A DNA stretch of 64,000 nt from Legionella lansingensis (GTDB lineage: Bacteria > Pseudomonadota > Gammaproteobacteria > Legionellales > Legionellaceae), in assembly GCF_900187355.1 (NCBI RefSeq), contig NZ_LT906451.1:2353001-2417000 (forward strand), in the 5' to 3' direction. Positions 1 through 64,000 of this stretch are shown in pieces. The translations under genes were made by a program, and so were the position numbers. Every line of letters starts with the position of its first letter. Position 1 is the first letter of the stretch. The notes under the pieces were generated by a model. It ran no database searches, had not been told where the DNA came from, and saw only the letters and a list, made by a program, of their open reading frames with translations.

Positions 1-641
1 GAAACAAGAAGCAAGTAATCTTTCGCTAAAAGACTAGCTTGATGGGGGGTAGTAAAAAATGCATTTAGCTGTCCCTTAGGATTAAATAGCATCACAGCAC
101 CGCTATGTTGCACGTCATAATTATTAGCATCATTACTATCAGGCATAGCTATCTTGGTGTAAGCAATACCCATTTCACGCGTCATTTTTTTTATCGTCTT
201 GTCTGGACCTCGCGCGCCATAAAAATGGGGATTAAATGCTCTAACATAGTTACTCAACCTATCCAGACTATCTCTCTCTGGGTCAATTGAAATCATCACC
301 ACTCTGGGCAAGGGGTGCCCGCCCTCTTCTTCAAGAATGCGATACATCTTAGCCAACTCTGCCATTGTGGTTGGGCATAAATAACCACAGTTAGTAAATC
401 CAAAAAAGACGAGTGTCCATTGCCCTTGCAAACTTTGATTATTAAATACCTGTTCATCCATACCAGTTAAAGTAAATTCGTTAATTTCGCGAGGTGTTTG
501 AAGAAAGGTTCCATTAAATTGCACAGGATCAATTTTCTTTTCTGACATGAAACGTTGAGCAATCAATATACCACTAAGGACAGCCGTGAATGCGAGAAGA
601 ATCCCTGTTATCCAGGCTATTCGATTAAATTTGCTAGACAT
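1..641 (-). CDS. SCO1/SenC family copper chaperone (3' end outside window)
   Basis: The reading frame starts at the ATG at 641 and runs off the window edge, so only about 213 N-terminal residues are visible. Residues about 8-28 form a membrane anchor, followed by a thioredoxin-like fold. The copper-binding CxxxC is present (Cys85 and Cys89 in TNCGYLCP), as is the conserved distal His (His179 in DVQHSG). SCO proteins deliver copper to the CuA site of cytochrome c oxidase from the periplasmic face. It is the last visible gene of the SURF1-ctaA-ctaB operon, 9 bp after ctaB, which supports a role in oxidase assembly. The family call is firm; the C-terminus cannot be judged. Confidence 0.93.
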   Translation of the reverse strand, partial: MSSKFNRIAWITGILLAFTAVLSGILIAQRFMSEKKIDPVQFNGTFLQTPREINEFTLTGMDEQVFNNQSLQGQWTLVFFGFTNCGYLCPTTMAELAKMYRILEEEGGHPLPRVVMISIDPERDSLDRLSNYVRAFNPHFYGARGPDKTIKKMTREMGIAYTKIAMPDSNDANNYDVQHSGAVMLFNPKGQLNAFFTTPHQASLLAKDYLLLV

Positions 642-650
642 TTTATCCCC

Positions 651-1559
651 TTAGATAATACCCATTCCAATAGGTACATAATGATCAACCAATAAAAAAA
701 CAAATAACATCATTAAATAAACAATAGAAAACCGAAAGGTTCGTATGGCAAATACGGATTGTTCATTGCGAAATAAAGCAATAGCCCAGTATAAAAACCG
801 TGCTCCTAGTGATAAAGCACCGATCAAATATATCCAGCTGCTCATACCCACAATAAAAGGCAACACACTAACAACCAGAAGCAAAATCGTATACAAAAGA
901 ACATTTAGTTTAGTAAATGCGATACCATGAGTAACAGGTAGCATGGGAATTTCTGCATTTTTATATTCCTCAAAACGATAAATCGCCAAGGCCCAAAAAT
1001 GAGGGGGAGTCCAAGTAAAAATGATCAAAACTAGCAATAGCGCTTGTGGATCCAAGTGATTGGTGATTGCTGTCCAGCCAAGCAATGGGGGAGCTGCTCC
1101 GGCCAAACCACCAATAACAATATTTTGCGGTGTCGCACGCTTTAAGTACCCTGTGTAAATACCCGCATAGCCAATAAGCGTGATAAACGTCAGCACGGCA
1201 GTTAAGCTATTAACAAAGAAAACCAGGACTAACAATCCAAAGGTTCCCATCAGACTCGCAAAATAAATGGCTTGCTTAGCAGATACTCGTCCTTGGGCGA
1301 TAGGTCTTTTTTGGGTTCGTGCCATCATGGCGTCAATGCGTTTATCTACTAAATGATTAATGGCCGCGGCACTTCCAGCACATAAACCAATGCCAGTTAA
1401 AGAAGCCACTAAGGTTGGTAAGGCTACCCATCCCGGGGTTGCTAAATACATGCCGACAACCACTGTTAATAGCATAAGAGCTACAACACGTGGCTTGCAG
1501 AGTTCAAAATAATCACGCCAATTTAATTTTAAACCAAGCTCGGTGGTGCTAGTAGGCAT
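651..1559 (-). CDS. ctaB: Protoheme IX farnesyltransferase (heme O synthase)
   Basis: This is an integral membrane prenyltransferase with about nine hydrophobic segments that adds a farnesyl group to heme B to make heme O. The first Asp-rich motif of the UbiA superfamily is visible ([15 protein letters not shown]), and a second acidic loop follows. The frame is open from 1574, but a GGGAG ribosome site sits 8 bases before the ATG at 1559, so I take 1559 as the start (302 aa). It overlaps the end of ctaA, so the two heme A steps are translationally coupled. Length and motifs are normal for CyoE/CtaB. Confidence 0.95.
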
Positions 1560-2565
1560 CCGAATGTCTCCCATGAGCTAGGTAAAGCATCATTAGCATT
1601 GTTGCCAGTAACAAGGCTGCAACTCCATTGTGGGCCACTGCCACCCATAGGGGCAGCAAATAAATCACATTTACCACACCTAGAGTAAACTGGGTCATTA
1701 CTAAACCGACAGCTAACCATGCAAATAATCGCAGACTCCTTTCTTTACATTTTAAAATACAAAGCGAGGACAACATCAGAATATATACAGCGGTAATCAT
1801 AGCCCCAAGACGATGAATATATTGGATGGTCATTCTAATATCATTATCAAGTAAGCCTCCTTGATAATTTTGCCCCACAGGTGCAAATAAATTGAAGCCT
1901 TGAGAAAAATGCAAAGTAGGCAACCACTGTCCATTGCATTGAGGAAAACCAATGCAGGCAATCCCTGCATAATTTGAACTCACCCACCCTCCTAAAGCAA
2001 TTTGTAGAAAAACAATCCAAGCACCCACACCAATCCACCAACGCCATTGTGGCAAATTCGCTGGCGTGATTGCACTTAACTGTAAACGCAAGCGACTTAG
2101 GAAAGAAAAAATAGCAATACCACCTAGTAGATGCCCCATCACAACCACAGGTAATAATTTTAGGGTTACAGTCCACATTCCTAATACGGCTTGGAATAAC
2201 ACTAGAATGAGTAAAATAAGAGGTAATTGACCCAGTTGCTTATTACCTTGCAAGCGTTGCCAAAACATACTTCCGGCAATAAAAAAAATGAGGATAGCAA
2301 GGGTTCCTGCAGCATAACGATGAGCCATTTCTGTCCATGCCTTACGCGTCTCAATAGGCATTTGTGGATAATAACCTTGTGCCACTTGCAGTTCATTTTG
2401 ATCGCTGGGTAATACCATATGCCCATAACATCCAGGCCAATCAGGACAACCTAATCCAGCGTCAGTAAGACGAGTATAGGCACCCAACATCACAACAAAC
2501 AATGCTAAAATTGCAGCCACAGTCGCGGCAGTACGGATGAATTTGAATTGTACGCGCTCAATCAT
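1549..2565 (-). CDS. ctaA: Heme A synthase (COX15/CtaA)
   Basis: This 338-residue protein with about eight transmembrane segments converts heme O to heme A for aa3-type oxidase. Conserved His residues lie in the expected helices, for example [23 protein letters not shown] and VAHNGVAA, matching the heme-ligand pattern of the COX15 family. The N-terminal [10 protein letters not shown] and a later [10 protein letters not shown] are the typical extracellular cysteine loops. It overlaps the preceding small membrane protein by 8 bp and ctaB downstream, so it is clearly in one operon. Confidence 0.95.
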
Positions 2566-3100
2566 TCGTTTTGTCCAGACTTAATAAATGTTTGATGTCA
2601 TGATATATGTCCTCAGATTGAGTATCCAAAGCATAGGCCAATACCAAAAAATCAGAAGGATTCTCTATGAAAATCTGTGGTTCAGATTTCAGTATCGATA
2701 ATTGTCCAGATTCATTTTTTGCCAAGCATCGTATCTTAATGTCTCGATTCTTAAGCAAATTAAGTAAAGGAGCCTGAGGAGACTCAGCCTTATCCAAAAG
2801 CAACCATTGCTCCACCTCATAAAATCGTCTTCCCAAAGCAAGACGAATGCGGGCCAATTTGTCAAGTTGCTTAAGGCAATTGCTACTGCAATATTCTGGA
2901 TTCCACAAGATAAGTCGCCATTTTGATTGTTCCCCCATTTTGACAAATTTCACTGGTGGAGTAAGCAATATTCCCTTATTCGTGCGCGAAGTTCCAAGCC
3001 ATTGAGGATGGCTATAAAAGAAATAGGCGACTAATCCAGGAGCTGCAAACAGCACTCCCAACAAGAGTAAGATAAGAGAATTACGGTTTACCATTTTCAT
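2558..3100 (-). CDS. Conserved membrane protein of the oxidase-assembly operon
   Basis: This 180-residue protein has one N-terminal hydrophobic segment (about residues 8-28) and a soluble, presumably periplasmic, domain. I do not see a firm family motif. The stretch LILWNPEYCSSNCLKQLDKL has a CxxxC spaced like SCO and thioredoxin-type copper chaperones, so a redox or copper-related role is plausible. Proteins of this kind commonly sit between SURF1 and ctaA in gammaproteobacteria. It overlaps SURF1 upstream by 20 bp and ctaA downstream by 8 bp. The start could also be the ATG six bases further in. Function is inferred from position only. Confidence 0.8.
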   Translation of the reverse strand: MKMVNRNSLILLLLGVLFAAPGLVAYFFYSHPQWLGTSRTNKGILLTPPVKFVKMGEQSKWRLILWNPEYCSSNCLKQLDKLARIRLALGRRFYEVEQWLLLDKAESPQAPLLNLLKNRDIKIRCLAKNESGQLSILKSEPQIFIENPSDFLVLAYALDTQSEDIYHDIKHLLSLDKTND

Positions 3101-3815
3101 GTATTTTCTTCAGATTCAAGGCAATAAAAAGTACCAAAATCGCAAAAGCCATCGCAAACCACTGAAAAGCGTAAGCATGATGACGCTCAGGAGACATGGT
3201 CACTACAGGCCAATCGCGTATATAACCATGCCCTTCCTCTTTATCGAGGCGAATAATAAACGGATAGACAGGTTTATGCAAAAACTTGCTGATTGATTTT
3301 GTATCAATTCGCTCTATGATCGTTAAATGCTCTTCTTTTTTTTCAGCTTCCTGGCCAAGCACCCAAGTTTTGGTTGAGGGAAAATAAGCATTGCCGATAA
3401 GCTTAAGTGGCAAAGAAGGAATCTCAGGCACAGGAAATTTTTGACGCATGCTATCTCCAACGATCCAACCTCGATCAACCAAGACAATACTACCAGAAGG
3501 AAGCAATAAGGGATTAATGATATCATATCCAAATTGATGCTGATAAAACTGGTTATCCAATAAAATAGTCTCTGGCAAGAACGTTCCTTTCACTGAAATG
3601 CGCTGATATTGCTTGGGCATAACCGTACCCTCAGTCCAGGAAATGGGCGCTTGTTTAGCAAAGCTTGCTTGTACACTGAGTAATTGCTTTTTTTCTTCTG
3701 CGCGCTGTAATTGCCAATACCCTAATCGCATAAAAAGCAACACTAATAATGTGCTCAAAAGCACCATTTTCCAGTTAGGCGTGAAACGATAATTAAAACA
3801 GGTTAAACTCAACAT
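3081..3815 (-). CDS. SURF1 family cytochrome oxidase assembly protein
   Basis: This 244-residue protein has one transmembrane helix at each end (about residues 15-32 and 215-236) and a periplasmic middle, which is the standard SURF1 layout. Diagnostic stretches include the GYWQLQRAEEK N-terminal motif, VDRGWI in the middle and the YAFQWFAMA C-terminal helix. SURF1 assists heme A insertion into subunit I of cytochrome c oxidase. It is the first gene of the overlapping operon running toward SCO1, and its ATG at 3815 follows an A-rich leader. Confidence 0.94.
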   Translation of the reverse strand: MLSLTCFNYRFTPNWKMVLLSTLLVLLFMRLGYWQLQRAEEKKQLLSVQASFAKQAPISWTEGTVMPKQYQRISVKGTFLPETILLDNQFYQHQFGYDIINPLLLPSGSIVLVDRGWIVGDSMRQKFPVPEIPSLPLKLIGNAYFPSTKTWVLGQEAEKKEEHLTIIERIDTKSISKFLHKPVYPFIIRLDKEEGHGYIRDWPVVTMSPERHHAYAFQWFAMAFAILVLFIALNLKKIHENGKP

Positions 3816-3868
3816 CTTTATTTCTTCTTAGCATGTAGGTCTATGATCCATAGCGTGGAGTATAACAA

Positions 3869-4072
3869 ATGTTCACTAAAGCCATCATCCTTATTGTCAT
3901 GTTACTTATTCTTATTGCATTGGGAAGTAGCCTGATTTTCTTGGTGCGCGATGAGGGTAAAACAAAACGTACAGTCAAGGCCTTAACATGGCGCATTGGC
4001 ATCTCATTGATTTTATTCTTTTTTTTATTTTTAGCGTTCAGCATGGGTTGGATTACCCCGCATGCTGTGTAG
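3869..4072 (+). CDS. DUF2909 twin-transmembrane protein
   Basis: This 67-residue protein consists of two hydrophobic helices (about 5-27 and 43-63) joined by a short charged loop, RDEGKTKRTVKAL, as in the DUF2909 family. It is divergent to the SURF1 gene across a 53 bp gap, and DUF2909 genes are usually found beside cytochrome oxidase assembly genes. A GGAG lies about 9 bases before the ATG. Molecular function is unknown. Confidence 0.85.
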   Translation: MFTKAIILIVMLLILIALGSSLIFLVRDEGKTKRTVKALTWRIGISLILFFFLFLAFSMGWITPHAV

Positions 4073-4160
4073 CCCTGGGGATAAAGAAGGTTCGTGTCAC
4101 AAAGGGAGTCTAGCTATAAATTCCCCAACTCCAGAAAATAAAGATGAAAAACGTTTTTCT

Positions 4161-5747
4161 TTAAAAACCGATTGCTTGTCCATCTTTTCTTGGATCTGAT
4201 GCCGCCAAATAGCCTTCATCAAGACAATAAATTGCCTGACCTCCTCCATAGATCACAGTAGGGCTTGGTACAATGAAATGGCCCCTACGCCGCAACTCGT
4301 TAATAACCTCAGGTTTAATGCCACTCTCGATGCTAATTTTGTTTTCCTGAGAAATGTACCACCGGGGGGCATCTAAAATAGCTTGTGGATTTTGTAAATA
4401 ATCACATAATCTAACTATCATTTGTACATGTCCTTGTGCTTGCATGTGCCCACCCATCATACCAAAACTCATAAGTGGCTTTTCGTCTTTAAAAATAAAT
4501 CCAGGAATGATTGTGTGAAAAGGATATTTATTTCCCGAGACCTCATTGGGATGTCCTGGTTCAAGGGTAAAACATGCACCGCGATTTTGCATAAGAATAC
4601 CTGTTCCTGGAATAACGATACCTGAACCGAATATTAAATAGTGTGATTGAATTAATGAAACCATCATTCCATTATCATCACTTGTTGTTAAATAAACAGT
4701 ACCTTGTTCATGTGGAATGCCATACCCGGGTTGTTGTGCACGTGTTTTATTAATTAATTGTGCACGCTTTTTTAAATACGCAGAATCTAATAATTCCTGG
4801 GGGTCAATTTGCATAAAACTTGGATCAGCAATATAGTGTTTCGCATCGCTAAAAGCTATTTTCATAGCTTCAATTTGCAAATGCAGGCTGTCGGCTGAAT
4901 CAACTGGATAATTATCTAAATCAAAATGTTGCAAAATCCCAAGAGTAATAAGTACAGTTAATCCCTGGCCATTAGGAGGCAGTTCATATAAATGATATCC
5001 ACGATATTTTATCTTTAAAGGAGTGACTTTATGGGATTGATGCTGTTGCAAATCTTCCGCTGTTAGTAATGCATTTTCTTGCCTGGCGTAGTGAGCTATT
5101 TTTTCAGCTACTTCACCTCGATAAAATGCTTGACCTTTAGATTCTGCAATTTTCTTTAATGTGTGAGCCAGATCTAGGACACGGAATAATTCACCTGCAT
5201 AAGGTGCACGATTATTAGGTAGAAATACTCGGGCAAATTCCTGGTTATTTTTGAAGGGATCTGAACTTCGTTGCCAGTGTGTGGCTACAACAGGCGATAC
5301 TAAAAATCCATTTTCAGCATATTGTACCGCCTGTTCGAATAATTGCTCAAACGGTAAACACCCAAATTCTCTAGATAATGCAACCCAACCAGAAATAGCG
5401 CCTGGAACAGTAATGGTATCCCAGCCAGCCTGCGGCATTTTTTTATATTTTGCGAAATGAAGGCGTGACCAGGCTTGCGGTGATTTTCCTGACGCATTAA
5501 TACCATGTAATTGCTTGCCATCCCAAATCATGGCAAACAAATCACTTCCCAAGCCGTTCATGGTGGGTTCTACAACCGTTAAAGTGATTGCTGTTGCAAT
5601 TGCAGCATCCACTGCATTGCCTCCTTGTTGCAATATCCTTAAACCTGCTTGTGCTGCTAAAGGCTGAGAGGTTGCAACACAGTTTTTTGCATATATAGGC
5701 AAACGATGAGAATAATAATTCGAGCTTGAGGCGATAAATTTAGCCAT
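4161..5747 (-). CDS. Gamma-glutamyltransferase family protein
   Basis: This 528-residue Ntn-hydrolase precursor belongs to the Ggt/YwrD family. The large-subunit half shows LQQGGNAVDAAIAT and the GLGSDLFAM loop. The autocleavage site with the nucleophilic Thr is visible at EQGTVYLTTSDDNG, and the glycine-rich FGMMGG loop follows. The family hydrolyses or transfers gamma-glutamyl groups, for instance from glutathione. I see no signal peptide, which favours the cytosolic YwrD-like branch over periplasmic Ggt. It stands alone, convergent to the DUF2909 gene. The substrate is not predictable from sequence. Confidence 0.9.
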   Translation of the reverse strand: MAKFIASSSNYYSHRLPIYAKNCVATSQPLAAQAGLRILQQGGNAVDAAIATAITLTVVEPTMNGLGSDLFAMIWDGKQLHGINASGKSPQAWSRLHFAKYKKMPQAGWDTITVPGAISGWVALSREFGCLPFEQLFEQAVQYAENGFLVSPVVATHWQRSSDPFKNNQEFARVFLPNNRAPYAGELFRVLDLAHTLKKIAESKGQAFYRGEVAEKIAHYARQENALLTAEDLQQHQSHKVTPLKIKYRGYHLYELPPNGQGLTVLITLGILQHFDLDNYPVDSADSLHLQIEAMKIAFSDAKHYIADPSFMQIDPQELLDSAYLKKRAQLINKTRAQQPGYGIPHEQGTVYLTTSDDNGMMVSLIQSHYLIFGSGIVIPGTGILMQNRGACFTLEPGHPNEVSGNKYPFHTIIPGFIFKDEKPLMSFGMMGGHMQAQGHVQMIVRLCDYLQNPQAILDAPRWYISQENKISIESGIKPEVINELRRRGHFIVPSPTVIYGGGQAIYCLDEGYLAASDPRKDGQAIGF

Positions 5748-5995
5748 ACTCCTATCATCTTAATCTTGAATATGTATTTCAATTGTAGCTGATGGGGCTA
5801 CACTTATACTTTTTTTGCCATCTTATATTTAAAGAGTTACTGAACTGTGTCATCCCCGCGTTGTAAAGTTTCGAAAATAAATCTTAAAACCATGGTAATA
5901 CATTTAAGATCTAAGCCTAGGCAAAATGTATTGAGAAATTACTTTACTCTCTCCTAAACCGATTGATAATAAATTGATTTTTTTATCAAAGACGC

Positions 5996-6025
5996 TTGAC
6001 AGTATTAATTTGCAGTCTCTACACT
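5996..6025 (+). promoter_or_regulatory. Sigma-70-type promoter of the bufferin operon
   Basis: A TTGACA -35 box at 5996-6001 is followed after 18 bases by TACACT at 6020-6025. This lies 78 bases before the precursor start and is the best promoter-like sequence in the 350 bp gap between the divergent transferase gene and the operon. The rest of the gap (5750-5990) is AT-rich and shows no gene. This is a sequence match only. Confidence 0.5.
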
Positions 6026-6103
6026 ATTTAGGCTGAAGAAGGCCCATTATGTTTTTGTTAATGGTTCAGTGAAGATTTTTATTTACTTAAGGAAGGAATC
6101 GTT

Positions 6104-6388
6104 ATGAATAAAATTAAATTAACCGGTGCAGCTTTGGCTGTAGGCGCTGCTGCAATGTTCTCCATAGCTCCAGTATATGCTTCTTCAAATTCTGATGCTG
6201 GTCAAATTCAATGCAAAGGCATCAATGCTTGTAAAGGTCAAAGCGTTTGCAAAACTGCTACTAGCTCTTGCAAAGGTCAGAATGCTTGCAAAGGCCAAGG
6301 TATTACTTTCACGAAGTCCAAAGAAGAGTGTCAAAACGCTGGTGGTACCGTTGTAGATAACGGTACCAGTGGTAGCAGCAGTAACTAA
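6104..6388 (+). CDS. bufA: Bufferin-type Cys-rich RiPP precursor (BufA2-like)
   Basis: This 94-residue precursor has a clear signal peptide ending around VYASS (residues 24-28), so the product is exported to the periplasm. The core has six cysteines at 37, 43, 49, 56, 62 and 76. Four are in CKG units and the first five are spaced six or seven residues apart. Precursors of this type are substrates of MNIO (DUF692) enzymes that convert cysteines to thiooxazole-type groups, and such products bind copper. A good AAGGAAGG ribosome site precedes the ATG at 6104. The tail is Gly/Ser-rich. The family call rests on the core pattern plus the two downstream genes; the modification itself is inferred. 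Confidence 0.88.
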   Translation: MNKIKLTGAALAVGAAAMFSIAPVYASSNSDAGQIQCKGINACKGQSVCKTATSSCKGQNACKGQGITFTKSKEECQNAGGTVVDNGTSGSSSN

Positions 6389-6414
6389 TCATTTCGCAAA
6401 AATGACCAACTGAT

Positions 6415-6451
6415 CTAAGTCAGATAAGCTTTAGCTTCTGACTTAGATTTT
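6415..6451 (+). terminator. Hairpin between bufA and bufB (partial terminator)
   Basis: A perfect 10-bp stem, CTAAGTCAGA (6415-6424) with TCTGACTTAG (6437-6446), is followed by ATTTTTG. It lies between the precursor and its modifying enzyme. A hairpin here would give much more precursor than enzyme transcript by partial termination or by protecting the 3' end of the bufA message. Confidence 0.7.
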
Positions 6452-6483
6452 TGTTTATCTAATAAATAAGAACAAGCCTAATT

Positions 6484-7335
6484 ATGGTTTCCCTAAGAGA
6501 AAAGTTACCTTTCCTTGGTTTTGGTCTCGGGCTTCGCCCCGAACATTATGAAGAAATTTTGGAACAAAACCCCGCGGTAGATTGGTTTGAAATCATTACT
6601 GAGAATTATATAGTCCCAGGTGGTAAGCCACTGTATTATCTGGATAAGGTACGTCAAGATTACCCATTGGTCATGCATGGAGTTTCTCTGTCATTGGGGA
6701 GCACAGATCCGCTGGACTGGGATTATCTTAAGCAATTAAAAGATTTGGCAAAACGCATTGAGCCTCATTGGATTTCTGATCATTTATGCTGGACTGGAGT
6801 TAACGGATTAAACTTGCACGATTTATTGCCTCTGCCTTATACCACTGAGGCCATTGATCACATCGTTGCCAGAATTAAAACCATTCAAGATTATTTGGGG
6901 CAACAAATCTTAATTGAAAATGTTTCCAGTTATCTCAGTTACAAAGAATCAGAAATGAATGAATGGGAATTCCTTTCCGAGATAGCCAATCGTGCGGATT
7001 GCTTCTTACTGTTTGACGTGAACAATATTTACGTCAGTTCGGTGAATCACGAGTTTAATGCTCTGGATTATCTGCGCGGAGTTCCAAGCCACAGAATAGC
7101 TCAAATTCATTTAGCAGGGCATTCTAACTACGGGGATTATATTATCGACACACATGATGCTCCAGTTACCCAAGCCGTCTGGGATTTATATGCCGAGACC
7201 ATAAGACAATTTGGAGCAATCTCCACAATGATTGAACGAGACGATAAGATACCTCCCTTAAAAGAATTAGTCCTCGAGTTAAACCACGCACGACAAATTT
7301 CAGATAACATCTTAGCTAATGAGTTCGCACTATGA
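6484..7335 (+). CDS. bufB: MNIO-class (DUF692) RiPP-modifying oxidase BufB
   Basis: This 283-residue TIM-barrel protein of the DUF692 / multinuclear non-heme iron oxidase family belongs to the MbnB and TglH class. The metal-binding strings are intact and in order: HGVSLSLGS, SDHLCW, HDLLPLPY, IENVSSY, DVNNIYVS, HLAGHS, DTHDAPV and a C-terminal ERDDKIPPL. The enzyme uses iron and oxygen to remodel cysteines of the exported precursor before export, working with the DUF2063 partner. It follows the precursor and hairpin, and its stop overlaps the bufC start (ATGA-type overlap at 7332-7335). Confidence 0.93.
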   Translation: MVSLREKLPFLGFGLGLRPEHYEEILEQNPAVDWFEIITENYIVPGGKPLYYLDKVRQDYPLVMHGVSLSLGSTDPLDWDYLKQLKDLAKRIEPHWISDHLCWTGVNGLNLHDLLPLPYTTEAIDHIVARIKTIQDYLGQQILIENVSSYLSYKESEMNEWEFLSEIANRADCFLLFDVNNIYVSSVNHEFNALDYLRGVPSHRIAQIHLAGHSNYGDYIIDTHDAPVTQAVWDLYAETIRQFGAISTMIERDDKIPPLKELVLELNHARQISDNILANEFAL

Positions 7336-8111
7336 CGGCTTTACTTAACCTGCAAAACATGTTTCAAGCCTATTTACTAAATGGTCAGCCCACCATCGAG
7401 AACCATGTTATTCATTCGGCAAAAGTTTCTGCCGCCAAGCGTCTGGATATTTATGGTGATGCTTACCGCAGTAGATTATTAGAGTGTTTAGCAAGTAATT
7501 ATCCCGTATTTAAACGTTATATCGGCCCCGAACTCTTTGAAGAAATCGGTAACACCTACATAGAGCAATATCCCTCCTCTTATCGTTCTATTCGCTGGTA
7601 TGGTGATAACTTCAGCCATTACTTAGAACAGAATCAGCCAAAAACTCACTCATACTTAGCAGAACTTGCACATTTTGAATGGTGCTTGAATCTGGCCTTT
7701 GATGCAGCAGATGCTGATGTATTAACTGTACAAGAAATGGCTGCTGTACCACCGGAGTCTTGGGCGGACATGACATTCACTCTTCATCCGTCTTTGCAAC
7801 AGCTAAACTTTTTCTGGAACGTGGCACCGATATGGCAAGCTGTTGCCAATGAGCAGGTACCAGACAAACCTGTGAGAAATGCCAAACAAAAGTCCTGGGG
7901 CGTGTGGCGCAGCAATTATACAAGTCGATTTTATAGCTTAGCTGACGATGAAGCATGGGCTCTCGCTGCTACCATGAGAGGAGCCAATTTTGGAGAAATA
8001 TGTACAGGTCTATGTGAGTGGCTAAACGAAGAAGAGGTCGGACTAAGAGCAGCATCCTTATTAAAAGGATGGATAGAGTTAGGCCTGATCACCAAGATAC
8101 GCTCAGAATGA
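7332..8111 (+). CDS. bufC: BufC, DUF2063 partner of the MNIO enzyme
   Basis: This 259-residue protein has an N-terminal DUF2063 domain (about 5-100) with the diagnostic RLDIYGDAYRSRLLECL and NYPVFKRYIG segments. A C-terminal helical region follows, like the MbnC-type recruitment partner. Such proteins bind the precursor and enzyme to form the active modification complex. Start and bufB stop overlap by four bases, so translation is coupled. The stop codon lies inside a dispersed repeat arm. No separate DoxX-type membrane gene is present in the operon. Confidence 0.9.
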   Translation: MTALLNLQNMFQAYLLNGQPTIENHVIHSAKVSAAKRLDIYGDAYRSRLLECLASNYPVFKRYIGPELFEEIGNTYIEQYPSSYRSIRWYGDNFSHYLEQNQPKTHSYLAELAHFEWCLNLAFDAADADVLTVQEMAAVPPESWADMTFTLHPSLQQLNFFWNVAPIWQAVANEQVPDKPVRNAKQKSWGVWRSNYTSRFYSLADDEAWALAATMRGANFGEICTGLCEWLNEEEVGLRAASLLKGWIELGLITKIRSE

Positions 8112-8160
8112 CAAACATACCTCGGAAAGGTGCTGGTCATTCTGAGCGCAGTGAAGAATC
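8100..8160. repeat. Inverted copy pair of a short dispersed repeat, overlapping bufC stop
   Basis: CGCTCAGAATGAC (8100-8112) and GTCATTCTGAGCG (8136-8148) are perfect 13-bp inverted copies. The right arm continues into CAGTGAAGAATC, a sequence of the kind found many times in Legionella-type genomes. Transcribed, it makes a stem with a 23-base loop that could end the buf operon message. The left arm includes the bufC stop codon. Confidence 0.6.
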
Positions 8161-8231
8161 CCTTAAATCATATAAACTTTCTCGTCACACATCTACTTGG
8201 AAAAAATTAGACTAATTGTCAAATACCAAAA

Positions 8232-8543
8232 CTACTTCCGCACGATTATATTATTTTGTACGCCGCGAACACCCGGGACTTTAGTAGCCACATCTTGAGC
8301 TGTGTCACTTTGGCGTATGGTCTTCACATAGCCACTTAAAAGAACGTTGCCCTGATGCGTTTCCACATGTACTGGGACATCACTTAGAATTTTGCTATCC
8401 GCAAAGGCTTGATAGACTGAATTAGTTATTGCTTGGTCAGAAAGACGAGGATTGAATATGCTTGGGCTACTAATCATCTGACAACTAGCTATTAGCACAA
8501 ACAACGCCCCAACCAATACCACCTGAATGTATCTTCTCATCAT
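8232..8543 (-). CDS. BON-domain lipoprotein
   Basis: This 103-residue protein has a lipoprotein signal (VLIASC, Cys about residue 21) and one BON domain: DQAITNSVYQAF, then VHVETHQGNVLLSGYV and the PGVRGVQNNI ending. BON proteins of the OsmY/DolP type sit at the outer membrane and support envelope integrity under stress. Tandem ATGs occur at the start; with the GGAG spacing the second (8540) may be used. It is a single-gene unit. Confidence 0.85.
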   Translation of the reverse strand: MMRRYIQVVLVGALFVLIASCQMISSPSIFNPRLSDQAITNSVYQAFADSKILSDVPVHVETHQGNVLLSGYVKTIRQSDTAQDVATKVPGVRGVQNNIIVRK

Positions 8544-8627
8544 TTCTCCTCATTAGGTAGACGCATGAAAATTGCTCAACTTAACAGCAATGTCCTAAAT
8601 TTGCAATGCTTATAAAGATATCGGCAA

Positions 8628-8945
8628 TCATGACTTTTGATTTAAATGATTTAAAAGCATTTCCAGACGCTCAATCTCTTTCAACAACTGCAATGCAAGA
8701 CCTGCACCAGCCAAGTTTACACCTAAATCACGGTGCAATCGCAACACGGTACGAATACAAGCAACAGCCTCACTGTCAAACAACCATCCTTCTTTCTCAT
8801 CTTTTTTTACATTGATAATGCCTTCATCAATAATTTCAAGAATGATTTGTTTGGAAACCCCAAAAGAAGACGTCACTTCGCGTAATGATAAATAAAACCA
8901 ATCCTCACATTCTAAGGCGGTTGATCCTTTATTCCTTTCAGGCAT
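8628..8945 (-). CDS. cbpM: Chaperone modulator CbpM
   Basis: This 105-residue protein opens with a MerR-like wHTH segment (LSLREVTSSFGVSKQIILEII) and ends in a leucine-rich helix (LLKEIERLEMLLNHL), as in CbpM. CbpM binds the J domain of CbpA and blocks its co-chaperone and DNA-binding activities. It overlaps the end of cbpA by eight bases, which is the usual arrangement. Confidence 0.9.
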   Translation of the reverse strand: MPERNKGSTALECEDWFYLSLREVTSSFGVSKQIILEIIDEGIINVKKDEKEGWLFDSEAVACIRTVLRLHRDLGVNLAGAGLALQLLKEIERLEMLLNHLNQKS

Positions 8946-9870
8946 TATCCACTCCTAAATGTTTCCGCGGATTAAATGTAGTAGTAGCTGCTAATTGCTC
9001 GTATAACTTATTGGCCTGCTCATTCTCTGCTTGTGGAATTACGATTTGTAAAATAATGTATTGATCCCCTGGAGGATTACCTGGCAAACCTCTCCCTTTA
9101 AGACGCATTTTATTACCTGATTGAGATAATTTCGGAATTTTTAGATTAACAACGCCACCCAAGGTTGGAGCCTTCACCGTTGCTCCGAGAGCAGCTTCCC
9201 AAGGTGTAATAGGCAATTGCAAGTGAATATCTTTTTTATGTAGATGAAACCACGGATGATGATTAAAATTGATTTCAATATACAAATCACCAGGGCGATT
9301 TCTCGCACCTTTACCGCCCTGACCTTTCAAACGAATTTGTTGCTTATTGCCTATACCTTTTGGGATTTTTATCTTCACCGCGCGAGATTCGTAGCTCATT
9401 CGACCATTATGATTAATAACAGGAATTTGCAGATGCAATGTCTTCTCAGCGCCATGGAAACTATCCTCAAGATCAATATCAATTTTTGCATGGATATCTT
9501 GACCCTGATCAAAAAAAGAGGTGGTTTGCTCTTGATGAAAACGTTCTTTAAAAATGCTATTTAAGAAGTCTTCAAATCCTGCCATTTCTTCCTGATCAAA
9601 ATGACGGTAAGAAGGCCTTCCGGTTTCAGGTCTGAAGCCCTGACTTTGTTCCTTCCAGTACTGTCCATATTGATCATACTTTGCTCTTTTTTCAGGATCT
9701 TTTAGAACTTCATAGGCTTCACCCAACTCTTTAAATTTCTCTTCAGAGCCCGGTTCCTTACTTACATCCGGGTGATATTTGCGAGCAAGCTTGCGATAAG
9801 TGCGCTTAATCTCTTCTGGGCTTGCATTGCGCTCAAGCCCCATAATTTTGTAATAATCTTTATATTCCAT
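8938..9870 (-). CDS. cbpA: Curved DNA-binding protein / DnaJ-type co-chaperone CbpA
   Basis: This 310-residue protein has an N-terminal J domain (residues 4-69) with the HPD tripeptide in RKYHPDVS. A Gly/Phe-type linker and two DnaJ C-terminal beta domains follow, with no zinc-finger cysteines, which separates CbpA from DnaJ. It stimulates DnaK and binds curved DNA in stationary phase. It is cotranscribed with its inhibitor cbpM. Confidence 0.93.
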   Translation of the reverse strand: MEYKDYYKIMGLERNASPEEIKRTYRKLARKYHPDVSKEPGSEEKFKELGEAYEVLKDPEKRAKYDQYGQYWKEQSQGFRPETGRPSYRHFDQEEMAGFEDFLNSIFKERFHQEQTTSFFDQGQDIHAKIDIDLEDSFHGAEKTLHLQIPVINHNGRMSYESRAVKIKIPKGIGNKQQIRLKGQGGKGARNRPGDLYIEINFNHHPWFHLHKKDIHLQLPITPWEAALGATVKAPTLGGVVNLKIPKLSQSGNKMRLKGRGLPGNPPGDQYIILQIVIPQAENEQANKLYEQLAATTTFNPRKHLGVDNA

Positions 9871-9982
9871 GAATGGTTAAATTAAATATTTAATTTTTCC
9901 TTTGTAACGGTTGCCAGGTCACTTGTCAATTTAAAGACACAGACATGAGTAAAAATCCTTACACATCTACAACCCTAAAAAC

Positions 9983-11947
9983 TCATCCTACTAATAAAAC
10001 TTTTTCGGCCTCGTCCAAATTCGTTGGTAAGCCATATAAGATTAGAATATCTCCTGCGCGAAGCTTGATCGTTGGTGTTGGCTTTATCTGGTCTTTATCG
10101 CGCCGAATAGTAACAACATCTACTTGTGGAAGTTTTAATTCACCAAGCGTTTTTGCTACTGCATAAGCGCTTTCTGGCAGAAAGGTAGGACGTAAATGTT
10201 CATATATCAAATTTTCCTCAAACGGTTCCTCTAAAATCGAACCAGGAAAAATTTGCGCGAGAATCTCATAATTATTTTCTCTGGCTTCTTGCAATAACAT
10301 ATTAATTTTTGCCTTAGGCACATGCAGAATTTGTAACAAATAATTAGCCAATGTCAGGCTCTCTTCAAACACCTCTGTGACGATTCTGGTCGCTCCCTGA
10401 TCACGTAATAACTCAAATTCTGCTTCATCTTTACATCTAACCAAAATTGGAATCTTAAGATCTTGCAAATGTGCTAATACACTTAAACTAGCCTGAATAT
10501 TATCAAAGCTGATAACCACCGCAGCAGCTTTTTCAGGTTTAGCAGCCTTGAGTACATCGGGGTGAGTAACGTTGCCATAGATGCTGGGTTCTCCTGCCAA
10601 AGTTGTGTTATGAATGATCGTCGGATCTAAATCAAAACCAAGGTAAGCGATATTCATTTTATTTAAAAAACGCGCCACATTTTGCCCAACACGACCAAAA
10701 CCACAAATAATCACATGGTCTGCCAAATCATCAGCGATCTCCTTAATCCTCGTCACAATCTGTTCTTGATCCCATTGCCTACTTTTGGGTAGGAAAAAAG
10801 TTGCAATCCTCTGATTGTGGCGAATAATAATAGGCCCCAAAGCAAAAGAGATAATTAAAGCACCCAACACGACTTGACCATAATCCATAGGCAGGAGCTG
10901 GGTACTAAGTGCTAAAGCTAAAATGGCAAACCCGAACTCCCCTCCTTGTCCTAGAATCAAACCTGTGCGAATTGCAGTTTCAATATCATATCTCACTAAC
11001 CAGCACAAACTGATAATCAACAGCGACTTACCTACTATTAGGGCAATTAACAGAAGCAATATCCAATCCCATGTATCTCCCCATGTTGTTACATTGGCTA
11101 ACATACCGATGGATACAAAAAATAATCCTAATAAAACATCGCGGAAAGGACGAATTTCACTTTTAATTTGATGACGAAATTGCGTTTCACCTAGCATAAT
11201 TCCACTTAAAAAAGCACCCAATGCTAAAGTCATCCCCAATACAGAAGTCAACCATGCCGAACCAATGGCGACAAATAAAACACTTAATGTGAATAATTCA
11301 ACGATACGAGTGGAGGCAATCAAATGGAATAAAGGTCGTAAAAGCCATCGTCCTAAACCGATAATAACAAAGATAGCAATGAGCCCTTTGAGTAAAGCAC
11401 TTAATAAAGAGATAGAAAGAGATTGCCCGTTTAAGCCAGACAAACTTGCAATTGTCACCAGGACAGGAATGACAGCTAAATCTTGAAACAATAAAATACC
11501 GATTGCAGTTAAACCATGTTTAGCATGAATTTCAAAATTCTCAGAAAGTAATTTGACCACCAAAGCGGTTGAAGACATGGCCACCACACATCCAATAACA
11601 ATCGATTCTGTAATTGTCATTTGCAGCCACAGCCCAACAACTACTGTAATCATAATACTCATAATAACTTGCAGGACTCCTAATACGAAGACCGAGTACT
11701 TCAAGGTCAGGAGCTGCGGGAAGGAGAATTCCAATCCCACGGTAAACATCAAGAGTACAACCCCAAATTCGGCTATGGAAGCAATGGCTTGGGTGTCGGG
11801 TATCAAGGCAAAAACATGGGGGCCTACAAGAACACCGACAACAAGATATCCCAAAGTGAGTGGTAAACGGAAAGGACGAAAGAAGATGTTAACTAAAAGA
11901 ACAGTCAGAAGCACAACCAGTACCGTCTCTAAGATAGGATGAGGCAT
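9983..11947 (-). CDS. CPA2 family cation:proton antiporter with RCK domain (KefB/YbaL type)
   Basis: This 654-residue protein has an N-terminal Na/H-exchanger domain of about 12 helices (residues 5-380). A TrkA-N nucleotide-binding Rossmann domain starts at ICGFGRVGQNVARFL (about residue 415), and a TrkA-C domain is at the end (about 570-650). The family exchanges K+ (or Na+) for protons and is gated by nucleotides through the RCK part. The C-terminal TrkA-C domain favours the YbaL/RosB-like branch. It is monocistronic and on the same strand as cbpAM, 113 bp upstream of them. Confidence 0.9.
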   Translation of the reverse strand: MPHPILETVLVVLLTVLLVNIFFRPFRLPLTLGYLVVGVLVGPHVFALIPDTQAIASIAEFGVVLLMFTVGLEFSFPQLLTLKYSVFVLGVLQVIMSIMITVVVGLWLQMTITESIVIGCVVAMSSTALVVKLLSENFEIHAKHGLTAIGILLFQDLAVIPVLVTIASLSGLNGQSLSISLLSALLKGLIAIFVIIGLGRWLLRPLFHLIASTRIVELFTLSVLFVAIGSAWLTSVLGMTLALGAFLSGIMLGETQFRHQIKSEIRPFRDVLLGLFFVSIGMLANVTTWGDTWDWILLLLIALIVGKSLLIISLCWLVRYDIETAIRTGLILGQGGEFGFAILALALSTQLLPMDYGQVVLGALIISFALGPIIIRHNQRIATFFLPKSRQWDQEQIVTRIKEIADDLADHVIICGFGRVGQNVARFLNKMNIAYLGFDLDPTIIHNTTLAGEPSIYGNVTHPDVLKAAKPEKAAAVVISFDNIQASLSVLAHLQDLKIPILVRCKDEAEFELLRDQGATRIVTEVFEESLTLANYLLQILHVPKAKINMLLQEARENNYEILAQIFPGSILEEPFEENLIYEHLRPTFLPESAYAVAKTLGELKLPQVDVVTIRRDKDQIKPTPTIKLRAGDILILYGLPTNLDEAEKVLLVG

Positions 11948-12063
11948 ACAAACTGTCCTGCATAAGATTGATTGGTATTATTATAACTTCTCGATAAGAT
12001 AGTTTATATGTCTATCACTATCTTCTACTTTCCCGGGCTAATAGAGAGTTACTTGACATCAAC

Positions 12064-14298
12064 CTAATTTTTTTTAGAAGCAAATTTCTTTATAATCTTT
12101 TCAACTGAATCTGAAGATAGAGGTTTACTTAAGTAAAAACCTTGTACCTCGTCACAGTGCTGATTTTTTAAAAATTTAATTTGATTTTTAGTTTCCACGC
12201 CTTCTGCCAACACTTTAAAATTTAAGCTACGAGACATGGCAATGATTGCTTCTATAATGACCTCATCACTTCTTGATCTTGAAATATTTCTGATAAAAGA
12301 TTGATCTATTTTTAAACGATCAATATGAATTTGTTTAAGATAATTTAAACTTGAATTACCTGTTCCAAAATCATCAAGAACAATTTTTACTCCTATTTTC
12401 TTCAGTTTTCGAATCATTCTTTGTACTTCCAGATTTGTGATAAGGACGTTTTCCGTAATCTCTATCTCAAGATACTTAGGTTCAATAGCGTACTCGTTTA
12501 AAATATTCTTAACTGCTTGGGCAAAATTGGCTTGCCTTAACTGTTGTGTGGCTACATTTACAGCAACTCTCACCAGGGGTAAGCCCTTATGGCGCCATGT
12601 CACCATTTGTTTGCAAACTTCACGCATGACCCATTCTCCAATGGGAACAATAAGACCTGACTCTTCAGCAATAGGAATAAATTCAAGAGGTAAAATGACG
12701 CCCTTTTTGGGGTGTTGCCAACGAATGAGAGCCTCCATTCCCAAAAGTCTATGGGTTTGAATATCAAACTGAGGTTGGTATACTAAAAAAAACTCTTGAT
12801 TGGCAATTGCATATCGCAATTGAGATTCGCGCTGTAATTGCTTATTACTTAATTGATTCAGTTTAGGCGTATAGAGCTTAAATTGATTACCGCCTTGTTC
12901 TTTTGCATGATACATCGCTAAATCCGCATTTTTTAAAAGGGTATTTAACGTCGTACCGTCCGTCGGGTAAATACTAACACCAATACTGGTGGTCAATGTA
13001 AATTCGTGGCCAGCAATCTGAAAGGGTTGACTAAATAAATTAAGAAATTTTTGTGTCACTGTGATGACATTTTCTTCTTTTGTTAACCCAGGAATCACCA
13101 TTACAAATTCGTCACCCCCTAAGCGTGCAAGCGTATCTTGTGCCCGCAGTGAGGATGAAAGACGCTTCGCTATTTTAGACAACGCCTCATCCCCAAACTC
13201 ATGCCCCAAACTATCATTGATCAATTTAAAGCGATCTAAATCAAAAAACAAAATCGCAAAATAATTTTTTTCTCGGGATGCCGTTGCAATAGCATTTTTA
13301 ATGCGATCATTTAAAAGTACACGATTGGGTAAATCGGTTAGTGAATCATGAGTAGCTTGATGCTCTAATTCTTTTTCTAGGTATGCCCGCTCAGTGATAT
13401 CACGAAAACTCCATACCCTGCCTACAGTAACTTTATTAATGCGGTGTGGTTGAGAATAACATTCAATAATTTTTTCTTCTTTAAATTTAACTACGTGTAT
13501 ACATGTATTATTAATGTTGTCACGGAGTTTTTTCACCAAATCTAAAAATTCTTTAGGTTTTCGCAATTTTTCAACCATGTATTCGAATAATAGCTTTTCC
13601 TTTTTTGCTTCAATTATGGTTTCAGGAATACCCCATATCCGGACAAATTGTCTATTAAAATCAATGATTTTGTCATGCAAATTAACAACCAAAATCCCAT
13701 CTGTTGATGACTCAATAGTAGCGCGTAATAAAGAGAGCGATTGTTGTAGTGACTCTGTACGTTCAGCGACAATTTTTTGTAAGGCGTCAGTATGTTTTTT
13801 GGATTCTTTAGCCAAGATCCATTTTTTTGTTAACGCACAGGCCAGTTGTCTCACAGCCACCTTATCGAAAGGTTTTTTCAATACCAACAAGTTATCGCCT
13901 ACCCCTAACTTTTGCACCGTTTCTTCCCAGGAATAATCGGAATAGGCCGTGCAGATGACAACCTGAATATCTCTATCAATCTGCCACATGCGTTTAATTG
14001 TCTCAATTCCATCCCACCCGGGAGGCATACGTACATCCACAAAAGCCAAGGCATAAGGTTTGCCTTCATCTACAGCGCGTTTAATTTTCTCTACACCTTC
14101 GCACCCTTGCTCGGCTGTATCTATTTTAAATTCCGGTAAGAGATTTTCTTCTTGAATATCATTGCTTTTGCCAAATAATTCTTCATCTAAGTGACTGAAT
14201 TTTTCTGACGCATAACTGGTCGTTAGAACCTTAATAAAATCTTGATGAATCGCCGGGTTATCATCAATCACCATAATCCGCAGTTCTATCTCATTCAT
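12064..14298 (-). CDS. REC-PAS-GGDEF-EAL bifunctional c-di-GMP enzyme (Lpl0329-like)
   Basis: The domain order in 744 residues is REC (about 6-155, phospho-acceptor Asp88 in AFVDVRMP, Lys141 in KKPF), a coiled linker, PAS (about 190-305), GGDEF (about 315-480 with intact RLGGDEF) and EAL (about 495-740 with intact MEALIRW and DDFGTGNSSL). Both catalytic signatures are intact, so it can in principle make and break c-di-GMP. It overlaps the kinase gene by four bases. In L. pneumophila Lens the kinase Lpl0330 phosphorylates the GGDEF/EAL regulator Lpl0329 and changes its enzyme balance; this pair looks orthologous. Orthology is inferred from architecture and order. Confidence 0.92.
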   Translation of the reverse strand: MNEIELRIMVIDDNPAIHQDFIKVLTTSYASEKFSHLDEELFGKSNDIQEENLLPEFKIDTAEQGCEGVEKIKRAVDEGKPYALAFVDVRMPPGWDGIETIKRMWQIDRDIQVVICTAYSDYSWEETVQKLGVGDNLLVLKKPFDKVAVRQLACALTKKWILAKESKKHTDALQKIVAERTESLQQSLSLLRATIESSTDGILVVNLHDKIIDFNRQFVRIWGIPETIIEAKKEKLLFEYMVEKLRKPKEFLDLVKKLRDNINNTCIHVVKFKEEKIIECYSQPHRINKVTVGRVWSFRDITERAYLEKELEHQATHDSLTDLPNRVLLNDRIKNAIATASREKNYFAILFFDLDRFKLINDSLGHEFGDEALSKIAKRLSSSLRAQDTLARLGGDEFVMVIPGLTKEENVITVTQKFLNLFSQPFQIAGHEFTLTTSIGVSIYPTDGTTLNTLLKNADLAMYHAKEQGGNQFKLYTPKLNQLSNKQLQRESQLRYAIANQEFFLVYQPQFDIQTHRLLGMEALIRWQHPKKGVILPLEFIPIAEESGLIVPIGEWVMREVCKQMVTWRHKGLPLVRVAVNVATQQLRQANFAQAVKNILNEYAIEPKYLEIEITENVLITNLEVQRMIRKLKKIGVKIVLDDFGTGNSSLNYLKQIHIDRLKIDQSFIRNISRSRSDEVIIEAIIAMSRSLNFKVLAEGVETKNQIKFLKNQHCDEVQGFYLSKPLSSDSVEKIIKKFASKKN

Positions 14299-15713
14299 AG
14301 AATACTCCTTTTCCGCGAGCTATTTTTAATCGGTAGCGTCAAAGTAAAAACAGCCCCCTGTCCTAACCCCGGACTGTCAGCTCTGAGAGAACCGCCCATA
14401 TCTTGAGCAGATAGGGCACAGCTATGTAAGCCAAATCCATGGCCGTGGGGTTTGGTAGTAAATCCAAAAGAAAAAATACGATCAAGATTCTCAGGCAAGA
14501 TTCCTATACCATTATCTTCTACCAAGATTTGAATGGTATTCTTGCCACTGGTATTTACCTTAAATTTTACTTGCTTTTTTTTATCCAGAGTGTTCCTAAG
14601 AACTGCATCTTTGGCATTTTGGATTAAATTCACCAAAATTTGTAGTAATTTCGATTTATCCGTGAAAACAAACGCGGACGCAAGATAATTTTTTTGGATA
14701 TCAATGATTCTGTCTTTAATCGGATTTGATGACATATCTAAGGCAGTTTCTATGAGTTCAGGAACATAGATTTTTTCATATATACCGGATACACCACTAA
14801 AGAATTTCTGCATCGATACTATGTCTTTTATATGTTGCAAATCATTATCAAGATTAATTATTTCTTCACGGTTTTTTTCTCGCTCTTTAGCCAATATTTC
14901 CCCCAAAGCGATCAAATAGTCGGGGATCAATTTCCCTTTTTCATCCTCAGAAAAAAAATGAATAATTTTTTGTCTATTATTTTTTATCATCTCAATCACC
15001 TTAAAAAGCTTGAGATAATAAGGTTGCTCCAGACTATCTTTTAACATGTTTGCTGAGATATTAGAGCTATTTAAGATATTACCAATGTTATGTAAGATAG
15101 AGGTGGCTATTTCTGACATGCCAGCTCGATGCGCGGTCATCAGTAATTTATTACTTAATTCCTTTATCTTTTCCTCGTTTTTTTTATCGTGATTGATGTC
15201 AATAAGGATCCCAGATAATTGATTTTTTTTCTCCTGGCATTCCGCAATCGTACGATACCATTGGTAGTGGCCAGAACGGTTTTTTACTCGCAATTCATAC
15301 ATATAATTAATGCCCTGTGTTAGTGACTTTTTAACTAATTTTTGCAATGACACGCGATCATCTGGATGAACCAACTTTAAAAATTCTTGAAAGGTATGAA
15401 CAGCAAGTGGATCTGCATCAATTAAATTGGAAAATTCTTTAGACCATGTAATTTCATCAGTTTTGGCAGAATAATGCCAATAACAAAGTTGAGCAATGTG
15501 TTGGGCTCGCTCAAGCTTTTCGTTTAATACCATCATTTCACGAGATGAGATATCAATAGAGCGGTCAAGAAGATAACGTTCCTGATCAGCTTCTTGGTAA
15601 GTTTTGTTTATGCGCAAAAGAAATTCCTGCCACTTTTCAAGACTATTAGGTACATCATCCGTTGTCATTCCAGTTCTAGTAATTTGTCGCGCTAAGAGTT
15701 TATGTAATTCCAT
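14295..15713 (-). CDS. PAS sensor histidine kinase, atypical H-box (Lpl0330-like)
   Basis: This 472-residue cytosolic kinase has no membrane segments. It has a PAS/PAC region (about 65-175), a dimerisation stretch with the candidate phospho-His208 in SILHNIGNILNSS, and a HATPase domain (about 330-465). The ATPase boxes are NLIQNAKDAV (N), VEDNGIGI (G1) and a GHGFGLHS G2 box. The H-box does not follow the usual HE(L/I)RTP pattern, in line with the atypical kinase described for Lpl0330. It probably receives a signal from the FIST protein encoded just upstream (13 bp gap) and passes phosphate to the overlapping GGDEF/EAL regulator. Confidence 0.9.
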   Translation of the reverse strand: MELHKLLARQITRTGMTTDDVPNSLEKWQEFLLRINKTYQEADQERYLLDRSIDISSREMMVLNEKLERAQHIAQLCYWHYSAKTDEITWSKEFSNLIDADPLAVHTFQEFLKLVHPDDRVSLQKLVKKSLTQGINYMYELRVKNRSGHYQWYRTIAECQEKKNQLSGILIDINHDKKNEEKIKELSNKLLMTAHRAGMSEIATSILHNIGNILNSSNISANMLKDSLEQPYYLKLFKVIEMIKNNRQKIIHFFSEDEKGKLIPDYLIALGEILAKEREKNREEIINLDNDLQHIKDIVSMQKFFSGVSGIYEKIYVPELIETALDMSSNPIKDRIIDIQKNYLASAFVFTDKSKLLQILVNLIQNAKDAVLRNTLDKKKQVKFKVNTSGKNTIQILVEDNGIGILPENLDRIFSFGFTTKPHGHGFGLHSCALSAQDMGGSLRADSPGLGQGAVFTLTLPIKNSSRKRSIL

Positions 15714-15726
15714 ACCTTTTATTGCC

Positions 15727-16890
15727 CTAGGATTCTAAATAAGTCGTTAATGTCATTGTTTGGTTGTGCAATTTACAATCACCCAAACCATAAGGGGATA
15801 ATTCACCATAAGAATAAAAACCCACCTGGATTGAATTCTGTGGTAAAGCTTCAAGCGTTGATTCGATTTCTTCTTCTGTCCTCTCACCTAACAGCAAGCG
15901 TCTACCTACGCAACTTATGCTGATCGCAAGGAGCGGTCCATCAGAGTGTTGATGAGACTCCAACAACACCCTTTGGCCTGCAAGCTCTCCAGCTTCACTG
16001 GCACTGGTGATTAAGCGGTCAAAATTTGCTCGCATCAATTGTGCGAAGTAACCAGTAGGCATATCACCGGCAAAAATGAGTGCTTGCTTCTCTTCATTAA
16101 TACCCAGGATAGTACGTACTAAAGGTGTACGTTCGTTTGACGTCATGTCTTGAATAGACAAAGGATAAAGTAAGCCTGCAGCAGGTAATTCTGAGGCTCT
16201 CTCTCCTAGGTATTCCTTATAAAGCGCTAATGCTGGTTGATGATCAAGCTCATAGAGAATATTACCCTCGGAACGTGTTATCCGTCTTGCCGGTCCAAAG
16301 ATATCCCAACCGCCTTTTGAAGCATGACCAATATGGATACGGTCGCCATAAAATCCTACAGCAACGATATGATTATGGAGTATTTCACCATCGAATAGTG
16401 TCCAAGTACGATTGAAATGGCTACTATCTCCCGCCAATCCTCCAGTAATGAGCGGCATAATCCCATCAGCAGGAATATTTAAACCATTAACTAGTTCAGA
16501 TCCATTAACATTTAAACCTTCAGATAATACAAAAATACTCTTCAAGTCATCAGCTTGTAGTTGCTGGGTTATCGATTTACCTGCGGAAAAAGACTCTTCT
16601 GTTTTACTAACTTTGGCTTTCACTATCTTTATATCTGTGTGCTTAAATTTAATGACTGCCACTGATAAACTTTTGTCATAGATGTGGGAACCAAAAATTT
16701 CACCGGCACTGGAACAACCTAACATTTTCGATTTTTTATAAAATGCTTTTAGTTGATTGATAGGTTCCTGAGCTTTAGAAAACTCTGGGGCTGCAAAAAT
16801 AAGTACCAGCGTATTTTTTGAATCCAACTCAGGGAAAGTATCAACACTCCAGCCGTTGCCCTCTTGATATTGAAATGCTTGCAATTCCAT
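15727..16890 (-). CDS. FIST domain sensory protein
   Basis: This 387-residue soluble protein has FIST N (about 25-215) and FIST C (about 225-365) domains. Typical strings are LGCSSAGEI, PLITGGLAGD and the C-terminal CVGRRLLLGERTEEEIE. FIST domains are ligand-sensing modules that accompany histidine kinases and c-di-GMP enzymes. It is first in a three-gene operon with the kinase and the GGDEF/EAL protein, so it is the likely input. The ligand is unknown. Confidence 0.9.
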   Translation of the reverse strand: MELQAFQYQEGNGWSVDTFPELDSKNTLVLIFAAPEFSKAQEPINQLKAFYKKSKMLGCSSAGEIFGSHIYDKSLSVAVIKFKHTDIKIVKAKVSKTEESFSAGKSITQQLQADDLKSIFVLSEGLNVNGSELVNGLNIPADGIMPLITGGLAGDSSHFNRTWTLFDGEILHNHIVAVGFYGDRIHIGHASKGGWDIFGPARRITRSEGNILYELDHQPALALYKEYLGERASELPAAGLLYPLSIQDMTSNERTPLVRTILGINEEKQALIFAGDMPTGYFAQLMRANFDRLITSASEAGELAGQRVLLESHQHSDGPLLAISISCVGRRLLLGERTEEEIESTLEALPQNSIQVGFYSYGELSPYGLGDCKLHNQTMTLTTYLES

Positions 16891-17093
16891 TCAAAATCCT
16901 ATTGTTCAATATTTATTCATATAATAGAAATATAGACTTATTTTTTGGAACTGCTGATGGGGTGCTCAGTGACAAATAATGATCTGCAGCCTACAGTTAT
17001 CTAATCAAGACTTAAATATCACATGGAGCTATCTAGATAATATTTGTTCATCTAAGACTGCATCTTGGAATATTTATCTCAAGGAAGATTACT

Positions 17094-18101
17094 ATGACAA
17101 AAGTTCATGCTTATGCCGTCCGCGAAAAATCTGGCAAACTTTCACCGTTTGACTATACATTTGAAGAAATTGGCTCTGATCAGGTTGATATCAGAGTAGA
17201 ATCGTGTGGCGTTTGCCATTCAGATATCTCCATGATTGATAATGAATGGGGGTTTAGCAACTATCCTATGGTGCCAGGTCATGAGGTGGTGGGTAGAATC
17301 ATTGCAGTAGGAGAACACGTTAAAAATCTGAACGTTGGCCAGCATGTTGGCCTTGGATGGTTCAGTGGCAGTTGTATGTATTGCCATAACTGTCTTAGTG
17401 GCGACCACAATCTATGTAATACGGCCGAGCAAACCATAGTAGGAAGGCATGGAGGATTTGCAGATCGGGTACGCTGTAATGCACTATGGGCTATTGCGTT
17501 ACCTGATAACCTGGATGCTAATGATGCAGGCCCCCTGTTCTGTGGTGGCATCACCGTGTTTAATCCGATTGTTCAATTTGATGTACGTCCAACTCAACGT
17601 GTTGGGGTAATTGGTATTGGCGGACTTGGCCATATGGCGCTGCAATTTCTTAATAAATGGGGATGTGAGGTGACAGCGTTTTCTTCCACACCAGGTAAAG
17701 AAGCTGAAGCCAAACGCATGGGAGCACATTATGTCATTAATTCCAAAGACAATAAGGCTCTTGAGGCGTCAGCGGGGAGGTTTGATTTTATACTTAATAC
17801 GGCTAATGCAAATCTTGATTGGCCGGCTTATATTAACGCACTTGCACCGCGTGGACGTTTACATACGGTTGGCGCTGTCCCCGACCCCATTGCTGCGCAA
17901 GCTTTTCAACTTATCTTTGGACAGCGTAGTCTATCTGGTTCTCCACTCGGAAGTCCCGCAACCATTCAGAACATGCTTGAATTCTGTGCACGTCACAACA
18001 TCCGGCCATTAACAGAACACTTTCCTATGAAGGAGATTAACAAAGCACTTGATCATTTGCGGGCCGGCAAAGCACGTTATCGCATCGTGTTGGACAACTG
18101 A
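17094..18101 (+). CDS. Zinc-dependent alcohol dehydrogenase, CAD/YahK-like
   Basis: This 335-residue medium-chain dehydrogenase has the catalytic zinc site in CGVCHSDISM and GHEVVG. The structural zinc cysteines are in CMYCHNCLSGDHNLC, and the NAD(P) fold starts at VIGIGGLGHMALQFL. This pattern belongs to the cinnamyl-alcohol-dehydrogenase-like branch that reduces aldehydes with NADPH. A clear AAGGAAG precedes the ATG. It is monocistronic, divergent from the FIST operon across about 200 bp in which no other gene is visible. Confidence 0.92.
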   Translation: MTKVHAYAVREKSGKLSPFDYTFEEIGSDQVDIRVESCGVCHSDISMIDNEWGFSNYPMVPGHEVVGRIIAVGEHVKNLNVGQHVGLGWFSGSCMYCHNCLSGDHNLCNTAEQTIVGRHGGFADRVRCNALWAIALPDNLDANDAGPLFCGGITVFNPIVQFDVRPTQRVGVIGIGGLGHMALQFLNKWGCEVTAFSSTPGKEAEAKRMGAHYVINSKDNKALEASAGRFDFILNTANANLDWPAYINALAPRGRLHTVGAVPDPIAAQAFQLIFGQRSLSGSPLGSPATIQNMLEFCARHNIRPLTEHFPMKEINKALDHLRAGKARYRIVLDN

Positions 18102-18320
18102 CTTGCTCTGACATTTTGGGCTGAGAGTAAGAGCGTTAGCTTCAAAATTAGGCAATCATTGTACTGCTGATTCAGCTTCTATTGCAGGAAGATCCTGATT
18201 TAATTCAGTACCAATTAACTATTACTTGAATAAATAGATCTTTTTTTGCTTGCTTTCTGTGCTTATTTATGATTATTAATAATAGTCAGATAAGGGAATA
18301 TATGAACAGAAGGAGCTGCC

Positions 18321-19550
18321 ATGCCTCTATCAGAACAAAATACGTCCTCGGAAAAAAGTATATCTCCGGATAAAAATACCTCGGACCTTCCAATTGCCTC
18401 AAACCCGCTAGACGATCTCACAGACATTGCACTTAATCAGAAACGACTAGGACAAATCAAAGAAAGCTTGGGAACGATTGTTGATACAATGCAGCAAAAT
18501 GATAGCCTCATTTCTCGTGCAGCAACGTTTTGGGGTAACCTGCCGTTGTGGCAAAAAATCATTGGCGGAATTGTATTAACGGTTCCCACGTTGGCAGCTG
18601 GACTTGCAGCACATATTAGTATCTTGCTGGTGATTAGTGGTGTCACGGTCGTTGGCTATACCGCAAGTGGGATTGTGCTTGATGATCATCACAGCTGTAA
18701 TAAAAATATCGCCGATCGATTAAAAAAGGGTATCTTCAGCATAGCCGATATTTTGGAAATAACCATCACCGCTTTAGATAGGATAAGAGAAAATTTAGCA
18801 AAGGAGATAGATAGATTTCGCACCCAAAATATTAAGCTTGCAGATACTGTTGAGGAGTTAGGTACAAAGCTTGAAATGCTCAGTAACCAGGTAGAGGTGC
18901 TGGTAGCGACAGAGGAACTGCTAAGAAAATCGAAGAAAGATCTGGAAACCACTGCTGAGGAGCTAAGGAAAACCGTCTTAGACAATGATAAATTACTCAA
19001 GGCAAATCAAGAGGAACTTACTCAAGTCAAAAAAGATTATGAACGCAGCAAAATTCAGCTATCTGAAAAAGTAAATGAATTGGCAGAAGTACGATCATCG
19101 CTGAGTTTAGAAGTCCAAAAGGCTAAACAGATTGCGGCCACTTTAACAGGAACGGTACAAACGTTGTCTAGCACTGTCATTGAAGATAGCAGTCAGAGGA
19201 AAGCCTTCCAAGAAAGACTAGACAACTTCTTGCAGGATGAAAAAGCGAGTTTTGCGAGTGTCGCAGAACGAATTTGTAATACTGAACGAGAACTGGCTTC
19301 GGTGAAACAGGAACTGGTTTTGGTGAAACAGGAATTTGAAGCTAGAAATCTTTACTATCAAGAGCTACTACAAAGACAAGAGCAACAAATTAAGCGCCTG
19401 GAAACAATTGGCAGACAAGTGGATGTTACCTCTGAGATTCCGAAACAATCATCAGCCTATAAACAATTCGGCTTCTATGCGGAGAATAAAGGTGGACAGG
19501 AACCTAAATTAAGTGCCACGGAAAACGCAACCAGTGGCATCGGTATATAA
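18321..19550 (+). CDS. Coiled-coil protein with membrane hairpin; effector candidate
   Basis: This 409-residue protein has a polar Ser/Asp-rich N-terminus, then two closely spaced hydrophobic helices (about residues 78-116) forming a hairpin. About 230 residues of long coiled coil follow (roughly 150-380), rich in Glu/Lys/Leu heptads. A short duplication, LASVKQELVLVKQE, is visible near residue 325. The build recalls host-membrane Legionella LegC-type and chlamydial Inc proteins. It has no signal peptide and a strong AAGGAG ribosome site, and stands alone. Effector status is inference; a bacterial structural role is possible. Confidence 0.75.
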   Translation: MPLSEQNTSSEKSISPDKNTSDLPIASNPLDDLTDIALNQKRLGQIKESLGTIVDTMQQNDSLISRAATFWGNLPLWQKIIGGIVLTVPTLAAGLAAHISILLVISGVTVVGYTASGIVLDDHHSCNKNIADRLKKGIFSIADILEITITALDRIRENLAKEIDRFRTQNIKLADTVEELGTKLEMLSNQVEVLVATEELLRKSKKDLETTAEELRKTVLDNDKLLKANQEELTQVKKDYERSKIQLSEKVNELAEVRSSLSLEVQKAKQIAATLTGTVQTLSSTVIEDSSQRKAFQERLDNFLQDEKASFASVAERICNTERELASVKQELVLVKQEFEARNLYYQELLQRQEQQIKRLETIGRQVDVTSEIPKQSSAYKQFGFYAENKGGQEPKLSATENATSGIGI

Positions 19551-19566
19551 CTTGTCACAGTTCCAA

Positions 19567-19615
19567 AACTTGATCTGACAGGTCTCAGTTTTAGAGGTAT
19601 CTGTCAGATCAAGTT
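19567..19615. terminator. Long hairpin after the coiled-coil gene
   Basis: A perfect 15-bp stem, AACTTGATCTGACAG (19567-19581) with CTGTCAGATCAAGTT (19601-19615), carries a 19-base loop and lies 16 bp after the stop. There is no good U-run on either side, so it is either a bidirectional stop for the convergent messages or a REP-like element. Confidence 0.55.
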
Positions 19616-19699
19616 AACTTATAGCCTTTCCATCTGCCTTGCATTATTTGGGAAAGATGCCTTGGGATAAATTGCTCTAATTACAAAGTTTTTATTACA

Positions 19700-20128
19700 C
19701 TATTGTGATTCCATTAGCCTATCATAAGCTTTCTTAGCAGGAGAAAAGGTTGGATACTTATCGATAATCTTTTTCAAATCGCTGGCGGCTTGCTTTGTAT
19801 CACCTTCATTCAACATATTGAGAGCATGGTAATATTGCATCTGAGCCGAATTAGGTAAAGTACCTTCAATTTCGTTCGAATTGGTACCAATCAAAGTTGT
19901 CATTTTATACAGTAAATTATTTGTTTTTTCATAGTAGCTAGAATAATTTATATGGTCGACACTGATAAAAATCACAATAGCTACACTTAATGCTATTAAT
20001 ATGAACGATAAGAGCTTTATTTTATTTATTTTTTTATTCGCTTTATTTTGTGGTAACTCTGAATGAATCCTATCATTTTTACCACTTTTTTCTTTTAAAT
20101 TATTAAGTGTCTCGTTAATTAAACTCAC
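19700..20128 (-). CDS. MshN-like small TPR membrane protein
   Basis: This 142-residue protein begins with MSLINETLNNLK, the hallmark N-terminus of MshN-type pilus biogenesis proteins. A single membrane helix follows (about 38-58), then a short TPR-like C-terminus (YHALNMLNEGDTKQAASDLKKII). It is far shorter than MshN of MSHA pili, with one repeat rather than several. It overlaps the ATPase gene by four bases. The likely role is partner of that ATPase in the envelope; exact function unknown. Confidence 0.7.
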   Translation of the reverse strand: MSLINETLNNLKEKSGKNDRIHSELPQNKANKKINKIKLLSFILIALSVAIVIFISVDHINYSSYYEKTNNLLYKMTTLIGTNSNEIEGTLPNSAQMQYYHALNMLNEGDTKQAASDLKKIIDKYPTFSPAKKAYDRLMESQ

Positions 20129-21009
20129 ATTGACCTCGCTGATCTCATGGTTAATTTTATTAATAAAATATAAAGTTTTTGTAGTGCAGATTTCCCATTA
20201 ATGACTTCAGTATCCTCAATCGCTTTTGAAATAATTTTCTTAGTAATATCATTCTCACCGCGACTGTAGGCTAGCATTAGAGCTTTATGAAAAACGATAT
20301 TAATAAGACGAGGTATGCCTCTTGTTTTTTTATACAATAATTTGCTAGCCTTAGGAGTTATAGTTATTCCATGGTTTTTACCTGGTTTTGAGGCCATGGT
20401 TAGACGATGGAATAGATAATTGTTTAAATCTTTTTGCTTAATTGGCCTAAGTTTGCAAGAGAATGAAATGCGCTGTAAAAAATGATTTAAGCTTTTAAGT
20501 TTATCATCCAATTCTAGGCCACCGATTAAAATGATTTGACACAACTTGCTATTGTTATGTTCAAGATTACTTAATATGCGTATAACTTCTAAATTTTCTA
20601 CACTTAGACATTGTGCTTCATCAAATATTAATACAAGCTTCTTGTTTTCTTTCTGTAATTCTAAAGCCTTATCATGAATTAATTTAGACAGTGTATTTTT
20701 TTGATGTACATCATTTTGCGAGATTTGTAGTTCAGCAGCGATGGCTTGTAATAATTCAAAATCAGTAATGTAAGGATTCGACAAATAAACAGGATAAAAA
20801 TCTTTATATATTTTTTCGATAAAAATGCGGCATAATAAGCTCTTACCTGTTCCAGTATCCCCTGTTATTTTAATAATACCGTCATTCACTTGTAAACCAA
20901 CCAGTAATACATCCATGGAGTCCTGGTGATTCTCAAAACCATAATAATAATCAGTACTGGAACACTGATTAAAGGGAAACTCCTTTAAATTAAAAAAATC
21001 CAGGTACAT
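20125..21009 (-). CDS. ExeA/GspA/MshM-like AAA ATPase
   Basis: This protein of about 294 residues starts MYLDFFNLKEFPF, the typical ExeA opening. It has a Walker A at GDTGTGKSLL (about residue 50), a Walker B at LVLIFDEAQCLS and a C-terminal AAA lid (RGIPRLINIVFHKAL). The frame stays open to a TTG at 21021, but GGAGAG lies just before the ATG at 21009, which decides the start. ExeA/GspA proteins remodel peptidoglycan to let secretin or pilus assemblies through; the peptidoglycan-binding C-terminal domain of full ExeA is absent. It follows enhC by 14 bp and overlaps the MshN-like gene. Confidence 0.85.
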   Translation of the reverse strand: MYLDFFNLKEFPFNQCSSTDYYYGFENHQDSMDVLLVGLQVNDGIIKITGDTGTGKSLLCRIFIEKIYKDFYPVYLSNPYITDFELLQAIAAELQISQNDVHQKNTLSKLIHDKALELQKENKKLVLIFDEAQCLSVENLEVIRILSNLEHNNSKLCQIILIGGLELDDKLKSLNHFLQRISFSCKLRPIKQKDLNNYLFHRLTMASKPGKNHGITITPKASKLLYKKTRGIPRLINIVFHKALMLAYSRGENDITKKIISKAIEDTEVINGKSALQKLYILLIKLTMRSARSM

Positions 21010-21023
21010 GATACTCTCCAACT

Positions 21024-24000
21024 CTAATTTTTGGTTTCACTGATATACAAGTTGTACGCTTTATTTAGATCCTTTTTGACCCCATAGCCGTTCTTATACA
21101 TTTGTGCCAGCTGATTCTTTGCTAATAAATTTCCTTGCTTAAGTGCTTCGTTAAACCAATGAAACGCTTTAGCATAATCCACATCAGTGCCATTTCCATT
21201 CAGATACATTAAACCTATATGATATTGCGCATTACTATCGCCTTGTTTTGCTGCTTTAAGATACCATTTAAACGCTTGTTCCGAATTTTGATTCACTCCT
21301 ATACCAGAATCGTACATTAAAGCTAGTTTAAATTGCGCTTGTTTATAGCCTCCAATTGCCGCTTCCCTATACCATCTAGCTGACTCAGCATAATTGATTG
21401 GTATGCCTTGACCTTGACTATACATTTCCGCCAATGAGTATTGAGCTGAGACATTACCTTGAGAAGCAGATTTCTCTATTAACGCTAAGGCCTTTCGTTC
21501 ATCCTTGTTAACCTCTTTTCCATTAATATATAGTTGTGCTAATGCGTATTGCGCTTTTGCATCATTATTCACCGCCGCTTTATCCAACCAGTAAATAGCG
21601 TCATCAACACGTTTATCAACGCCTTGACCATCAAGATAAAACATACCCAATTTATATTGAGCATTTGCATTTCCCGCAGCGCCAAGTTCCTGGTAAAAGT
21701 TAATTGCTTTCGTCAAGTCCTTGATTACCCCTTCGCCTTGTTCATATTTTTGGGCTAGTTTATATTTAGCATATTGATTACCTTGTTCCGCAACTTTCTG
21801 ATAATAGTTAGCTGCCTTTACCTTATCGGCTTTTATACCTAAGCCGAAATCATAAAATCTAGCGAGAGCCATCTCGGCTTGGCTATGACCATTCTCAGCG
21901 GCACTTTTATAATATTTAAATGCTTTTTTATTATTAATGGTAGTGCCAATACCAGCCTCATTGAATAAGCCAAGTTCGTATTGGGCATAAACATTACCTC
22001 CTGTTGCCGCCTTATCAAACCAAGTCAATGCTTGATTTGTCATTTGCCGTACACCATTCCCATTTAGGTACATTGTCCCTAAGCTATATTGAGCATCAGC
22101 CAAGTTTTGTTTTGCTGCTATTGAATGCCAGTCAAATGCGGCAACAGGATCTTGTTTTACTCCCTTACCGTATTTGTACATAATGCCCAAATTATAGGCG
22201 GCAACGGGATTCCCTTGCTTTGCGGCTTTCATGTATAATTCTCTAGCCTTGACAAAATCGTTACGTGTTTCATTGTCAGTGTCATAAACAAAACCTAGAG
22301 CGGCTTGTGCCACATCGTTTCCTGCCAGAGCCGATTTTGTGTACCAGCTAATCGCCTTATTGATATCACGGGGCATGCCGATACCCAATTGGTACATATT
22401 GCCTAAAAGATATTCAGCAAGTCGATTGTTTTGGAGTGCAGCTTTCTCATACCAGTTTTTAGCTTCTACTTCATTTTTGGTAAAATATATGCCGTTTTCC
22501 AACATATAGCCCACCTTTAATTGAGCAGACGCATCACCGCCTTGTGCTGCTTGAGTATATATCTCGCCAGCAGCTTTAATTAAATCCGCTTGGTTTCCAT
22601 TTCTCATGAAGTTATCGGCTAACAATAATCTCGCCTTGGTATTGCTTTGAGTCGCTGCTTTTTTAACTAGCTCAATATAATTAAATTTGCTTTCCTTAGT
22701 GTCATTGTTATGAATTAATATGGCAAGATCATGTTCTGCTGCTGGAAAACCTTGTTCTACAGCAGCTGAGAGCAAAGACGCTGCCCTTGCACTATCCTTG
22801 TTCACACCTATTCCTTGATAGGTATAGTTTCCTAATATATATTCCGCAATAGCATTGTTCCCTGCTGCGGCTTTTTGATACCAATTAATGGCTTGTTTAA
22901 GGTTTGGCTCAACACCTATACCACGATCAAGCATAAGAGCAACTATCAGCTGTGCTTTTGTACTTCCTTTATAAGCAGCATCACTCACCAGACGATAAGC
23001 AGTAGCCAATTTTTCCTCATCCCGAGAGTTTTTGATATAATAGCTAGCAAGGTACTCTTGTGCCCCCACATGACCTTGCAGCACAGCCTTTTGATAAAGA
23101 CGCAACGCCTGCATATTTAAGTCATTTTTAGCTTGATCATCCGTCAACCCTGCTGCGTCTTCCATCAACATTTGCGCGAGATTGAACTGAGCATTCGCAA
23201 TATCTTTATCAGCAGCTAATTTATATAACTGTTCTGCTTGCATGCGATCCCTAGGTAAATAATTGGCCGTCTCTTTAATGCCCAAACCGTTTTGATAAAA
23301 AGCAGCCAATAAGTACTGAGCATAACCATCATCAGAAGTAACTGCTGAATTCAACCAATGTATAGCTTGCCGATAATCCTGAGGAACACCTTCGCCATCC
23401 AGATAGAGTAAGGCTAGATTGTATTTAGCTTTAGCAAAGTCTTGTTCTGCAGCTTTTAAGTACCACTTTGCTGCTAATTTTTTGCTTTGTTGAGTTCCGT
23501 AGCCTTGTTCATACATTTGACCAATTCTGAATTGAGCCTTAGCATACCCATGATCAGCTTCTTTTAGAGTCCAGCCAAATGCAGCTTGACTCTCACTTGC
23601 ATCCTCTTTGCTAGTATCCAGAGCGTATCTTAAGGGAACAACTGGTTTCGAGGTTTGAGTCTTGACTTCACTATTCCAATTTAGCAATTGATCAAGTGGC
23701 ATAGTACGAGGATTTTCTAAGGAGTAATCACTTTTGAAGATGTCTTCTTTACCCAAAGCAACAAGCTTGGGTGTTATAATATGAGCAGTTGTCTGGTCAT
23801 AGATTTTTTGCCGACTGGACGTTAACGCTTCGAGTTGTTCTTTTGAAAGAACATCACCATTATCCGCAGCTTTCCTTAGCCAATAAATGGCTTGCAAGTA
23901 AGCTTTCTCATCGGCACCTCCTTTCAAATACATAAATGCTAGGGCATTTTGTGCTTTGTCATATCCGTTATTAGCTGATTTCACATACCAGTTGAACGCT

Positions 24001-24956
24001 TCATTCAGGTTTCTCTTACCTTCACCTTCTTCGTATATTTTCCCAAGTTGGTATTGCGCTTCAGCATTTCCTGCATTTCCTGCTTTACTTAGCCACATGA
24101 TCGCTTTATTTTCATCACGTATAGTCGGGTTATTGCTGAGATACAGCAAACCGAGCTCAAGTTCTGCTTTTTGATTATTATGTTTGGCCGCTTCTTGAAA
24201 CCATTGAATGGCTGCTGCCAAATTTGCCGTAGTGTTGTCTAAAGATTTATAGGTTAACCCCAAATAATAGGCTGCTTGTGCATCCCCGCCTTTTGCTGCC
24301 TGCTCCAGCCATTGGATAGCTTGCCTATTGTCTTGCGGGATACCTTCGCCACGATGGTACATCATGCCCAATTTGTATTGGGCTTTTTTATTACCGTTCA
24401 TAGCGGCTTGTTGTAACCATTTTATAGCTTGATCAATTGATATTTGATCATTGCCTCTTAAATAAAGATCGGCCAAGTAATATTGAGCTTGCGTATTGTT
24501 ATTTTCTGCTGCCTTTTCTAGCCAGTGTTTTGCCAGTCTTTCATCTTTATGAGTACCATATCCATTCATGTAAGCAAAACCACAGAAGAGTTGCGCTTCT
24601 ACATCGCCTTGCTCAGCGACTTTCTTAAACCACTCAAGCGCTTGGGGCATACCATATTTTGTATTTAAATAGTATTTAGCCAAATAAATTTGGGCGGGTT
24701 TATATCCAAGATTTGCAGAGTCCTGAATAAGAGCGCGACCTTTTTGCTCTTGTTTGACAACACCGTAGCCATTCAGGTACATTTTCCCTAAGTAATACAT
24801 GGCTTCTGTATCATGCTGGCTAGCAAGTTCTTGTAGCGATTTACTCGCTTGAAAATAATTGCCGCTATAGTAATCCCTCATGTAGCTAGGTGAACCCATG
24901 GCCCCTATTGGGAAAAGGACACAGATTGAGACTAATTGAATGACAGTCTTTGTCAT
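21024..24956 (-). CDS. enhC: Enhanced entry protein EnhC, giant Sel1-repeat protein
   Basis: This 1310-residue exported protein has a signal peptide ending near AMGSPS. Nearly the whole chain consists of Sel1-like repeats with the pattern A-x-Y-x-L-G-x-M-Y-x-x-G-x-G-V-x-x-D; I count over 30 units. One non-repeat break occurs at about residues 375-460. L. pneumophila EnhC (about 1200 residues) is periplasmic. It promotes host-cell entry and replication and protects peptidoglycan by restraining the lytic transglycosylase Slt, which limits NOD1 sensing. EnhA and EnhB lie directly upstream in the canonical order. This version appears somewhat longer than the L. pneumophila one. Confidence 0.9.
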   Translation of the reverse strand: MTKTVIQLVSICVLFPIGAMGSPSYMRDYYSGNYFQASKSLQELASQHDTEAMYYLGKMYLNGYGVVKQEQKGRALIQDSANLGYKPAQIYLAKYYLNTKYGMPQALEWFKKVAEQGDVEAQLFCGFAYMNGYGTHKDERLAKHWLEKAAENNNTQAQYYLADLYLRGNDQISIDQAIKWLQQAAMNGNKKAQYKLGMMYHRGEGIPQDNRQAIQWLEQAAKGGDAQAAYYLGLTYKSLDNTTANLAAAIQWFQEAAKHNNQKAELELGLLYLSNNPTIRDENKAIMWLSKAGNAGNAEAQYQLGKIYEEGEGKRNLNEAFNWYVKSANNGYDKAQNALAFMYLKGGADEKAYLQAIYWLRKAADNGDVLSKEQLEALTSSRQKIYDQTTAHIITPKLVALGKEDIFKSDYSLENPRTMPLDQLLNWNSEVKTQTSKPVVPLRYALDTSKEDASESQAAFGWTLKEADHGYAKAQFRIGQMYEQGYGTQQSKKLAAKWYLKAAEQDFAKAKYNLALLYLDGEGVPQDYRQAIHWLNSAVTSDDGYAQYLLAAFYQNGLGIKETANYLPRDRMQAEQLYKLAADKDIANAQFNLAQMLMEDAAGLTDDQAKNDLNMQALRLYQKAVLQGHVGAQEYLASYYIKNSRDEEKLATAYRLVSDAAYKGSTKAQLIVALMLDRGIGVEPNLKQAINWYQKAAAGNNAIAEYILGNYTYQGIGVNKDSARAASLLSAAVEQGFPAAEHDLAILIHNNDTKESKFNYIELVKKAATQSNTKARLLLADNFMRNGNQADLIKAAGEIYTQAAQGGDASAQLKVGYMLENGIYFTKNEVEAKNWYEKAALQNNRLAEYLLGNMYQLGIGMPRDINKAISWYTKSALAGNDVAQAALGFVYDTDNETRNDFVKARELYMKAAKQGNPVAAYNLGIMYKYGKGVKQDPVAAFDWHSIAAKQNLADAQYSLGTMYLNGNGVRQMTNQALTWFDKAATGGNVYAQYELGLFNEAGIGTTINNKKAFKYYKSAAENGHSQAEMALARFYDFGLGIKADKVKAANYYQKVAEQGNQYAKYKLAQKYEQGEGVIKDLTKAINFYQELGAAGNANAQYKLGMFYLDGQGVDKRVDDAIYWLDKAAVNNDAKAQYALAQLYINGKEVNKDERKALALIEKSASQGNVSAQYSLAEMYSQGQGIPINYAESARWYREAAIGGYKQAQFKLALMYDSGIGVNQNSEQAFKWYLKAAKQGDSNAQYHIGLMYLNGNGTDVDYAKAFHWFNEALKQGNLLAKNQLAQMYKNGYGVKKDLNKAYNLYISETKN

Positions 24957-25177
24957 AGTGGCGACCTCTTATTCTAGTTTTTATAACTAACTTTGGCCCA
25001 ACACATTAGAAACAGTTTATCCCTTAACTTAAAGATTTGGCGTTATTATCAAGTAGATTGATTTAAGTAATCCTATGGGGAACCCCATAAACACTTTACA
25101 AACTTATCATTTCTCATTTGATGAATTAAGTCAATAGTTAATAAAAATCAATGCTCTGCGAGTCGATTTAAAGCTTG

Positions 25178-25669
25178 TTACCATTTTAAAAGTATCCCTT
25201 GCTTAATAACATCTTTGACTGCTTTTTCTAGCCTATCGCTTTTTACCGCCCAATAATTGCCGTTGTTCCCCTCAGGAAATTTTGTATCCGTATATTGACA
25301 TATTTCCAACACTTTTTGGCAATCAATGTCTTTATTAGCTCCATCTGATAGATAACAGGCAAAAGTAAACCGCTTTTCGTCAGTCGCAAAAGCGGCCCAC
25401 TGGTTTGCCTCAATTTGATTCTTGTAAGATACATAAGTCAGATCTGTGCTTTTATTAACCTGAAGATCAATGGAATTAGAAGAGGTGTTATGAATAAAAT
25501 AAATTGTTTGAGGATGGCCGATAATCTTCGGCTCTAAGGTGAATAATTTGTTTGCAAATTGAAATCCTACTTTCATACACCCACGAAAAGCTACATCCTT
25601 TCTTGCAAATATGGGTAGAGCGATCATGGAAATAATAATGACTATTAAATAGTTATTAAAATGTTTCAT
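25178..25669 (-). CDS. enhB: Enhanced entry protein EnhB
   Basis: This protein of about 163 residues has a signal peptide ending after IFARKD (about residue 22). The mature domain contains four cysteines, consistent with a disulphide-stabilised periplasmic protein. GGAG is six bases before the ATG at 25669, and the in-frame ATG at 25675 is too close to that site, so 25669 is chosen. The name rests mostly on its position between an EnhA-type transpeptidase and EnhC. Biochemical function is unknown. Confidence 0.78.
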   Translation of the reverse strand: MKHFNNYLIVIIISMIALPIFARKDVAFRGCMKVGFQFANKLFTLEPKIIGHPQTIYFIHNTSSNSIDLQVNKSTDLTYVSYKNQIEANQWAAFATDEKRFTFACYLSDGANKDIDCQKVLEICQYTDTKFPEGNNGNYWAVKSDRLEKAVKDVIKQGILLKW

Positions 25670-25708
25670 TTCCATCTCCTGAACTTATAAAAAACTCATA
25701 TCGTAATC

Positions 25709-26431
25709 TCATTCAACTAATTCTTTGATGATAACTTTAGTGCCAAGGAAATTATTTTCTTTTGAGGGTAAATCAATATACTGTTCATTTAGCCATTTCG
25801 CGTCTTCAGTGAAAAGTCGAATACAACCGTGACTATCCCGGTAACCGGGAACGTCATCTGAACCGTGAAGAGCAAAACCACGATAAAAGTACATGCAATA
25901 AGGCATTTTGGCTCCGCCTTTACCAATAGGAAATATGGTGGACACACAGTCGATTGATTTTTTATCGAAAACGTAATACTTACCTGTGACTGTTTTACAT
26001 ATACGATTAGAATCACTGCACTGATCTCTACCTGAGGAAATTGGTCCCCACCACTGTAGCTCTCCACGAGGATCATAAATCCCCCAAGCCAACTTATTCT
26101 GATCAACGATAATAAGTTTTCGCAAAGAGTTTTGGATATACTTTGGAAAAGGAGATATTTCCCAAATAGACGTATTTTCAAGATCTTTCGGGACCGCCAG
26201 TATCATGCCTGCTCTGAGCTTATTATTTGTTCTATTGACTCGCTTTACTATATCGCGCTCGTCTGGGTCCTCCCACATCTTTTCCCATGTATCTTCTTTT
26301 TTAACCGTAATACAAACATAATCTGAACTGGTTAAGCATAACTGCACTCCAAAAGAAGACATAGGCAGGTTTTCTTTAGCATAGGAAAATGGCACAATAA
26401 AAATGATAGAAGACAATATTAAATTACGCAT
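25709..26431 (-). CDS. enhA: EnhA, L,D-transpeptidase (YkuD) family
   Basis: This 240-residue protein has a signal peptide (residues 1-18) and a LysM-like stretch (KKEDTWEKMWEDPDE to GMILAVPK, about 44-81). The C-terminal YkuD domain carries His189 in ALHGS and the catalytic Cys203 in SHGCIRL. YkuD enzymes form 3-3 peptidoglycan cross-links or attach proteins to the wall. It is the first gene of the enh operon, 33 bp before enhB. With enhC protecting the wall and the ATPase downstream, the whole operon points to cell-wall remodelling. Confidence 0.9.
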   Translation of the reverse strand: MRNLILSSIIFIVPFSYAKENLPMSSFGVQLCLTSSDYVCITVKKEDTWEKMWEDPDERDIVKRVNRTNNKLRAGMILAVPKDLENTSIWEISPFPKYIQNSLRKLIIVDQNKLAWGIYDPRGELQWWGPISSGRDQCSDSNRICKTVTGKYYVFDKKSIDCVSTIFPIGKGGAKMPYCMYFYRGFALHGSDDVPGYRDSHGCIRLFTEDAKWLNEQYIDLPSKENNFLGTKVIIKELVE

Positions 26432-26636
26432 GATTTCCCCATTAGTACAATCAAGTTGCGTATTTAAAAATACATGCCTATTCTTAATCCATTTTAAGTA
26501 TTAAGGCATACTTGCTTTTAATAACGGCAAATCTATAAATTTCTTTAGGTTTTGCTACTAGTTTTTGGAATATCCAAGGCGATTTTATTGAAGTTTAATT
26601 TTGAAACAAATAGAGCTTAAACCGTGCTGTGGCCTG

Positions 26637-28205
26637 TTGCCTCAATAGAACCTGTTGCCGAAGGACAAAAAATATACTGAGTCGTTGCCTCAGAATAGGT
26701 GTTGCTTTTGAGAGGTTTTGTTGCGATTAAAAAATAATTGCTATTGAGCCTGGTGGGTGTGTGGGCGAGAAGCCTGTGAGTGTGGGCAATAACTGTGAAT
26801 AACGTCTTTTTGTTATTCATGGTTTTGTCCACACGTCCCATAGGGCACAGGCTGGTCCGAAGGACTCGTCCATCATATCCACAGGCTTTATGTTCCTGTC
26901 TTTTTACAATATTGAATAAGACTTTCATTAAAGAGCCTTTCTTTGTTTTACATGTTGAATATTCACTAATCTAAATATTAATTTTAGCTTTTTTTGAATC
27001 TTTTTTTGCAAGTCAAACGGGTCGAGTGTATTAAAGGTCTCTTGTAATTTTGTTTTCTGAGCGAGAGTAAGACCATTCGACGTCATCAGTCGCTGATAGG
27101 GCGTTTGGGGTTGATCATATTTTTTGATTACACGGGATTGAATTCGTACTTTGTCAATGAGCTTAATGCAAGGATAGAAAAAATTAAATAACAAGGAGAC
27201 TTCGTTAGAATATAAGTCATTCATAAGCTCAACGAGCTTTGGATTACCAAAACGATGATAACCAAACAGTTGACGCACATGAGTCCAGTTCTTTTGTTCA
27301 ACATGTGCATTATCGTCTTTTTTATAAGGACGAGAGCGAGTAAATTGAACCGCTTTTTGTGGGTCCCGCTCAGTAAAATAATGAATGAGATGCCAATTGA
27401 GAAACTCTGAGCCGTTATCACAATCAAACCCTTTGATTTCAAAAGGTAAATTTTTTTCTATGTCTTGAATACCCCCCAAGACACCATGAGCTCCTTTATT
27501 CCAAGTGGCCCGCATTTCTGTCCAGCCACTGAAAATATCCGTCAGCGTAATAGACCAAACAAAATCACCGGCTAGTGATGCTCCACAATGCGCAACGCTG
27601 TCGGCCTCCATAAAACCCACTTCGTTAGTATTCCACTGATTCGTATTGACTGGAATTTGATTCCTGAGAATACTTCCAGGCTTTGTTCCACTTAAGCCTT
27701 TTCCATAGCGAGTTTTAACAGGCTTGAGTAAGCGATCAATTGTAGCAGCGCTCATGGTTAGCAGTTGAGAGGATATCTCCGCCGCTAAAGGCTCATAATG
27801 ATTTTGATAATGAGGTAACCATAAGGGAAGAGCTCTCTTTAATCGTTTACCACACATCTGATCCGTGCCAAGCCATATCTTTTTTAAAGGCTCCAGCAAT
27901 ATGGATGGGTCATAGGTCTTCTTTTTTCCAACTTTCTTCGGACTTTTATCAGAAATGGGTAACTGTCTTAATAAACGAGCTGCTGCTTTGCGATGATAAT
28001 GATGCGTCTCGCAAAATTCATCCAGAATGCGTTTTTTTAACGCTCTATTGCCTCGTTGATAGCGGATACGCTGTATTTTTAGATACAAATCCATATTCAC
28101 TTGCCCCATTTCTGTTCCTCTCGCTCGGCAACAGCCATATTGAGGCAACGAAGCAATTTATGGACTTATTTACGTCATCCTTCGGCAACAGATAATTTGA
28201 GGCAA
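26637..28205. mobile_element. Complete IS element of about 1.57 kb with doubled terminal motifs
   Basis: The outer inverted repeats are TTGCCTCAATAGAACCTG... at 26637-26665 and the complement at 28178-28205, sharing TTGCCTCAA and CTGTTGCCGAAGGA. A second, weaker copy of the same two-part motif lies inside each end (about 26684-26712 and 28122-28150), giving four copies as in subterminal transposase-binding sites. One transposase gene fills the middle. Flanking bases show no convincing target duplication. The class appears to be an ISNCY-type integrase-core element. Confidence 0.85.
26928..28109 (-). CDS. DDE (integrase-core) transposase, ISNCY-like
   Basis: This protein of about 393 residues has an N-terminal helix-turn-helix region (KKRILDEFCETHHYHRKAAARLL) and a retroviral-integrase-type core. 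The catalytic acids are visible as Asp in FMEADSVAH, Asp in FDCDNGSEF and Glu in AHVEQKNWTHVRQLFGY. The frame extends to a TTG at 28148, but AGAGGA lies seven bases before the ATG at 28109, and the longer version would translate the inner terminal repeat. The gene is intact, so the element may be active. Confidence 0.9.
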   Translation of the reverse strand: MGQVNMDLYLKIQRIRYQRGNRALKKRILDEFCETHHYHRKAAARLLRQLPISDKSPKKVGKKKTYDPSILLEPLKKIWLGTDQMCGKRLKRALPLWLPHYQNHYEPLAAEISSQLLTMSAATIDRLLKPVKTRYGKGLSGTKPGSILRNQIPVNTNQWNTNEVGFMEADSVAHCGASLAGDFVWSITLTDIFSGWTEMRATWNKGAHGVLGGIQDIEKNLPFEIKGFDCDNGSEFLNWHLIHYFTERDPQKAVQFTRSRPYKKDDNAHVEQKNWTHVRQLFGYHRFGNPKLVELMNDLYSNEVSLLFNFFYPCIKLIDKVRIQSRVIKKYDQPQTPYQRLMTSNGLTLAQKTKLQETFNTLDPFDLQKKIQKKLKLIFRLVNIQHVKQRKAL

Positions 28206-28299
28206 TTCGGCCATGTTCCGGAGCTACCTCAGTTTAAGCCTCACTTAAGAATAGGATTGTATAATATACGTCCATAAAATTACCAACCCCTTTAATGAA

Positions 28300-29409
28300 A
28301 TGAAAATGAAATCTGAAGAAGCCAGTCAGCATGTGAATGAGTCACAAACCCCTGAAACAAGTATAAGACTCGAATGTATGCACAATTCTATGGTTTTTAC
28401 AAAAACAGAATTTCTATGTTGTGAACACGAAGGAAGAAGATTCAGATACTCATCAAATAATCAATTAGAAGATAGTTGCAATCCTTCTCTAGCAGCAGAA
28501 TTAGCAGTTTTCTCAGGCAATGTCATGAAGCTTATTTTAGGCGAACCTCAACCAGACTATTACTTAGCCAGACATACCCAAAAGGATAAATACTATCGCA
28601 TTTCTAATGAATTAGAAGATTATGAAGATTGGAATTGTGTTATTAGAATTAACCCCGAAGGTGAAATATTTTTCAACTGGAAAGATAGCGGCGACAAACC
28701 AATCTTATCCGTAAAAATACATCAGCTAACAGCTATTTTAGTGGTTTGCCATTTTTTAGGTGAAATTGATTGGGCTGACGATAACTTTGGTTTTGTGAAA
28801 AGAGGCGATGAATTTATTGCTGTGCGTCTTGATCCAGCTTGTAGCTTTCATTCTTCGGTATTTAATAATACCTACGGTGATCTGGCTAAAAAATTGGAAA
28901 ATTTATTAATTTCTTATATTTCCAAAGAGATTAATGAGCATACAGACGAGCCATTTTATTACTTATCAGGGCTTATCGATCACGAGAGTAAAACACTTAA
29001 AACTCCAACAGCAAAACGTTTATTTAGCAATCGGGCCGAACTAATCGAAACGCTTTGCCGAATATCGGAGCTCTCAAAAGAAGAATTAGACACTGTTGCT
29101 AAAAAATCATTTTCAAAAGAAAATTGGTCCATCGCCGAAGACTATGTTAAGAAATTATTATTTCGGCAGGAAGCTTATCAAGAGGCTTTCTATACTCTCT
29201 CCAAACAAAAAAAACAAAAGCACGATGCTACAACTTCTGCTGAGATTGTACCCTTGAAATATTTTGAACCACCAAAAGACGATTCCTTTACCTCTATTTC
29301 CTCTCATCCTATGGGAACTTTTTCACTTAGCAGAAAAAGAAAGCAACCGGACTTGCCTGCAGGATGTCCCGAAGAACAAACCAATTCGCTCTCGCAGAGC
29401 GCTACATAA
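28300..29409 (+). CDS. Uncharacterised protein, kinase-like motifs; effector candidate
   Basis: This 369-residue soluble protein has no signal peptide or membrane helix. The segment LGEIDWADDNFGFVKRGDE followed by AVRLDPACSFHSS (about residues 150-190) resembles the D-x4-NxG catalytic loop and the acidic metal-binding loop of HipA and phosphoinositide-kinase-like folds found in several Legionella effectors. The C-terminus is Ser/Lys/Pro-rich and looks disordered (about 300-369), as often seen near Dot/Icm signals. An upstream IS and downstream terminator isolate it. The kinase idea is a motif-level guess. Confidence 0.7.
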   Translation: MKMKSEEASQHVNESQTPETSIRLECMHNSMVFTKTEFLCCEHEGRRFRYSSNNQLEDSCNPSLAAELAVFSGNVMKLILGEPQPDYYLARHTQKDKYYRISNELEDYEDWNCVIRINPEGEIFFNWKDSGDKPILSVKIHQLTAILVVCHFLGEIDWADDNFGFVKRGDEFIAVRLDPACSFHSSVFNNTYGDLAKKLENLLISYISKEINEHTDEPFYYLSGLIDHESKTLKTPTAKRLFSNRAELIETLCRISELSKEELDTVAKKSFSKENWSIAEDYVKKLLFRQEAYQEAFYTLSKQKKQKHDATTSAEIVPLKYFEPPKDDSFTSISSHPMGTFSLSRKRKQPDLPAGCPEEQTNSLSQSAT

Positions 29410-29461
29410 TTGTTCCGATAGAGTGCATTAATGGCAGGGTAGCGACAGTCAGATATCGTAG

Positions 29462-29497
29462 CCTGTTTGGCGCATTAGCGACAAACAGGTTTCTTTT
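29462..29497 (+). terminator. Terminator after the kinase-like gene
   Basis: CCTGTTTG (29462-29469) pairs perfectly with CAAACAGG (29482-29489) and is followed by TTTCTTTT, a standard Rho-independent terminator 53 bp after the stop codon. Confidence 0.75.
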
Positions 29498-29670
29498 ATC
29501 AACTACCATTAAAATTCATTTTTAAACACTAAGATACCCTTCTATTAAAGAGTTTTCTTAAGAATCTAAACTAAAGCAATTATTTTGCCTGCTAAACTTT
29601 AGGGCCGATTTGAAAAATTGTTGATTAAGCAGTAGAGTGATTGTTACTTATAACAAGGAGATATCAGCAA

Positions 29671-30108
29671 ATGAAAAGAATTATTTTATCGGTTTGTAGT
29701 GGGCTACTTCTTACAATAACTGCACCAATAGTTTTTGCAGACAATCTTCCAGCTAATACATTGCCTATGTCTAAAATTCTGCAAAGTTTACAGAGCAAAG
29801 GTTACAACATAATCAAAGAGATAGAATTTGAGCATGGTGCTTACGAGGTAGAGGCTATTGGTCCACAAGGAAATAAGCTAGAACTACGGGTCAACCCACA
29901 AACTGGTGAAATTTCAAACGACAAAAACAATCAAGCCAAACCCATATCTATGTTAGACGCTGTCCAAAAATTGGAGTCCGCTGGTTATCATAGCATTTAC
30001 AAAATTGAGTCGGAAGGCAATAAATATGAGGTAAAAGCACTTGATAAAAATGGGAAAAAAGTCAAACTGAAAATGAATGCCAGTACAGGTGAAATTAAAC
30101 AAGGATAG
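29671..30108 (+). CDS. Secreted protein with two PepSY domains
   Basis: This 145-residue protein has a signal peptide ending at VFADN and two tandem PepSY domains (about 30-85 and 92-145). Each has the same layout: L..KGY..I..IE...G.YEVEA.... followed by NPQTGEI or NASTGEI. PepSY modules are small periplasmic inhibitory or sensor domains. AAGGAG sits 10 bases before the ATG at 29671; an upstream in-frame TTG at 29641 is rejected. It is a single-gene unit with a terminator behind it. Confidence 0.88.
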   Translation: MKRIILSVCSGLLLTITAPIVFADNLPANTLPMSKILQSLQSKGYNIIKEIEFEHGAYEVEAIGPQGNKLELRVNPQTGEISNDKNNQAKPISMLDAVQKLESAGYHSIYKIESEGNKYEVKALDKNGKKVKLKMNASTGEIKQG

Positions 30109-30133
30109 TTTAACTAATTTATTTTGTATAAGA

Positions 30134-30168
30134 CACATCCAGATAGGTTGATCTCTTTTCTGGATGTG
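30134..30168 (+). terminator. Hairpin after PepSY gene
   Basis: CACATCCAGA (30134-30143) pairs with TCTGGATGTG (30159-30168), a 10-bp perfect stem 25 bp after the stop. The U-run is poor, so it is a moderate terminator candidate. Confidence 0.5.
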
Positions 30169-30439
30169 CCCTAATGAGATACTGCACTGATATTGCAGTT
30201 AATTCTTTCTAATCTAATTTAATCGTTTCAAGCACCTGGAAAAATTATATTGAAAAAGAATAATTTTTCCCTCAATTTTAGTTTTCGATAGCTCAAGCTA
30301 ATCTCGGTCTACCCGGATAATGGCTATCAAAAATGGCCAAATGAGATACTCTCAAATAGGTTTTGGAGTCCTATTATCATCCTTGATAAGATTTATCATG
30401 CCATGATTTGTTAGGCCAAGCTCCTTATGATTGGATTAA

Positions 30440-30492
30440 CAACTGCCTGAAACAACAGGGTTATATTTCACTTTGTTACAAATCGGCTACAT
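30440..30492 (+). repeat. Dispersed repeat copy 1 (second copy at 56988)
   Basis: A stretch of about 53 bp starting AACTGCCTGAAACAACAGGG and ending TTTGTTACAAATCGGCTACA recurs almost unchanged 26.5 kb away at 56988-57040. Both copies are intergenic. The surrounding 30180-30530 gap has no gene that I can support. Confidence 0.7.
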
Positions 30493-30532
30493 GGTAAGGT
30501 TAGATTAAAATATTTATTACTCGGTAGCATCA

Positions 30533-31096
30533 ATGACCATCTATTTTTTGTTTGGAAAAACTGGCTCTGGGAAAAGTTATATAGGAAGGCTACTCGAAAA
30601 GCTAAACATTATCCATATCGATGGCGATAAACATATCACCCCAAGGATGTTAGACTGTTTAATCGAAGATGAACAAATGACCCCAGAAATGATTGATGAA
30701 TTTGTCAATGTCTTGATTGATGTTATCAAGACACAACAAGAAAAAACTCCGAAGCAGAGTTTTGTTGTCTCACAAGCCATGTATCTCGATAAACACCGAC
30801 TTAAGTTATTAAATGCTATACCCGAGCTTAAATTTGTAATGATTGATATCGCACCAAGGCTTCGAGAAAGTTTCATCACCAGCCGATTTCAAAATAAAGA
30901 AAGCAAAATAAGTCCGCGATATGCCAACGAGATGGATAAATTTTTTGAGAGTCCTTCCCATGAAATAATACGATTTGAAAATAATCAAGAAGCAGATGAA
31001 ATTCTTATAGAACAAATCCATGAAAAAATGTCAGCTCTTTTTAACAGAGTAGCAAAAGAAGAATTAAACTCATATGTACGACTAGAATTTACCTAA
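30533..31096 (+). CDS. Small P-loop kinase-like protein
   Basis: This 187-residue protein opens with a Walker A motif, FLFGKTGSGKSYIGRLL (residues 6-22), followed by HIDGDKHI, as in the gluconate/shikimate/adenylylsulfate kinase group of small-molecule kinases. A long helical lid follows. I cannot name the substrate. It is convergent with the L,D-transpeptidase gene (11 bp apart). Confidence 0.75.
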   Translation: MTIYFLFGKTGSGKSYIGRLLEKLNIIHIDGDKHITPRMLDCLIEDEQMTPEMIDEFVNVLIDVIKTQQEKTPKQSFVVSQAMYLDKHRLKLLNAIPELKFVMIDIAPRLRESFITSRFQNKESKISPRYANEMDKFFESPSHEIIRFENNQEADEILIEQIHEKMSALFNRVAKEELNSYVRLEFT

Positions 31097-31107
31097 ATTC
31101 AGCTCTG

Positions 31108-31596
31108 TTAAATAATTAAAACCTTAGCCCCAGGATTGGCTTTTACCCAATTAGCCACATACTCGATATAGTTATTTTTGCCAACAGCAATGCATCCACG
31201 CGTTGAGTTTGGTAAGTTGTTTAACCAACCAAACAAACCAGATGACTGAGCTGGCCCATGGATCCCTACGTCTCTACCTGTATATCCTGCAGCTAATTGC
31301 TTTGTGGTCGGATAGAGAATTGGAATAAAGACTTTAAATTGATTGGATTTTCTTGGATGAGCTAACCTATATAAACCAATTGGAGTTTTATTATCACCCG
31401 CTTTTTTTTTACCAACGCCTTTGTTTCCGAGAGCTACTTTAAAGGTCTTAATTACAGTGCCGTTTTTACAAATATTTAAAATTCGCTTTGTGGTGTGTAC
31501 ATTGATTCCGTTTGACAAAGGACAAGACGCAGTACTAGCGAATAAAGCGACAGGAAAAAGAATAGAAATCATTAAATAAATTGCTTTTATTTTCAT
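31108..31596 (-). CDS. L,D-transpeptidase family protein
   Basis: This 162-residue protein has a signal peptide ending at ALFASTA. The YkuD domain contains His113 (GIHGPA) and Cys135 in STRGCIAV. It is much smaller than EnhA and lacks a LysM-type region, so it is the minimal periplasmic form. This is the second YkuD enzyme in the window. AT-rich sequence upstream (31597-31725) shows no further gene. Confidence 0.88.
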   Translation of the reverse strand: MKIKAIYLMISILFPVALFASTASCPLSNGINVHTTKRILNICKNGTVIKTFKVALGNKGVGKKKAGDNKTPIGLYRLAHPRKSNQFKVFIPILYPTTKQLAAGYTGRDVGIHGPAQSSGLFGWLNNLPNSTRGCIAVGKNNYIEYVANWVKANPGAKVLII

Positions 31597-31725
31597 ATAA
31601 GTAGACTAATATTATTTAAATTGGACAATATTATTCCATAGTATTGTCTTTATTCATAGGGTTAGCAGGCTAAATCTTTCACCAACAGTATTTATGCAAA
31701 GGCATTTCTCAATCACAACAAGATC

Positions 31726-32131
31726 CTACTCAAAAGACTGAGGCTTCTTTCTCAACTCCTTGAGTTGACCAAGCTTTGATTTTTCATCCAACATTTTTTG
31801 CTTAGAGCGTCTTGAGCGTCGCTTCTTTTGTTGCTTTATTTTTTCTCTTTTTTGCTGCTCTTTTGTTTTCTCATCACTCAATATTGAGTGTAATTTTTCG
31901 CAAAGCCGCATCCCTTGCAAAATATCGGTTATCTTCACGGCTTCTGGAATCCTGGCACTTTATTTCTAAATTAGATGGCACATGTTTCAAGTAGACCGTT
32001 GAAGCCGTTTTATGCAGCTTCTGCCCGCCCTTACCACTACCCAAGATAAATTTTTCGACAAGATCAACTTCATTGATATGAAGTTTTGTCATCCATTCTG
32101 CCAATTTATCCCATTTATCTTTACTAATCAT
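31726..32131 (-). pseudogene. GGQ release-factor-like gene, frameshifted
   Basis: The first 69 or so residues carry the peptidyl-hydrolase signature GSGKGGQKLHKT of ribosome-rescue factors (ArfB / MTRFR class). At 31912-31914 a run of three C (GGG in the gene) puts the frame off by one, and translation ends after an 85-residue product. In the next frame MRLCEKLHSIL continues into a strongly basic tail (KKRRSRRSKQK) typical of the ribosome-binding C-terminus. Removing one base restores NRYFARMRLCEKL. It is either a pseudogene, a sequencing error or a frameshift-regulated gene. Confidence 0.8.
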
Positions 32132-32296
32132 ATAATTTGGTTCTTTTCCTATGGAAAACTAGTTATCAACTCGTTTACCCCCTGATTGCCTTAATTTATG
32201 TTAGAATGAATAAAACCATTCGAAATTGGCCCACATAACCAGTTCAGATTAACAAAAATCATATCTCACAAAGATGTAGTGCATTAAGGACACCTA

Positions 32297-33508
32297 ATGA
32301 ATTTTAAAAATCTGGGTTTAATCGAACCTTTAATTCGTGCTGTTACCGAATTAGGATATCTTAAACCCTCAGCTATTCAATTACAGGCAATCCCAACTAT
32401 TTTACAGGGGGTTGATCTATTAGCCTCTGCCCAAACAGGGACTGGTAAAACAGCGAGTTTTGTATTGCCTATTTTACAGCGTGTTAGTAAAAAACCTCGC
32501 GCCCAGCATAATCGAACTCGAGTTTTGATACTCACTCCTACCCGCGAATTGGCAGCACAAGTTCATGAGAGCGTCATCCAATATGGACGCCATTTGTCGC
32601 TTCGATCCACGGTTGTTTTTGGTGGCGTCAAAATTAATCCTCAAATGATGCGATTACGCGCTGGCGTTGAAATTTTAGTTGCAACTCCAGGACGACTAAT
32701 GGATTTATATCAACAAAAAGCCATTCAATTCAACGAAATTGATACTTTTGTTTTAGATGAAGCCGATCGCATGTTAGACATGGGTTTTATTCATGATATT
32801 AAACGTATTATTAAATTACTCCCCCCCAATCGGCAAAATCTATTGTTTTCGGCAACTTTTTCGACAGACATTCGTAAATTAGCTCAAGGCATGTTGAATC
32901 AACCCGTTGAAATTGATGTTGCTCCACGAAATACTACCACCTCTACTGTAGAACAAACGATCCATCCTGTTGATAAAGCTCGTAAGGCGGCATTGCTTAG
33001 TCATTTAATTCATAAAAAGAAATGGGGTCAAACACTTGTATTTTCACGAACCAAACATGGCGCAAACAAATTAGTTAAACAACTAGGAGAAGCTAATATT
33101 TATGCTACGGCAATTCATGGTAACAAATCGCAATCGCAAAGAACTAAGGCATTAGCAGACTTTAAATCAGGTGAAGTCCATATTTTAGTAGCAACTGATA
33201 TTGCAGCACGTGGAATTGATATTGAACAATTACCTTGCGTAGTCAATTTTGATTTACCTCAAGTTGCTGAAGATTATGTGCATCGAATTGGACGGACTGG
33301 TCGTGCTGGCGCTGCAGGAATTGCTATATCATTGGTCAGTGCTGATGAAGCGCCTCAATTACAGGCGATAGAAAAATTAATTAAGCGTAACTTAGAGCGA
33401 ATTGAAATTGAAAGTTTTGAACCACTTCATTGTTTGCCTAGTACGTCAACAACATCAGTGCCAGGTATTAAGAAAAAACACACCCGGTATAAAACGAATC
33501 GGCGATAA
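32297..33508 (+). CDS. rhlE: DEAD-box RNA helicase RhlE
   Basis: This 403-residue helicase has all motifs in order: Q motif ([10 protein letters not shown]), I (AQTGTGKT), Ia (PTRELA), II (DEAD), III (SAT), V (TDIAARGID) and VI ([10 protein letters not shown]), plus a basic C-terminal tail. RhlE-type helicases act in ribosome assembly and cold-stress RNA remodelling. It is followed 14 bp later by the DUF188 gene. A truncated copy of both genes lies at 57.7-58.7 kb. Confidence 0.95.
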
Positions 33509-33522
33509 GATAAGGTCATTCC

Positions 33523-33975
33523 ATGAAAATCTGGCTTGACGGCGATGCCTGCCCAAAGGCGATAAAAACAATTTTATTTCGCGCCGCCATACGCACTAAA
33601 ACAACGCTAATTATTGTTGCAAATCATTTTCCTACAGCACCTGCCTCACCTTTCATTAAAAAGTGGCAAGTTCCCTCCGGATTTGATCGCGCGGATAATC
33701 AAATCATAACAGATATGGAGAAAGGTGATTTAGTCATTACCGCGGATATTCCACTAGCTGATGCGGTAGTTACTAAAGGTGGGAAAGCATTAAGTCCGCG
33801 TGGACAAATGTATTCAACTCATAACATCAAACAATGTTTAGCCATGAGAAATTTAAATGAATCACTACGTAGCAATGGATTAATTATGAGTGGTCAAGCC
33901 AAAATGTGTCAGAAAGAAATTCAAAATTTTGCAAACCACTTAGATAAATTTCTTAAGGGCCTGATGTATACGTAG
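33523..33975 (+). CDS. yaiI: YaiI/YqxD family protein (DUF188)
   Basis: This 150-residue protein has the family opening IWLDGDACPKAIK, a central DRADNQI and VITADIPLADAVV. These acidic positions resemble PIN/NYN-type nucleases, although the family's activity is not established. It lies in one transcript with rhlE. Length matches the family. Confidence 0.93.
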   Translation: MKIWLDGDACPKAIKTILFRAAIRTKTTLIIVANHFPTAPASPFIKKWQVPSGFDRADNQIITDMEKGDLVITADIPLADAVVTKGGKALSPRGQMYSTHNIKQCLAMRNLNESLRSNGLIMSGQAKMCQKEIQNFANHLDKFLKGLMYT

Positions 33976-34002
33976 CGTCTATGGTTTGTAGCCTTGATTA
34001 TA

Positions 34003-34048
34003 TGGCGCGCTCGGAGGGACTCGCCCCCCGACACCTTGGTTCGAAGCC
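34003..34048 (-). other. Degenerate 3' fragment of tRNA-Arg(TCG), probable att scar
   Basis: Read on the minus strand, 34048 to 34003 matches the 3' half of a tRNA. It contains the anticodon loop CTTCGAA with the following stem CCAAG, a variable region, a damaged T arm (GGGGG, then GCGAGTCCCTC where TTCGAG is expected), the acceptor CGAGCGC, G and CCA. The 5' half, D arm and proper anticodon stem are missing, so it is not functional. Such 3' tRNA pieces are left at island attachment sites. Confidence 0.7.
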
Positions 34049-34144
34049 TTATGCTCTAGTTATAAATTCGTTATAAATCAAAAAAGTTGCATCGTCTTTA
34101 TGAATAAATCTGACGATCCCTCAGTGCCAAAAGCCACTCTACAT

Positions 34145-35041
34145 CTAAACAACTGATACGTCTGTTTCGGCTTCGTGAGCCAAAAATAGTTTATAAACAG
34201 TCGCAACAGACTTAGTTCCCATAGGATCAGATTGGGTTTTTAGTTTGCAGAAATTTTCTGCCCATTCAGATGTTCTAATTCTCAATGGTGGGTTTTTACT
34301 GTTTACTACATCAACGATACAGTCAGCTACTTGGTCACTACTTTGATAAACACCAAGTTCAGATGGATTTTTTAAACGCTCTCTTGCGTCTTCAAAATAC
34401 CGTTTAAATATTGGCGCATATTCATCATTTGCTGCCAAATCAATGATACTGTTCTTCATAACATTTGTAGAAAATTCTGAAACAATACCGCCTGGCTCAA
34501 TGGCTGTAAATTTAATATTAAAAAAGGGCTGTATATAACTTGCCATACTTTCAGTCAAACCTTCTACTGCAAATTTTGAGGCACAATAAATCTCATTAAA
34601 TGGCTGTCCTATTAAACCGCCAACTGAGGTGATATTAATAATTTGACCTGATTTGGCTTGGCGCATTGCAGGTAAGACTGCTTTAATTGTTCGTACAACT
34701 CCCATAAAATTAATATTCATAACTTGGTTGATCTTTTCTTCAGAGGCTTTCTCAGTGGTTTCTACAAAACCCATCCCCGCGTTATTGATCAAACAATCGA
34801 TGCGACCATTTTCATTAAGAACGGTTGAAACAGCATGTGTGACACTCTCTGTGGACTCAACGTCCATCTGAATTAAATGAACATTGTTAAGATTCTTGTT
34901 TGCTATTGCCTGCTTTATTTGATCAGCTTTATGAAGATTACGCATACTTGCGTAAACAATATGGCCTTGTTCTGCAAGTTTTATTGATACGCTTAAGCCT
35001 AAACCGGAAGAAGTCCCTGTAACTAATATTATTTTTTTCAT
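34145..35041 (-). CDS. SDR family oxidoreductase
   Basis: This protein of about 298 residues has the NAD(P) motif TGTSSGLG (residues 8-15), NNAGMG, catalytic Ser in NITSVGG and YCASKFA (Tyr/Lys). It is a classical short-chain dehydrogenase of unknown substrate. The frame is open to 35134, but AAAGGAGT lies eight bases before the ATG at 35041, which decides the start. It follows the tRNA fragment and is transcribed toward it. Confidence 0.9.
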   Translation of the reverse strand: MKKIILVTGTSSGLGLSVSIKLAEQGHIVYASMRNLHKADQIKQAIANKNLNNVHLIQMDVESTESVTHAVSTVLNENGRIDCLINNAGMGFVETTEKASEEKINQVMNINFMGVVRTIKAVLPAMRQAKSGQIINITSVGGLIGQPFNEIYCASKFAVEGLTESMASYIQPFFNIKFTAIEPGGIVSEFSTNVMKNSIIDLAANDEYAPIFKRYFEDARERLKNPSELGVYQSSDQVADCIVDVVNSKNPPLRIRTSEWAENFCKLKTQSDPMGTKSVATVYKLFLAHEAETDVSVV

Positions 35042-35825
35042 TTTTTTATGACTCCTTTCTGCTGAATTGATCCAATATGTGTTGTGGCGCAAAATATACT
35101 TAAAGTAGCAATATGAATCTTTCTGATAGAGCAACTACTTTAGGATGTTAATATACACATGTCCAGTAGCAAATTATTATTTTAACAAAAATGGTTTCTT
35201 ATAACCGTTCACGCGATAGGGCGTCACAATTCAGGCTTTCTGCCTTGCTTGGTTCAAGATCTCTTCTTCCATCCCAAAGGCCCTTGAGATTAAGCATTTC
35301 TCCCTACTTTTTAAAGATACAAGCCGGGCTTATGTTTACCTCTCAGCATAGCTTTAATTTTGGACTTAAAAAAGGAAAAAATTTGACCACTATTAGTTAT
35401 TGGCAAACACCAGACCGTTGTGCTGAGGAAGCGTATCAAATTCACGTTTTATCGATATGACGATATTCAATCTTATTTCTCAAGGAAATAAAAAGATTTA
35501 AATTCTTTTCTATTAGATAAACAAAGGCCACCCGAAGGTGGCTTTGCTAATAGGGACAAAAGGAAAAGCTAACGCCTCACCTAAAACCCTACATTTTAAG
35601 TATAGTCAATCTTTCATTGAGGTCAAATTAGGCAATAATTATATTTATTATCATATTCTCATAAACATAAGGATAATAGTGCAGAGAAAATATTATATGA
35701 ATAATTTAATTACTTGACCTACATAAAACCTGTTTACTTTATTGGAGTTATGAGAGCCTTCTTCAGAGTACAGGCCCTTATAAAACAGCTATTACAACTA
35801 TTAGGAGGAGAAGTCATATTAATAT
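35042..35825. other. Intergenic stretch with one doubtful ORF and a hairpin
   Basis: This 780 bp stretch holds an 89-codon open frame (35191-35460, plus) with no recognisable domain, a poor ribosome site and low-complexity composition; I do not call it a gene. A terminator-like hairpin follows at 35527-35544 (GCCACC, CGAA loop, GGTGGC, then TTTG), so a transcript probably ends there. It may be a non-coding RNA or the remains of an older gene. Confidence 0.4.
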
Positions 35826-36206
35826 CTATTCATCCTTTTTTTCTTTTTTAGATTTTTTATGAGCTAGTTCTTTATATTTTTCCTCAAGTTGCTGTAATTC
35901 ATTATCTGAGAGATTTTCCAAATCGATAATTGAATTATCACCCTTTTTCAATGATTTTATTATTTCATCGAGTTTTATTTGCGTAGATTCGGAATCTCGA
36001 TTTTGTGTATTTTGTATTAAAAATACAATTAAAAAAGTAATTATAGTGGTACCCGTATTAACAATAAGTTGCCAAGTATGGGAAAAATTAAAAAAAGGCC
36101 CACTGATAAGCCAAATAATAATTATAAAGCAAGCCAGCGAAAATGTACCACCATGGCCTGCTATCCTTGATACTTTTTTAGCAAAAAAGTGAAAGAATTT
36201 ATCCAT
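35826..36206 (-). CDS. Low-affinity iron permease family protein
   Basis: This protein of about 126 residues has two membrane helices (about 20-38 and 46-64) and the family string FLIVFLIQNTQNRD, followed by a charged coiled tail ending in KKSKKEKKDE. It matches the short bacterial proteins assigned to the low-affinity iron permease (FET4-like) family, though transport has not been shown for these small forms. ATG at 36206 is preferred over the TTG at 36215. A decayed paralogue lies at 36723-36860. Confidence 0.8.
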   Translation of the reverse strand: MDKFFHFFAKKVSRIAGHGGTFSLACFIIIIWLISGPFFNFSHTWQLIVNTGTTIITFLIVFLIQNTQNRDSESTQIKLDEIIKSLKKGDNSIIDLENLSDNELQQLEEKYKELAHKKSKKEKKDE

Positions 36207-36290
36207 AATTTTCAATGATATCCATTATATGATAACCTTTAAATGATTTTACCTATAATTTTCATACTTCCTTTATTTGTATTTGTAATT

Positions 36291-36486
36291 TTAAGCGTCT
36301 CGTATTAGGGTTGGTAGTTGAGCACCTAAATGAACTGCAACATCAGGAATAATTTGGTCCCGCAGCGCATGCAATACAGCTCTAAGTACTGTGTATGCCT
36401 CATCTTCATTTTTAAAATGACCAATTTCTTTAAGGTTTTTTTACCCATATTTGGGATTTATGGACTTCCTGACCAAAAATGTTCAT
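36291..36486 (-). pseudogene. Decayed DUF2267 copy
   Basis: Translation of the minus strand gives a start MNIFGQEVHKSQIW, then in the next frame KEIGHFKNEDEAYTVLRAV and HALRDQIIPDVAVHLGAQLP, clearly parallel to the intact DUF2267 gene at 36970. The frame breaks at a run of seven A (about 36434-36440 on the complement), and the C-terminal half is missing. Confidence 0.8.
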
Positions 36487-36722
36487 ATATCCTTCTTTGT
36501 TACTCCCTTTCTTTAAAGATAGAATAAGTTTCTTTAAATGCTACAATAATCAAAAAAAATTAACTTATTTAATTAGTCTTTAAAAATGAGTTCTCCTCAA
36601 ATGCCCAAGCAATTGTTTATAACGACTGAGTATCAACAAGATCATAAGCGAATATTAAATCCTCCATTGTTTTTTATAAATGCTTCAACTAAGTAATAAA
36701 ATTACTCTAATTTTTCTTCCTT

Positions 36723-36860
36723 TCACAAACTTTTTATAAAAATTTCAATTTCTTTTACTTCTTCTACACTTAGGTCAGAAAGATCGATCATTTTATTCTG
36801 TGCATCATGATCAGCGAACGTAGCCCCGGTTGCCGCTAAAGCCGTCAACCAAGTTACACT
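36723..36860 (-). pseudogene. C-terminal remnant of a second iron-permease-like gene
   Basis: The only open piece reads DHDAQNKMIDLSDLSVEEV on the minus strand and ends at TGA. It parallels the tail of the intact permease gene (NSIIDLENLSDNELQQLEE). No N-terminal half or start is visible. Together with the DUF2267 remnant it marks an old duplication of a two-gene unit. Confidence 0.55.
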
Positions 36861-36969
36861 TGCTGAAAGAAGTCACGAGAAACTCATAGGTAATTATTGG
36901 GATTTTATATACAAGCGAGTACGCTCTCTTTATTTTTGGAGTGATTTTTAACAGTTATAAAAGTTTCTT

Positions 36970-37389
36970 TTAGGAAACTAAAAGAGCATCCTTTAAACGC
37001 TCTGGCAAAGACCCCATTACTTTGTCAGCCAAATCTTTTTCAATTTTACTTATAATAAATTGAATACAATTTCTGACAGATTCTTTTAAATTTACATCTA
37101 AATTAGTCATATCTTTTCTAATAGGTTTTATAAAATCTTCAAAAGAATCTACCCGACGAATTTCACGAGAAGGATCCCAGCCATCAAAATATAATCCTTT
37201 TAAGACTAAAGGAAGTTGAGCGGCTAAATGAGCTGACACATCTACCGGTAAATGATCTCTTAATTCATGCAATACAATACGAAGTACTGAATAACTTTGT
37301 GATTCATCGCGGAGATGGCCGTACTCTTTAAATTCATTTAACCAGTTATAAGTTAGGTTTAATGAAGATTCAATTTGTGTAACATGCAT
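36970..37389 (-). CDS. DUF2267 protein
   Basis: This 139-residue soluble all-helical protein has the family strings YSVLRIVLHELRDHLPVDVSAHLAAQLP and LKGLYFDGWDPS. DUF2267 proteins are common stress-associated proteins of unknown activity in environmental bacteria. AGGAGG lies nine bases before the ATG. A CTATAACTTC box on the minus strand (37430-37421) suits a stress-type -10. Confidence 0.88.
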   Translation of the reverse strand: MHVTQIESSLNLTYNWLNEFKEYGHLRDESQSYSVLRIVLHELRDHLPVDVSAHLAAQLPLVLKGLYFDGWDPSREIRRVDSFEDFIKPIRKDMTNLDVNLKESVRNCIQFIISKIEKDLADKVMGSLPERLKDALLVS

Positions 37390-37446
37390 ATAACCTCCTG
37401 TTAGAGCCTACCGTAATAGAGAAGTTATAGTAGTTATCGATTTTAG

Positions 37447-37602
37447 CTATTTTTTACCACCTTTATCTTCTTTGTTTACTGTTCTCCATGCTCTTTCTTC
37501 TGCCTCATCTTTAGATACGCCTTTTTTGCGATAGCTTTTTTCAATATGATGCGCTTGACGTTTTTGTTTATCTGTATAGCTTGACTTATCCCCTCTTGGC
37601 AT
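37447..37602 (-). CDS. Small basic protein, plasmid-stabilisation-like (MPRGDKSxYT family)
   Basis: This 51-residue protein begins MPRGDKSSYTDKQKRQA, a very conserved small-protein family often annotated as plasmid stabilisation protein and commonly found in stress or mobile clusters. The ATG at 37602 has AAGGAGGG upstream; the longer frame from 37659 is rejected. A GCTATAATAC -10 box lies at 37640-37628. Confidence 0.85.
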   Translation of the reverse strand: MPRGDKSSYTDKQKRQAHHIEKSYRKKGVSKDEAEERAWRTVNKEDKGGKK

Positions 37603-37627
37603 GATGGCATCCCTCCTTGTTAAACTT

Positions 37628-37640
37628 CTTGTATTATAGC
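37628..37640 (-). promoter_or_regulatory. Sigma-S-like -10 of the small basic protein gene
   Basis: The minus strand reads TGCTATAATACAA about 30 bases before the start codon at 37602. It belongs to the shared CTATA-type box set seen in this region. Confidence 0.45.
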
Positions 37641-37824
37641 ATATTGCCTGCATGGTCATTTTTAAGTATGGGCGCGTTTAAATTTGGAAATAAATATTAG
37701 AGGGTATGAATTACTCTGACTTTTCCAATCTGTCCCGTTTTTATTGTCAAAAAGTGCACAAATAAATTATTTGTAGTCTCAATCCCTACATAGAACTAAG
37801 AATAAGAAAAAAGTTTTGATATTT

Positions 37825-37835
37825 CCTATACTTTT
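37825..37835 (+). promoter_or_regulatory. Sigma-S-like -10 of the SDR gene
   Basis: CCTATACTTTT lies about 30 bases before the start at 37862 and resembles the KCTATACTTAA sigma-S consensus. Confidence 0.45.
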
Positions 37836-37861
37836 TTTATCTCTACAAATAAGGACGTTTT

Positions 37862-38728
37862 ATGTCAAAACAACCAAAACCCCCTTTCCCTAAGGAAACC
37901 ATCACTCCTCCAGGGATAGAAGAAAAAATGAAAACAAAACCACATTATCATGCTGAAGCTTATAAGCCGGCGGGGAAATTAAAAAATAAGGTTGCTTTAA
38001 TAACAGGAGGAGATTCCGGCATAGGGCGAGCAGTGGCTTTTTTATTTGCCCGCGAGGGAGCAAATTTAGCGTTGGTTTATTTGCCTGAAGAACAAACTGA
38101 TGCGAGTAAAATTAAGACAGAAATTGAGAAATTAGGGCAAGAAGTACTTCTTATTCCCGGAGATGTAAGAGAAGCAGATTTTTGCAAAGAAGCTGTGGAG
38201 AAAACTGTTCGTCAATTTAATCACATTGATATTTTAGTAAATAATGCAGCGTTCCAAAAACATCGTTCAAGTATTGAAGAAGTGTCAATTGAGCAGTGGG
38301 AGAATACGTTTGTTAGCAATATCTACAGTTATTATTACATGACAAAATTTGCTCTCCCTTATATGAAACAAGGGGGTTCAATTATTAACACCGGATCAAT
38401 TACAGGCATAGAAGGGAATAAAGAATTATTGGATTATTCTTCAACTAAAGGAGCGATACATGCATTTACCAAATCCCTGGCACAAAATTTAATTGATAAA
38501 GGTATTCGTGTGAATTGTGTAGCTCCAGGACCTGTTTGGACGCCGCTTAATCCAGCAGAAAGAAAGGATAACGGTATCAAAGAGTTTGGTGCAGATACGC
38601 CTTTAGGGAGACCTGCACAACCAGAAGAATTGGCCCCAGCCTATGTTTTTTTAGCTTCAAATGCAGACTCAAGTTATATAAGCGGTATGGTTTTGCCTGT
38701 ATTAGGAGGGAAAACCATATCAACTTAA
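37862..38728 (+). CDS. SDR family oxidoreductase (YghA/glucose-1-dehydrogenase-like)
   Basis: This 288-residue classical SDR has GGDSGIGRAVA (NADP motif), NNAAFQ, the catalytic Ser in NTGSITG and YSSTKGAI. The N-terminal extension FPKETITPPGIEEKM is typical of the YghA/YhdF group of stress-induced dehydrogenases. AAGGACG precedes the ATG. Substrate unknown. Confidence 0.92.
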   Translation: MSKQPKPPFPKETITPPGIEEKMKTKPHYHAEAYKPAGKLKNKVALITGGDSGIGRAVAFLFAREGANLALVYLPEEQTDASKIKTEIEKLGQEVLLIPGDVREADFCKEAVEKTVRQFNHIDILVNNAAFQKHRSSIEEVSIEQWENTFVSNIYSYYYMTKFALPYMKQGGSIINTGSITGIEGNKELLDYSSTKGAIHAFTKSLAQNLIDKGIRVNCVAPGPVWTPLNPAERKDNGIKEFGADTPLGRPAQPEELAPAYVFLASNADSSYISGMVLPVLGGKTIST

Positions 38729-38924
38729 TAACGACAAATATAGAAAGTTAATTACTCCTATCTTGAAATTTTGTTCTAAAAAATTGGTATATCAATCTTT
38801 AGCATTAGTTGGATGGAACGGACTGATTTTTTTCTTTAACCGAAATTTTTTTATTTGGTTATCTGGATCTCTACCTTTTTAAGTGTACGGCTTTAATTAA
38901 TGGATAAAATTTGAACATTAAAAT

Positions 38925-38936
38925 GCTATACTTAAA
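38925..38936 (+). promoter_or_regulatory. Sigma-S-type -10 of the PRC-barrel gene
   Basis: GCTATACTTAAA is an exact match to the E. coli sigma-S consensus KCTATACTTAA, 42 bases before the start codon. No clear -35 is present, as expected for this class. Confidence 0.65.
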
Positions 38937-38977
38937 CATAACGTTATTCGGAAACTTCTTAAACAAGGAGGTGTAAA

Positions 38978-39322
38978 ATGGATATCGTAAAAGCAACCAA
39001 TGTTATCGGGGTAAATGTTGAAAACGCTCAAGGAGAAAATTTAGGAGAAATTGAAGATCTCGTTCTGGATAAATTACAGGGTCATGTCGAATATGTTGTA
39101 CTTTCTTTTGGTGGCATTCTCGGAATGGGTGAGAAACTAGTGGCCATGCCTTGGTCCATTTTCACCTATGATAAAGATCGAGAATGTTTTGTTATTAATA
39201 TGAGCAAAGAGAGATTAGAGAATGCTCCACGATTTGATCGTGATAAGTGGCCTGATTTTTCAAGTCCAACTTTGACAGATTCTATTAATAACTACTATGG
39301 TACTCGAATTCATCATTCTTAA
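38978..39322 (+). CDS. PRC-barrel domain protein
   Basis: This 114-residue protein has an N-terminal PRC-barrel (about 5-80): IGVNVENAQGENLGEIEDLVLDK, then VEYVVLSFGG and the MPWSIFTYD strand. This stand-alone form is common in stress gene clusters. AAGGAGG is seven bases before the ATG. Function unknown. Confidence 0.92.
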   Translation: MDIVKATNVIGVNVENAQGENLGEIEDLVLDKLQGHVEYVVLSFGGILGMGEKLVAMPWSIFTYDKDRECFVINMSKERLENAPRFDRDKWPDFSSPTLTDSINNYYGTRIHHS

Positions 39323-39374
39323 ATTAGGAAGTGCTACATAGTGTACAAAGAGATAAAGTCAGGGAGTGTGTTAA

Positions 39375-39453
39375 GCTGCGATCCTAAAATAACCCACAGC
39401 TAAATATAAACTTGATTGTGGATATTTAGCTAGGGTTATCTGCGGGCGCAGCT
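39375..39453. repeat. Long imperfect palindrome
   Basis: Nested arms are visible: GCTGCG with CGCAGC at the outside, AACCC with GGGTT, and GCTAAATAT with ATATTTAGC around a 14-base centre. It could be the folded 3' end of the PRC-barrel message or a small mobile palindrome. No matching copy was noticed elsewhere in the window. Confidence 0.55.
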
Positions 39454-39562
39454 TAAATATTGATTTCAAAAGGTAAGAACTTAAAAAATTTATAAATTAT
39501 AAGTGGGTTATTTATTGAAAGGGAGGTTCATTATTGTAGGTAGGACATGGAAGGGAAGCTTT

Positions 39563-39646
39563 ATGAGAAAAAAGGAAAAGACCACAGATTCTAAAATAGA
39601 AAAGAATATTGCCGAAAGAGGCTCAAGAAAAGGCAAACATCGTTAA
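39563..39646 (+). CDS. Putative 27-residue basic peptide
   Basis: The ORF begins MRKKEKTTDSKIEKN and ends RKGKHR, with GGAAGGG six bases before the ATG. Eleven of 27 residues are Lys or Arg. It is reminiscent of tiny stress-cluster proteins but unverified. It sits alone in the gap between the PRC-barrel gene and polX. Confidence 0.4.
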   Translation: MRKKEKTTDSKIEKNIAERGSRKGKHR

Positions 39647-39746
39647 ATTTTGTTTTTGATGAAAACAATCAATCATCTAGCTGTATATGGATTAATTTAA
39701 TTCCATTTCCCTTCTTTGTTGCTAAGTAAATTTATAAATTTGACGA

Positions 39747-41468
39747 TTAATATCTTTTAATTAATTTTTTTAAATCACTCCAATGATAAGTATTAATTAC
39801 ATTTTCTTTCTCAAGCCAACCTCTGCGGGCTTGATATATACCAAACTGCATATAATCAAGTTCTCTAGTGCTGTGAGAATCACTAGAAATAGCAATTTTA
39901 ACACCCATTTCTTTAGCTAATTTACAATAATTATCATTAATATCTAAGCGATAAGGTTGAGCGTTTAATTCGATAATACAATTTCTATCTCTGGCTTCTT
40001 GAAAGATTTTTTCAATATTAATAGGATAAGGAGGTCGAGATTTAATTAAACGTCCTGTTGCATGTCCTAGAATATTAAAATAGGGATTGTCCATTGCTTT
40101 TAAGATACGCTCTGTTTGTTTTTCTTCAGACATTTTAAATTTTGAATGAATTGAACAAACAACAATATCCAACTCTTTTAGCACATCATTGCATATATCA
40201 AGAGATCCATCTTCTAAAATATCTACTTCAATGGATTTTAAAATTAGAAAATTATTTATTCTGGCATTTAAATTATCAATTTCTTGTATCTGTTTTAATA
40301 AACGTTTTTCATCAAGTCCATTCGTTATTACTAAGCGCTTGGAGTGATCGGTTATTGCGAGATATTCATACCCCCGTTTAATAGCCGCATACACCATGGT
40401 TTCTAAGGTTGCTTTCCCATCCGTTTCATTAGTATGAGAGTGCAAATCTCCTTTAATATCTTCTAATTTAATTAAGTGAGGTAATTTATTATGTGATGCT
40501 GCTTCAATTTCACCACGATTTTCACGTATTTCAGGTGCAATATAAGATAAATTTAAATGCCGATAAATTTCAGCTTCATGATTGCTTGCAACGCATGTAT
40601 TGCCTTTAAAAAGACCTGTTTTTGTCAGATCACACTGCTGAGAAGAGGCTCTTTTGATTAGGGCGGCAAAGTGTTCATTGCTCCCTGTATAATACAAGAG
40701 CGCTGCACCAAAACTACCTTCTTCAACTAAATATAAATTAACTTTAACTCCTGACCATATGGTTACGCTGACTCGATGTTCATTTTGTAAAAGCACATCT
40801 TTTACTTCTTTAAATTGAATAAATGTATTAATTACCAAAGAAGCATTTGGAGTAGATGCCAGTATATCAATTTGTTCTGAAATTTCTTTTTTCCTACGAA
40901 AATCACCACTACACTCCACCTGAATAATCGAAGGAATTTCTTGTAAATTTTTAATAAGCATCTCTATTATTGAATGAGCATGATATAATCGTATAAATTT
41001 TTGAGACCGTGGTTTTCTAATTTCATTTTTTAACCGCTCCTCAAACGCAGGGGTAATCCATTTTAGATGACGTAATCTCTGAGCATTAATTGCTTCTAAT
41101 AAAGATTTTTTAGTTCTTATATTTAGTTTGTTTAATTCGGCTATTCTTTTATCCCCTAGGCCATGAATATCTTTTAATTCATTAATAATTTTATTTTTAG
41201 TATTTTGATATTTTATTTTTGGAATTTCATTGGTGCTTAGAATATAGTTAATTATTGAAGCCATACTCTTGCCGACCCAGGGTAGTGTCGTAATATCAAA
41301 ATTATTTTCAAGTAGAGTAATAAGCTCTTTATCCAATTTTATAATTGTACGTGCCGCTCTACGATAAGCTCTTGCTTTATAGGGATTATCTCCGCTTTCT
41401 TCTAAAACATCAGCGAATTTATAAAGGCATTCAGCAATAAAAATATTAGATTTTTCCATGCTATTCAT
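39747..41468 (-). CDS. polX: PolX-type DNA polymerase/3'-5' exonuclease with PHP domain
   Basis: This protein of about 573 residues has N-terminal helix-hairpin-helix repeats (about 45-135), a nucleotidyltransferase palm (about 180-310) and a C-terminal PHP phosphoesterase (about 335-570). The PHP motif DLHSHTNETDGK and ITDHSKRL are intact. The palm motif reads GDFRRKKEISEQIDIL, where the family has GSxRRxxExxGDIDxL. The first metal-binding Asp is thus replaced by Gln, which should weaken polymerase activity. The start may be 41468 or the ATG nine bases later. Confidence 0.9.
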   Translation of the reverse strand: MNSMEKSNIFIAECLYKFADVLEESGDNPYKARAYRRAARTIIKLDKELITLLENNFDITTLPWVGKSMASIINYILSTNEIPKIKYQNTKNKIINELKDIHGLGDKRIAELNKLNIRTKKSLLEAINAQRLRHLKWITPAFEERLKNEIRKPRSQKFIRLYHAHSIIEMLIKNLQEIPSIIQVECSGDFRRKKEISEQIDILASTPNASLVINTFIQFKEVKDVLLQNEHRVSVTIWSGVKVNLYLVEEGSFGAALLYYTGSNEHFAALIKRASSQQCDLTKTGLFKGNTCVASNHEAEIYRHLNLSYIAPEIRENRGEIEAASHNKLPHLIKLEDIKGDLHSHTNETDGKATLETMVYAAIKRGYEYLAITDHSKRLVITNGLDEKRLLKQIQEIDNLNARINNFLILKSIEVDILEDGSLDICNDVLKELDIVVCSIHSKFKMSEEKQTERILKAMDNPYFNILGHATGRLIKSRPPYPINIEKIFQEARDRNCIIELNAQPYRLDINDNYCKLAKEMGVKIAISSDSHSTRELDYMQFGIYQARRGWLEKENVINTYHWSDLKKLIKRY

Positions 41469-41665
41469 GTGCCAAAATCCCACTTATTAATAGTATATGA
41501 GTTCCGTTATAAAATGAAAAAAATGAATCTGATTTTATCGATTATACTTTACATGGAATCTTTAAATAACATGGAAATCCTAATGGGCATGAGAATGATA
41601 TTGATTCAATATTCTTCTCACAAAATACCTCTTTACAAATCATGGGATTAAAAAAGGAGTTTAAG

Positions 41666-42127
41666 ATGAGCATTTATACTTATTTAAAAAATGATCATAA
41701 AAGTATTGAAGAATTATTAAAGAATATAGAAAAATTAGATTATGGCCACCCTGAACTTCGTGATGGGCTCTTTAATAAATTAAAAACACTAGTAATTCTT
41801 CATAGTAAAGCGGAAGAGAAAGTATTTTACTCCTCTTTGCAGCGCTTTTCTTTGACAGAAGATGAAATTAAACATGCAATGGAAGAGCATGATAAAATTG
41901 AAGAAATGCTTGGAAGACTCTCTGATAATAGTCTTGATGGAACCGCATGGGAACAACTCTTCAAAAGTATGGCCACAGCACTTAGACATCATATTAAGGA
42001 AGAAGAGAACCAGATATTTGAAGATGCTGAACAAGCGTTATCTACAGAAAGAGCTCAGGAAATGGAAATAGCTATGAGGGATGAGAAAGAGAAAATTGAA
42101 AATAACCTTCATTTAAGTCTACGATAA
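41666..42127 (+). CDS. Hemerythrin-domain protein
   Basis: This 153-residue four-helix bundle has di-iron ligands in the expected order: LKNDHKSIEELL, ILHSKAEEKVFY, MEEHDKIEEML and LRHHIKEEENQIF. Such proteins bind oxygen or protect against NO and oxidative stress. AAGGAG is nine bases before the ATG at 41666; the upstream ATG at 41642 is rejected. A TATACTTTA box lies at 41543-41551. Confidence 0.9.
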   Translation: MSIYTYLKNDHKSIEELLKNIEKLDYGHPELRDGLFNKLKTLVILHSKAEEKVFYSSLQRFSLTEDEIKHAMEEHDKIEEMLGRLSDNSLDGTAWEQLFKSMATALRHHIKEEENQIFEDAEQALSTERAQEMEIAMRDEKEKIENNLHLSLR

Positions 42128-42537
42128 TGTCTGCTGCTGAGAGATATCTTCTTCAGCAAGATTTATATGAATTTACTTTTTCTGCTCTTTTTAATGTTTA
42201 AAAATAAGTATAATAAATCGATTGTGGAAACAGCAATTCTTATAAATTTCGCATTTTTTGATTTAACTAATTTACGTTGAAGAATTTTATTTGAAAAAAT
42301 TCGCAGGAATTTCATTCCTATATAATGGATTAACAATCTATATAACATTTATTTAAGCTCCTTAGGTCATACATGCAGTATAGACGAACTGAATTAGGCT
42401 GCAACAGAAATATAAAAAATTCGGCAACGTTGCAATCATCATATTTTCTACTACTCTTTAATTTATGGAAATATACAATTGATTAAATTCAATTATATTT
42501 CCTCTAAGGAAAGCTATGATAACTTAAGGAGTTAAAC
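42128..42537. other. Intergenic region before csbD-like gene
   Basis: This is 410 bp of AT-rich sequence without a supported gene. Near its end a GCTATGATAACTTAA string (42512-42526), followed by GGAG, makes a likely CTATA-type promoter and ribosome site for the CsbD gene. Confidence 0.5.
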
Positions 42538-42744
42538 ATGAACAAAGATATATTTGAAGGAAAATGGGAAGAATTAAAAGGTCAAATGAAACAAACCTGG
42601 GGCTGGCTAACTGATGATGACTTAAAACAAATTGAAGGCAATCATCAGGAACTTTACGGAAAATTACAAAAACACTATGGTTACAACAGAGACGAAGCTG
42701 AAAAAGCTATAACTAAGTTCCGTAACCAATTTAGACAACATTAA
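42538..42744 (+). CDS. CsbD family stress protein
   Basis: This 68-residue protein has the family signature KWEELKGQMKQTWGWLTDDD and the LYGKLQKHYGYNRDEAEKAI repeat. CsbD-like proteins are abundant general-stress proteins of unknown mechanism. It has a strong TAAGGAG ribosome site and a good terminator right behind, a typical high-output single-gene unit. Confidence 0.93.
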   Translation: MNKDIFEGKWEELKGQMKQTWGWLTDDDLKQIEGNHQELYGKLQKHYGYNRDEAEKAITKFRNQFRQH

Positions 42745-42751
42745 TAACCAA

Positions 42752-42785
42752 GCAAGGCCCTACTCTAGTAGGACCTTGCATTATC
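42752..42785 (+). terminator. Terminator of the CsbD gene
   Basis: GCAAGG, CCTACT, a two-base turn, AGTAGG and CCTTGC form a nearly perfect stem at 42752-42779, followed by ATTATCTTT. Confidence 0.8.
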
Positions 42786-42869
42786 TTTAAGGTATTGGAT
42801 GAAAAGGAATTTATGTTTAAATATTAAAATTATAATAAGTCTTAACCATAAAATGACCTAAATTAAATG

Positions 42870-43364
42870 TTAATCTTCTTCTCTTAGTTGAGTATGGTAA
42901 AAGGGGATTTTAACTAATGCATATTTGGCCGCTAGGTTGAGAATTTGAGTCTTTGTACCTTTGAAGCGTTTGGTTTCAGAATAAATTACTAATTTTTTTC
43001 CTAAGTCAAATCCCCATCCAAAACAAATGGTTCCAGGTGGGATTCCATTTATAGAATCAGGGCCAGCAATTCCCGTGGTAGCTATGACTACATTGGCTTC
43101 ACTATTGTGTAGAGCGCCTTCTACCATCTCCCGTGCAACTTCTTCACTAGTCAGAGTAAATGTATCGATAGTCTTTTGTTTAACACCTAGTAATCTTTTT
43201 TTAGCGGATTCGGAATAGACGACATAGCCCGCATCCAGACATTCACCACTCCCCGCATAGTTAGCTAGTAAATGGATAATCTGACCTGCAGTGCAGGATT
43301 CAGCAGTGGTCAAAATTAAATCTTTCTCTTTAAGATAATCTAGTACTTTTTTTAACTTCTTCAT
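42870..43364 (-). CDS. pncC: CinA C-terminal domain / nicotinamide-nucleotide amidase PncC
   Basis: This 164-residue protein matches the CinA C-terminal domain: TAESCTAGQI, GYVVYSESAKKRLLGV and ATTGIAGPDSINGIPPGT. PncC deamidates NMN back to nicotinate mononucleotide in NAD recycling. It is stand-alone, with no N-terminal molybdopterin-like domain. The short C-terminal tail FYHTQLREED is lineage-specific. Confidence 0.92.
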   Translation of the reverse strand: MKKLKKVLDYLKEKDLILTTAESCTAGQIIHLLANYAGSGECLDAGYVVYSESAKKRLLGVKQKTIDTFTLTSEEVAREMVEGALHNSEANVVIATTGIAGPDSINGIPPGTICFGWGFDLGKKLVIYSETKRFKGTKTQILNLAAKYALVKIPFYHTQLREED

Positions 43365-43621
43365 GGAAAATCCTTTTACCTTATATTATTACTCTATGAG
43401 ATTTAAGATATTTAACTAAATTGTAAAATGATTATCTAAGAGAAGAAAAATAATCATGGTAAAATTTCCTAAGGAAAATGGTCCAATATTATTAGCATTA
43501 CTGTTTTCATACTGATCTTCTTAGTTTATTGCTTTTTTATTTTTACAAAGCCTAGGGCAATTATTATGTTGCTAAAAATAAGTAAAAAAAGTCTTCTATG
43601 TTCAAGATTTTAGCACGATAT

Positions 43622-43891
43622 TTATCGCTTCAGAAATTTATAGAGCAAATACACAGCACCACCAGTAATTAATAAGGAAGTTATTGGTTTTTTATGGACA
43701 AACAAAGATGTTTTTTGAGAGTACTCTTTAATTTCTGCCTCAAGTTCTTGTAATTTCTCTCTCCCTTCCTCATACATACCCAAAATAAATTTCTTACCTT
43801 CTTCTACTAGCTGTTGAATAGCTTCATTCGCTTCCGATTCCTCTACAGTGTCTTTCTTGCGTGAATGGGAGATGGATTTTATATTTTTCAT
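43622..43891 (-). CDS. DUF883/ElaB-like membrane-anchored protein
   Basis: This 89-residue protein has an amphipathic helix (EEGKKFILGMYEEGREKLQELEAEI) and one C-terminal transmembrane helix (about 69-86, SLLITGGAVYLLYKFL). This is the layout of ElaB/YqjD stress proteins that tether ribosomes to the membrane in stationary phase. GGAG precedes the ATG. Family assignment is by layout. Confidence 0.75.
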   Translation of the reverse strand: MKNIKSISHSRKKDTVEESEANEAIQQLVEEGKKFILGMYEEGREKLQELEAEIKEYSQKTSLFVHKKPITSLLITGGAVYLLYKFLKR

Positions 43892-44493
43892 ACTTAACTC
43901 CTTTCATCTCATCTAAGCAAATTTTCGCGAGCAAAATTTTGAGTTTGGAAATAGAAGGCCCCTAGTAACGGACTCATTAAGTTCTAAATTTCTATGATAT
44001 TTTATTCACGATGCCTTCTTTTGCACTGCACAATTAAAGAATAGGTGGCCCAAAAGTAACTGTCAAAGACTCCATAATATTTGAATAAATTTTGTACTAC
44101 TGTGTTACATCCATTAATAGAGATTTATGAAGGAAGGGCTAGCATAAGGGATTCTTAAGATTAAAGACGGAATTGTATTGGCATGAATCAATGCATGAAG
44201 TCTCCAAATTACATCGTATTTGGACAGGTACTGTAGCCCGAACTTGTTCTATAGCTTTTTTGGTACTTTAAACGAGAGCTTTCATACAATATTAAGAATG
44301 TTCTTAGTATTTCCCGAATATAAGTGGCCTCACGAAGGGCTAGGCATGAGGCCATTTATCTTTAAAGCCCCGGAAAATTTTTAGATTTTATCAAGCACTT
44401 AATGCTTTTCCTGATTCTCATTCTAAAATATTCCCTCTTTCACCGATAACTACCCAGCATTAACAGTCTGAGTTTTCTTTTTAGAATTAATTG
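43892..44493. other. Intergenic region with hairpin
   Basis: This is 600 bp with no gene that I can support. A hairpin at 44325-44354 (TGGCCTCA with TGAGGCCA, 14-base loop, then TTTATC) resembles a terminator, so an RNA may end here on the plus strand. Confidence 0.45.
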
Positions 44494-44646
44494 TTAAATA
44501 TGTCCTAGCAACAATAAAACAATTAAAATAATTAGCAAAAGACCTACAAGACCAGAGGGACGATACCCCCATCCTCTACTATAAGGCCAAGCAGGTAGAA
44601 CCGCCAATAGAATGATAATTAATATAAGTAACGAAATTAAACTCAC
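44494..44646 (-). CDS. DUF3309 small membrane protein (copy 1)
   Basis: This 50-residue protein has two hydrophobic stretches around the conserved PAWPYSRGWGYRPSG. The start is GTG at 44646 with AAAGGG upstream. It is paralogous to the gene at 54847 (PRWGYSRSWGYTPMG). DUF3309 proteins are widespread in stress clusters of proteobacteria; function unknown. Confidence 0.85.
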   Translation of the reverse strand: MSLISLLILIIILLAVLPAWPYSRGWGYRPSGLVGLLLIILIVLLLLGHI

Positions 44647-44711
44647 GTTAATTCCCTTTAAAGTAGTTTCTAGAAATAGAATAAGGCATAAAAATTTTAT
44701 GCCCTATAAGA

Positions 44712-44966
44712 TTAATCCTCGACTTCACACGTAATTTTTGTGCAATCGCGGCAATTTGCTGCAGCTGAGGCAAATGCATTGTTGGCTGAAGCTTTTGTTT
44801 CTGACAATTTTTTATCGGCAGCTTGCTCAGCAGCATCAGCGCTACTACTAGCATTGGTTGTACAAATCCAATTTTTGGTAAGATCTGTTCTTGATGCAGA
44901 AAAACCTGAAGCCATAGTAGCCAATAACAATCCACCAAGGACTAATTTTAGAACTCCATTCATCAT
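44712..44966 (-). CDS. Secreted small protein, unknown
   Basis: This 84-residue protein has a signal peptide (residues 1-22, GLLLATMASGFSA) and an Ala-rich mature part with four cysteines (WICTT, NCRDCTKITC). The mature part looks like a coiled or disordered segment closed by disulphides. It has an AAAGGAG ribosome site. I do not recognise a family. Confidence 0.7.
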   Translation of the reverse strand: MMNGVLKLVLGGLLLATMASGFSASRTDLTKNWICTTNASSSADAAEQAADKKLSETKASANNAFASAAANCRDCTKITCEVED

Positions 44967-45073
44967 TTTCTCCTTTTAAAATAGATAATATAGTAAGCAT
45001 ATAAAATTAAAAAAAACAATCTAGTATTCTTTGCATCAAGAATAGGGGGGCAAGCTAACAAAATAGTTTTTGT

Positions 45074-45086
45074 TCTATACTTTAAG
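45074..45086 (+). promoter_or_regulatory. Sigma-S-like -10 box
   Basis: TCTATACTTTAAG is close to the KCTATACTTAA consensus and lies 26 bases before the small peptide gene at 45112. Confidence 0.55.
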
Positions 45087-45111
45087 AAGTATTAATTACA
45101 AGGAGATAAAG

Positions 45112-45192
45112 ATGGGATATATTATAGCTTGGCTATTAGGTGTGCCATTAAGCATTCTCGTCTTAATTTGGCTCGTTTCACATATTTTTTAA
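45112..45192 (+). CDS. 26-residue single-span membrane peptide
   Basis: The peptide MGYIIAWLLGVPLSIL...LVSHIF is one membrane helix, like other tiny stress-cluster peptides. AAGGAGATAAAG directly precedes the ATG, and a sigma-S-like box stands 26 bases upstream. It ends 15 bp before the next membrane protein, so the two are likely cotranscribed. Confidence 0.75.
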   Translation: MGYIIAWLLGVPLSILVLIWLVSHIF

Positions 45193-45207
45193 TCACAAGG
45201 AATATTT

Positions 45208-45819
45208 ATGACTAGAGAAAAGGAATTAATAGTCGAATCAACAACACTAACCCCACCACTGAAGCGTATCTCATGGAGTGCTATTTTTATTGGCGCACTT
45301 GTGGGTGTGGGGCTAAGTTTTTTATTAAATCTTTTTGGCGTAGCGATAGGACTAAGTGCCTATTCAGTTAATAATGGTTCAACCACACTAGCCGTAGGCG
45401 GGCTTATTGGCATTATCATAGGAATTATTGCAGCGATGTTAGTCGCAGGTTATGCAGCAGGCTACCTTGGCCGAGGATATTGTCCACAACGAAATCTTGG
45501 AATACTTTACGGATTTGCCACCTGGACTGTTGCTTTACTTTTAAGTGCCGTAGTTACTGCACACTTCAGTCAATATGTACAAGGTTATACTCGTGCAGTA
45601 ACCAATACTGTTGTGGTTCCCGATAATTCGGTCTCTACACCTTCAGTAACCGTTGAGCCAAAATCTGAAGATGAAACAACTCAGTCTCAAGTTAATGTTA
45701 AAGTTACTCCTGAACAGTTAACTTGGGCGTCCTTTATAATTTTTGTGCTTTTCTTCATTGGGGCATTTGCAACGTGTGTAGGCGCTTGTTGGGGTATGTC
45801 CTGTAAAAGGATTGATTAG
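45208..45819 (+). CDS. Four-helix membrane protein, unknown
   Basis: This 203-residue protein has transmembrane segments at about 23-47, 57-82, 92-115 and 170-195. A soluble Thr/Val/Ser-rich loop lies between the last two (about 120-165), presumably periplasmic. Gly-rich helices (IGALVGVGLSF, VGGLIGIIIGIIAA) recall small TIGR04086/YrzE-type proteins. It is second in a transcript after the 26-residue peptide, closed by a strong terminator. Confidence 0.75.
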   Translation: MTREKELIVESTTLTPPLKRISWSAIFIGALVGVGLSFLLNLFGVAIGLSAYSVNNGSTTLAVGGLIGIIIGIIAAMLVAGYAAGYLGRGYCPQRNLGILYGFATWTVALLLSAVVTAHFSQYVQGYTRAVTNTVVVPDNSVSTPSVTVEPKSEDETTQSQVNVKVTPEQLTWASFIIFVLFFIGAFATCVGACWGMSCKRID

Positions 45820-45822
45820 AAT

Positions 45823-45855
45823 AAACCCAGGTCAACTTTGACCTGGGTTTTTCAT
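45823..45855 (+). terminator. Strong Rho-independent terminator
   Basis: AAACCCAGGTCAA pairs with TTGACCTGGGTTT across a two-to-four-base loop (45823-45850) and runs into TTTCATC. Confidence 0.9.
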
Positions 45856-46043
45856 CTTAGTCTATCATACTTCAAACTTAAATTGTTCTTAAATTCTGCG
45901 ATTACGATTTACTGGGTAACCATTTATGTCCATAATTGAGCCATCTATCTCAATTAGGATGGTCATTTATTACATGGGAAAATGATATTTAAAGCAATAC
46001 TCATTAAAAACGGTAAGGTTTATTAAACTTTAAAGTATATATT

Positions 46044-47312
46044 TTACCCAGAAAAATAGAAATAGATTAATAATAACGCTGCCAGTGTCATAAGTACTAA
46101 GGCGATAAAACCGAAGATATTAGACCATTTCCCATTGGTAAATTTCCCCATAATCTTTTTGTTATTAGCAAGATGAAGTATTACAGCAATGAGTAAGGGA
46201 GCGGTTAAGCCATATAAAATTGCAGTATAAAGTAGTGCCTGAAAGGGATTTAATTCTATAAAATCAATACCTAACCCTAACAGCAAAGCTACTATTATTA
46301 TTAAATAAAAACACTTTGCTTTATAAAATTGTTTATCTAGCCCACTTTTCCAACCGAACAACGTTGTTAGGGTGTAAGAAAGGCACCCGCCTAATACAGG
46401 AATAGCTAAGAATCCTGTTCCAATCACCCCTAGAGCAAAAAGAAGATATGATAATTTTCCGGCTAGAGGCTCCAAAGCTTTTGCTGCTTGCTCGACTGTT
46501 TCAATGTTGGTGATTCCCTCTTTAAACAAGATAGTACCCGTTGTGAAAATGATAAAGTACATAACCAAATTCGAACTCAACATTCCAAATGCAACATCTT
46601 TGTTCATGTGTTTAATATCACGTCTCCCAACCATTATCCCTACTGATTTATCATAATTTTCAGCTTCCATAGTGGCTTGCCAAAAAAACAAATAAGGCGA
46701 AATAGTGGTACCTAAAATAGCTACCAAAATACTTAAGTATTCTTTATTGAATTGAATGGTTGGAACAAAGGTATGCTTTAATACTTCTATCCAATTTTGT
46801 TGTATAAGAAAAGGAATAATAAGATATAGCAGTAAAGATAAGCATAAATATTTTAATACAGCGACTATCTTTTTATACGATAAAAAAATAATCAAGAATA
46901 TAAGGATTAAGGTAAAAAAAAGAGAAAATAGATAAGCAGGAATTATCGGCATTACTAAATTCGCCACAGCTCCCATGCCTGCAATGTCGGCACCAATATT
47001 AAGGATAATGGCAGGAGCCGTGAAGAGCACAGTAATACCTAAAATGGGCTTGGGATAGTGTTTTTTTATGTTAGTTGCTAATCCTTTCGAGGTTACTATG
47101 CCAATTCTTGCACACATCTCTTGTATAGCAAGCATGAGAGGAAAGGTGATTAATGCTGTCCAAAGGGTTAATAACCCGAATTGGGCACCAGCTTGAGAAT
47201 AAGTCGCAATTCCTGAAGGGTCATCATCACTGGCGCCTGTAATAAGACCGGGACCCAATCGCTTAAAAAACCTTAATACTCTCTTTGTTCGAGAAGGTTT
47301 TTCTTTTACCAT
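46044..47312 (-). CDS. Nramp-related divalent metal transporter
   Basis: This 422-residue protein has about eleven transmembrane helices. The helix-1 binding motif reads DDDPSGIATYSQ in place of the classical DPGN, and the helix-6 position reads ISPYLFFWQ where true Nramp has the metal-binding Ala/Met-Pro-His motif. Loss of the methionine ligand favours hard ions, as in Nramp-related Mg transporters, or an uncharacterised substrate. It is monocistronic; the 417 bp upstream gap (47313-47729) shows nothing I can call. Confidence 0.88.
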   Translation of the reverse strand: MVKEKPSRTKRVLRFFKRLGPGLITGASDDDPSGIATYSQAGAQFGLLTLWTALITFPLMLAIQEMCARIGIVTSKGLATNIKKHYPKPILGITVLFTAPAIILNIGADIAGMGAVANLVMPIIPAYLFSLFFTLILIFLIIFLSYKKIVAVLKYLCLSLLLYLIIPFLIQQNWIEVLKHTFVPTIQFNKEYLSILVAILGTTISPYLFFWQATMEAENYDKSVGIMVGRRDIKHMNKDVAFGMLSSNLVMYFIIFTTGTILFKEGITNIETVEQAAKALEPLAGKLSYLLFALGVIGTGFLAIPVLGGCLSYTLTTLFGWKSGLDKQFYKAKCFYLIIIVALLLGLGIDFIELNPFQALLYTAILYGLTAPLLIAVILHLANNKKIMGKFTNGKWSNIFGFIALVLMTLAALLLIYFYFSG

Positions 47313-47729
47313 CCTATTTGCTTCCTATGATCCAACTCACACTATTCCATCTCGCTTAAGAGATGCTATATTTTAAAAGATTCCTTCAGAGAATGTTTTC
47401 ATTTTATCATAAATAAATTAGATAATAATTTGATGGCAAAGTCATGAATTCTTTATCTAAGATTTAAGAAATTCTCTTATTACTTCATAGTATGCCAAGC
47501 TCCTATTGTTAATAACAGACAAGATTTATTATTAAAATGTGTTTATAAATTTTCTGAAGTACTGCATCCCTCGCATTCCAATGCTTATATTTATTATGAT
47601 TCCGCATAGACATGGATCATTTCTTCTGTAAAAATTAAAAACTATACCAGATACATCGTAATGGAATTGTTTAATAAGATGAGTTCTTGGTGTAATTATG
47701 GATAATTGATTGTAATTCGGAGGTATTTT

Positions 47730-47960
47730 ATGACAAACCAAGATACAATAGAGCTGGAAAAGACATACGGTTCATTGGCAGTGGCAAATAAATTACGACG
47801 CATAGCAGATGCTATTGAGCAAAACAAAGGATTTCAAATACAAATCAACAAACAACGTATTTATGTGCCAGTAGATGTTTATGTTGAATTTGAGTATGAA
47901 GAGGAGGGTGATGAATATGAGCTTGCAATAGAAATGAAGTGGAAAAAAAATAAAGGTTAG
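47730..47960 (+). CDS. Amphi-Trp domain protein
   Basis: This 76-residue protein reads ELEKTYGSLAVANKLRRIADAIEQNKGFQIQINKQRIYVP and ends in an acidic strand plus EMKWKKNKG. That is the amphi-Trp domain layout, with the typical Trp near the C-terminus. GGAGG sits seven bases before the ATG at 47730; the longer frame from 47706 is rejected. Confidence 0.85.
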   Translation: MTNQDTIELEKTYGSLAVANKLRRIADAIEQNKGFQIQINKQRIYVPVDVYVEFEYEEEGDEYELAIEMKWKKNKG

Positions 47961-48302
47961 TTTTTCTTGCAAGGTTTCTTGCTGATTACTCTTTTGCACT
48001 TGATTATTTTGTTTCGCCTCAAGGGCTATGGCTGCTATTATCATAGTCATAAGAGTAACGAAGATTAAATAGGAAGTAGTTTCTTTTTCATCTAAATCTC
48101 CTTTCTAAATTGGGATATCAAAAATTCAAGTTTCTTGAATTTCTAAAGTTCTCTTTCGCTTTATTTTAGTGCAAAAGAGTATTTCATATGCCAAGGCACA
48201 TAATATATGTGCCCCTCATACTTGCAAAGCATCTTTACCCTACTATTCGAAATAATTGTCATTTCTTGTTAAAAGCAAATAAATGCAGAATCCAACTCAA
48301 TT
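47961..48302. other. Intergenic region, possible broken leader gene
   Basis: On the minus strand AAGGAGATTTAG precedes an ATG at about 48091 that opens MKKK but meets a stop after eight codons. In the next frame TSYLIFVTLMTMIIAAIAL looks like a signal peptide. A one-base slip in the A-run would join them, so a frameshifted small exported protein is possible. Nothing else is visible. Confidence 0.3.
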
Positions 48303-48929
48303 TTACTCATCAAAAAATATGACCTCGCCAGAAGAAACATCGTACAAACCGCCAACTATTTTAATGGCTCTTTGCTCCTTTAGCTCCTTTATAATACTAC
48401 TTTTATTCAGAATATTTTGAATGCTATTTTTGATATTAATTGTGGCAACTTCATTGACATAAGCGAGATTACTTCCGGTTCGATTTTCTTTAAATGTTTT
48501 TTCCTGGTGGACTGCCGGTTTTATTTTTTCTAAAAGCTGAGTCAAATACCCCAACTGAGCATCATCACAAGCCCCTTTTATTGCACCACAATTGGTATGG
48601 CCTAGCACTACAATTAATTTAGATCCAGCTACTTTGCATGCGAATTCTAAACTACCAATAATATCATCATTCACAATATTACCAGCAACTCTAATACTAA
48701 AAATATCTCCTAGACCTTGGTCAAATATTAATTCTGCTGGTGTTCGTGAATCAATACAACTGAGGATTGTGGCGAAAGGATATTGCCCATCTGCTGTTTC
48801 ATTTACTTGTTGCAGTAGATTTCGATTAAATCGCAAGTTTTGCATAAACCGTTGATTTCCCTTTTGCAGCAAATCAATTGCTTGGTCTGGGGTGATATTA
48901 TGTTGATCTTTTTTACTAATCGTTTTCAT
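48303..48929 (-). CDS. Beta-class carbonic anhydrase
   Basis: This 208-residue enzyme has the zinc ligands and dyad in place: Cys58, Asp60 and Arg62 in SCIDSRTP, and His111 and Cys114 in GHTNCGAIKGA. It interconverts CO2 and bicarbonate. No signal peptide is seen, so it is cytosolic. It lies 20 bp after the bestrophin gene on the same strand, so the two form an operon linking bicarbonate formation with an anion channel. Confidence 0.93.
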   Translation of the reverse strand: MKTISKKDQHNITPDQAIDLLQKGNQRFMQNLRFNRNLLQQVNETADGQYPFATILSCIDSRTPAELIFDQGLGDIFSIRVAGNIVNDDIIGSLEFACKVAGSKLIVVLGHTNCGAIKGACDDAQLGYLTQLLEKIKPAVHQEKTFKENRTGSNLAYVNEVATINIKNSIQNILNKSSIIKELKEQRAIKIVGGLYDVSSGEVIFFDE

Positions 48930-48949
48930 AAATGCTCCAATCCAATAAT

Positions 48950-49852
48950 TTAATTATTTACCTTGCTTTTTTTAATTTCCATAACGTTATTCTCTATGGT
49001 GCTACAAATATCATTCAGAGGTAAATGGCTCAAATTCTCAATTGAAAAAGGGTTTTGTAGCTCTACTCCTATTTGGTCTAATGAAAAAAGAGCATAGGCG
49101 ACCAAAGTCACGATAATAGGATTAATATATGCAGAATAATTAACTAGAGCCACTGGAAGTATAATCAAAAATAAAAGAATAAATCGACGTGATTTAATTG
49201 CCATCACAAAAGGCATGGGCGTTTTTAATATCCGTTCGCATGCCCCTTGACAATCCAAAACTGTTTGACGAAGCTCTTCTGCTTTCAAAAAAGAAAACTG
49301 ATTTAATTCACCAGTTTCTTGCTTTTGAGACAACATTGAAGCCAGCTTTGATGAGATTAAATTAGGTTTGTGTTGCCACTGCTGCAATTCGGCATATGTA
49401 TCATTACATAATAAATGTTTTACTTCTTCTATGGAGGTAATTCCCCTAAGACTGTTTTTCATAAGATAGGGCATTGCCGCAATTAGGCCAAGAATTTTAT
49501 CTATCTCGCCTCTATTTGAAGAATCTACGTAACTTATTATAATAATTGCCAGATTCCTACTACAATTAACCACATTACCCCATAGTTTTCTTGCTTCCCA
49601 CCAGCGATCGTATCCCGCATTTACACGAAAAACTAAAATTAATCCCATAATTACCCCTGCGTACTCAAAAGGGCTTATAGGAAGAGACAACCAGGGAATA
49701 AAAATACTTAGTAAAGAAATAAAACACGAATAAACACATACTGCCAAAACCTTTTTCCATACTCTAGGAGTAACCGAACCATGAATGGCAAGCGCACATT
49801 CCATGAAATTAGGATATTCATATTGATTTATAATTTTTTTATTTTCTTTCAT
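48950..49852 (-). CDS. Bestrophin family anion channel
   Basis: This 300-residue protein has four helices and the family strings SPFEYAGVIMGLILVFRVNAGYDRWWEARKLWG and IGVELQNPFSIEN. Bacterial bestrophins form pentameric channels, often for chloride or bicarbonate. ATG at 49852 has AGGTG upstream; GTG at 49864 is the alternative. The pairing with carbonic anhydrase suggests bicarbonate handling or pH homeostasis. Confidence 0.9.
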   Translation of the reverse strand: MKENKKIINQYEYPNFMECALAIHGSVTPRVWKKVLAVCVYSCFISLLSIFIPWLSLPISPFEYAGVIMGLILVFRVNAGYDRWWEARKLWGNVVNCSRNLAIIIISYVDSSNRGEIDKILGLIAAMPYLMKNSLRGITSIEEVKHLLCNDTYAELQQWQHKPNLISSKLASMLSQKQETGELNQFSFLKAEELRQTVLDCQGACERILKTPMPFVMAIKSRRFILLFLIILPVALVNYSAYINPIIVTLVAYALFSLDQIGVELQNPFSIENLSHLPLNDICSTIENNVMEIKKSKVNN

Positions 49853-49864
49853 AGCAATTCGCAC

Positions 49865-50242
49865 CTAATTTATGCCTAAAAACTCCTGGTTGCTTTGCAT
49901 AATACAGTTAAAAATGAACATCGATTAACACTCGATAAATTCTTTATCTTTCAACAATACTTTTTCGTTGTTCGAAAGCTTATCAAGGTGGAATTCAATT
50001 GCCCATGAGTATAAAACAGAACGAAATGTTATTTGAACCGATGACATAGCTTAGATCCTCTTAATTTTAAATTAATTTTTAAAAATAAAGCAAAAAATTT
50101 TCAATTTAATAGTAAGAGATGAAATGTAAATTTTACTTCCTAAGAGGTTGTTATTAATCCTCCTCATCATAAAACATTGATACTGTTAATATGGATTATT
50201 TGCTCTAATTTCAAGATGATTTTTAAATAATTTTTAGGTAAA
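49865..50242. other. Intergenic region
   Basis: This is 380 bp of AT-rich sequence between the bestrophin gene and an ISL3 fragment. I see no gene, hairpin or repeat in it. Confidence 0.5.
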
Positions 50243-50640
50243 TTACCATTCAATCCCAATAATTCCTAATGAAACAATGCTGTTAAAATCAACTTTTGTC
50301 TCAATATGCTTATCAATCACCCGCCTCAATGCGTGGTAATCTACCCTCTCATTGCGACTTCTATCTGCAACAGTTGAATTAACCAATTCAAACAAAAGGT
50401 GCTGTTCATAAGATTTGGTAAACTTGCCGTTAATGTCATGCCAGTCAAGGCGTTGCGTTGTGGTTGGCCCTCCATCGCAGTAAGGACATCGACCTCGTCG
50501 TGGTGTAATTTCAATGGTGGTTTCTTTGCCTAAAATGGGTAAATAGCGCAGTTGTAATAGGCGACCATTGCCGGGAGGACGCGAGCGGAGTCTACTTTGG
50601 GCGCTCAACTCAAAGATGCGTAGAGCCTCTTTTTTTCAAT
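50243..50640 (-). pseudogene. ISL3-family transposase remnant
   Basis: The 121-codon frame holds the ISL3 zinc-ribbon region (RGRCPYCDGGPTTTQRLDWHD) and following helices but stops after LGIIGIEW, where the DDE core should begin. Upstream on the same strand GGCTCTACGC (about 50624-50633) looks like the IS end joined directly to mid-gene sequence, so the element is internally deleted on both sides. Confidence 0.8.
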
Positions 50641-50745
50641 TACTCCCGTATACAACTTTCAACCGTAACTCACAATCTTTCTTAATATTATGTTAATTTT
50701 TAATCTATAAGATATATTTAAATTCATTTAGATTGGTTATTAACT

Positions 50746-52650
50746 ATGTTGCGTGTTTTTCGTTCTAAGAGAAAAATTGATGAGATAACTCCTGATGAGT
50801 TACAACCCTCAGAGAAGAATGAGGGGATTAAGAAACAAAAAATTAATTCTGCCGAAAGAAAACAAGAAAGGCTCGAATGGCTCAAGCGTGTAAACTACTC
50901 CCAAAAGAGAGATGAGGTTATAGCAGCTTCTTCAGAGGCCAAACGATTAAAGGCAGCCTTAGAAGCCGATTCAGAGAATGAACAAAATATCGGGGAATTT
51001 GGTGATACACTGAGACGATTATCACGGGCTCTTCAAGAATATGATCAATGTTTAGCAACAAGGTCAGAGACAGGATTCAAAAATTTTCTTAAACAGCAAA
51101 TAAATTATGACTCTATTAAAGCTTTATCGGTTTCCTCGGAGCTTCTGCTTCAAGCTGCAAATGAGAAGAAACAAAAAATTAATTCTGATCAAAGAAAACA
51201 AGAAAGGAATGAATGGCTAAAACAAGTAAACTATTCTCAGAAGAGAGATGAAGTCATAGCGGCTTATTCAGCCGTTCTGAAATATTCAAAGGCAGCTTTA
51301 GAATCCGATACTAACGAAAGACAAAACAATGAAAAACTTGATGATGCATTGAGGAAATTAGCTCAGGCTCTTCAACAATATGACGAATGTTTAGTATCTA
51401 GTCCCAGTATGAAATTCAAAAATTTTCTTAAAGAGAAAATGGAATATAACCGCATAAGAGCACTATCGGCCTCCTCTGACTTACTACTTCAAATTGTAAG
51501 CAAAATAGCATCAGTTAGAAATACCATAGCCACGGAAGCTGAAATTGTTGATAGATTTAAGCGAGAAATTGAACAAATAATCGAGGAGAGATTTAAAAAT
51601 TTAGAGGATTTTAACGAAGAAGATATTGTCGTTGCAAATCAATTACTACATATACAAATGCAAATGAATAGTATAGTGGATTTATCAAAAAATGCTTGCA
51701 ATGAAATTCGTTTCTCATTGCAAAAAAATCATGCAATTGTGTCTATTTTTAGCCAAGAAAATACAGTCTATGATAAATTAATTGATCTTTTGTCAACGCC
51801 ACTTAGACAACTACAGCATAATAATGCGGAAAAATTTTTTGAAAAAGCCCAAGAAATGAAAAAACAATATGGCTTATATCAAAAAATGTGCGTGATTTAC
51901 GCAAAATTACCACCGCGAAATCCTTACGTAAATTACTTTCAAAGACAAATTGAATTAGTCAAGCAAAATATCATCGATCTTAAAATAGAACTTAGAAAAA
52001 TGGGTAAGCAAGAATCCGTTTCGACACAAACTATTCCAGCTCTATCATTCTTTGCTAAAACGATGAGTCAAGTTGCTCTGAATACTCCAATTACCACTTG
52101 GGAACGGCACACGGATACCTCAAATCAGGAATTTTTCTTAAAACATTTTCTTAATGATAGGTGGATTAAGTCTGCTCTTCAATCATTAAAGAAGGAGGCA
52201 TTTAATATTTCCTTTTTAGAATATCTTGAAAACGGAGAATACAAGATTCTTTTCGCTATTTCTGGATCTAATGATGCTCTTTCCGATCCTTACCATACTC
52301 AAAAAAGAAATATGAAAGGCATTAACGGCTTGGTGACTGACTGGGTAAAGAGCTGGAACAAAGAGCACCCAGGCATTACTTTCCAATATGTAGAATCTTA
52401 TAACGGAAGTAATTTGGGCATGGACGACGGTTTTTGGTACTGTTCAGAGCCTAAATTGTCAATAGAATATAGCAAAATGAGACGAACGAGAGCACCACAA
52501 GAACGAATTGGGCAAAATAATTGGAGCATTGATCCCACAACGTTCTCAGCACAAGAACAAGATGCTTGCACTCGCCATTGTCAGCCCAGGCAGCGGGAAT
52601 TGCTTGAGTATAGTGCAAGACCGGGTAGCCCCCTGCGGGTTGTTAATTAA
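50746..52650 (+). CDS. Coiled-coil protein with duplicated segment and deaminase-like C-terminus; effector candidate
   Basis: This 634-residue protein has no signal peptide. Residues about 29-140 and 143-255 are a tandem duplication (both contain WLKxVNYSQKRDEVIAA and FKNFLK). A helical coiled region follows to about 430. The C-terminal part (about 480-620) shows a strand YKILFAISGSND, then Cys566-Ser-Glu568 in WYCSEPKLSIEY, and Cys608 and Cys612 in DACTRHC. C-x-E plus C-x(2-4)-C is the zinc site of the deaminase superfamily, and CSEPK-type motifs are typical of bacterial toxin deaminases. It sits between transposon fragments. The deaminase call is motif-based and unproven. Confidence 0.7.
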   Translation: MLRVFRSKRKIDEITPDELQPSEKNEGIKKQKINSAERKQERLEWLKRVNYSQKRDEVIAASSEAKRLKAALEADSENEQNIGEFGDTLRRLSRALQEYDQCLATRSETGFKNFLKQQINYDSIKALSVSSELLLQAANEKKQKINSDQRKQERNEWLKQVNYSQKRDEVIAAYSAVLKYSKAALESDTNERQNNEKLDDALRKLAQALQQYDECLVSSPSMKFKNFLKEKMEYNRIRALSASSDLLLQIVSKIASVRNTIATEAEIVDRFKREIEQIIEERFKNLEDFNEEDIVVANQLLHIQMQMNSIVDLSKNACNEIRFSLQKNHAIVSIFSQENTVYDKLIDLLSTPLRQLQHNNAEKFFEKAQEMKKQYGLYQKMCVIYAKLPPRNPYVNYFQRQIELVKQNIIDLKIELRKMGKQESVSTQTIPALSFFAKTMSQVALNTPITTWERHTDTSNQEFFLKHFLNDRWIKSALQSLKKEAFNISFLEYLENGEYKILFAISGSNDALSDPYHTQKRNMKGINGLVTDWVKSWNKEHPGITFQYVESYNGSNLGMDDGFWYCSEPKLSIEYSKMRRTRAPQERIGQNNWSIDPTTFSAQEQDACTRHCQPRQRELLEYSARPGSPLRVVN

Positions 52651-52729
52651 CTCTTGTGAGGCTGGAAAATATTTTTTTGTTGTTTTAATATATTAGACAA
52701 TTTGATTTATTATCACTCATGGATTAAGT

Positions 52730-53647
52730 ATGTTTCGTTGTAGTTCGGGGACTTTTTTTGAAGAAAAATCGAACACATTTTTCGTTATTCTCAAGGAATT
52801 GCAAGAAGCAAAACCTGATGATATTTTAACTAAAATTCAAAATTTTGTTTCGCTATATGAAAAAGGTGAGTTCGATAATTATTTTACGGATGCAAAATTA
52901 CAAAATATTTTCAGTGACTTGATTTCATTGCATAGCGAAATGCTTACTGAAATTGGCTTTGCTTCAGGAAAACAAGTTCCTCTTACCCAATTAAATCCAT
53001 TACAGCAATTATTAGGGGTTTATTATCTATCACTAGCCTTAAAGGAAATAAAATCGACTAATCCAGATAAATGTTTTAATGAAAAAGCAACTAAACTATT
53101 GCACAAAGCAGCGGACTCATCTATTCAGGCTATTTTATTTTTGCGACCTTTATATTTTCTGAAATGTTTAGAACATAATCCTTCTTTCGCTGCAGAAGAA
53201 GTGAATCAATTTGCTTCTCATTTGGGTGAAAAATATAAATCACCCGGGTATCTTCTCTATGGCGAGCTTTTAATGTATCTTTGCCAAAGATTAATTAAGA
53301 TAAAGAATTTAACCCCATCTTCTCCTATTAATTCCGAGAAAATTTATCGACTCTTTCATGATGCTGTATTAAATTTGTATGTTGGTGAATTTTTGCAGAC
53401 TATTTCCCCTAATGAAATAAACAATGCCTATGGGATTACTACCGGAGATTTACCTTTTGCGCGTGAGCTATTCTTATATTCCAATGGTGCTACTACAATC
53501 ACGGATTTTTGTAGAGAAATGAGAAAAGGAATGAATATTGGAGTCGATATCTCTGGAATAAAAAATGAAGCAAAAAAAATCGCTGAAATTATCGTGGCCA
53601 GGCAGTGTTTAGAACTCACCTGCACATCGGAATCTTATAGTTTGTAG
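52730..53647 (+). CDS. Helical protein of unknown function; effector candidate
   Basis: This 305-residue protein is predicted almost all-helical, with no signal peptide or membrane helix. It begins MFRCSSGTFFEEKSNTFF and may belong to the DUF5630-type Legionella-restricted proteins, an assignment from memory and uncertain. Low GC, an 80 bp gap to the coiled-coil gene on the same strand and the flanking transposon scars suggest that both arrived together. Confidence 0.65.
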   Translation: MFRCSSGTFFEEKSNTFFVILKELQEAKPDDILTKIQNFVSLYEKGEFDNYFTDAKLQNIFSDLISLHSEMLTEIGFASGKQVPLTQLNPLQQLLGVYYLSLALKEIKSTNPDKCFNEKATKLLHKAADSSIQAILFLRPLYFLKCLEHNPSFAAEEVNQFASHLGEKYKSPGYLLYGELLMYLCQRLIKIKNLTPSSPINSEKIYRLFHDAVLNLYVGEFLQTISPNEINNAYGITTGDLPFARELFLYSNGATTITDFCREMRKGMNIGVDISGIKNEAKKIAEIIVARQCLELTCTSESYSL

Positions 53648-53754
53648 CCGTTAATAGGTTTTTTATACTAAAAATCATTTCAAGTATCTTAAATTTTAAA
53701 AAAGATTTACTGCAGATTAACCCGTGTTGAAAAGGATCTAAATTGAAAATTCAT

Positions 53755-53883
53755 GGCTCTACCCTGAAAACGGGGGCACTTTAATCGAGTTAGTATAGAC
53801 TAACCCTTTGATTTCGCAGTCAAAAGGAGATTAAGTGCCGAGGAAAGATGTTATCCTAAATTTACCAGGTTTTGCTATCAAAA
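53755..53883 (+). pseudogene. 5' end of an ISL3-type element
   Basis: GGCTCTACCCTGAAAACGGG marks the left IS end. AAGGAG then precedes GTG at 53835, opening PRKDVILNLPGFAIK, the standard start of ISL3 transposases. The frame is cut at 53883 by the IS481 end. Confidence 0.65.
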
Positions 53884-54240
53884 TGTCCTTATCGAGACAT
53901 AGGTAACAAAATATTCCGGAGACATAGGTTACACTCATAGGCATTTCAGGAGAAGTGAATGCCTTGGAAGGAGTGTAATAAAGTGGATGAAAAGATAAAA
54001 TTTGTAGCAAGATTGTTAGATGGCGAGCAAATGTCTACTTTATGCCAAGAATTCGGTATTTCCCGAAAAACCGGGTATAAAATTTATGATCGCTATAAAC
54101 ATAGTGGATTAGAAGGGTTAAATGATCGGAGTAGAGACCGCATCGATATGCTAATCAACTTCCATTCCAGCTGGAAAAAGAAATATTAAACGTTAAAAAA
54201 GAAAAACCTTCATGGGGCGCGCGCCTAAGATTCGAGAAAA
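53884..54240 (+). pseudogene. IS481-family remnant inserted in the ISL3 element
   Basis: TGTCCTTATCGAGACATAGG at 53884 is the left end. The gene (ATG 53959) encodes the HTH part, FVARLLDGEQMSTLCQEFG and SRKTGYKIYDRYKHSGLEGL. A frameshift near 54135 moves the sequence PHRYANQLPFQLEKEIL to another frame, and the copy stops at PKIREK where a REP arm begins. The DDE core is missing. Confidence 0.8.
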
Positions 54241-54520
54241 GCAAGCGTAGGCTGGGCTGTCAAGCCCAGCGGTTGTCGAACTGATTTTACTCTCCAAAAT
54301 GTCCATCATGAAATTCATCATTATAAGCCCAATTGACAGCCGATTGAATGAATCGATGGATACTTGGATAAGGCCATTTAGATGGACCTAGAGACATAGT
54401 GATGTTTTACGGGAGTGTAATGAATATAATTGATATGCTGTTCATAATCTGCATCATTTCGAATACAGTGTTCCTCAAACCTTAAAGCTGGGCTTAATTA
54501 ACAGCCCAGCCTACGCTTGC
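54241..54520. mobile_element. RAYT/REP unit with 20-bp inverted arms
   Basis: The 20-base arms 54241-54260 and 54501-54520 are perfect inverted copies (GCAAGCGTAGGCTGGGCTGT and complement). Each arm also folds on itself (GCTGGGC with GCCCAGC), as REP sequences do. The interior is a REP-associated tyrosine transposase remnant. It interrupts the IS481 copy. Confidence 0.8.
54287..54480 (-). pseudogene. C-terminal fragment of a REP-associated tyrosine transposase (RAYT)
   Basis: The minus strand reads RFEEHCIRNDADYEQHINYIHYTPVKHHYV, then after a frameshift PSKWPYPSIHRFIQSAVNWAY and a TAA at 54287. This is the usual C-terminal half of RAYT proteins; the catalytic N-terminal half is gone. Confidence 0.8.
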
Positions 54521-54566
54521 TAATAGGACAAGATAAGCTTTTTATAGATAAAGGGAGGTTTACAAA

Positions 54567-54740
54567 TTAATTTAATGCATTAAGAATTTCATTCAATTCA
54601 CGCACGACATCCCTTATTGAAGAAAACCTGGTTTTTTTAGGACTTTTGAATCGATTTTCTAGTGAGTTTTTCTCTTCATCATAATGCTCCAAATACTCAA
54701 TAATTTCTTGAAGAGACTTCCTTATTTGTTCATTTTTCAT
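54567..54740 (-). CDS. Small helical protein, unknown
   Basis: This 57-residue charged protein starts MKNEQIRKSLQEIIEYLEHYDEEK and ends VVRELNEILNALN. It has no cysteines or membrane helix and is probably a helical hairpin. AAAGG lies about ten bases before the ATG at 54740. Family not recognised. Confidence 0.6.
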   Translation of the reverse strand: MKNEQIRKSLQEIIEYLEHYDEEKNSLENRFKSPKKTRFSSIRDVVRELNEILNALN

Positions 54741-54805
54741 AATTTGTCTACCTTTATTATCCATATATGTCTAAGTATAATATGAAGCTCTTATAAGCAG
54801 ACTGT

Positions 54806-54816
54806 GCTATAATTAA
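54806..54816 (+). promoter_or_regulatory. Extended -10 box of the second DUF3309 gene
   Basis: GCTATAATTAA stands 30 bases before the start at 54847, in the same CTATA-type class as the other stress genes. Confidence 0.55.
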
Positions 54817-54846
54817 TCATGAATGGATTCTTTAGGGAAAGTCATC

Positions 54847-55014
54847 ATGTTAGGAACAATTTTACTAATTTTGCTCATCCTTTTGCTTTTGGGTAGCGTA
54901 CCAAGATGGGGGTATAGTAGGAGCTGGGGATATACACCGATGGGGATTATTGGACTTATCTTGGTTATCTATCTGATACTTGTTCTACTGGGTAAAGTAC
55001 CTATTGGGTTCTAA
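54847..55014 (+). CDS. DUF3309 small membrane protein (copy 2)
   Basis: This 55-residue protein has two hydrophobic helices around VPRWGYSRSWGYTPMG. AGGGAAAG precedes the ATG at 54847; the frame from 54823 is rejected because it starts too near the promoter box. It is a paralogue of the gene at 44494. Confidence 0.85.
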   Translation: MLGTILLILLILLLLGSVPRWGYSRSWGYTPMGIIGLILVIYLILVLLGKVPIGF

Positions 55015-55154
55015 TTGGAATTAGTCTTAACCAACCTGAATGTCCCTTATAGCAAATTGAAATCGGAGAAAAGCGAACTAGGCAGCTTTTAATTTAATCT
55101 TGGGGAGACAATGTGGTACGAAGTTGGGTTAAGCGCAGATAATGAGGCTACCCT

Positions 55155-56357
55155 ATGATTTTTGGTATTTTAAACCTAACACTTTGGGGATATATTTTAG
55201 CAACCCTTGTTCTAACTCAAGTCACCATTGCTTCAGTCACTCTTTATTTGCATCGCTATCAAGCCCACCGTGCTTTAAACTTGCATCCAATAGTGAGTCA
55301 TTTCTTTCGATTCTGGATTTGGTTAACAACCGGTATGGTGACCAAAGTATGGGTTGCTATCCATCGTAAACATCATGCAATGACAGATGTTGAAGGGGAT
55401 CCACATAGCCCCCACATCTTTAGTATAAAAAAGGTCTTTTGGCAGGTCCCTGAATTGTATCGCGAAGCAGCAAAAGATAAAGATATGATTGACAAGTATT
55501 CTCATGGCGCTCCAAATGATTGGATTGAACGTAATCTGTATTCTCGTTACCCTAACAAGGGTATACTTCTTATATTTCTAATTAATTTGCTACTGTTTGG
55601 CCTGCCTGGAATTACTATTTGGGCAATACAAATGATTTGGATCCCGCTATCAGCAGGTGTAGTGAATGGCGTGGGTCATTATTGGGGATATCGCAATTTT
55701 GAATGCTCTGATAAGTCAACCAATGTATTTCCCGTGGGCTTTCTAATAGGTGGGGAAGAGCTTCATAATAATCATCATACATACGCTTCTTCTGCTAAAT
55801 TTTCTGTGAAATGGTGGGAATTCGATTTGGGCTGGTTTTATATATGTTGTCTATCCTTTTTAGGACTTGCTAAGGTAAAAAAAGTACCTCCCACATTAGC
55901 CAGAGACGATACCAAACTATATGTTGATTTAAATACTATAAAAGCCGTCATTAGTAATCGTTTTCAAATTATGTCCGATTACTACAAAAGGGTAACTGTT
56001 CCCATTTTGAAAAATGAAAAACGCAACCATATTAAAAATAAAAAAGAATGGTATTTATTTAAGGGTGCTAAACGTCTATTACGCCAAGAAACCACAAAAG
56101 CTAACTCTCATTTGCAAGTCTTACTAAATCATTTTGAACAATTACAGCTTGTTTATAATTATCGTAAATCATTGCAACAAATTTGGTTAAAAAAAGCATC
56201 CTCTCAAAAGGAGTTAATTGAGTCTTTAAGCCAATGGTGTAAAAAAGCGGAAGAATCAGGCCTAGATGTATTGCATCAATTTTCTCTTCGGCTAAAAAGC
56301 TACGTCTTAATTGACACAGATGGCTCATCAGTGAAAATGCTGAAAAAATGTAAATGA
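55155..56357 (+). CDS. Membrane fatty-acid desaturase (acyl-CoA delta-9 type)
   Basis: This 400-residue protein has four membrane helices in the first 240 residues and three histidine boxes: HRYQAHR, HRKHH and HNNHH. These are the di-iron ligands of acyl-lipid or acyl-CoA desaturases. The C-terminal 140 residues are an unusual basic helical extension beyond the catalytic domain. It would add double bonds to fatty acids, which fits membrane adaptation to cold or stress. Confidence 0.92.
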   Translation: MIFGILNLTLWGYILATLVLTQVTIASVTLYLHRYQAHRALNLHPIVSHFFRFWIWLTTGMVTKVWVAIHRKHHAMTDVEGDPHSPHIFSIKKVFWQVPELYREAAKDKDMIDKYSHGAPNDWIERNLYSRYPNKGILLIFLINLLLFGLPGITIWAIQMIWIPLSAGVVNGVGHYWGYRNFECSDKSTNVFPVGFLIGGEELHNNHHTYASSAKFSVKWWEFDLGWFYICCLSFLGLAKVKKVPPTLARDDTKLYVDLNTIKAVISNRFQIMSDYYKRVTVPILKNEKRNHIKNKKEWYLFKGAKRLLRQETTKANSHLQVLLNHFEQLQLVYNYRKSLQQIWLKKASSQKELIESLSQWCKKAEESGLDVLHQFSLRLKSYVLIDTDGSSVKMLKKCK

Positions 56358-56499
56358 GGGTTCGTGGTTCATTCTATGTAATTGATAGGCATTGGAATGC
56401 ATCAAGCAATAATAAGTTGGCTGCCTAAACTCGCCAGAATTTCTTCCTTTCTGGTCCGCAAATATTTTTGCGACAAAAGCCCCCTTCTACATACATGGA

Positions 56500-56509
56500 C
56501 TATAATTAA
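56500..56509 (+). promoter_or_regulatory. Extended -10 box of the DUF3775 gene
   Basis: CTATAATTAA lies only six bases before the ATG at 56515 but 27 bases before the in-frame ATG at 56536, so it argues for the later start. Confidence 0.5.
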
Positions 56510-56535
56510 CTATTATGGAAAAAAGAGAAATTAAA

Positions 56536-56895
56536 ATGCTAAATATGGAACCTCGAAAAGTTAGAGATATTCTTGATCAAATAAAACGCTTTAAAGAAAA
56601 AGTAGATGAGTACCCTAAATTGACCACTGAAAAGGATACACCTTACATTTTATCTGATCCTTGGTATCAAAGTATGCTTAATACAATAAATAACTTACCA
56701 CCTGACCAACAAGCAACCTTGGTCGCTTTAATGTATTTAGGTCATGGGGATTTTAAGAAAAGCGAATGGAGTGAGGCTTTTGGGGTCGCTCAAGATCAAC
56801 TAACAACACATATAGGGCAATACTTATTATCACAACCCAATGTAGTAAACTGTATTGAAAATGGCCTAAGGATTTTAGGTGTCACAAAGAATTAA
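56536..56895 (+). CDS. DUF3775 protein
   Basis: This 119-residue soluble protein has the family core LPPDQQATLVALMYLGHGDF and a following helix, EWSEAFGVAQDQL. The function of the family is unknown. The promoter box close upstream makes 56536 a better start than 56515. Confidence 0.85.
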   Translation: MLNMEPRKVRDILDQIKRFKEKVDEYPKLTTEKDTPYILSDPWYQSMLNTINNLPPDQQATLVALMYLGHGDFKKSEWSEAFGVAQDQLTTHIGQYLLSQPNVVNCIENGLRILGVTKN

Positions 56896-56987
56896 GGCTC
56901 TGCCCAACGAAGAGGCACATTAATCAAGATTAATTACAAATAAAATCAGTAACCTTGCGATGTAACAAATCTGCCAATTGCTGCCTA

Positions 56988-57040
56988 CAACTGCCTGAAA
57001 CAACAGGGATTATATTTTAATTTGTTACAAATCTGCTACA
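56988..57040 (+). repeat. Dispersed repeat copy 2
   Basis: It matches the copy at 30440: AACTGCCTGAAACAACAGGG, then TTTGTTACAAATCTGCTACA. A nearby GTAACAAAT (56962-56970) is the complement of ATTTGTTAC inside the repeat, so this copy could also form a stem. The rest of the gap 56896-57208 has no gene. Confidence 0.7.
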
Positions 57041-57208
57041 CCTTGTATTTGCGATCAAATAAATCTGTTGCTTCATCTTGTATGATGAGTCGTTCCTTTA
57101 GTTGCTAGATTGCCTGCATCAACAGATTTAATCATGGCTATGCGTGTCATTTATCTACAATCAATCTGAAGCATTATACTTTGGCTGTATTACCGGATGA
57201 GCCTCTAG

Positions 57209-57487
57209 TTATCGGTAATGACCACGCGAAGCTTGATTCATTTTCTGCTGAGCCATGTTTACTTTTAATGGTCGTCCTTCTAATGGCTTCCCATTCATTT
57301 CTAAAGCTTTCTCTGCCTCGTGTTGAGAACTAAACGTGATAAAACCAAATCCTTTGATTTGACCAGTAAGGCGATCTTTAATTAAAAGAAGCTCCTCTAT
57401 CTTCCCATATTTAGAAAACTCTGCTTGCAATGCTCCTTCAGTAATCCCAAATGGTAAATTGCCCACATATATTTTATTTTGTTTCAT
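57209..57487 (-). CDS. RRM-domain RNA-binding protein
   Basis: This 92-residue protein is a single RNA recognition motif with RNP2 KIYVGNLPFG and RNP1 KGFGFITF, ending in a short Gln/Arg tail. Bacterial one-RRM proteins are usually cold- or stress-induced RNA chaperones. An AAGGAAC-like site precedes the ATG. Confidence 0.93.
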   Translation of the reverse strand: MKQNKIYVGNLPFGITEGALQAEFSKYGKIEELLLIKDRLTGQIKGFGFITFSSQHEAEKALEMNGKPLEGRPLKVNMAQQKMNQASRGHYR

Positions 57488-57701
57488 TGTTGCGTTCCTT
57501 AAGTTTCACGAACAATGCTCCAGAGAATGGCTAGAAACCAAACATACTAAAAAGAATATTGTGCGCATTAATTTAAATTATCAAACGGCAGGTTAGCATT
57601 TTAAATGGGCAATTAACAATGATAAAAGCATGCGGCTCAAAAATAAAATACTAGCCTTATTGTCATTTTTGCTATTCGCTTTAATAGCTTTCTAAATTGA
57701 A

Positions 57702-58150
57702 TCACATTTTTCTAGACATAAACTTATCTAGATTATTTGCAAATTCTCGAATTTCTTTTTGAGCTAGTTTTGCAGTTCCTCCTATTAACAAGTCGCAACT
57801 TCGCAGTGATTCATTAAGGTTTCGAATAGCCAGATGTCGTTTAACATTCTGGACAGAATACATTCCCCCTCTTGGGTTTAGAGCAATCCTCCTTAGTAAT
57901 CACAGCATCGGCTAATGGTATATCAGCCGTAATCACCAAATCACCGCCAGTTCATGTTATTCAGAATATATTTATCGGCTACATCAAACCCAAAACCAAC
58001 TTGATATTTTTTTATAAATGGCGACGGAGGAACTGATATATTGTGATTTGACACAGCAATTAAATAGGTTTGGGTTCTGATTGCTGCTCGAAATAAAAGA
58101 TCTTTAATAACTTTAGGACAAGCATCCCCATCAATCCAAATTTGCATCAA
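57702..58150 (-). pseudogene. Decayed yaiI copy
   Basis: The first 66 residues match the intact protein (IWIDGDACPKVIKDLLFRAAI). The frame then breaks at NNMNWR. Later pieces (GDLVITADIPLADAV, then NESLRSC, then LAQKEIREFANNLDKF) are recoverable in other frames down to a TGA at 57702. Confidence 0.85.
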
Positions 58151-58164
58151 AATATCCTAAATGT

Positions 58165-58665
58165 TCAAGTTGATATCCGATTTTTATTCTTTCGCCCCAA
58201 TTTATAATTTTTATGAGTCCCCTTCTTTTTTATTGCTTGTGTGTTGTTATTTTGAGTGGGTAGGCGATGAGTTGACTCAAAATTATCGACCTCTATTCTT
58301 TCGAGTCGATGATTAATCATTTTTTCAATGTCTTGTAATTGCTTAAACTCATCCGCGCATACCAACGAAACAGCAAGACCTTTGTGTCCTGCTCGTCCGG
58401 TACGACCTATACGGTGCACGTAATCATGAGCAACTTGGGGCAAAACAAAGTTAACTACTAAAGGTAATTGTTCAATATCAATCCCTCTTGCCGCAATGTC
58501 GGTTGCAACTAAAATTTTTACTTTGCCCGCTTTAAAATCATTGAGTGCTTTAATGCGTTGAGGCTGACTTTTATTACCATGAATTGCTAATGCAGAAACA
58601 TTGGCTGAAGCTAATCCTTTAACAAGCTTATTAATATGTTCATAGGGTTTTACAAATTCGAACAT
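58165..58665 (-). pseudogene. Truncated rhlE copy (C-terminal helicase domain only)
   Basis: This 166-codon open frame equals the last part of Rhl[40 protein letters not shown] and [10 protein letters not shown]. The whole N-terminal ATPase domain is missing and the first residues (MFEFVKPYEH) are junction sequence. It keeps the same 14-base spacing to the yaiI remnant as the intact pair at 33.5 kb. Confidence 0.88.
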
Positions 58666-58740
58666 ACAGATTCTGATTGGTTTTGCTATAAGAACACAGA
58701 CAGAATGTAGTGCTAACTATATAGATAAGGCTATTAAAAA

Positions 58741-60075
58741 TCATTTAGAATAATTTTGATTCAAATTGATTGAAAAAAACAATTTATATATTAAAAGCAT
58801 AAAAATCCCCACTATAGCACAAAAAATACTTGCTGATAGTATCCCCAACCGAGCAGCATTAATAAGGTTTTTATCGAACGCTAAATTAGCGATAAAAATA
58901 GCCATTGTAAATCCGATCCCAGTTAATATACTGCCACAAGCTAACATTATCCAATTAAGATCTCTAGGCCGTTTCGCTAGTCCAAAAAATTCACCGATAA
59001 AACTAAAACCCAAAACTCCGATTGGTTTTCCCAAAATGAAACCTAAAAAAACAGCTGCAGTAACCCAATTCGTAAAATCTGTAGGAGATATCGGCACACC
59101 TGCGTTAGCTAACGCAAATAAGGGCAAAATTAGATAGCCGACCCATGGATGCAAAAAAAATTCTAATCGTTCAACCGGGGAAAGAGCTTCACGAGCAGCC
59201 ACTTCAGCCCTTTGCAATGCTCTACGATCTTCAGTGTCGCCGCTCCAGTGCTCCCCTGGAGGGTAAGAAACCACATGCGCTAAAATTTCATGCATTTGTT
59301 TGTCTTTTATCCATGTTGTGGGGGGTGTCATTAAACCTAGAATAACACCGGTAACCGTAGGATGAATACCTGATGTATCTACCACCACCCAAATGAGAAC
59401 ACCAATAAAAAAATAAGCGGCTATATTACGAATTCCCAGCATTTTCATTACATGTACAAAAATAAACCCTATTGTCGATATAAAAAGAGCCATCCAGGAA
59501 ATATCATGACTATAACCGATGGCAACAACCAGAATTGCACCAATATCATCAATAATCGCCAGTGACAACATGAACATACGAAGGCTTTGAGGAATATGTT
59601 GACCAAAAAGTGCCAAGCAGCCAATCACAAAAGCAGTATCAGTTGCCATAACTGTACCCCATCCACTCTGTCCTGATTCACCTGTTTGGAGCATGAGGTA
59701 AATTAGAGCCGGTACAAGCATCCCACCAAGAGCAGCCGCTACAGGAAGTGCAGCCATTCTAGGATTTCGCAACTCACCAAATACCAATTCTCTTTTCAAT
59801 TCTAAAGAGACAAAAAAGAAAAATAAGGTCATTAATCCATCGTTTATCCAAGCATGTATTGGACGAGAAAATTCAAAATCCCCCATGTGAATTCCCAAGG
59901 ATATTTCCCAAACGGATAAAAAAGGCCTTGACCAACGCGAGTTTGCAACTATTAACGAAATAATGGTAAATAATAACAATAAGCATGCTGTGCTTGTCTC
60001 AATACGAATAAATCGTGCCAATGGTTTGGATATCCGATGTATGGGCTCTTTAGGTAATTGTGGATTTAATGACAC
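58741..60075 (-). CDS. nhaA: Na+/H+ antiporter NhaA
   Basis: This 444-residue protein has about 12 transmembrane helices. The transport-site acids are present: Asp146 in ATDTAF and the pair Asp176-Asp177 in IIDDIGAI. NhaA exchanges two protons for one sodium and controls pH and salt stress. A hydrophilic insert (PPGEHWSGDTEDRRALQRAEVAAREAL, broken here for length) sits between helices 8 and 9. It is monocistronic; upstream 60076-60408 is AT-rich with no gene visible. Confidence 0.95.
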   Translation of the reverse strand: MSLNPQLPKEPIHRISKPLARFIRIETSTACLLLLFTIISLIVANSRWSRPFLSVWEISLGIHMGDFEFSRPIHAWINDGLMTLFFFFVSLELKRELVFGELRNPRMAALPVAAALGGMLVPALIYLMLQTGESGQSGWGTVMATDTAFVIGCLALFGQHIPQSLRMFMLSLAIIDDIGAILVVAIGYSHDISWMALFISTIGFIFVHVMKMLGIRNIAAYFFIGVLIWVVVDTSGIHPTVTGVILGLMTPPTTWIKDKQMHEILAHVVSYPPGEHWSGDTEDRRALQRAEVAAREALSPVERLEFFLHPWVGYLILPLFALANAGVPISPTDFTNWVTAAVFLGFILGKPIGVLGFSFIGEFFGLAKRPRDLNWIMLACGSILTGIGFTMAIFIANLAFDKNLINAARLGILSASIFCAIVGIFMLLIYKLFFSINLNQNYSK

Positions 60076-60408
60076 TTGATTATGACTCCCTTAGTTATCA
60101 ATGCTATTGATCCCGGAACTTTTATAAAGTTACTTAATATAAAATAAGATGTTGTTCTTAATATCAGAGGTATACATGGGTTGCGAATGCCCATCAAGCT
60201 GTTGTCATAGCAGATAGAAACGTGCTAAGAACAACATTAACATTAAATTTAATATGTTTATTGTAGAATAATTGCAGGAATTAATAGTAGAATCTACAGC
60301 CTTATTGCTGCATATTTATTTTCATCATGCATCCTTAATCAAATTTATAACCAATTTGATCACTGGCTCCTACTTTACAATGCTAAATATATCTACTATT
60401 CTAGAAAT

Positions 60409-60783
60409 ATGGACATAAAAAACGCTCTAAAAATATTTGATACGCTTTCCCAGGAAACACGCCTGCAAGTTTTTCGATTACTTGTTCAAGCTGGTCCTGG
60501 AGGATTGTCTGCTGGTGCAATAGGCGATGAGCTAAAGATAGTTCATAACACACTTTCATTTCATCTTAACCATTTGTCGAATGCAGGAATTGTGAGCTCT
60601 TCTCGCCAGGGACGTTATATATACTACGCGGCAAATTTTGCGTTAATGAAGGATTTTATTGCATTCATAGTTCAGGATTGTTGCAGTAAGCAACAGGTTA
60701 AAATAAGGCACTCTGACAACAATGATTGCTTGCTTATTGAATTAAATAGTTGCTGTGATTCAAACAAAAGGAGCGAGTTATGA
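60409..60783 (+). CDS. arsR: ArsR family regulator
   Basis: This 124-residue winged-helix protein has LSQETRLQVFRLLVQAGPGGLSAGAI and the recognition helix LSFHLNHLSNAGIV. C-terminal cysteine pairs (DCCSKQQ and NSCCDS) can bind arsenite. The stop overlaps the arsI start (ATGA), so it heads the arsenic operon and probably represses it. Confidence 0.92.
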   Translation: MDIKNALKIFDTLSQETRLQVFRLLVQAGPGGLSAGAIGDELKIVHNTLSFHLNHLSNAGIVSSSRQGRYIYYAANFALMKDFIAFIVQDCCSKQQVKIRHSDNNDCLLIELNSCCDSNKRSEL

Positions 60784-61253
60784 AACGCTTTCATGTTCAT
60801 CTTAGAGTCAATAACCTAGCTGATAGTATCCAGTTCTACAATGCACTATTTGGTGTAGAGCCCGTAAAAATTAAAGAAGATTACGCCAAATGGATGCTTG
60901 ATGATCCTCGTATTAATTTTGCCATATCAACCCGCTCTGGTAAACGTGGAGTAGACCATCTTGGTTTACAGGTTGATGATGCTGCCGAACTAGGTGCCCT
61001 CAGAGACCAATTTTCAAAAGCTAATATTTTAACCCATCATGATGGTGAAACCGTCTGCTGTTATGCTAAATCAGAAAAATCATGGGTAAACGATCCTTCT
61101 GGTTTGGCCTGGGAAGCCTACTATACAATGGATGATGTTCAATTGTTTTCAGGTGAGCAGAAAACAGAGGATAGTACCTGCTGTCTCCCAAAGAAAGATA
61201 AAGACAATACGTGTTGCAATCCAACCTCAAAATCCACAAGTTGCTGCAGGTAA
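60780..61253 (+). CDS. arsI: ArsI-type C-As lyase / CadI-like dioxygenase
   Basis: This 157-residue glyoxalase-fold protein has metal ligands His5, His60 and Glu112 and the vicinal Cys93-Cys94 (TVCCYAK) that bind trivalent organoarsenicals in ArsI. The C-terminal tail has further Cys pairs (TCCLPK, TCCNP, SCCR). ArsI cleaves the C-As bond of methylarsenite. It overlaps arsR. Confidence 0.9.
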   Translation: MKRFHVHLRVNNLADSIQFYNALFGVEPVKIKEDYAKWMLDDPRINFAISTRSGKRGVDHLGLQVDDAAELGALRDQFSKANILTHHDGETVCCYAKSEKSWVNDPSGLAWEAYYTMDDVQLFSGEQKTEDSTCCLPKKDKDNTCCNPTSKSTSCCR

Positions 61254-62041
61254 TGACTACGCAACCGATCAGGGTATTGTTCTTTTCTGCACGATTATCC
61301 TGAATACATGACTGGATTGATTTTGATTGGTCTTGCTCGATGCATTGCAATGGTAATTGTGTGGAATCAATTGGCTCAAGGCGATAATCAGTATGCTGCT
61401 GCCTTAGTTGCATTTAACAGTCTATTTCAACTAGTATTTTTTAGTATCTATGCTGGTTTTTCTTAACAATCCTTCCGCCACTGATTGGACTGCAGGGACA
61501 AACCATTCATGTTGAGTTCCTCACCATCGCGGAAAGTGTGTTTATTTATCTAGGAATTCCTTTTCGTGCAGACTTTACCAGCCGCTATATTTTAATCAAA
61601 CAGAGAGGCTTATCTTGGTATGAATCAGTTTTCCTACCCAAAATTACACCACTTACCTTGATTGCCTTACTTTTTACTATCTTTGCTATGTTTTCTTTGA
61701 AAGGCGCTATGGTTTTACAACTTCCCATTGATGTTATTCATATCGCCATCCCTTTAGTTATCTATTTTTTTGTCATGTTTATAATCAGTTTTGTCATGGG
61801 AAAATTGATTGATACCAATTATGAAAAAACGACAGCGGCTTCTTTTACCGCAGCTAGCAATAATTTTGAATTAGCCATTGCAGTTGCTATTGCAACCTTT
61901 GGTCTAAACTCAGCTATCGCTTTTGCGACAGTAATTGGTCCTCTTGTTGAAGTCCCGGTATTAATTTTATTAGTTAATGTTGCACTATGGTTTAAAGAGC
62001 AATGGTACCTGAAGTATAATCCTGGTAGGAATCCGGACTAA
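61254..62041 (+). pseudogene. Wrecked ACR3 arsenite pump, fused to a possible arsC start
   Basis: The pump's middle ([19 protein letters not shown]), [14 protein letters not shown] and the long C-terminal part (from about 61540, GIPFRADFTSRYIL) are all ACR3, but the first 100 or so residues are absent and one base is missing near 61452-61459 (AWFFL frame). The ATG at 61253 opens [11 protein letters not shown], which resembles the start of an arsenate reductase. A deletion near 61289 therefore seems to have joined arsC to acr3. Confidence 0.8.
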
Positions 62042-62100
62042 TATTAACTGCAATCTACTCAGTTGAAACCAATAAAAACAACACTAATGAAAATTGTATA

Positions 62101-62130
62101 TTGTAGCTTTTTAAGCTATATTTGTAGCTT
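62101..62130 (+). promoter_or_regulatory. Palindromic operator before the HEPN-MNT pair
   Basis: TTGTAGCTT (62101), AAGCTATA (62113) and TTTGTAGCTT (62121) form one inverted and one direct repeat of the same nine-base unit 20-50 bases before the MNT start. A winged-helix antitoxin would be expected to bind here. Confidence 0.6.
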
Positions 62131-62150
62131 ATTTGGCTTCATAAAAACTT

Positions 62151-62729
62151 ATGGTAAATACTTCAGTATTGTTTTCTGAATATCGGCGCCGCGTACTTGG
62201 ACTGTTATTACTTCATCCAGAAAACCGTTATCATGTTCGTGAGATTGCTCGACTAACCAGCACAACTGCAGGAACCCTTCATCGTGAACTCTCTAAACTT
62301 GCTAAAGCTCAGGTGTTAATACGCGAAGTCAGTGGCAATCAAGTTTATTATCAAGCTAATCGCAATTTTCCTATTTTTAATGAGCTCGCTAGCATTTTAA
62401 AGAAAACTTCTGGATTAGTAGATATATTGGCGGATGCTTTAGCGCCGTTAATCGAAAAAATTGAAGTGGCTTTTGTATTTGGTTCTGTGGCAAGAGGGAC
62501 CGAAAACTTAGGAAGTGATATTGATGTTCTAATCATTGGTAATGTTGGCTTTGCAGAAGTTGTGGCAGCACTCTATCCTGCCCAAACAAGTTTGGGGCGA
62601 GAAATTAACCCTAAAATATATTCCCAGACTCAATGGAAAAAATGTTTAAGTGATCAGGATGTTTTTATCCAAGAGATTATGAACAGTCCCAAACTTTTTG
62701 TTATTGGAGAGTTTGATGACATTAGATAA
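62151..62729 (+). CDS. MNT nucleotidyltransferase antitoxin with N-terminal wHTH
   Basis: This 192-residue protein has a winged helix-turn-helix domain (about 8-75, YHVREIARLTSTTAGTLHREL). A minimal nucleotidyltransferase domain follows (about 95-185) with the GSVARG and SDIDVLII signature. In HEPN-MNT toxin-antitoxin systems the MNT enzyme AMPylates the HEPN toxin. The fused HTH suggests it also represses its own promoter. It overlaps the HEPN gene by 14 bp. Confidence 0.88.
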   Translation: MVNTSVLFSEYRRRVLGLLLLHPENRYHVREIARLTSTTAGTLHRELSKLAKAQVLIREVSGNQVYYQANRNFPIFNELASILKKTSGLVDILADALAPLIEKIEVAFVFGSVARGTENLGSDIDVLIIGNVGFAEVVAALYPAQTSLGREINPKIYSQTQWKKCLSDQDVFIQEIMNSPKLFVIGEFDDIR

Positions 62730-63150
62730 TCTCGTTGGTAAAACCCTTGAGAAAACTACACCTCATCAAGACATAATAAAACGACTTTTACATGCTGCTG
62801 AAAGAAATATTGCTGATTCCAAGATCAACGCCGTGAGCGCAGAGAATCGTTTTGATGCTGCCTATAAAGCGATCATGCAAATCGCAAATACAGCGTTACA
62901 AGCCAATGGCTACCGAACCTTAACCAGTAAACCAGGTCATCATCAAACCATGATTCAGTTATTACCTCAGACCTTGGGAATTGATAGGAATACCGTAATT
63001 ATATTGGATGCCATGCGTAAACAACGTAATCTTGCTGATTATTCCGGAGACTTTATTCCTGAAAGTACCGTAACAACTTGTATTGATCAAGCGGAAGAAT
63101 TATTAAAGAATTTTAGAGCATGGTTAAGTGTTAATTGGCAAGGATTTTAA
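62716..63150 (+). CDS. HEPN-domain toxin partner
   Basis: This 144-residue helical protein has RKQRNLADYSG (about residue 108-118) in the place of the HEPN RNase motif RX4-6H. The His is replaced by Asp/Tyr-type residues, as in a subgroup of HEPN proteins. The start is the ATG at 62716 with GGAGAG just before it; the longer frame from 62698 is rejected. It would be an RNA-cutting toxin controlled by the MNT partner. Activity with the altered motif is uncertain. Confidence 0.82.
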   Translation: MTLDNLVGKTLEKTTPHQDIIKRLLHAAERNIADSKINAVSAENRFDAAYKAIMQIANTALQANGYRTLTSKPGHHQTMIQLLPQTLGIDRNTVIILDAMRKQRNLADYSGDFIPESTVTTCIDQAEELLKNFRAWLSVNWQGF

Positions 63151-63275
63151 TGATAATTAATCGATCAAGAAAACACGCAAACTAATGATCAAGCCCATGC
63201 AACAAACTTTCTTAATTCTAATCACAAACGCGCAATTAAACTGCGCTTGTTAAAACAACTAAAGAATAATACAAG

Positions 63276-63962
63276 ATGAGACTCCCTTTATCATTAAAAC
63301 CTTCTTCTGTTAACCGCACATTGGAGTTAATCCGTGCAATTTTAAATCGAGCATATAAACAGTGGAAATGGTTGGATTCAGTTCCAGCAATTCGAATGCG
63401 AAAATTTGAAAATAAGCGGTTACGGTGGTTAACAAGGGCTGAAGCACAGCAGTTGCTGAATGAGTTACCACCACATCTAAAAGATATGGCGGCGTTTACT
63501 CTGGTTACTGGGTTAAGACAATCAAATGTCACAGGACTGCAATGGAATGAAGTGGATATGAAAAAAGGCCATGCACTTATTCATCCCGATCAATCCAAAA
63601 CTAAAAAAGCAATCCCTGTGCCGTTAAATTCTATTGCACTGGAAATATTAGAAAGGCAAAAAGGAAAACACCCTGATTTTGTATTTACGTATCAGGGAAA
63701 ACCAATAACTCGTTGTAATAACCATGCATGGCTGAAGGCTTTGAAGCGGGTAGGCATTAAAGATTTTCGCTGGCATGACTTACGCCATACTTGGGCGAGT
63801 TAGCATGTCCAAAATGGTACATCCTTACACGAGTTACAGCAACTTGGTGGATGGTCAGAATATGATACTGTACTGCGCTACGCACATCTTGCAAGTGACC
63901 ATTTACGGAAAGCTTCAGAGAGAGTATCAGGCACGTTTACGTCACCCCGACTTGGTTCCTAA
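63276..63962 (+). pseudogene. Tyrosine integrase, truncated and with nonsense codon
   Basis: The catalytic domain is recognisable: TGLRQSNVTGLQW (first Arg), the Lys strand, HDLRHTWAS (His and second Arg) and, beyond a stop, GGWSEYDTVLRYAHL (His/Tyr). A TAG at 63801-63803 replaces the usual Trp codon after WAS, and the frame is otherwise open to 63962. The N-terminal arm-binding half is missing, so the protein is dead. Confidence 0.85.
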
Positions 63963-64000
63963 GTCAAACTTTTGGCTAAGTCTTTGATTGTCCTTATCGA

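What the first reader, a model, noticed from the sequence alone, without database searches (positions are those of the whole stretch)
5996..8111. Bufferin-type copper RiPP operon in a Legionella-like genome, with a hairpin after the precursor
A signal-bearing CKG-repeat precursor with six cysteines, a DUF692 MNIO enzyme with all metal motifs and a DUF2063 partner form a complete modification set. In a macrophage or amoeba pathogen, a periplasmic copper-buffering peptide would be a plausible shield against phagosomal copper. The 10-bp hairpin with U-run between bufA and bufB should set the precursor-to-enzyme ratio. No DoxX-type gene accompanies it.
Basis: partly seen in the sequence, partly recalled or inferred. 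Interest (0 to 1): 0.8.

Follow-up and report, generated by a model that had tools for sequence, protein, structure and literature searches.

The report
Legionella copper-buffering peptide operon (Buf2)
This is a three-gene operon of an already described kind that most likely makes a chemically modified, copper-binding periplasmic peptide; the less expected part is an RNA hairpin after the peptide gene that many relatives keep in the same place with a different sequence.

Summary
In a Legionella-type genome, 6104-6388 encodes a BufA2 (Buf2) bufferin precursor, 6484-7335 its MNIO maturase BufB and 7332-8111 the DUF2063/RRE-type partner BufC. BufA and BufB pass NCBI's curated cut-offs for these families; the BufC model matches partner structure 3DEE. 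The kind is already described, also in Legionella: Buf2 genes in L. pneumophila subsp. fraseri (PMC12452194) and the three-gene, DoxX-less H3 operon (PMC5413113). The genome also has a Buf1 operon with DoxX. What the sequence adds is regulatory. The hairpin is a perfect 12-bp stem (6413-6448). A perfect stem of at least 8 bp follows bufA in 61 of 84 loci, against 14 of 504 windows inside bufB and 11 of 83 other co-directional gaps; a chosen Legionella subset shows compensatory changes. Only 19 of the 61 have a T-rich tail, so it is probably an RNA-protecting or processing boundary, with termination in some species, perhaps this one. A phagosome-specific shield is not supported: 54 of the 84 loci are outside named Legionella/Tatlockia. 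New member of a known kind.

The parts
5996..6025 (+). promoter-like site TTGACA-N18-TACACT ahead of bufA
   Evidence: the pattern TTGACA-N(16-20)-TCTACACT occurs exactly once in each of 16 of 22 same-genus genomes, each time just 5' of a BufA2 hit; the reversed control pattern gives 3 matches in the same 22 genomes
6104..6388 (+). bufA: BufA2-family precursor, 94 aa, Sec-like signal (by eye), six Cys, five of them followed by Lys
   Evidence: NF050166 80 bits, cut-off 60; Cys positions
6413..6448 (+). 12-bp perfect hairpin between bufA and bufB, followed by TTTTGTTT
   Evidence: stems in the same place in many relatives
6484..7335 (+). bufB: MNIO (DUF692) bufferin maturase, 283 aa
   Evidence: NF050167 391.5 bits, cut-off 310; PF05114; PDB 3BWW E 1.2e-50; Asp253/Asp254
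7332..8111 (+). bufC: DUF2063 plus RRE-like partner protein (PME-type 1), 259 aa; start overlaps bufB end by 4 nt
   Evidence: PF09836 71.5 bits; model pLDDT 93.2 matches 3DEE and chain A of TglHI 8HCI/8HI7

Best explanation
A Buf2-type bufferin operon. Inferred from characterised relatives: BufB, with BufC holding the precursor through its RRE-like domain, converts Cys residues in the Cys-Lys motifs of BufA into 5-thiooxazoles (-4 Da each) in the cytoplasm; the peptide is exported by Sec and binds copper in the periplasm, buffering excess metal. Shown here: gene identities, the Cys-Lys-type active-site Asp, the two-domain fold predicted for BufC, a promoter-like site that in 16 of 22 same-genus genomes occurs once and only at a bufA2 gene, and a hairpin between bufA and bufB that many relatives have in the same place. 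Inferred: the hairpin marks the 3' end of a stable bufA mRNA segment (protection or processing, plus partial termination where a U-run follows, as here), so that much more substrate than enzyme is made. The ribosome-binding site of bufB looks weaker by eye than that of bufA and would push the same way.
For: Curated family hits. PDB relatives of BufB and BufC. Asp at the position reported for Cys-Lys MNIOs in 88 of 92 aligned enzymes (exceptions L071 Glu, L112 Ala, L009 Gly, own Buf1 enzyme Lys). Conserved surroundings: SURF1 upstream in 5 of 5 named same-genus loci. Perfect Watson-Crick stem of 8 bp or more within 75 nt of the bufA stop in 61 of 84 loci, against 14 of 504 windows inside bufB, 3 of 52 windows after bufC, 2.1% of shuffles and 11 of 83 other co-directional gaps. 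In 15 Legionella sequences chosen for a CCAGG-type stem, 4 of 11 pairs change on both sides, against at most 1 when the partner is slid. Promoter-like site: 16 matches in 22 genomes, all 5' of BufA2 hits.
Against: No chemistry, copper or RNA data for this organism. 23 of 84 loci fail the strict stem test (3 of 16 in the own genus, where the fold is a bulged stem). Only 19 of 61 strict hairpins have 5 or more T in the next 8 bases. The looser stem measure (9 or more pairs with G-U and one mismatch) gives 79 of 84, but 40 of 84 inside bufB too. The covariation is clear against slides but modest against column shuffles: 4 of 500 reach the score, 7 the pairs changed on both sides, 18 the percentage paired, 161 the number of pair types; one of the four changed pairs, at the stem's foot, is unpaired in 9 of 15. 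The window's own stem has another sequence and is not in that subset. The like-for-like comparison with Buf1 is missing: in the genus, 1 of 15 Buf1 genes has such a stem, but only that one (the own genome's) was seen followed by an MNIO gene. BufC is below the cut-off of the HvfC model (57 bits, cut-off 142). The Sec signal was judged by eye.
Confidence: 0.8

Rival explanations
1. The hairpin is simply a partial intrinsic terminator (attenuator) that sets how much RNA polymerase reads on into bufB-bufC.
For: In the window the stem is followed by TTTTGTTT; 5 of 8 strict stems in other Legionella (L. wadsworthii, moravica and others) have 5 or more T in 8; no promoter-like site was found in the gap on the + strand.
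Against: 42 of 61 strict stems lack a T-rich tail, yet stem and position persist. The consensus terminator scan does not list this one, its loop being longer than that scan allows.
Confidence: 0.3
2. The hairpin is not selected; it is an incidental palindrome or a decaying repeat between the genes.
For: Many GC-rich relatives have CCGGGCG/CGCCCGG-like arms that look like generic palindromes; other co-directional gaps show such stems in 11 of 83 cases; 23 of 84 loci lack a strict stem.
Against: Sequence differs between clades while position (median start 13 nt after the stop) and pairing persist; compensatory changes in the Legionella subset; frequency far above the controls.
Confidence: 0.1
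3. The peptide buffers another metal or mainly handles oxidative stress, copper being secondary.
For: The L. pneumophila GIG (Buf1-type) promoter responds to gold as well as copper (PMC5413113, passages); MerC-bufferin fusions are reported (PMC12452194 section 14).
Against: Bufferins are reported to enhance growth under copper stress (PMC12452194, start of abstract); the related captophorins generally bind Cu (PMC13097082, passages).
Confidence: 0.15

Closest known systems
Buf2 / BufA2 bufferin operons (Buf_6/12Cys; NF050166, NF050167; PMC12452194)
   Same: Six-Cys precursor with signal, MNIO, DUF2063 partner; Buf2 genes already reported in L. pneumophila subsp. fraseri (passages).
   Different: No difference in parts found. 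The terms hairpin, stem-loop, terminator, attenuat, inverted repeat and promoter occur 0 times in that main text, so the hairpin and promoter-like site seem undescribed there.
L. pneumophila homologous operon H3, lpg2253-2255 (PMC5413113, passages)
   Same: Three genes in the same order, no homologue of the DoxX gene.
   Different: Sequence correspondence to this locus was not tested here; the promoter studied in that paper is that of the GIG operon (Buf1 type).
Buf1 / GIG operon (DUF2282)
   Same: MNIO plus DUF2063 partner; this genome has one as well.
   Different: Precursor family differs; DoxX is present there; the corresponding enzyme residue in this genome's copy is Lys instead of Asp. 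14 of 15 same-genus Buf1 genes have no perfect stem of 8 bp in the next 75 nt, but those 14 were not seen followed by an MNIO gene.
Oxazolin / fontiphorin (EGKCG, Lys-Cys captophorins; PMC13097082, passages)
   Same: MNIO plus PME1 chemistry, -4 Da 5-thiooxazole.
   Different: Precursor here has Cys-Lys, not EGKCG repeats; BufB scores 281 bits against a cut-off of 360 in the HvfB model.

Membership tests
Buf2 bufferin (BufA2 operon) | precursor matches the curated BufA2 model | tested here: met
   NF050166 80 bits, cut-off 60
Buf2 bufferin (BufA2 operon) | six conserved Cys | tested here: met
   Cys 37, 43, 49, 56, 62, 76
Buf2 bufferin (BufA2 operon) | Sec signal peptide | tested here: inconclusive
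   Lys-containing start, hydrophobic stretch and V-Y-A before S-S seen by eye; no predictor was run
Buf2 bufferin (BufA2 operon) | MNIO maturase of the BufB family | tested here: met
   NF050167 391.5 bits, cut-off 310
Buf2 bufferin (BufA2 operon) | PME-type 1 partner: DUF2063 plus RRE domain | tested here: met
   PF09836 71.5 bits, cut-off 27.2; AlphaFold model best matches 3DEE (E 1.1e-05), then chain A of TglHI, and only weakly (E 0.2 and above) lasso-peptide RRE proteins. It is below the cut-off of the HvfC model NF050145, 57 of 142 bits
Buf2 bufferin (BufA2 operon) | Cys-Lys-type active-site Asp next to the catalytic Asp | tested here: met
   ERDDK motif, D253 in 92 of 92 and D254 in 88 of 92 aligned sequences; rule from PMC13097082 (passages)
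Buf2 bufferin (BufA2 operon) | 5-thiooxazole modification and copper binding | not testable with these tools
   needs mass spectrometry and metal binding assays
Buf1 / GIG operon | DUF2282 precursor | tested here: not met
   no DUF2282 (PF10048) match for BufA at E up to 1
Buf1 / GIG operon | DoxX gene in the operon | tested here: not met
   next genes downstream, on the other strand, have BON, MerR_2 and DnaJ domains; published GIG and H2 operons include DoxX
Oxazolin / HvfA operon | EGKCG repeats and HvfB-family enzyme | tested here: not met
   no EGKCG in BufA; NF003818 281 bits below cut-off 360
Intrinsic terminator (the hairpin) | stem followed by a U-run, conserved among relatives | tested here: inconclusive
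   met in the window, but only 19 of 61 related strict stems have a T-rich tail

The most novel reading that the evidence does not exclude
Buf2 operons carry a selected RNA boundary element: a hairpin directly after the precursor gene, kept by structure and position rather than sequence, which separates a long-lived precursor mRNA from the maturase message and so fixes an excess of metallophore over enzyme. In the genus of this genome it is paired with a promoter site that, in the 16 of 22 genomes where it was found, occurs only at a bufA2 gene, giving a self-contained dosage module.
Probability: 0.55. Interest if true: 0.45.

Novelty: new member of a known kind. Interest (0 to 1): 0.35.

Why it matters
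The operon itself adds one more species to a recently recognised copper-handling peptide family. The comparative result is the useful part: it suggests that these operons separate precursor dose from enzyme dose with an RNA element, which is directly testable by 3'-end mapping in harmless species that carry the same operon, and it should be kept in mind when such clusters are expressed heterologously.

Tried and rejected
Rejected: Buf1/DUF2282 and EGKCG/oxazolin membership. Considered and left out: a conserved 5'-UTR dyad; it is visible in several species but not consistent when measured. A known RNA family: only one sub-threshold match, elsewhere (21 bits, gathering score 80). Sequence search of BufC alone against the PDB found nothing at E 0.1; the profile gave a weak 3DEE hit (E 0.0064) and the model gave a clear one. 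DoxX near relatives: none among the 25 of 26 Pfam families displayed for 34 downstream ORFs from 21 Legionella and related loci, so one family was not seen; tblastn with the own DoxX alone has limited reach. Promoter regex on chosen 135-nt upstream regions: 30 of 39 loci, 29 of the 30 with N18, but the regex allowed only N17-19 and no background was measured; the whole-genome count is the better evidence. Gap lengths depend on my choice of bufB start codon, and several came out too short (for example L008, L003, L049), so the counts use a fixed 75 nt after the bufA stop. Literature on hairpins in these operons: hairpin, stem-loop, terminator, attenuat and inverted repeat occur 0 times in the main texts of PMC12538549, PMC13097082, PMC5413113 and PMC12452194; searches listed nothing relevant by title and start of abstract. 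The library lacks most subscription journals, and the original bufferin papers were not seen.

Rows dropped before the hairpin counts: 96 bufB loci started (80, which kept the best 80 of 576 relatives, and 16), 5 duplicates removed, 7 without a located precursor (L042, L048, L050, L051, L052, L072, L106), leaving 84. For Buf1, 20 loci were fetched and 15 analysed; in L132, L136, L143, L144 and L150 my motif found no precursor. The after-bufC control covers 52 of 84 loci and none of the own genus, where the fetched stretches were too short.

Full report
What is there. The window lies in a 2.99-Mb single-contig genome. The closest bufB relatives returned are Legionella tunisiensis, L. feeleii, L. 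maceachernii and others; named Legionella among the 80 loci range from 63 to 75% identity. No tool named the species itself. bufA (6104-6388), bufB (6484-7335) and bufC (7332-8111) are on one strand; bufC starts 4 nt before bufB ends. BufA and BufB exceed the curated cut-offs of the NCBI BufA2 and BufB models, and BufC carries the DUF2063 domain above Pfam's cut-off, though it is below the cut-off of the HvfC model.

Enzyme and partner. BufB matches the solved DUF692 protein 3BWW (E 1.2e-50) and, more distantly, 8HCI/8HI7 (TglH) and MbnB. Across 92 aligned enzymes, residues including H65, H100, E145, N146, D178, H209, D222, H224, E251 and D253 are at least 98% conserved; which of them bind iron is recalled knowledge, not tested. 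PMC13097082 (passages) reports that enzymes for Cys-Lys precursors have Asp where FonB has Phe250, next to the catalytic Asp. Here the motif is ERDDK, with D253 in 92 of 92 and D254 in 88 of 92 sequences; the exceptions are L071, L112, L009 and the Buf1 enzyme of the same genome, which has Lys. The BufC model (pLDDT 93.2) best matches 3DEE (E 1.1e-05), then chain A of the TglHI complex, which is the partner chain because the DUF692 chain is D; matches to RRE proteins of lasso-peptide synthesis are weak (E 0.2 and above).

Is it known? Yes. PMC12452194 (passages and section 14) describes Buf2 operons across bacteria and reports five Buf1, two Buf2 and seven MNIO genes in L. pneumophila subsp. 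fraseri. PMC5413113 (passages) describes the three-gene H3 operon of L. pneumophila without a homologue of the DoxX gene, and copper- and gold-responsive promoter activity of the GIG operon. Absence of DoxX is therefore not unusual. This genome also has a Buf1 operon, bufA1-bufB-bufC-doxX, at about 2.958-2.961 Mb. BufA2-family hits occur in 19 of 22 same-genus genomes at E 0.001 or better and above the cut-off in 18 of 22; these include stand-alone genes.

Surroundings. In the five named same-genus contigs (L033, L034, L035, L038, L041), SURF1 and the small protein gene beside it lie upstream in 5 of 5; CtaA and CtaB are also seen in 3 of 5; BON, CbpM and CbpA homologues lie downstream in the other 2. 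The fetched stretches end near these genes, so an unseen neighbour is not an absence. The names CtaB, CbpM and CbpA are recalled from the domains (UbiA, MerR_2, DnaJ). This looks like a vertically inherited locus (inference). tblastn found no relative of the window's gamma-glutamyltranspeptidase in those five contigs.

The hairpin. The stem is 12 bp and perfect (6413-6424 with 6437-6448), -17.7 kcal/mol, followed by TTTTGTTT; the 64 kb hold only one other perfect stem that long with a loop of 3-16, and 5 shuffles held none. The relatives examined are those nearest to this BufB (best 80 of 576, plus 16 same-genus loci). Among 84 bufA-bufB junctions, 61 have a perfect stem of 8 bp or more within 75 nt of the bufA stop (own genus 13 of 16, other Legionella 8 of 8, Legionella and Tatlockia with repeat-type precursors 6 of 6, others 34 of 54). 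Controls: 14 of 504 windows within bufB, 3 of 52 windows after bufC, 2.1% of shuffles, and 11 of 83 other co-directional gaps of 25-150 nt between long ORFs. A looser measure gives 79 of 84 but also 40 of 84 inside bufB. Sequences differ between clades while the position does not (median start 13 nt after the stop). In 15 Legionella sequences that share a CCAGG-type stem, 92.6% of cells pair, 4 of 11 pairs have changes on both sides, and slid partners give at most 1. Against column shuffles the signal is weaker: 4 of 500 reach the covariation score, 7 the number of pairs changed on both sides, 18 the percentage paired, 161 the number of pair types; one of the four pairs is unpaired in 9 of 15. 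This subset was chosen for its shared stem, and the window's own stem has a different sequence. A T-rich tail (5 or more of 8) follows 19 of 61 strict stems. So the hairpin is most likely a functional RNA boundary, and termination is at most part of its job. Same-genus Buf1 genes have such a stem in 1 of 15 cases, this genome's own, where it falls within the first codons of bufB as called; it is also the only one of the 15 that my motif test saw followed by an MNIO gene, so this does not show that the hairpin is special to Buf2.

The promoter. TTGACA-N(16-20)-TCTACACT matches exactly once in each of 16 of 22 same-genus genomes, and all 16 places lie just upstream of a BufA2 hit (in G017 a stand-alone one); the reversed control pattern gives 3 matches in the 22 genomes. 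All 16 have the same spacing. In other Legionella the -10 element varies; 29 of the 30 sites found in 39 chosen upstream regions have N18, with a regex that allowed N17-19 and no background measured. The regulator, if any, is unknown.

Function. The most likely role is periplasmic copper buffering, by family knowledge. A special role inside phagosomes is a hypothesis without support here: 54 of 84 loci counted have names outside Legionella/Tatlockia, two of these being Legionellales, and many come from metagenome assemblies. That such organisms are free-living is inferred from names. Nothing excludes a contribution during life in amoebae.

Noticed in passing
L020, L022-L027 (same-genus genomes): BufA2-like precursors with variant Cys motifs and no MNIO gene seen by motif in the fetched 1.5 kb on either side; 6 of 7 have a TTGAC-N17/18 promoter-like site. 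They may be modified in trans by BufB.
   Followed up: partly
L076, L085, L098, L100, L102, L108: L. bozemanae, L. parisiensis, L. tucsonensis, L. anisa and two further Legionella/Tatlockia loci have precursors made of tandem CKG- or CKS-type units beside an MNIO gene, more Cys than the usual six.
   Followed up: no
L029, L030: Buf1 (DUF2282) precursors about 2 kb downstream of a BufA2 gene (places), followed by a YceI protein and, in L029, a cytochrome b561; no MNIO gene seen next to them by motif.
   Followed up: partly
window 8100-8148: 13-bp inverted repeat over the bufC stop with a GTCATTCTGAGCG arm; a 25-nt pattern built on it occurs three times in the genome.
   Followed up: partly
G000:C1 about 2960507-2960532, minus strand (L131): The own Buf1 operon has a 10-bp perfect hairpin 44 nt after the bufA1 stop, within the first codons of its MNIO gene as called.
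   Followed up: no
window 4161-5747: Gamma-glutamyltranspeptidase gene between SURF1 and bufA, without a tblastn match in the five named same-genus contigs.
   Followed up: no
window 45823-45850: The only other perfect 12-bp stem with a loop of 3-16 in the window.
   Followed up: no
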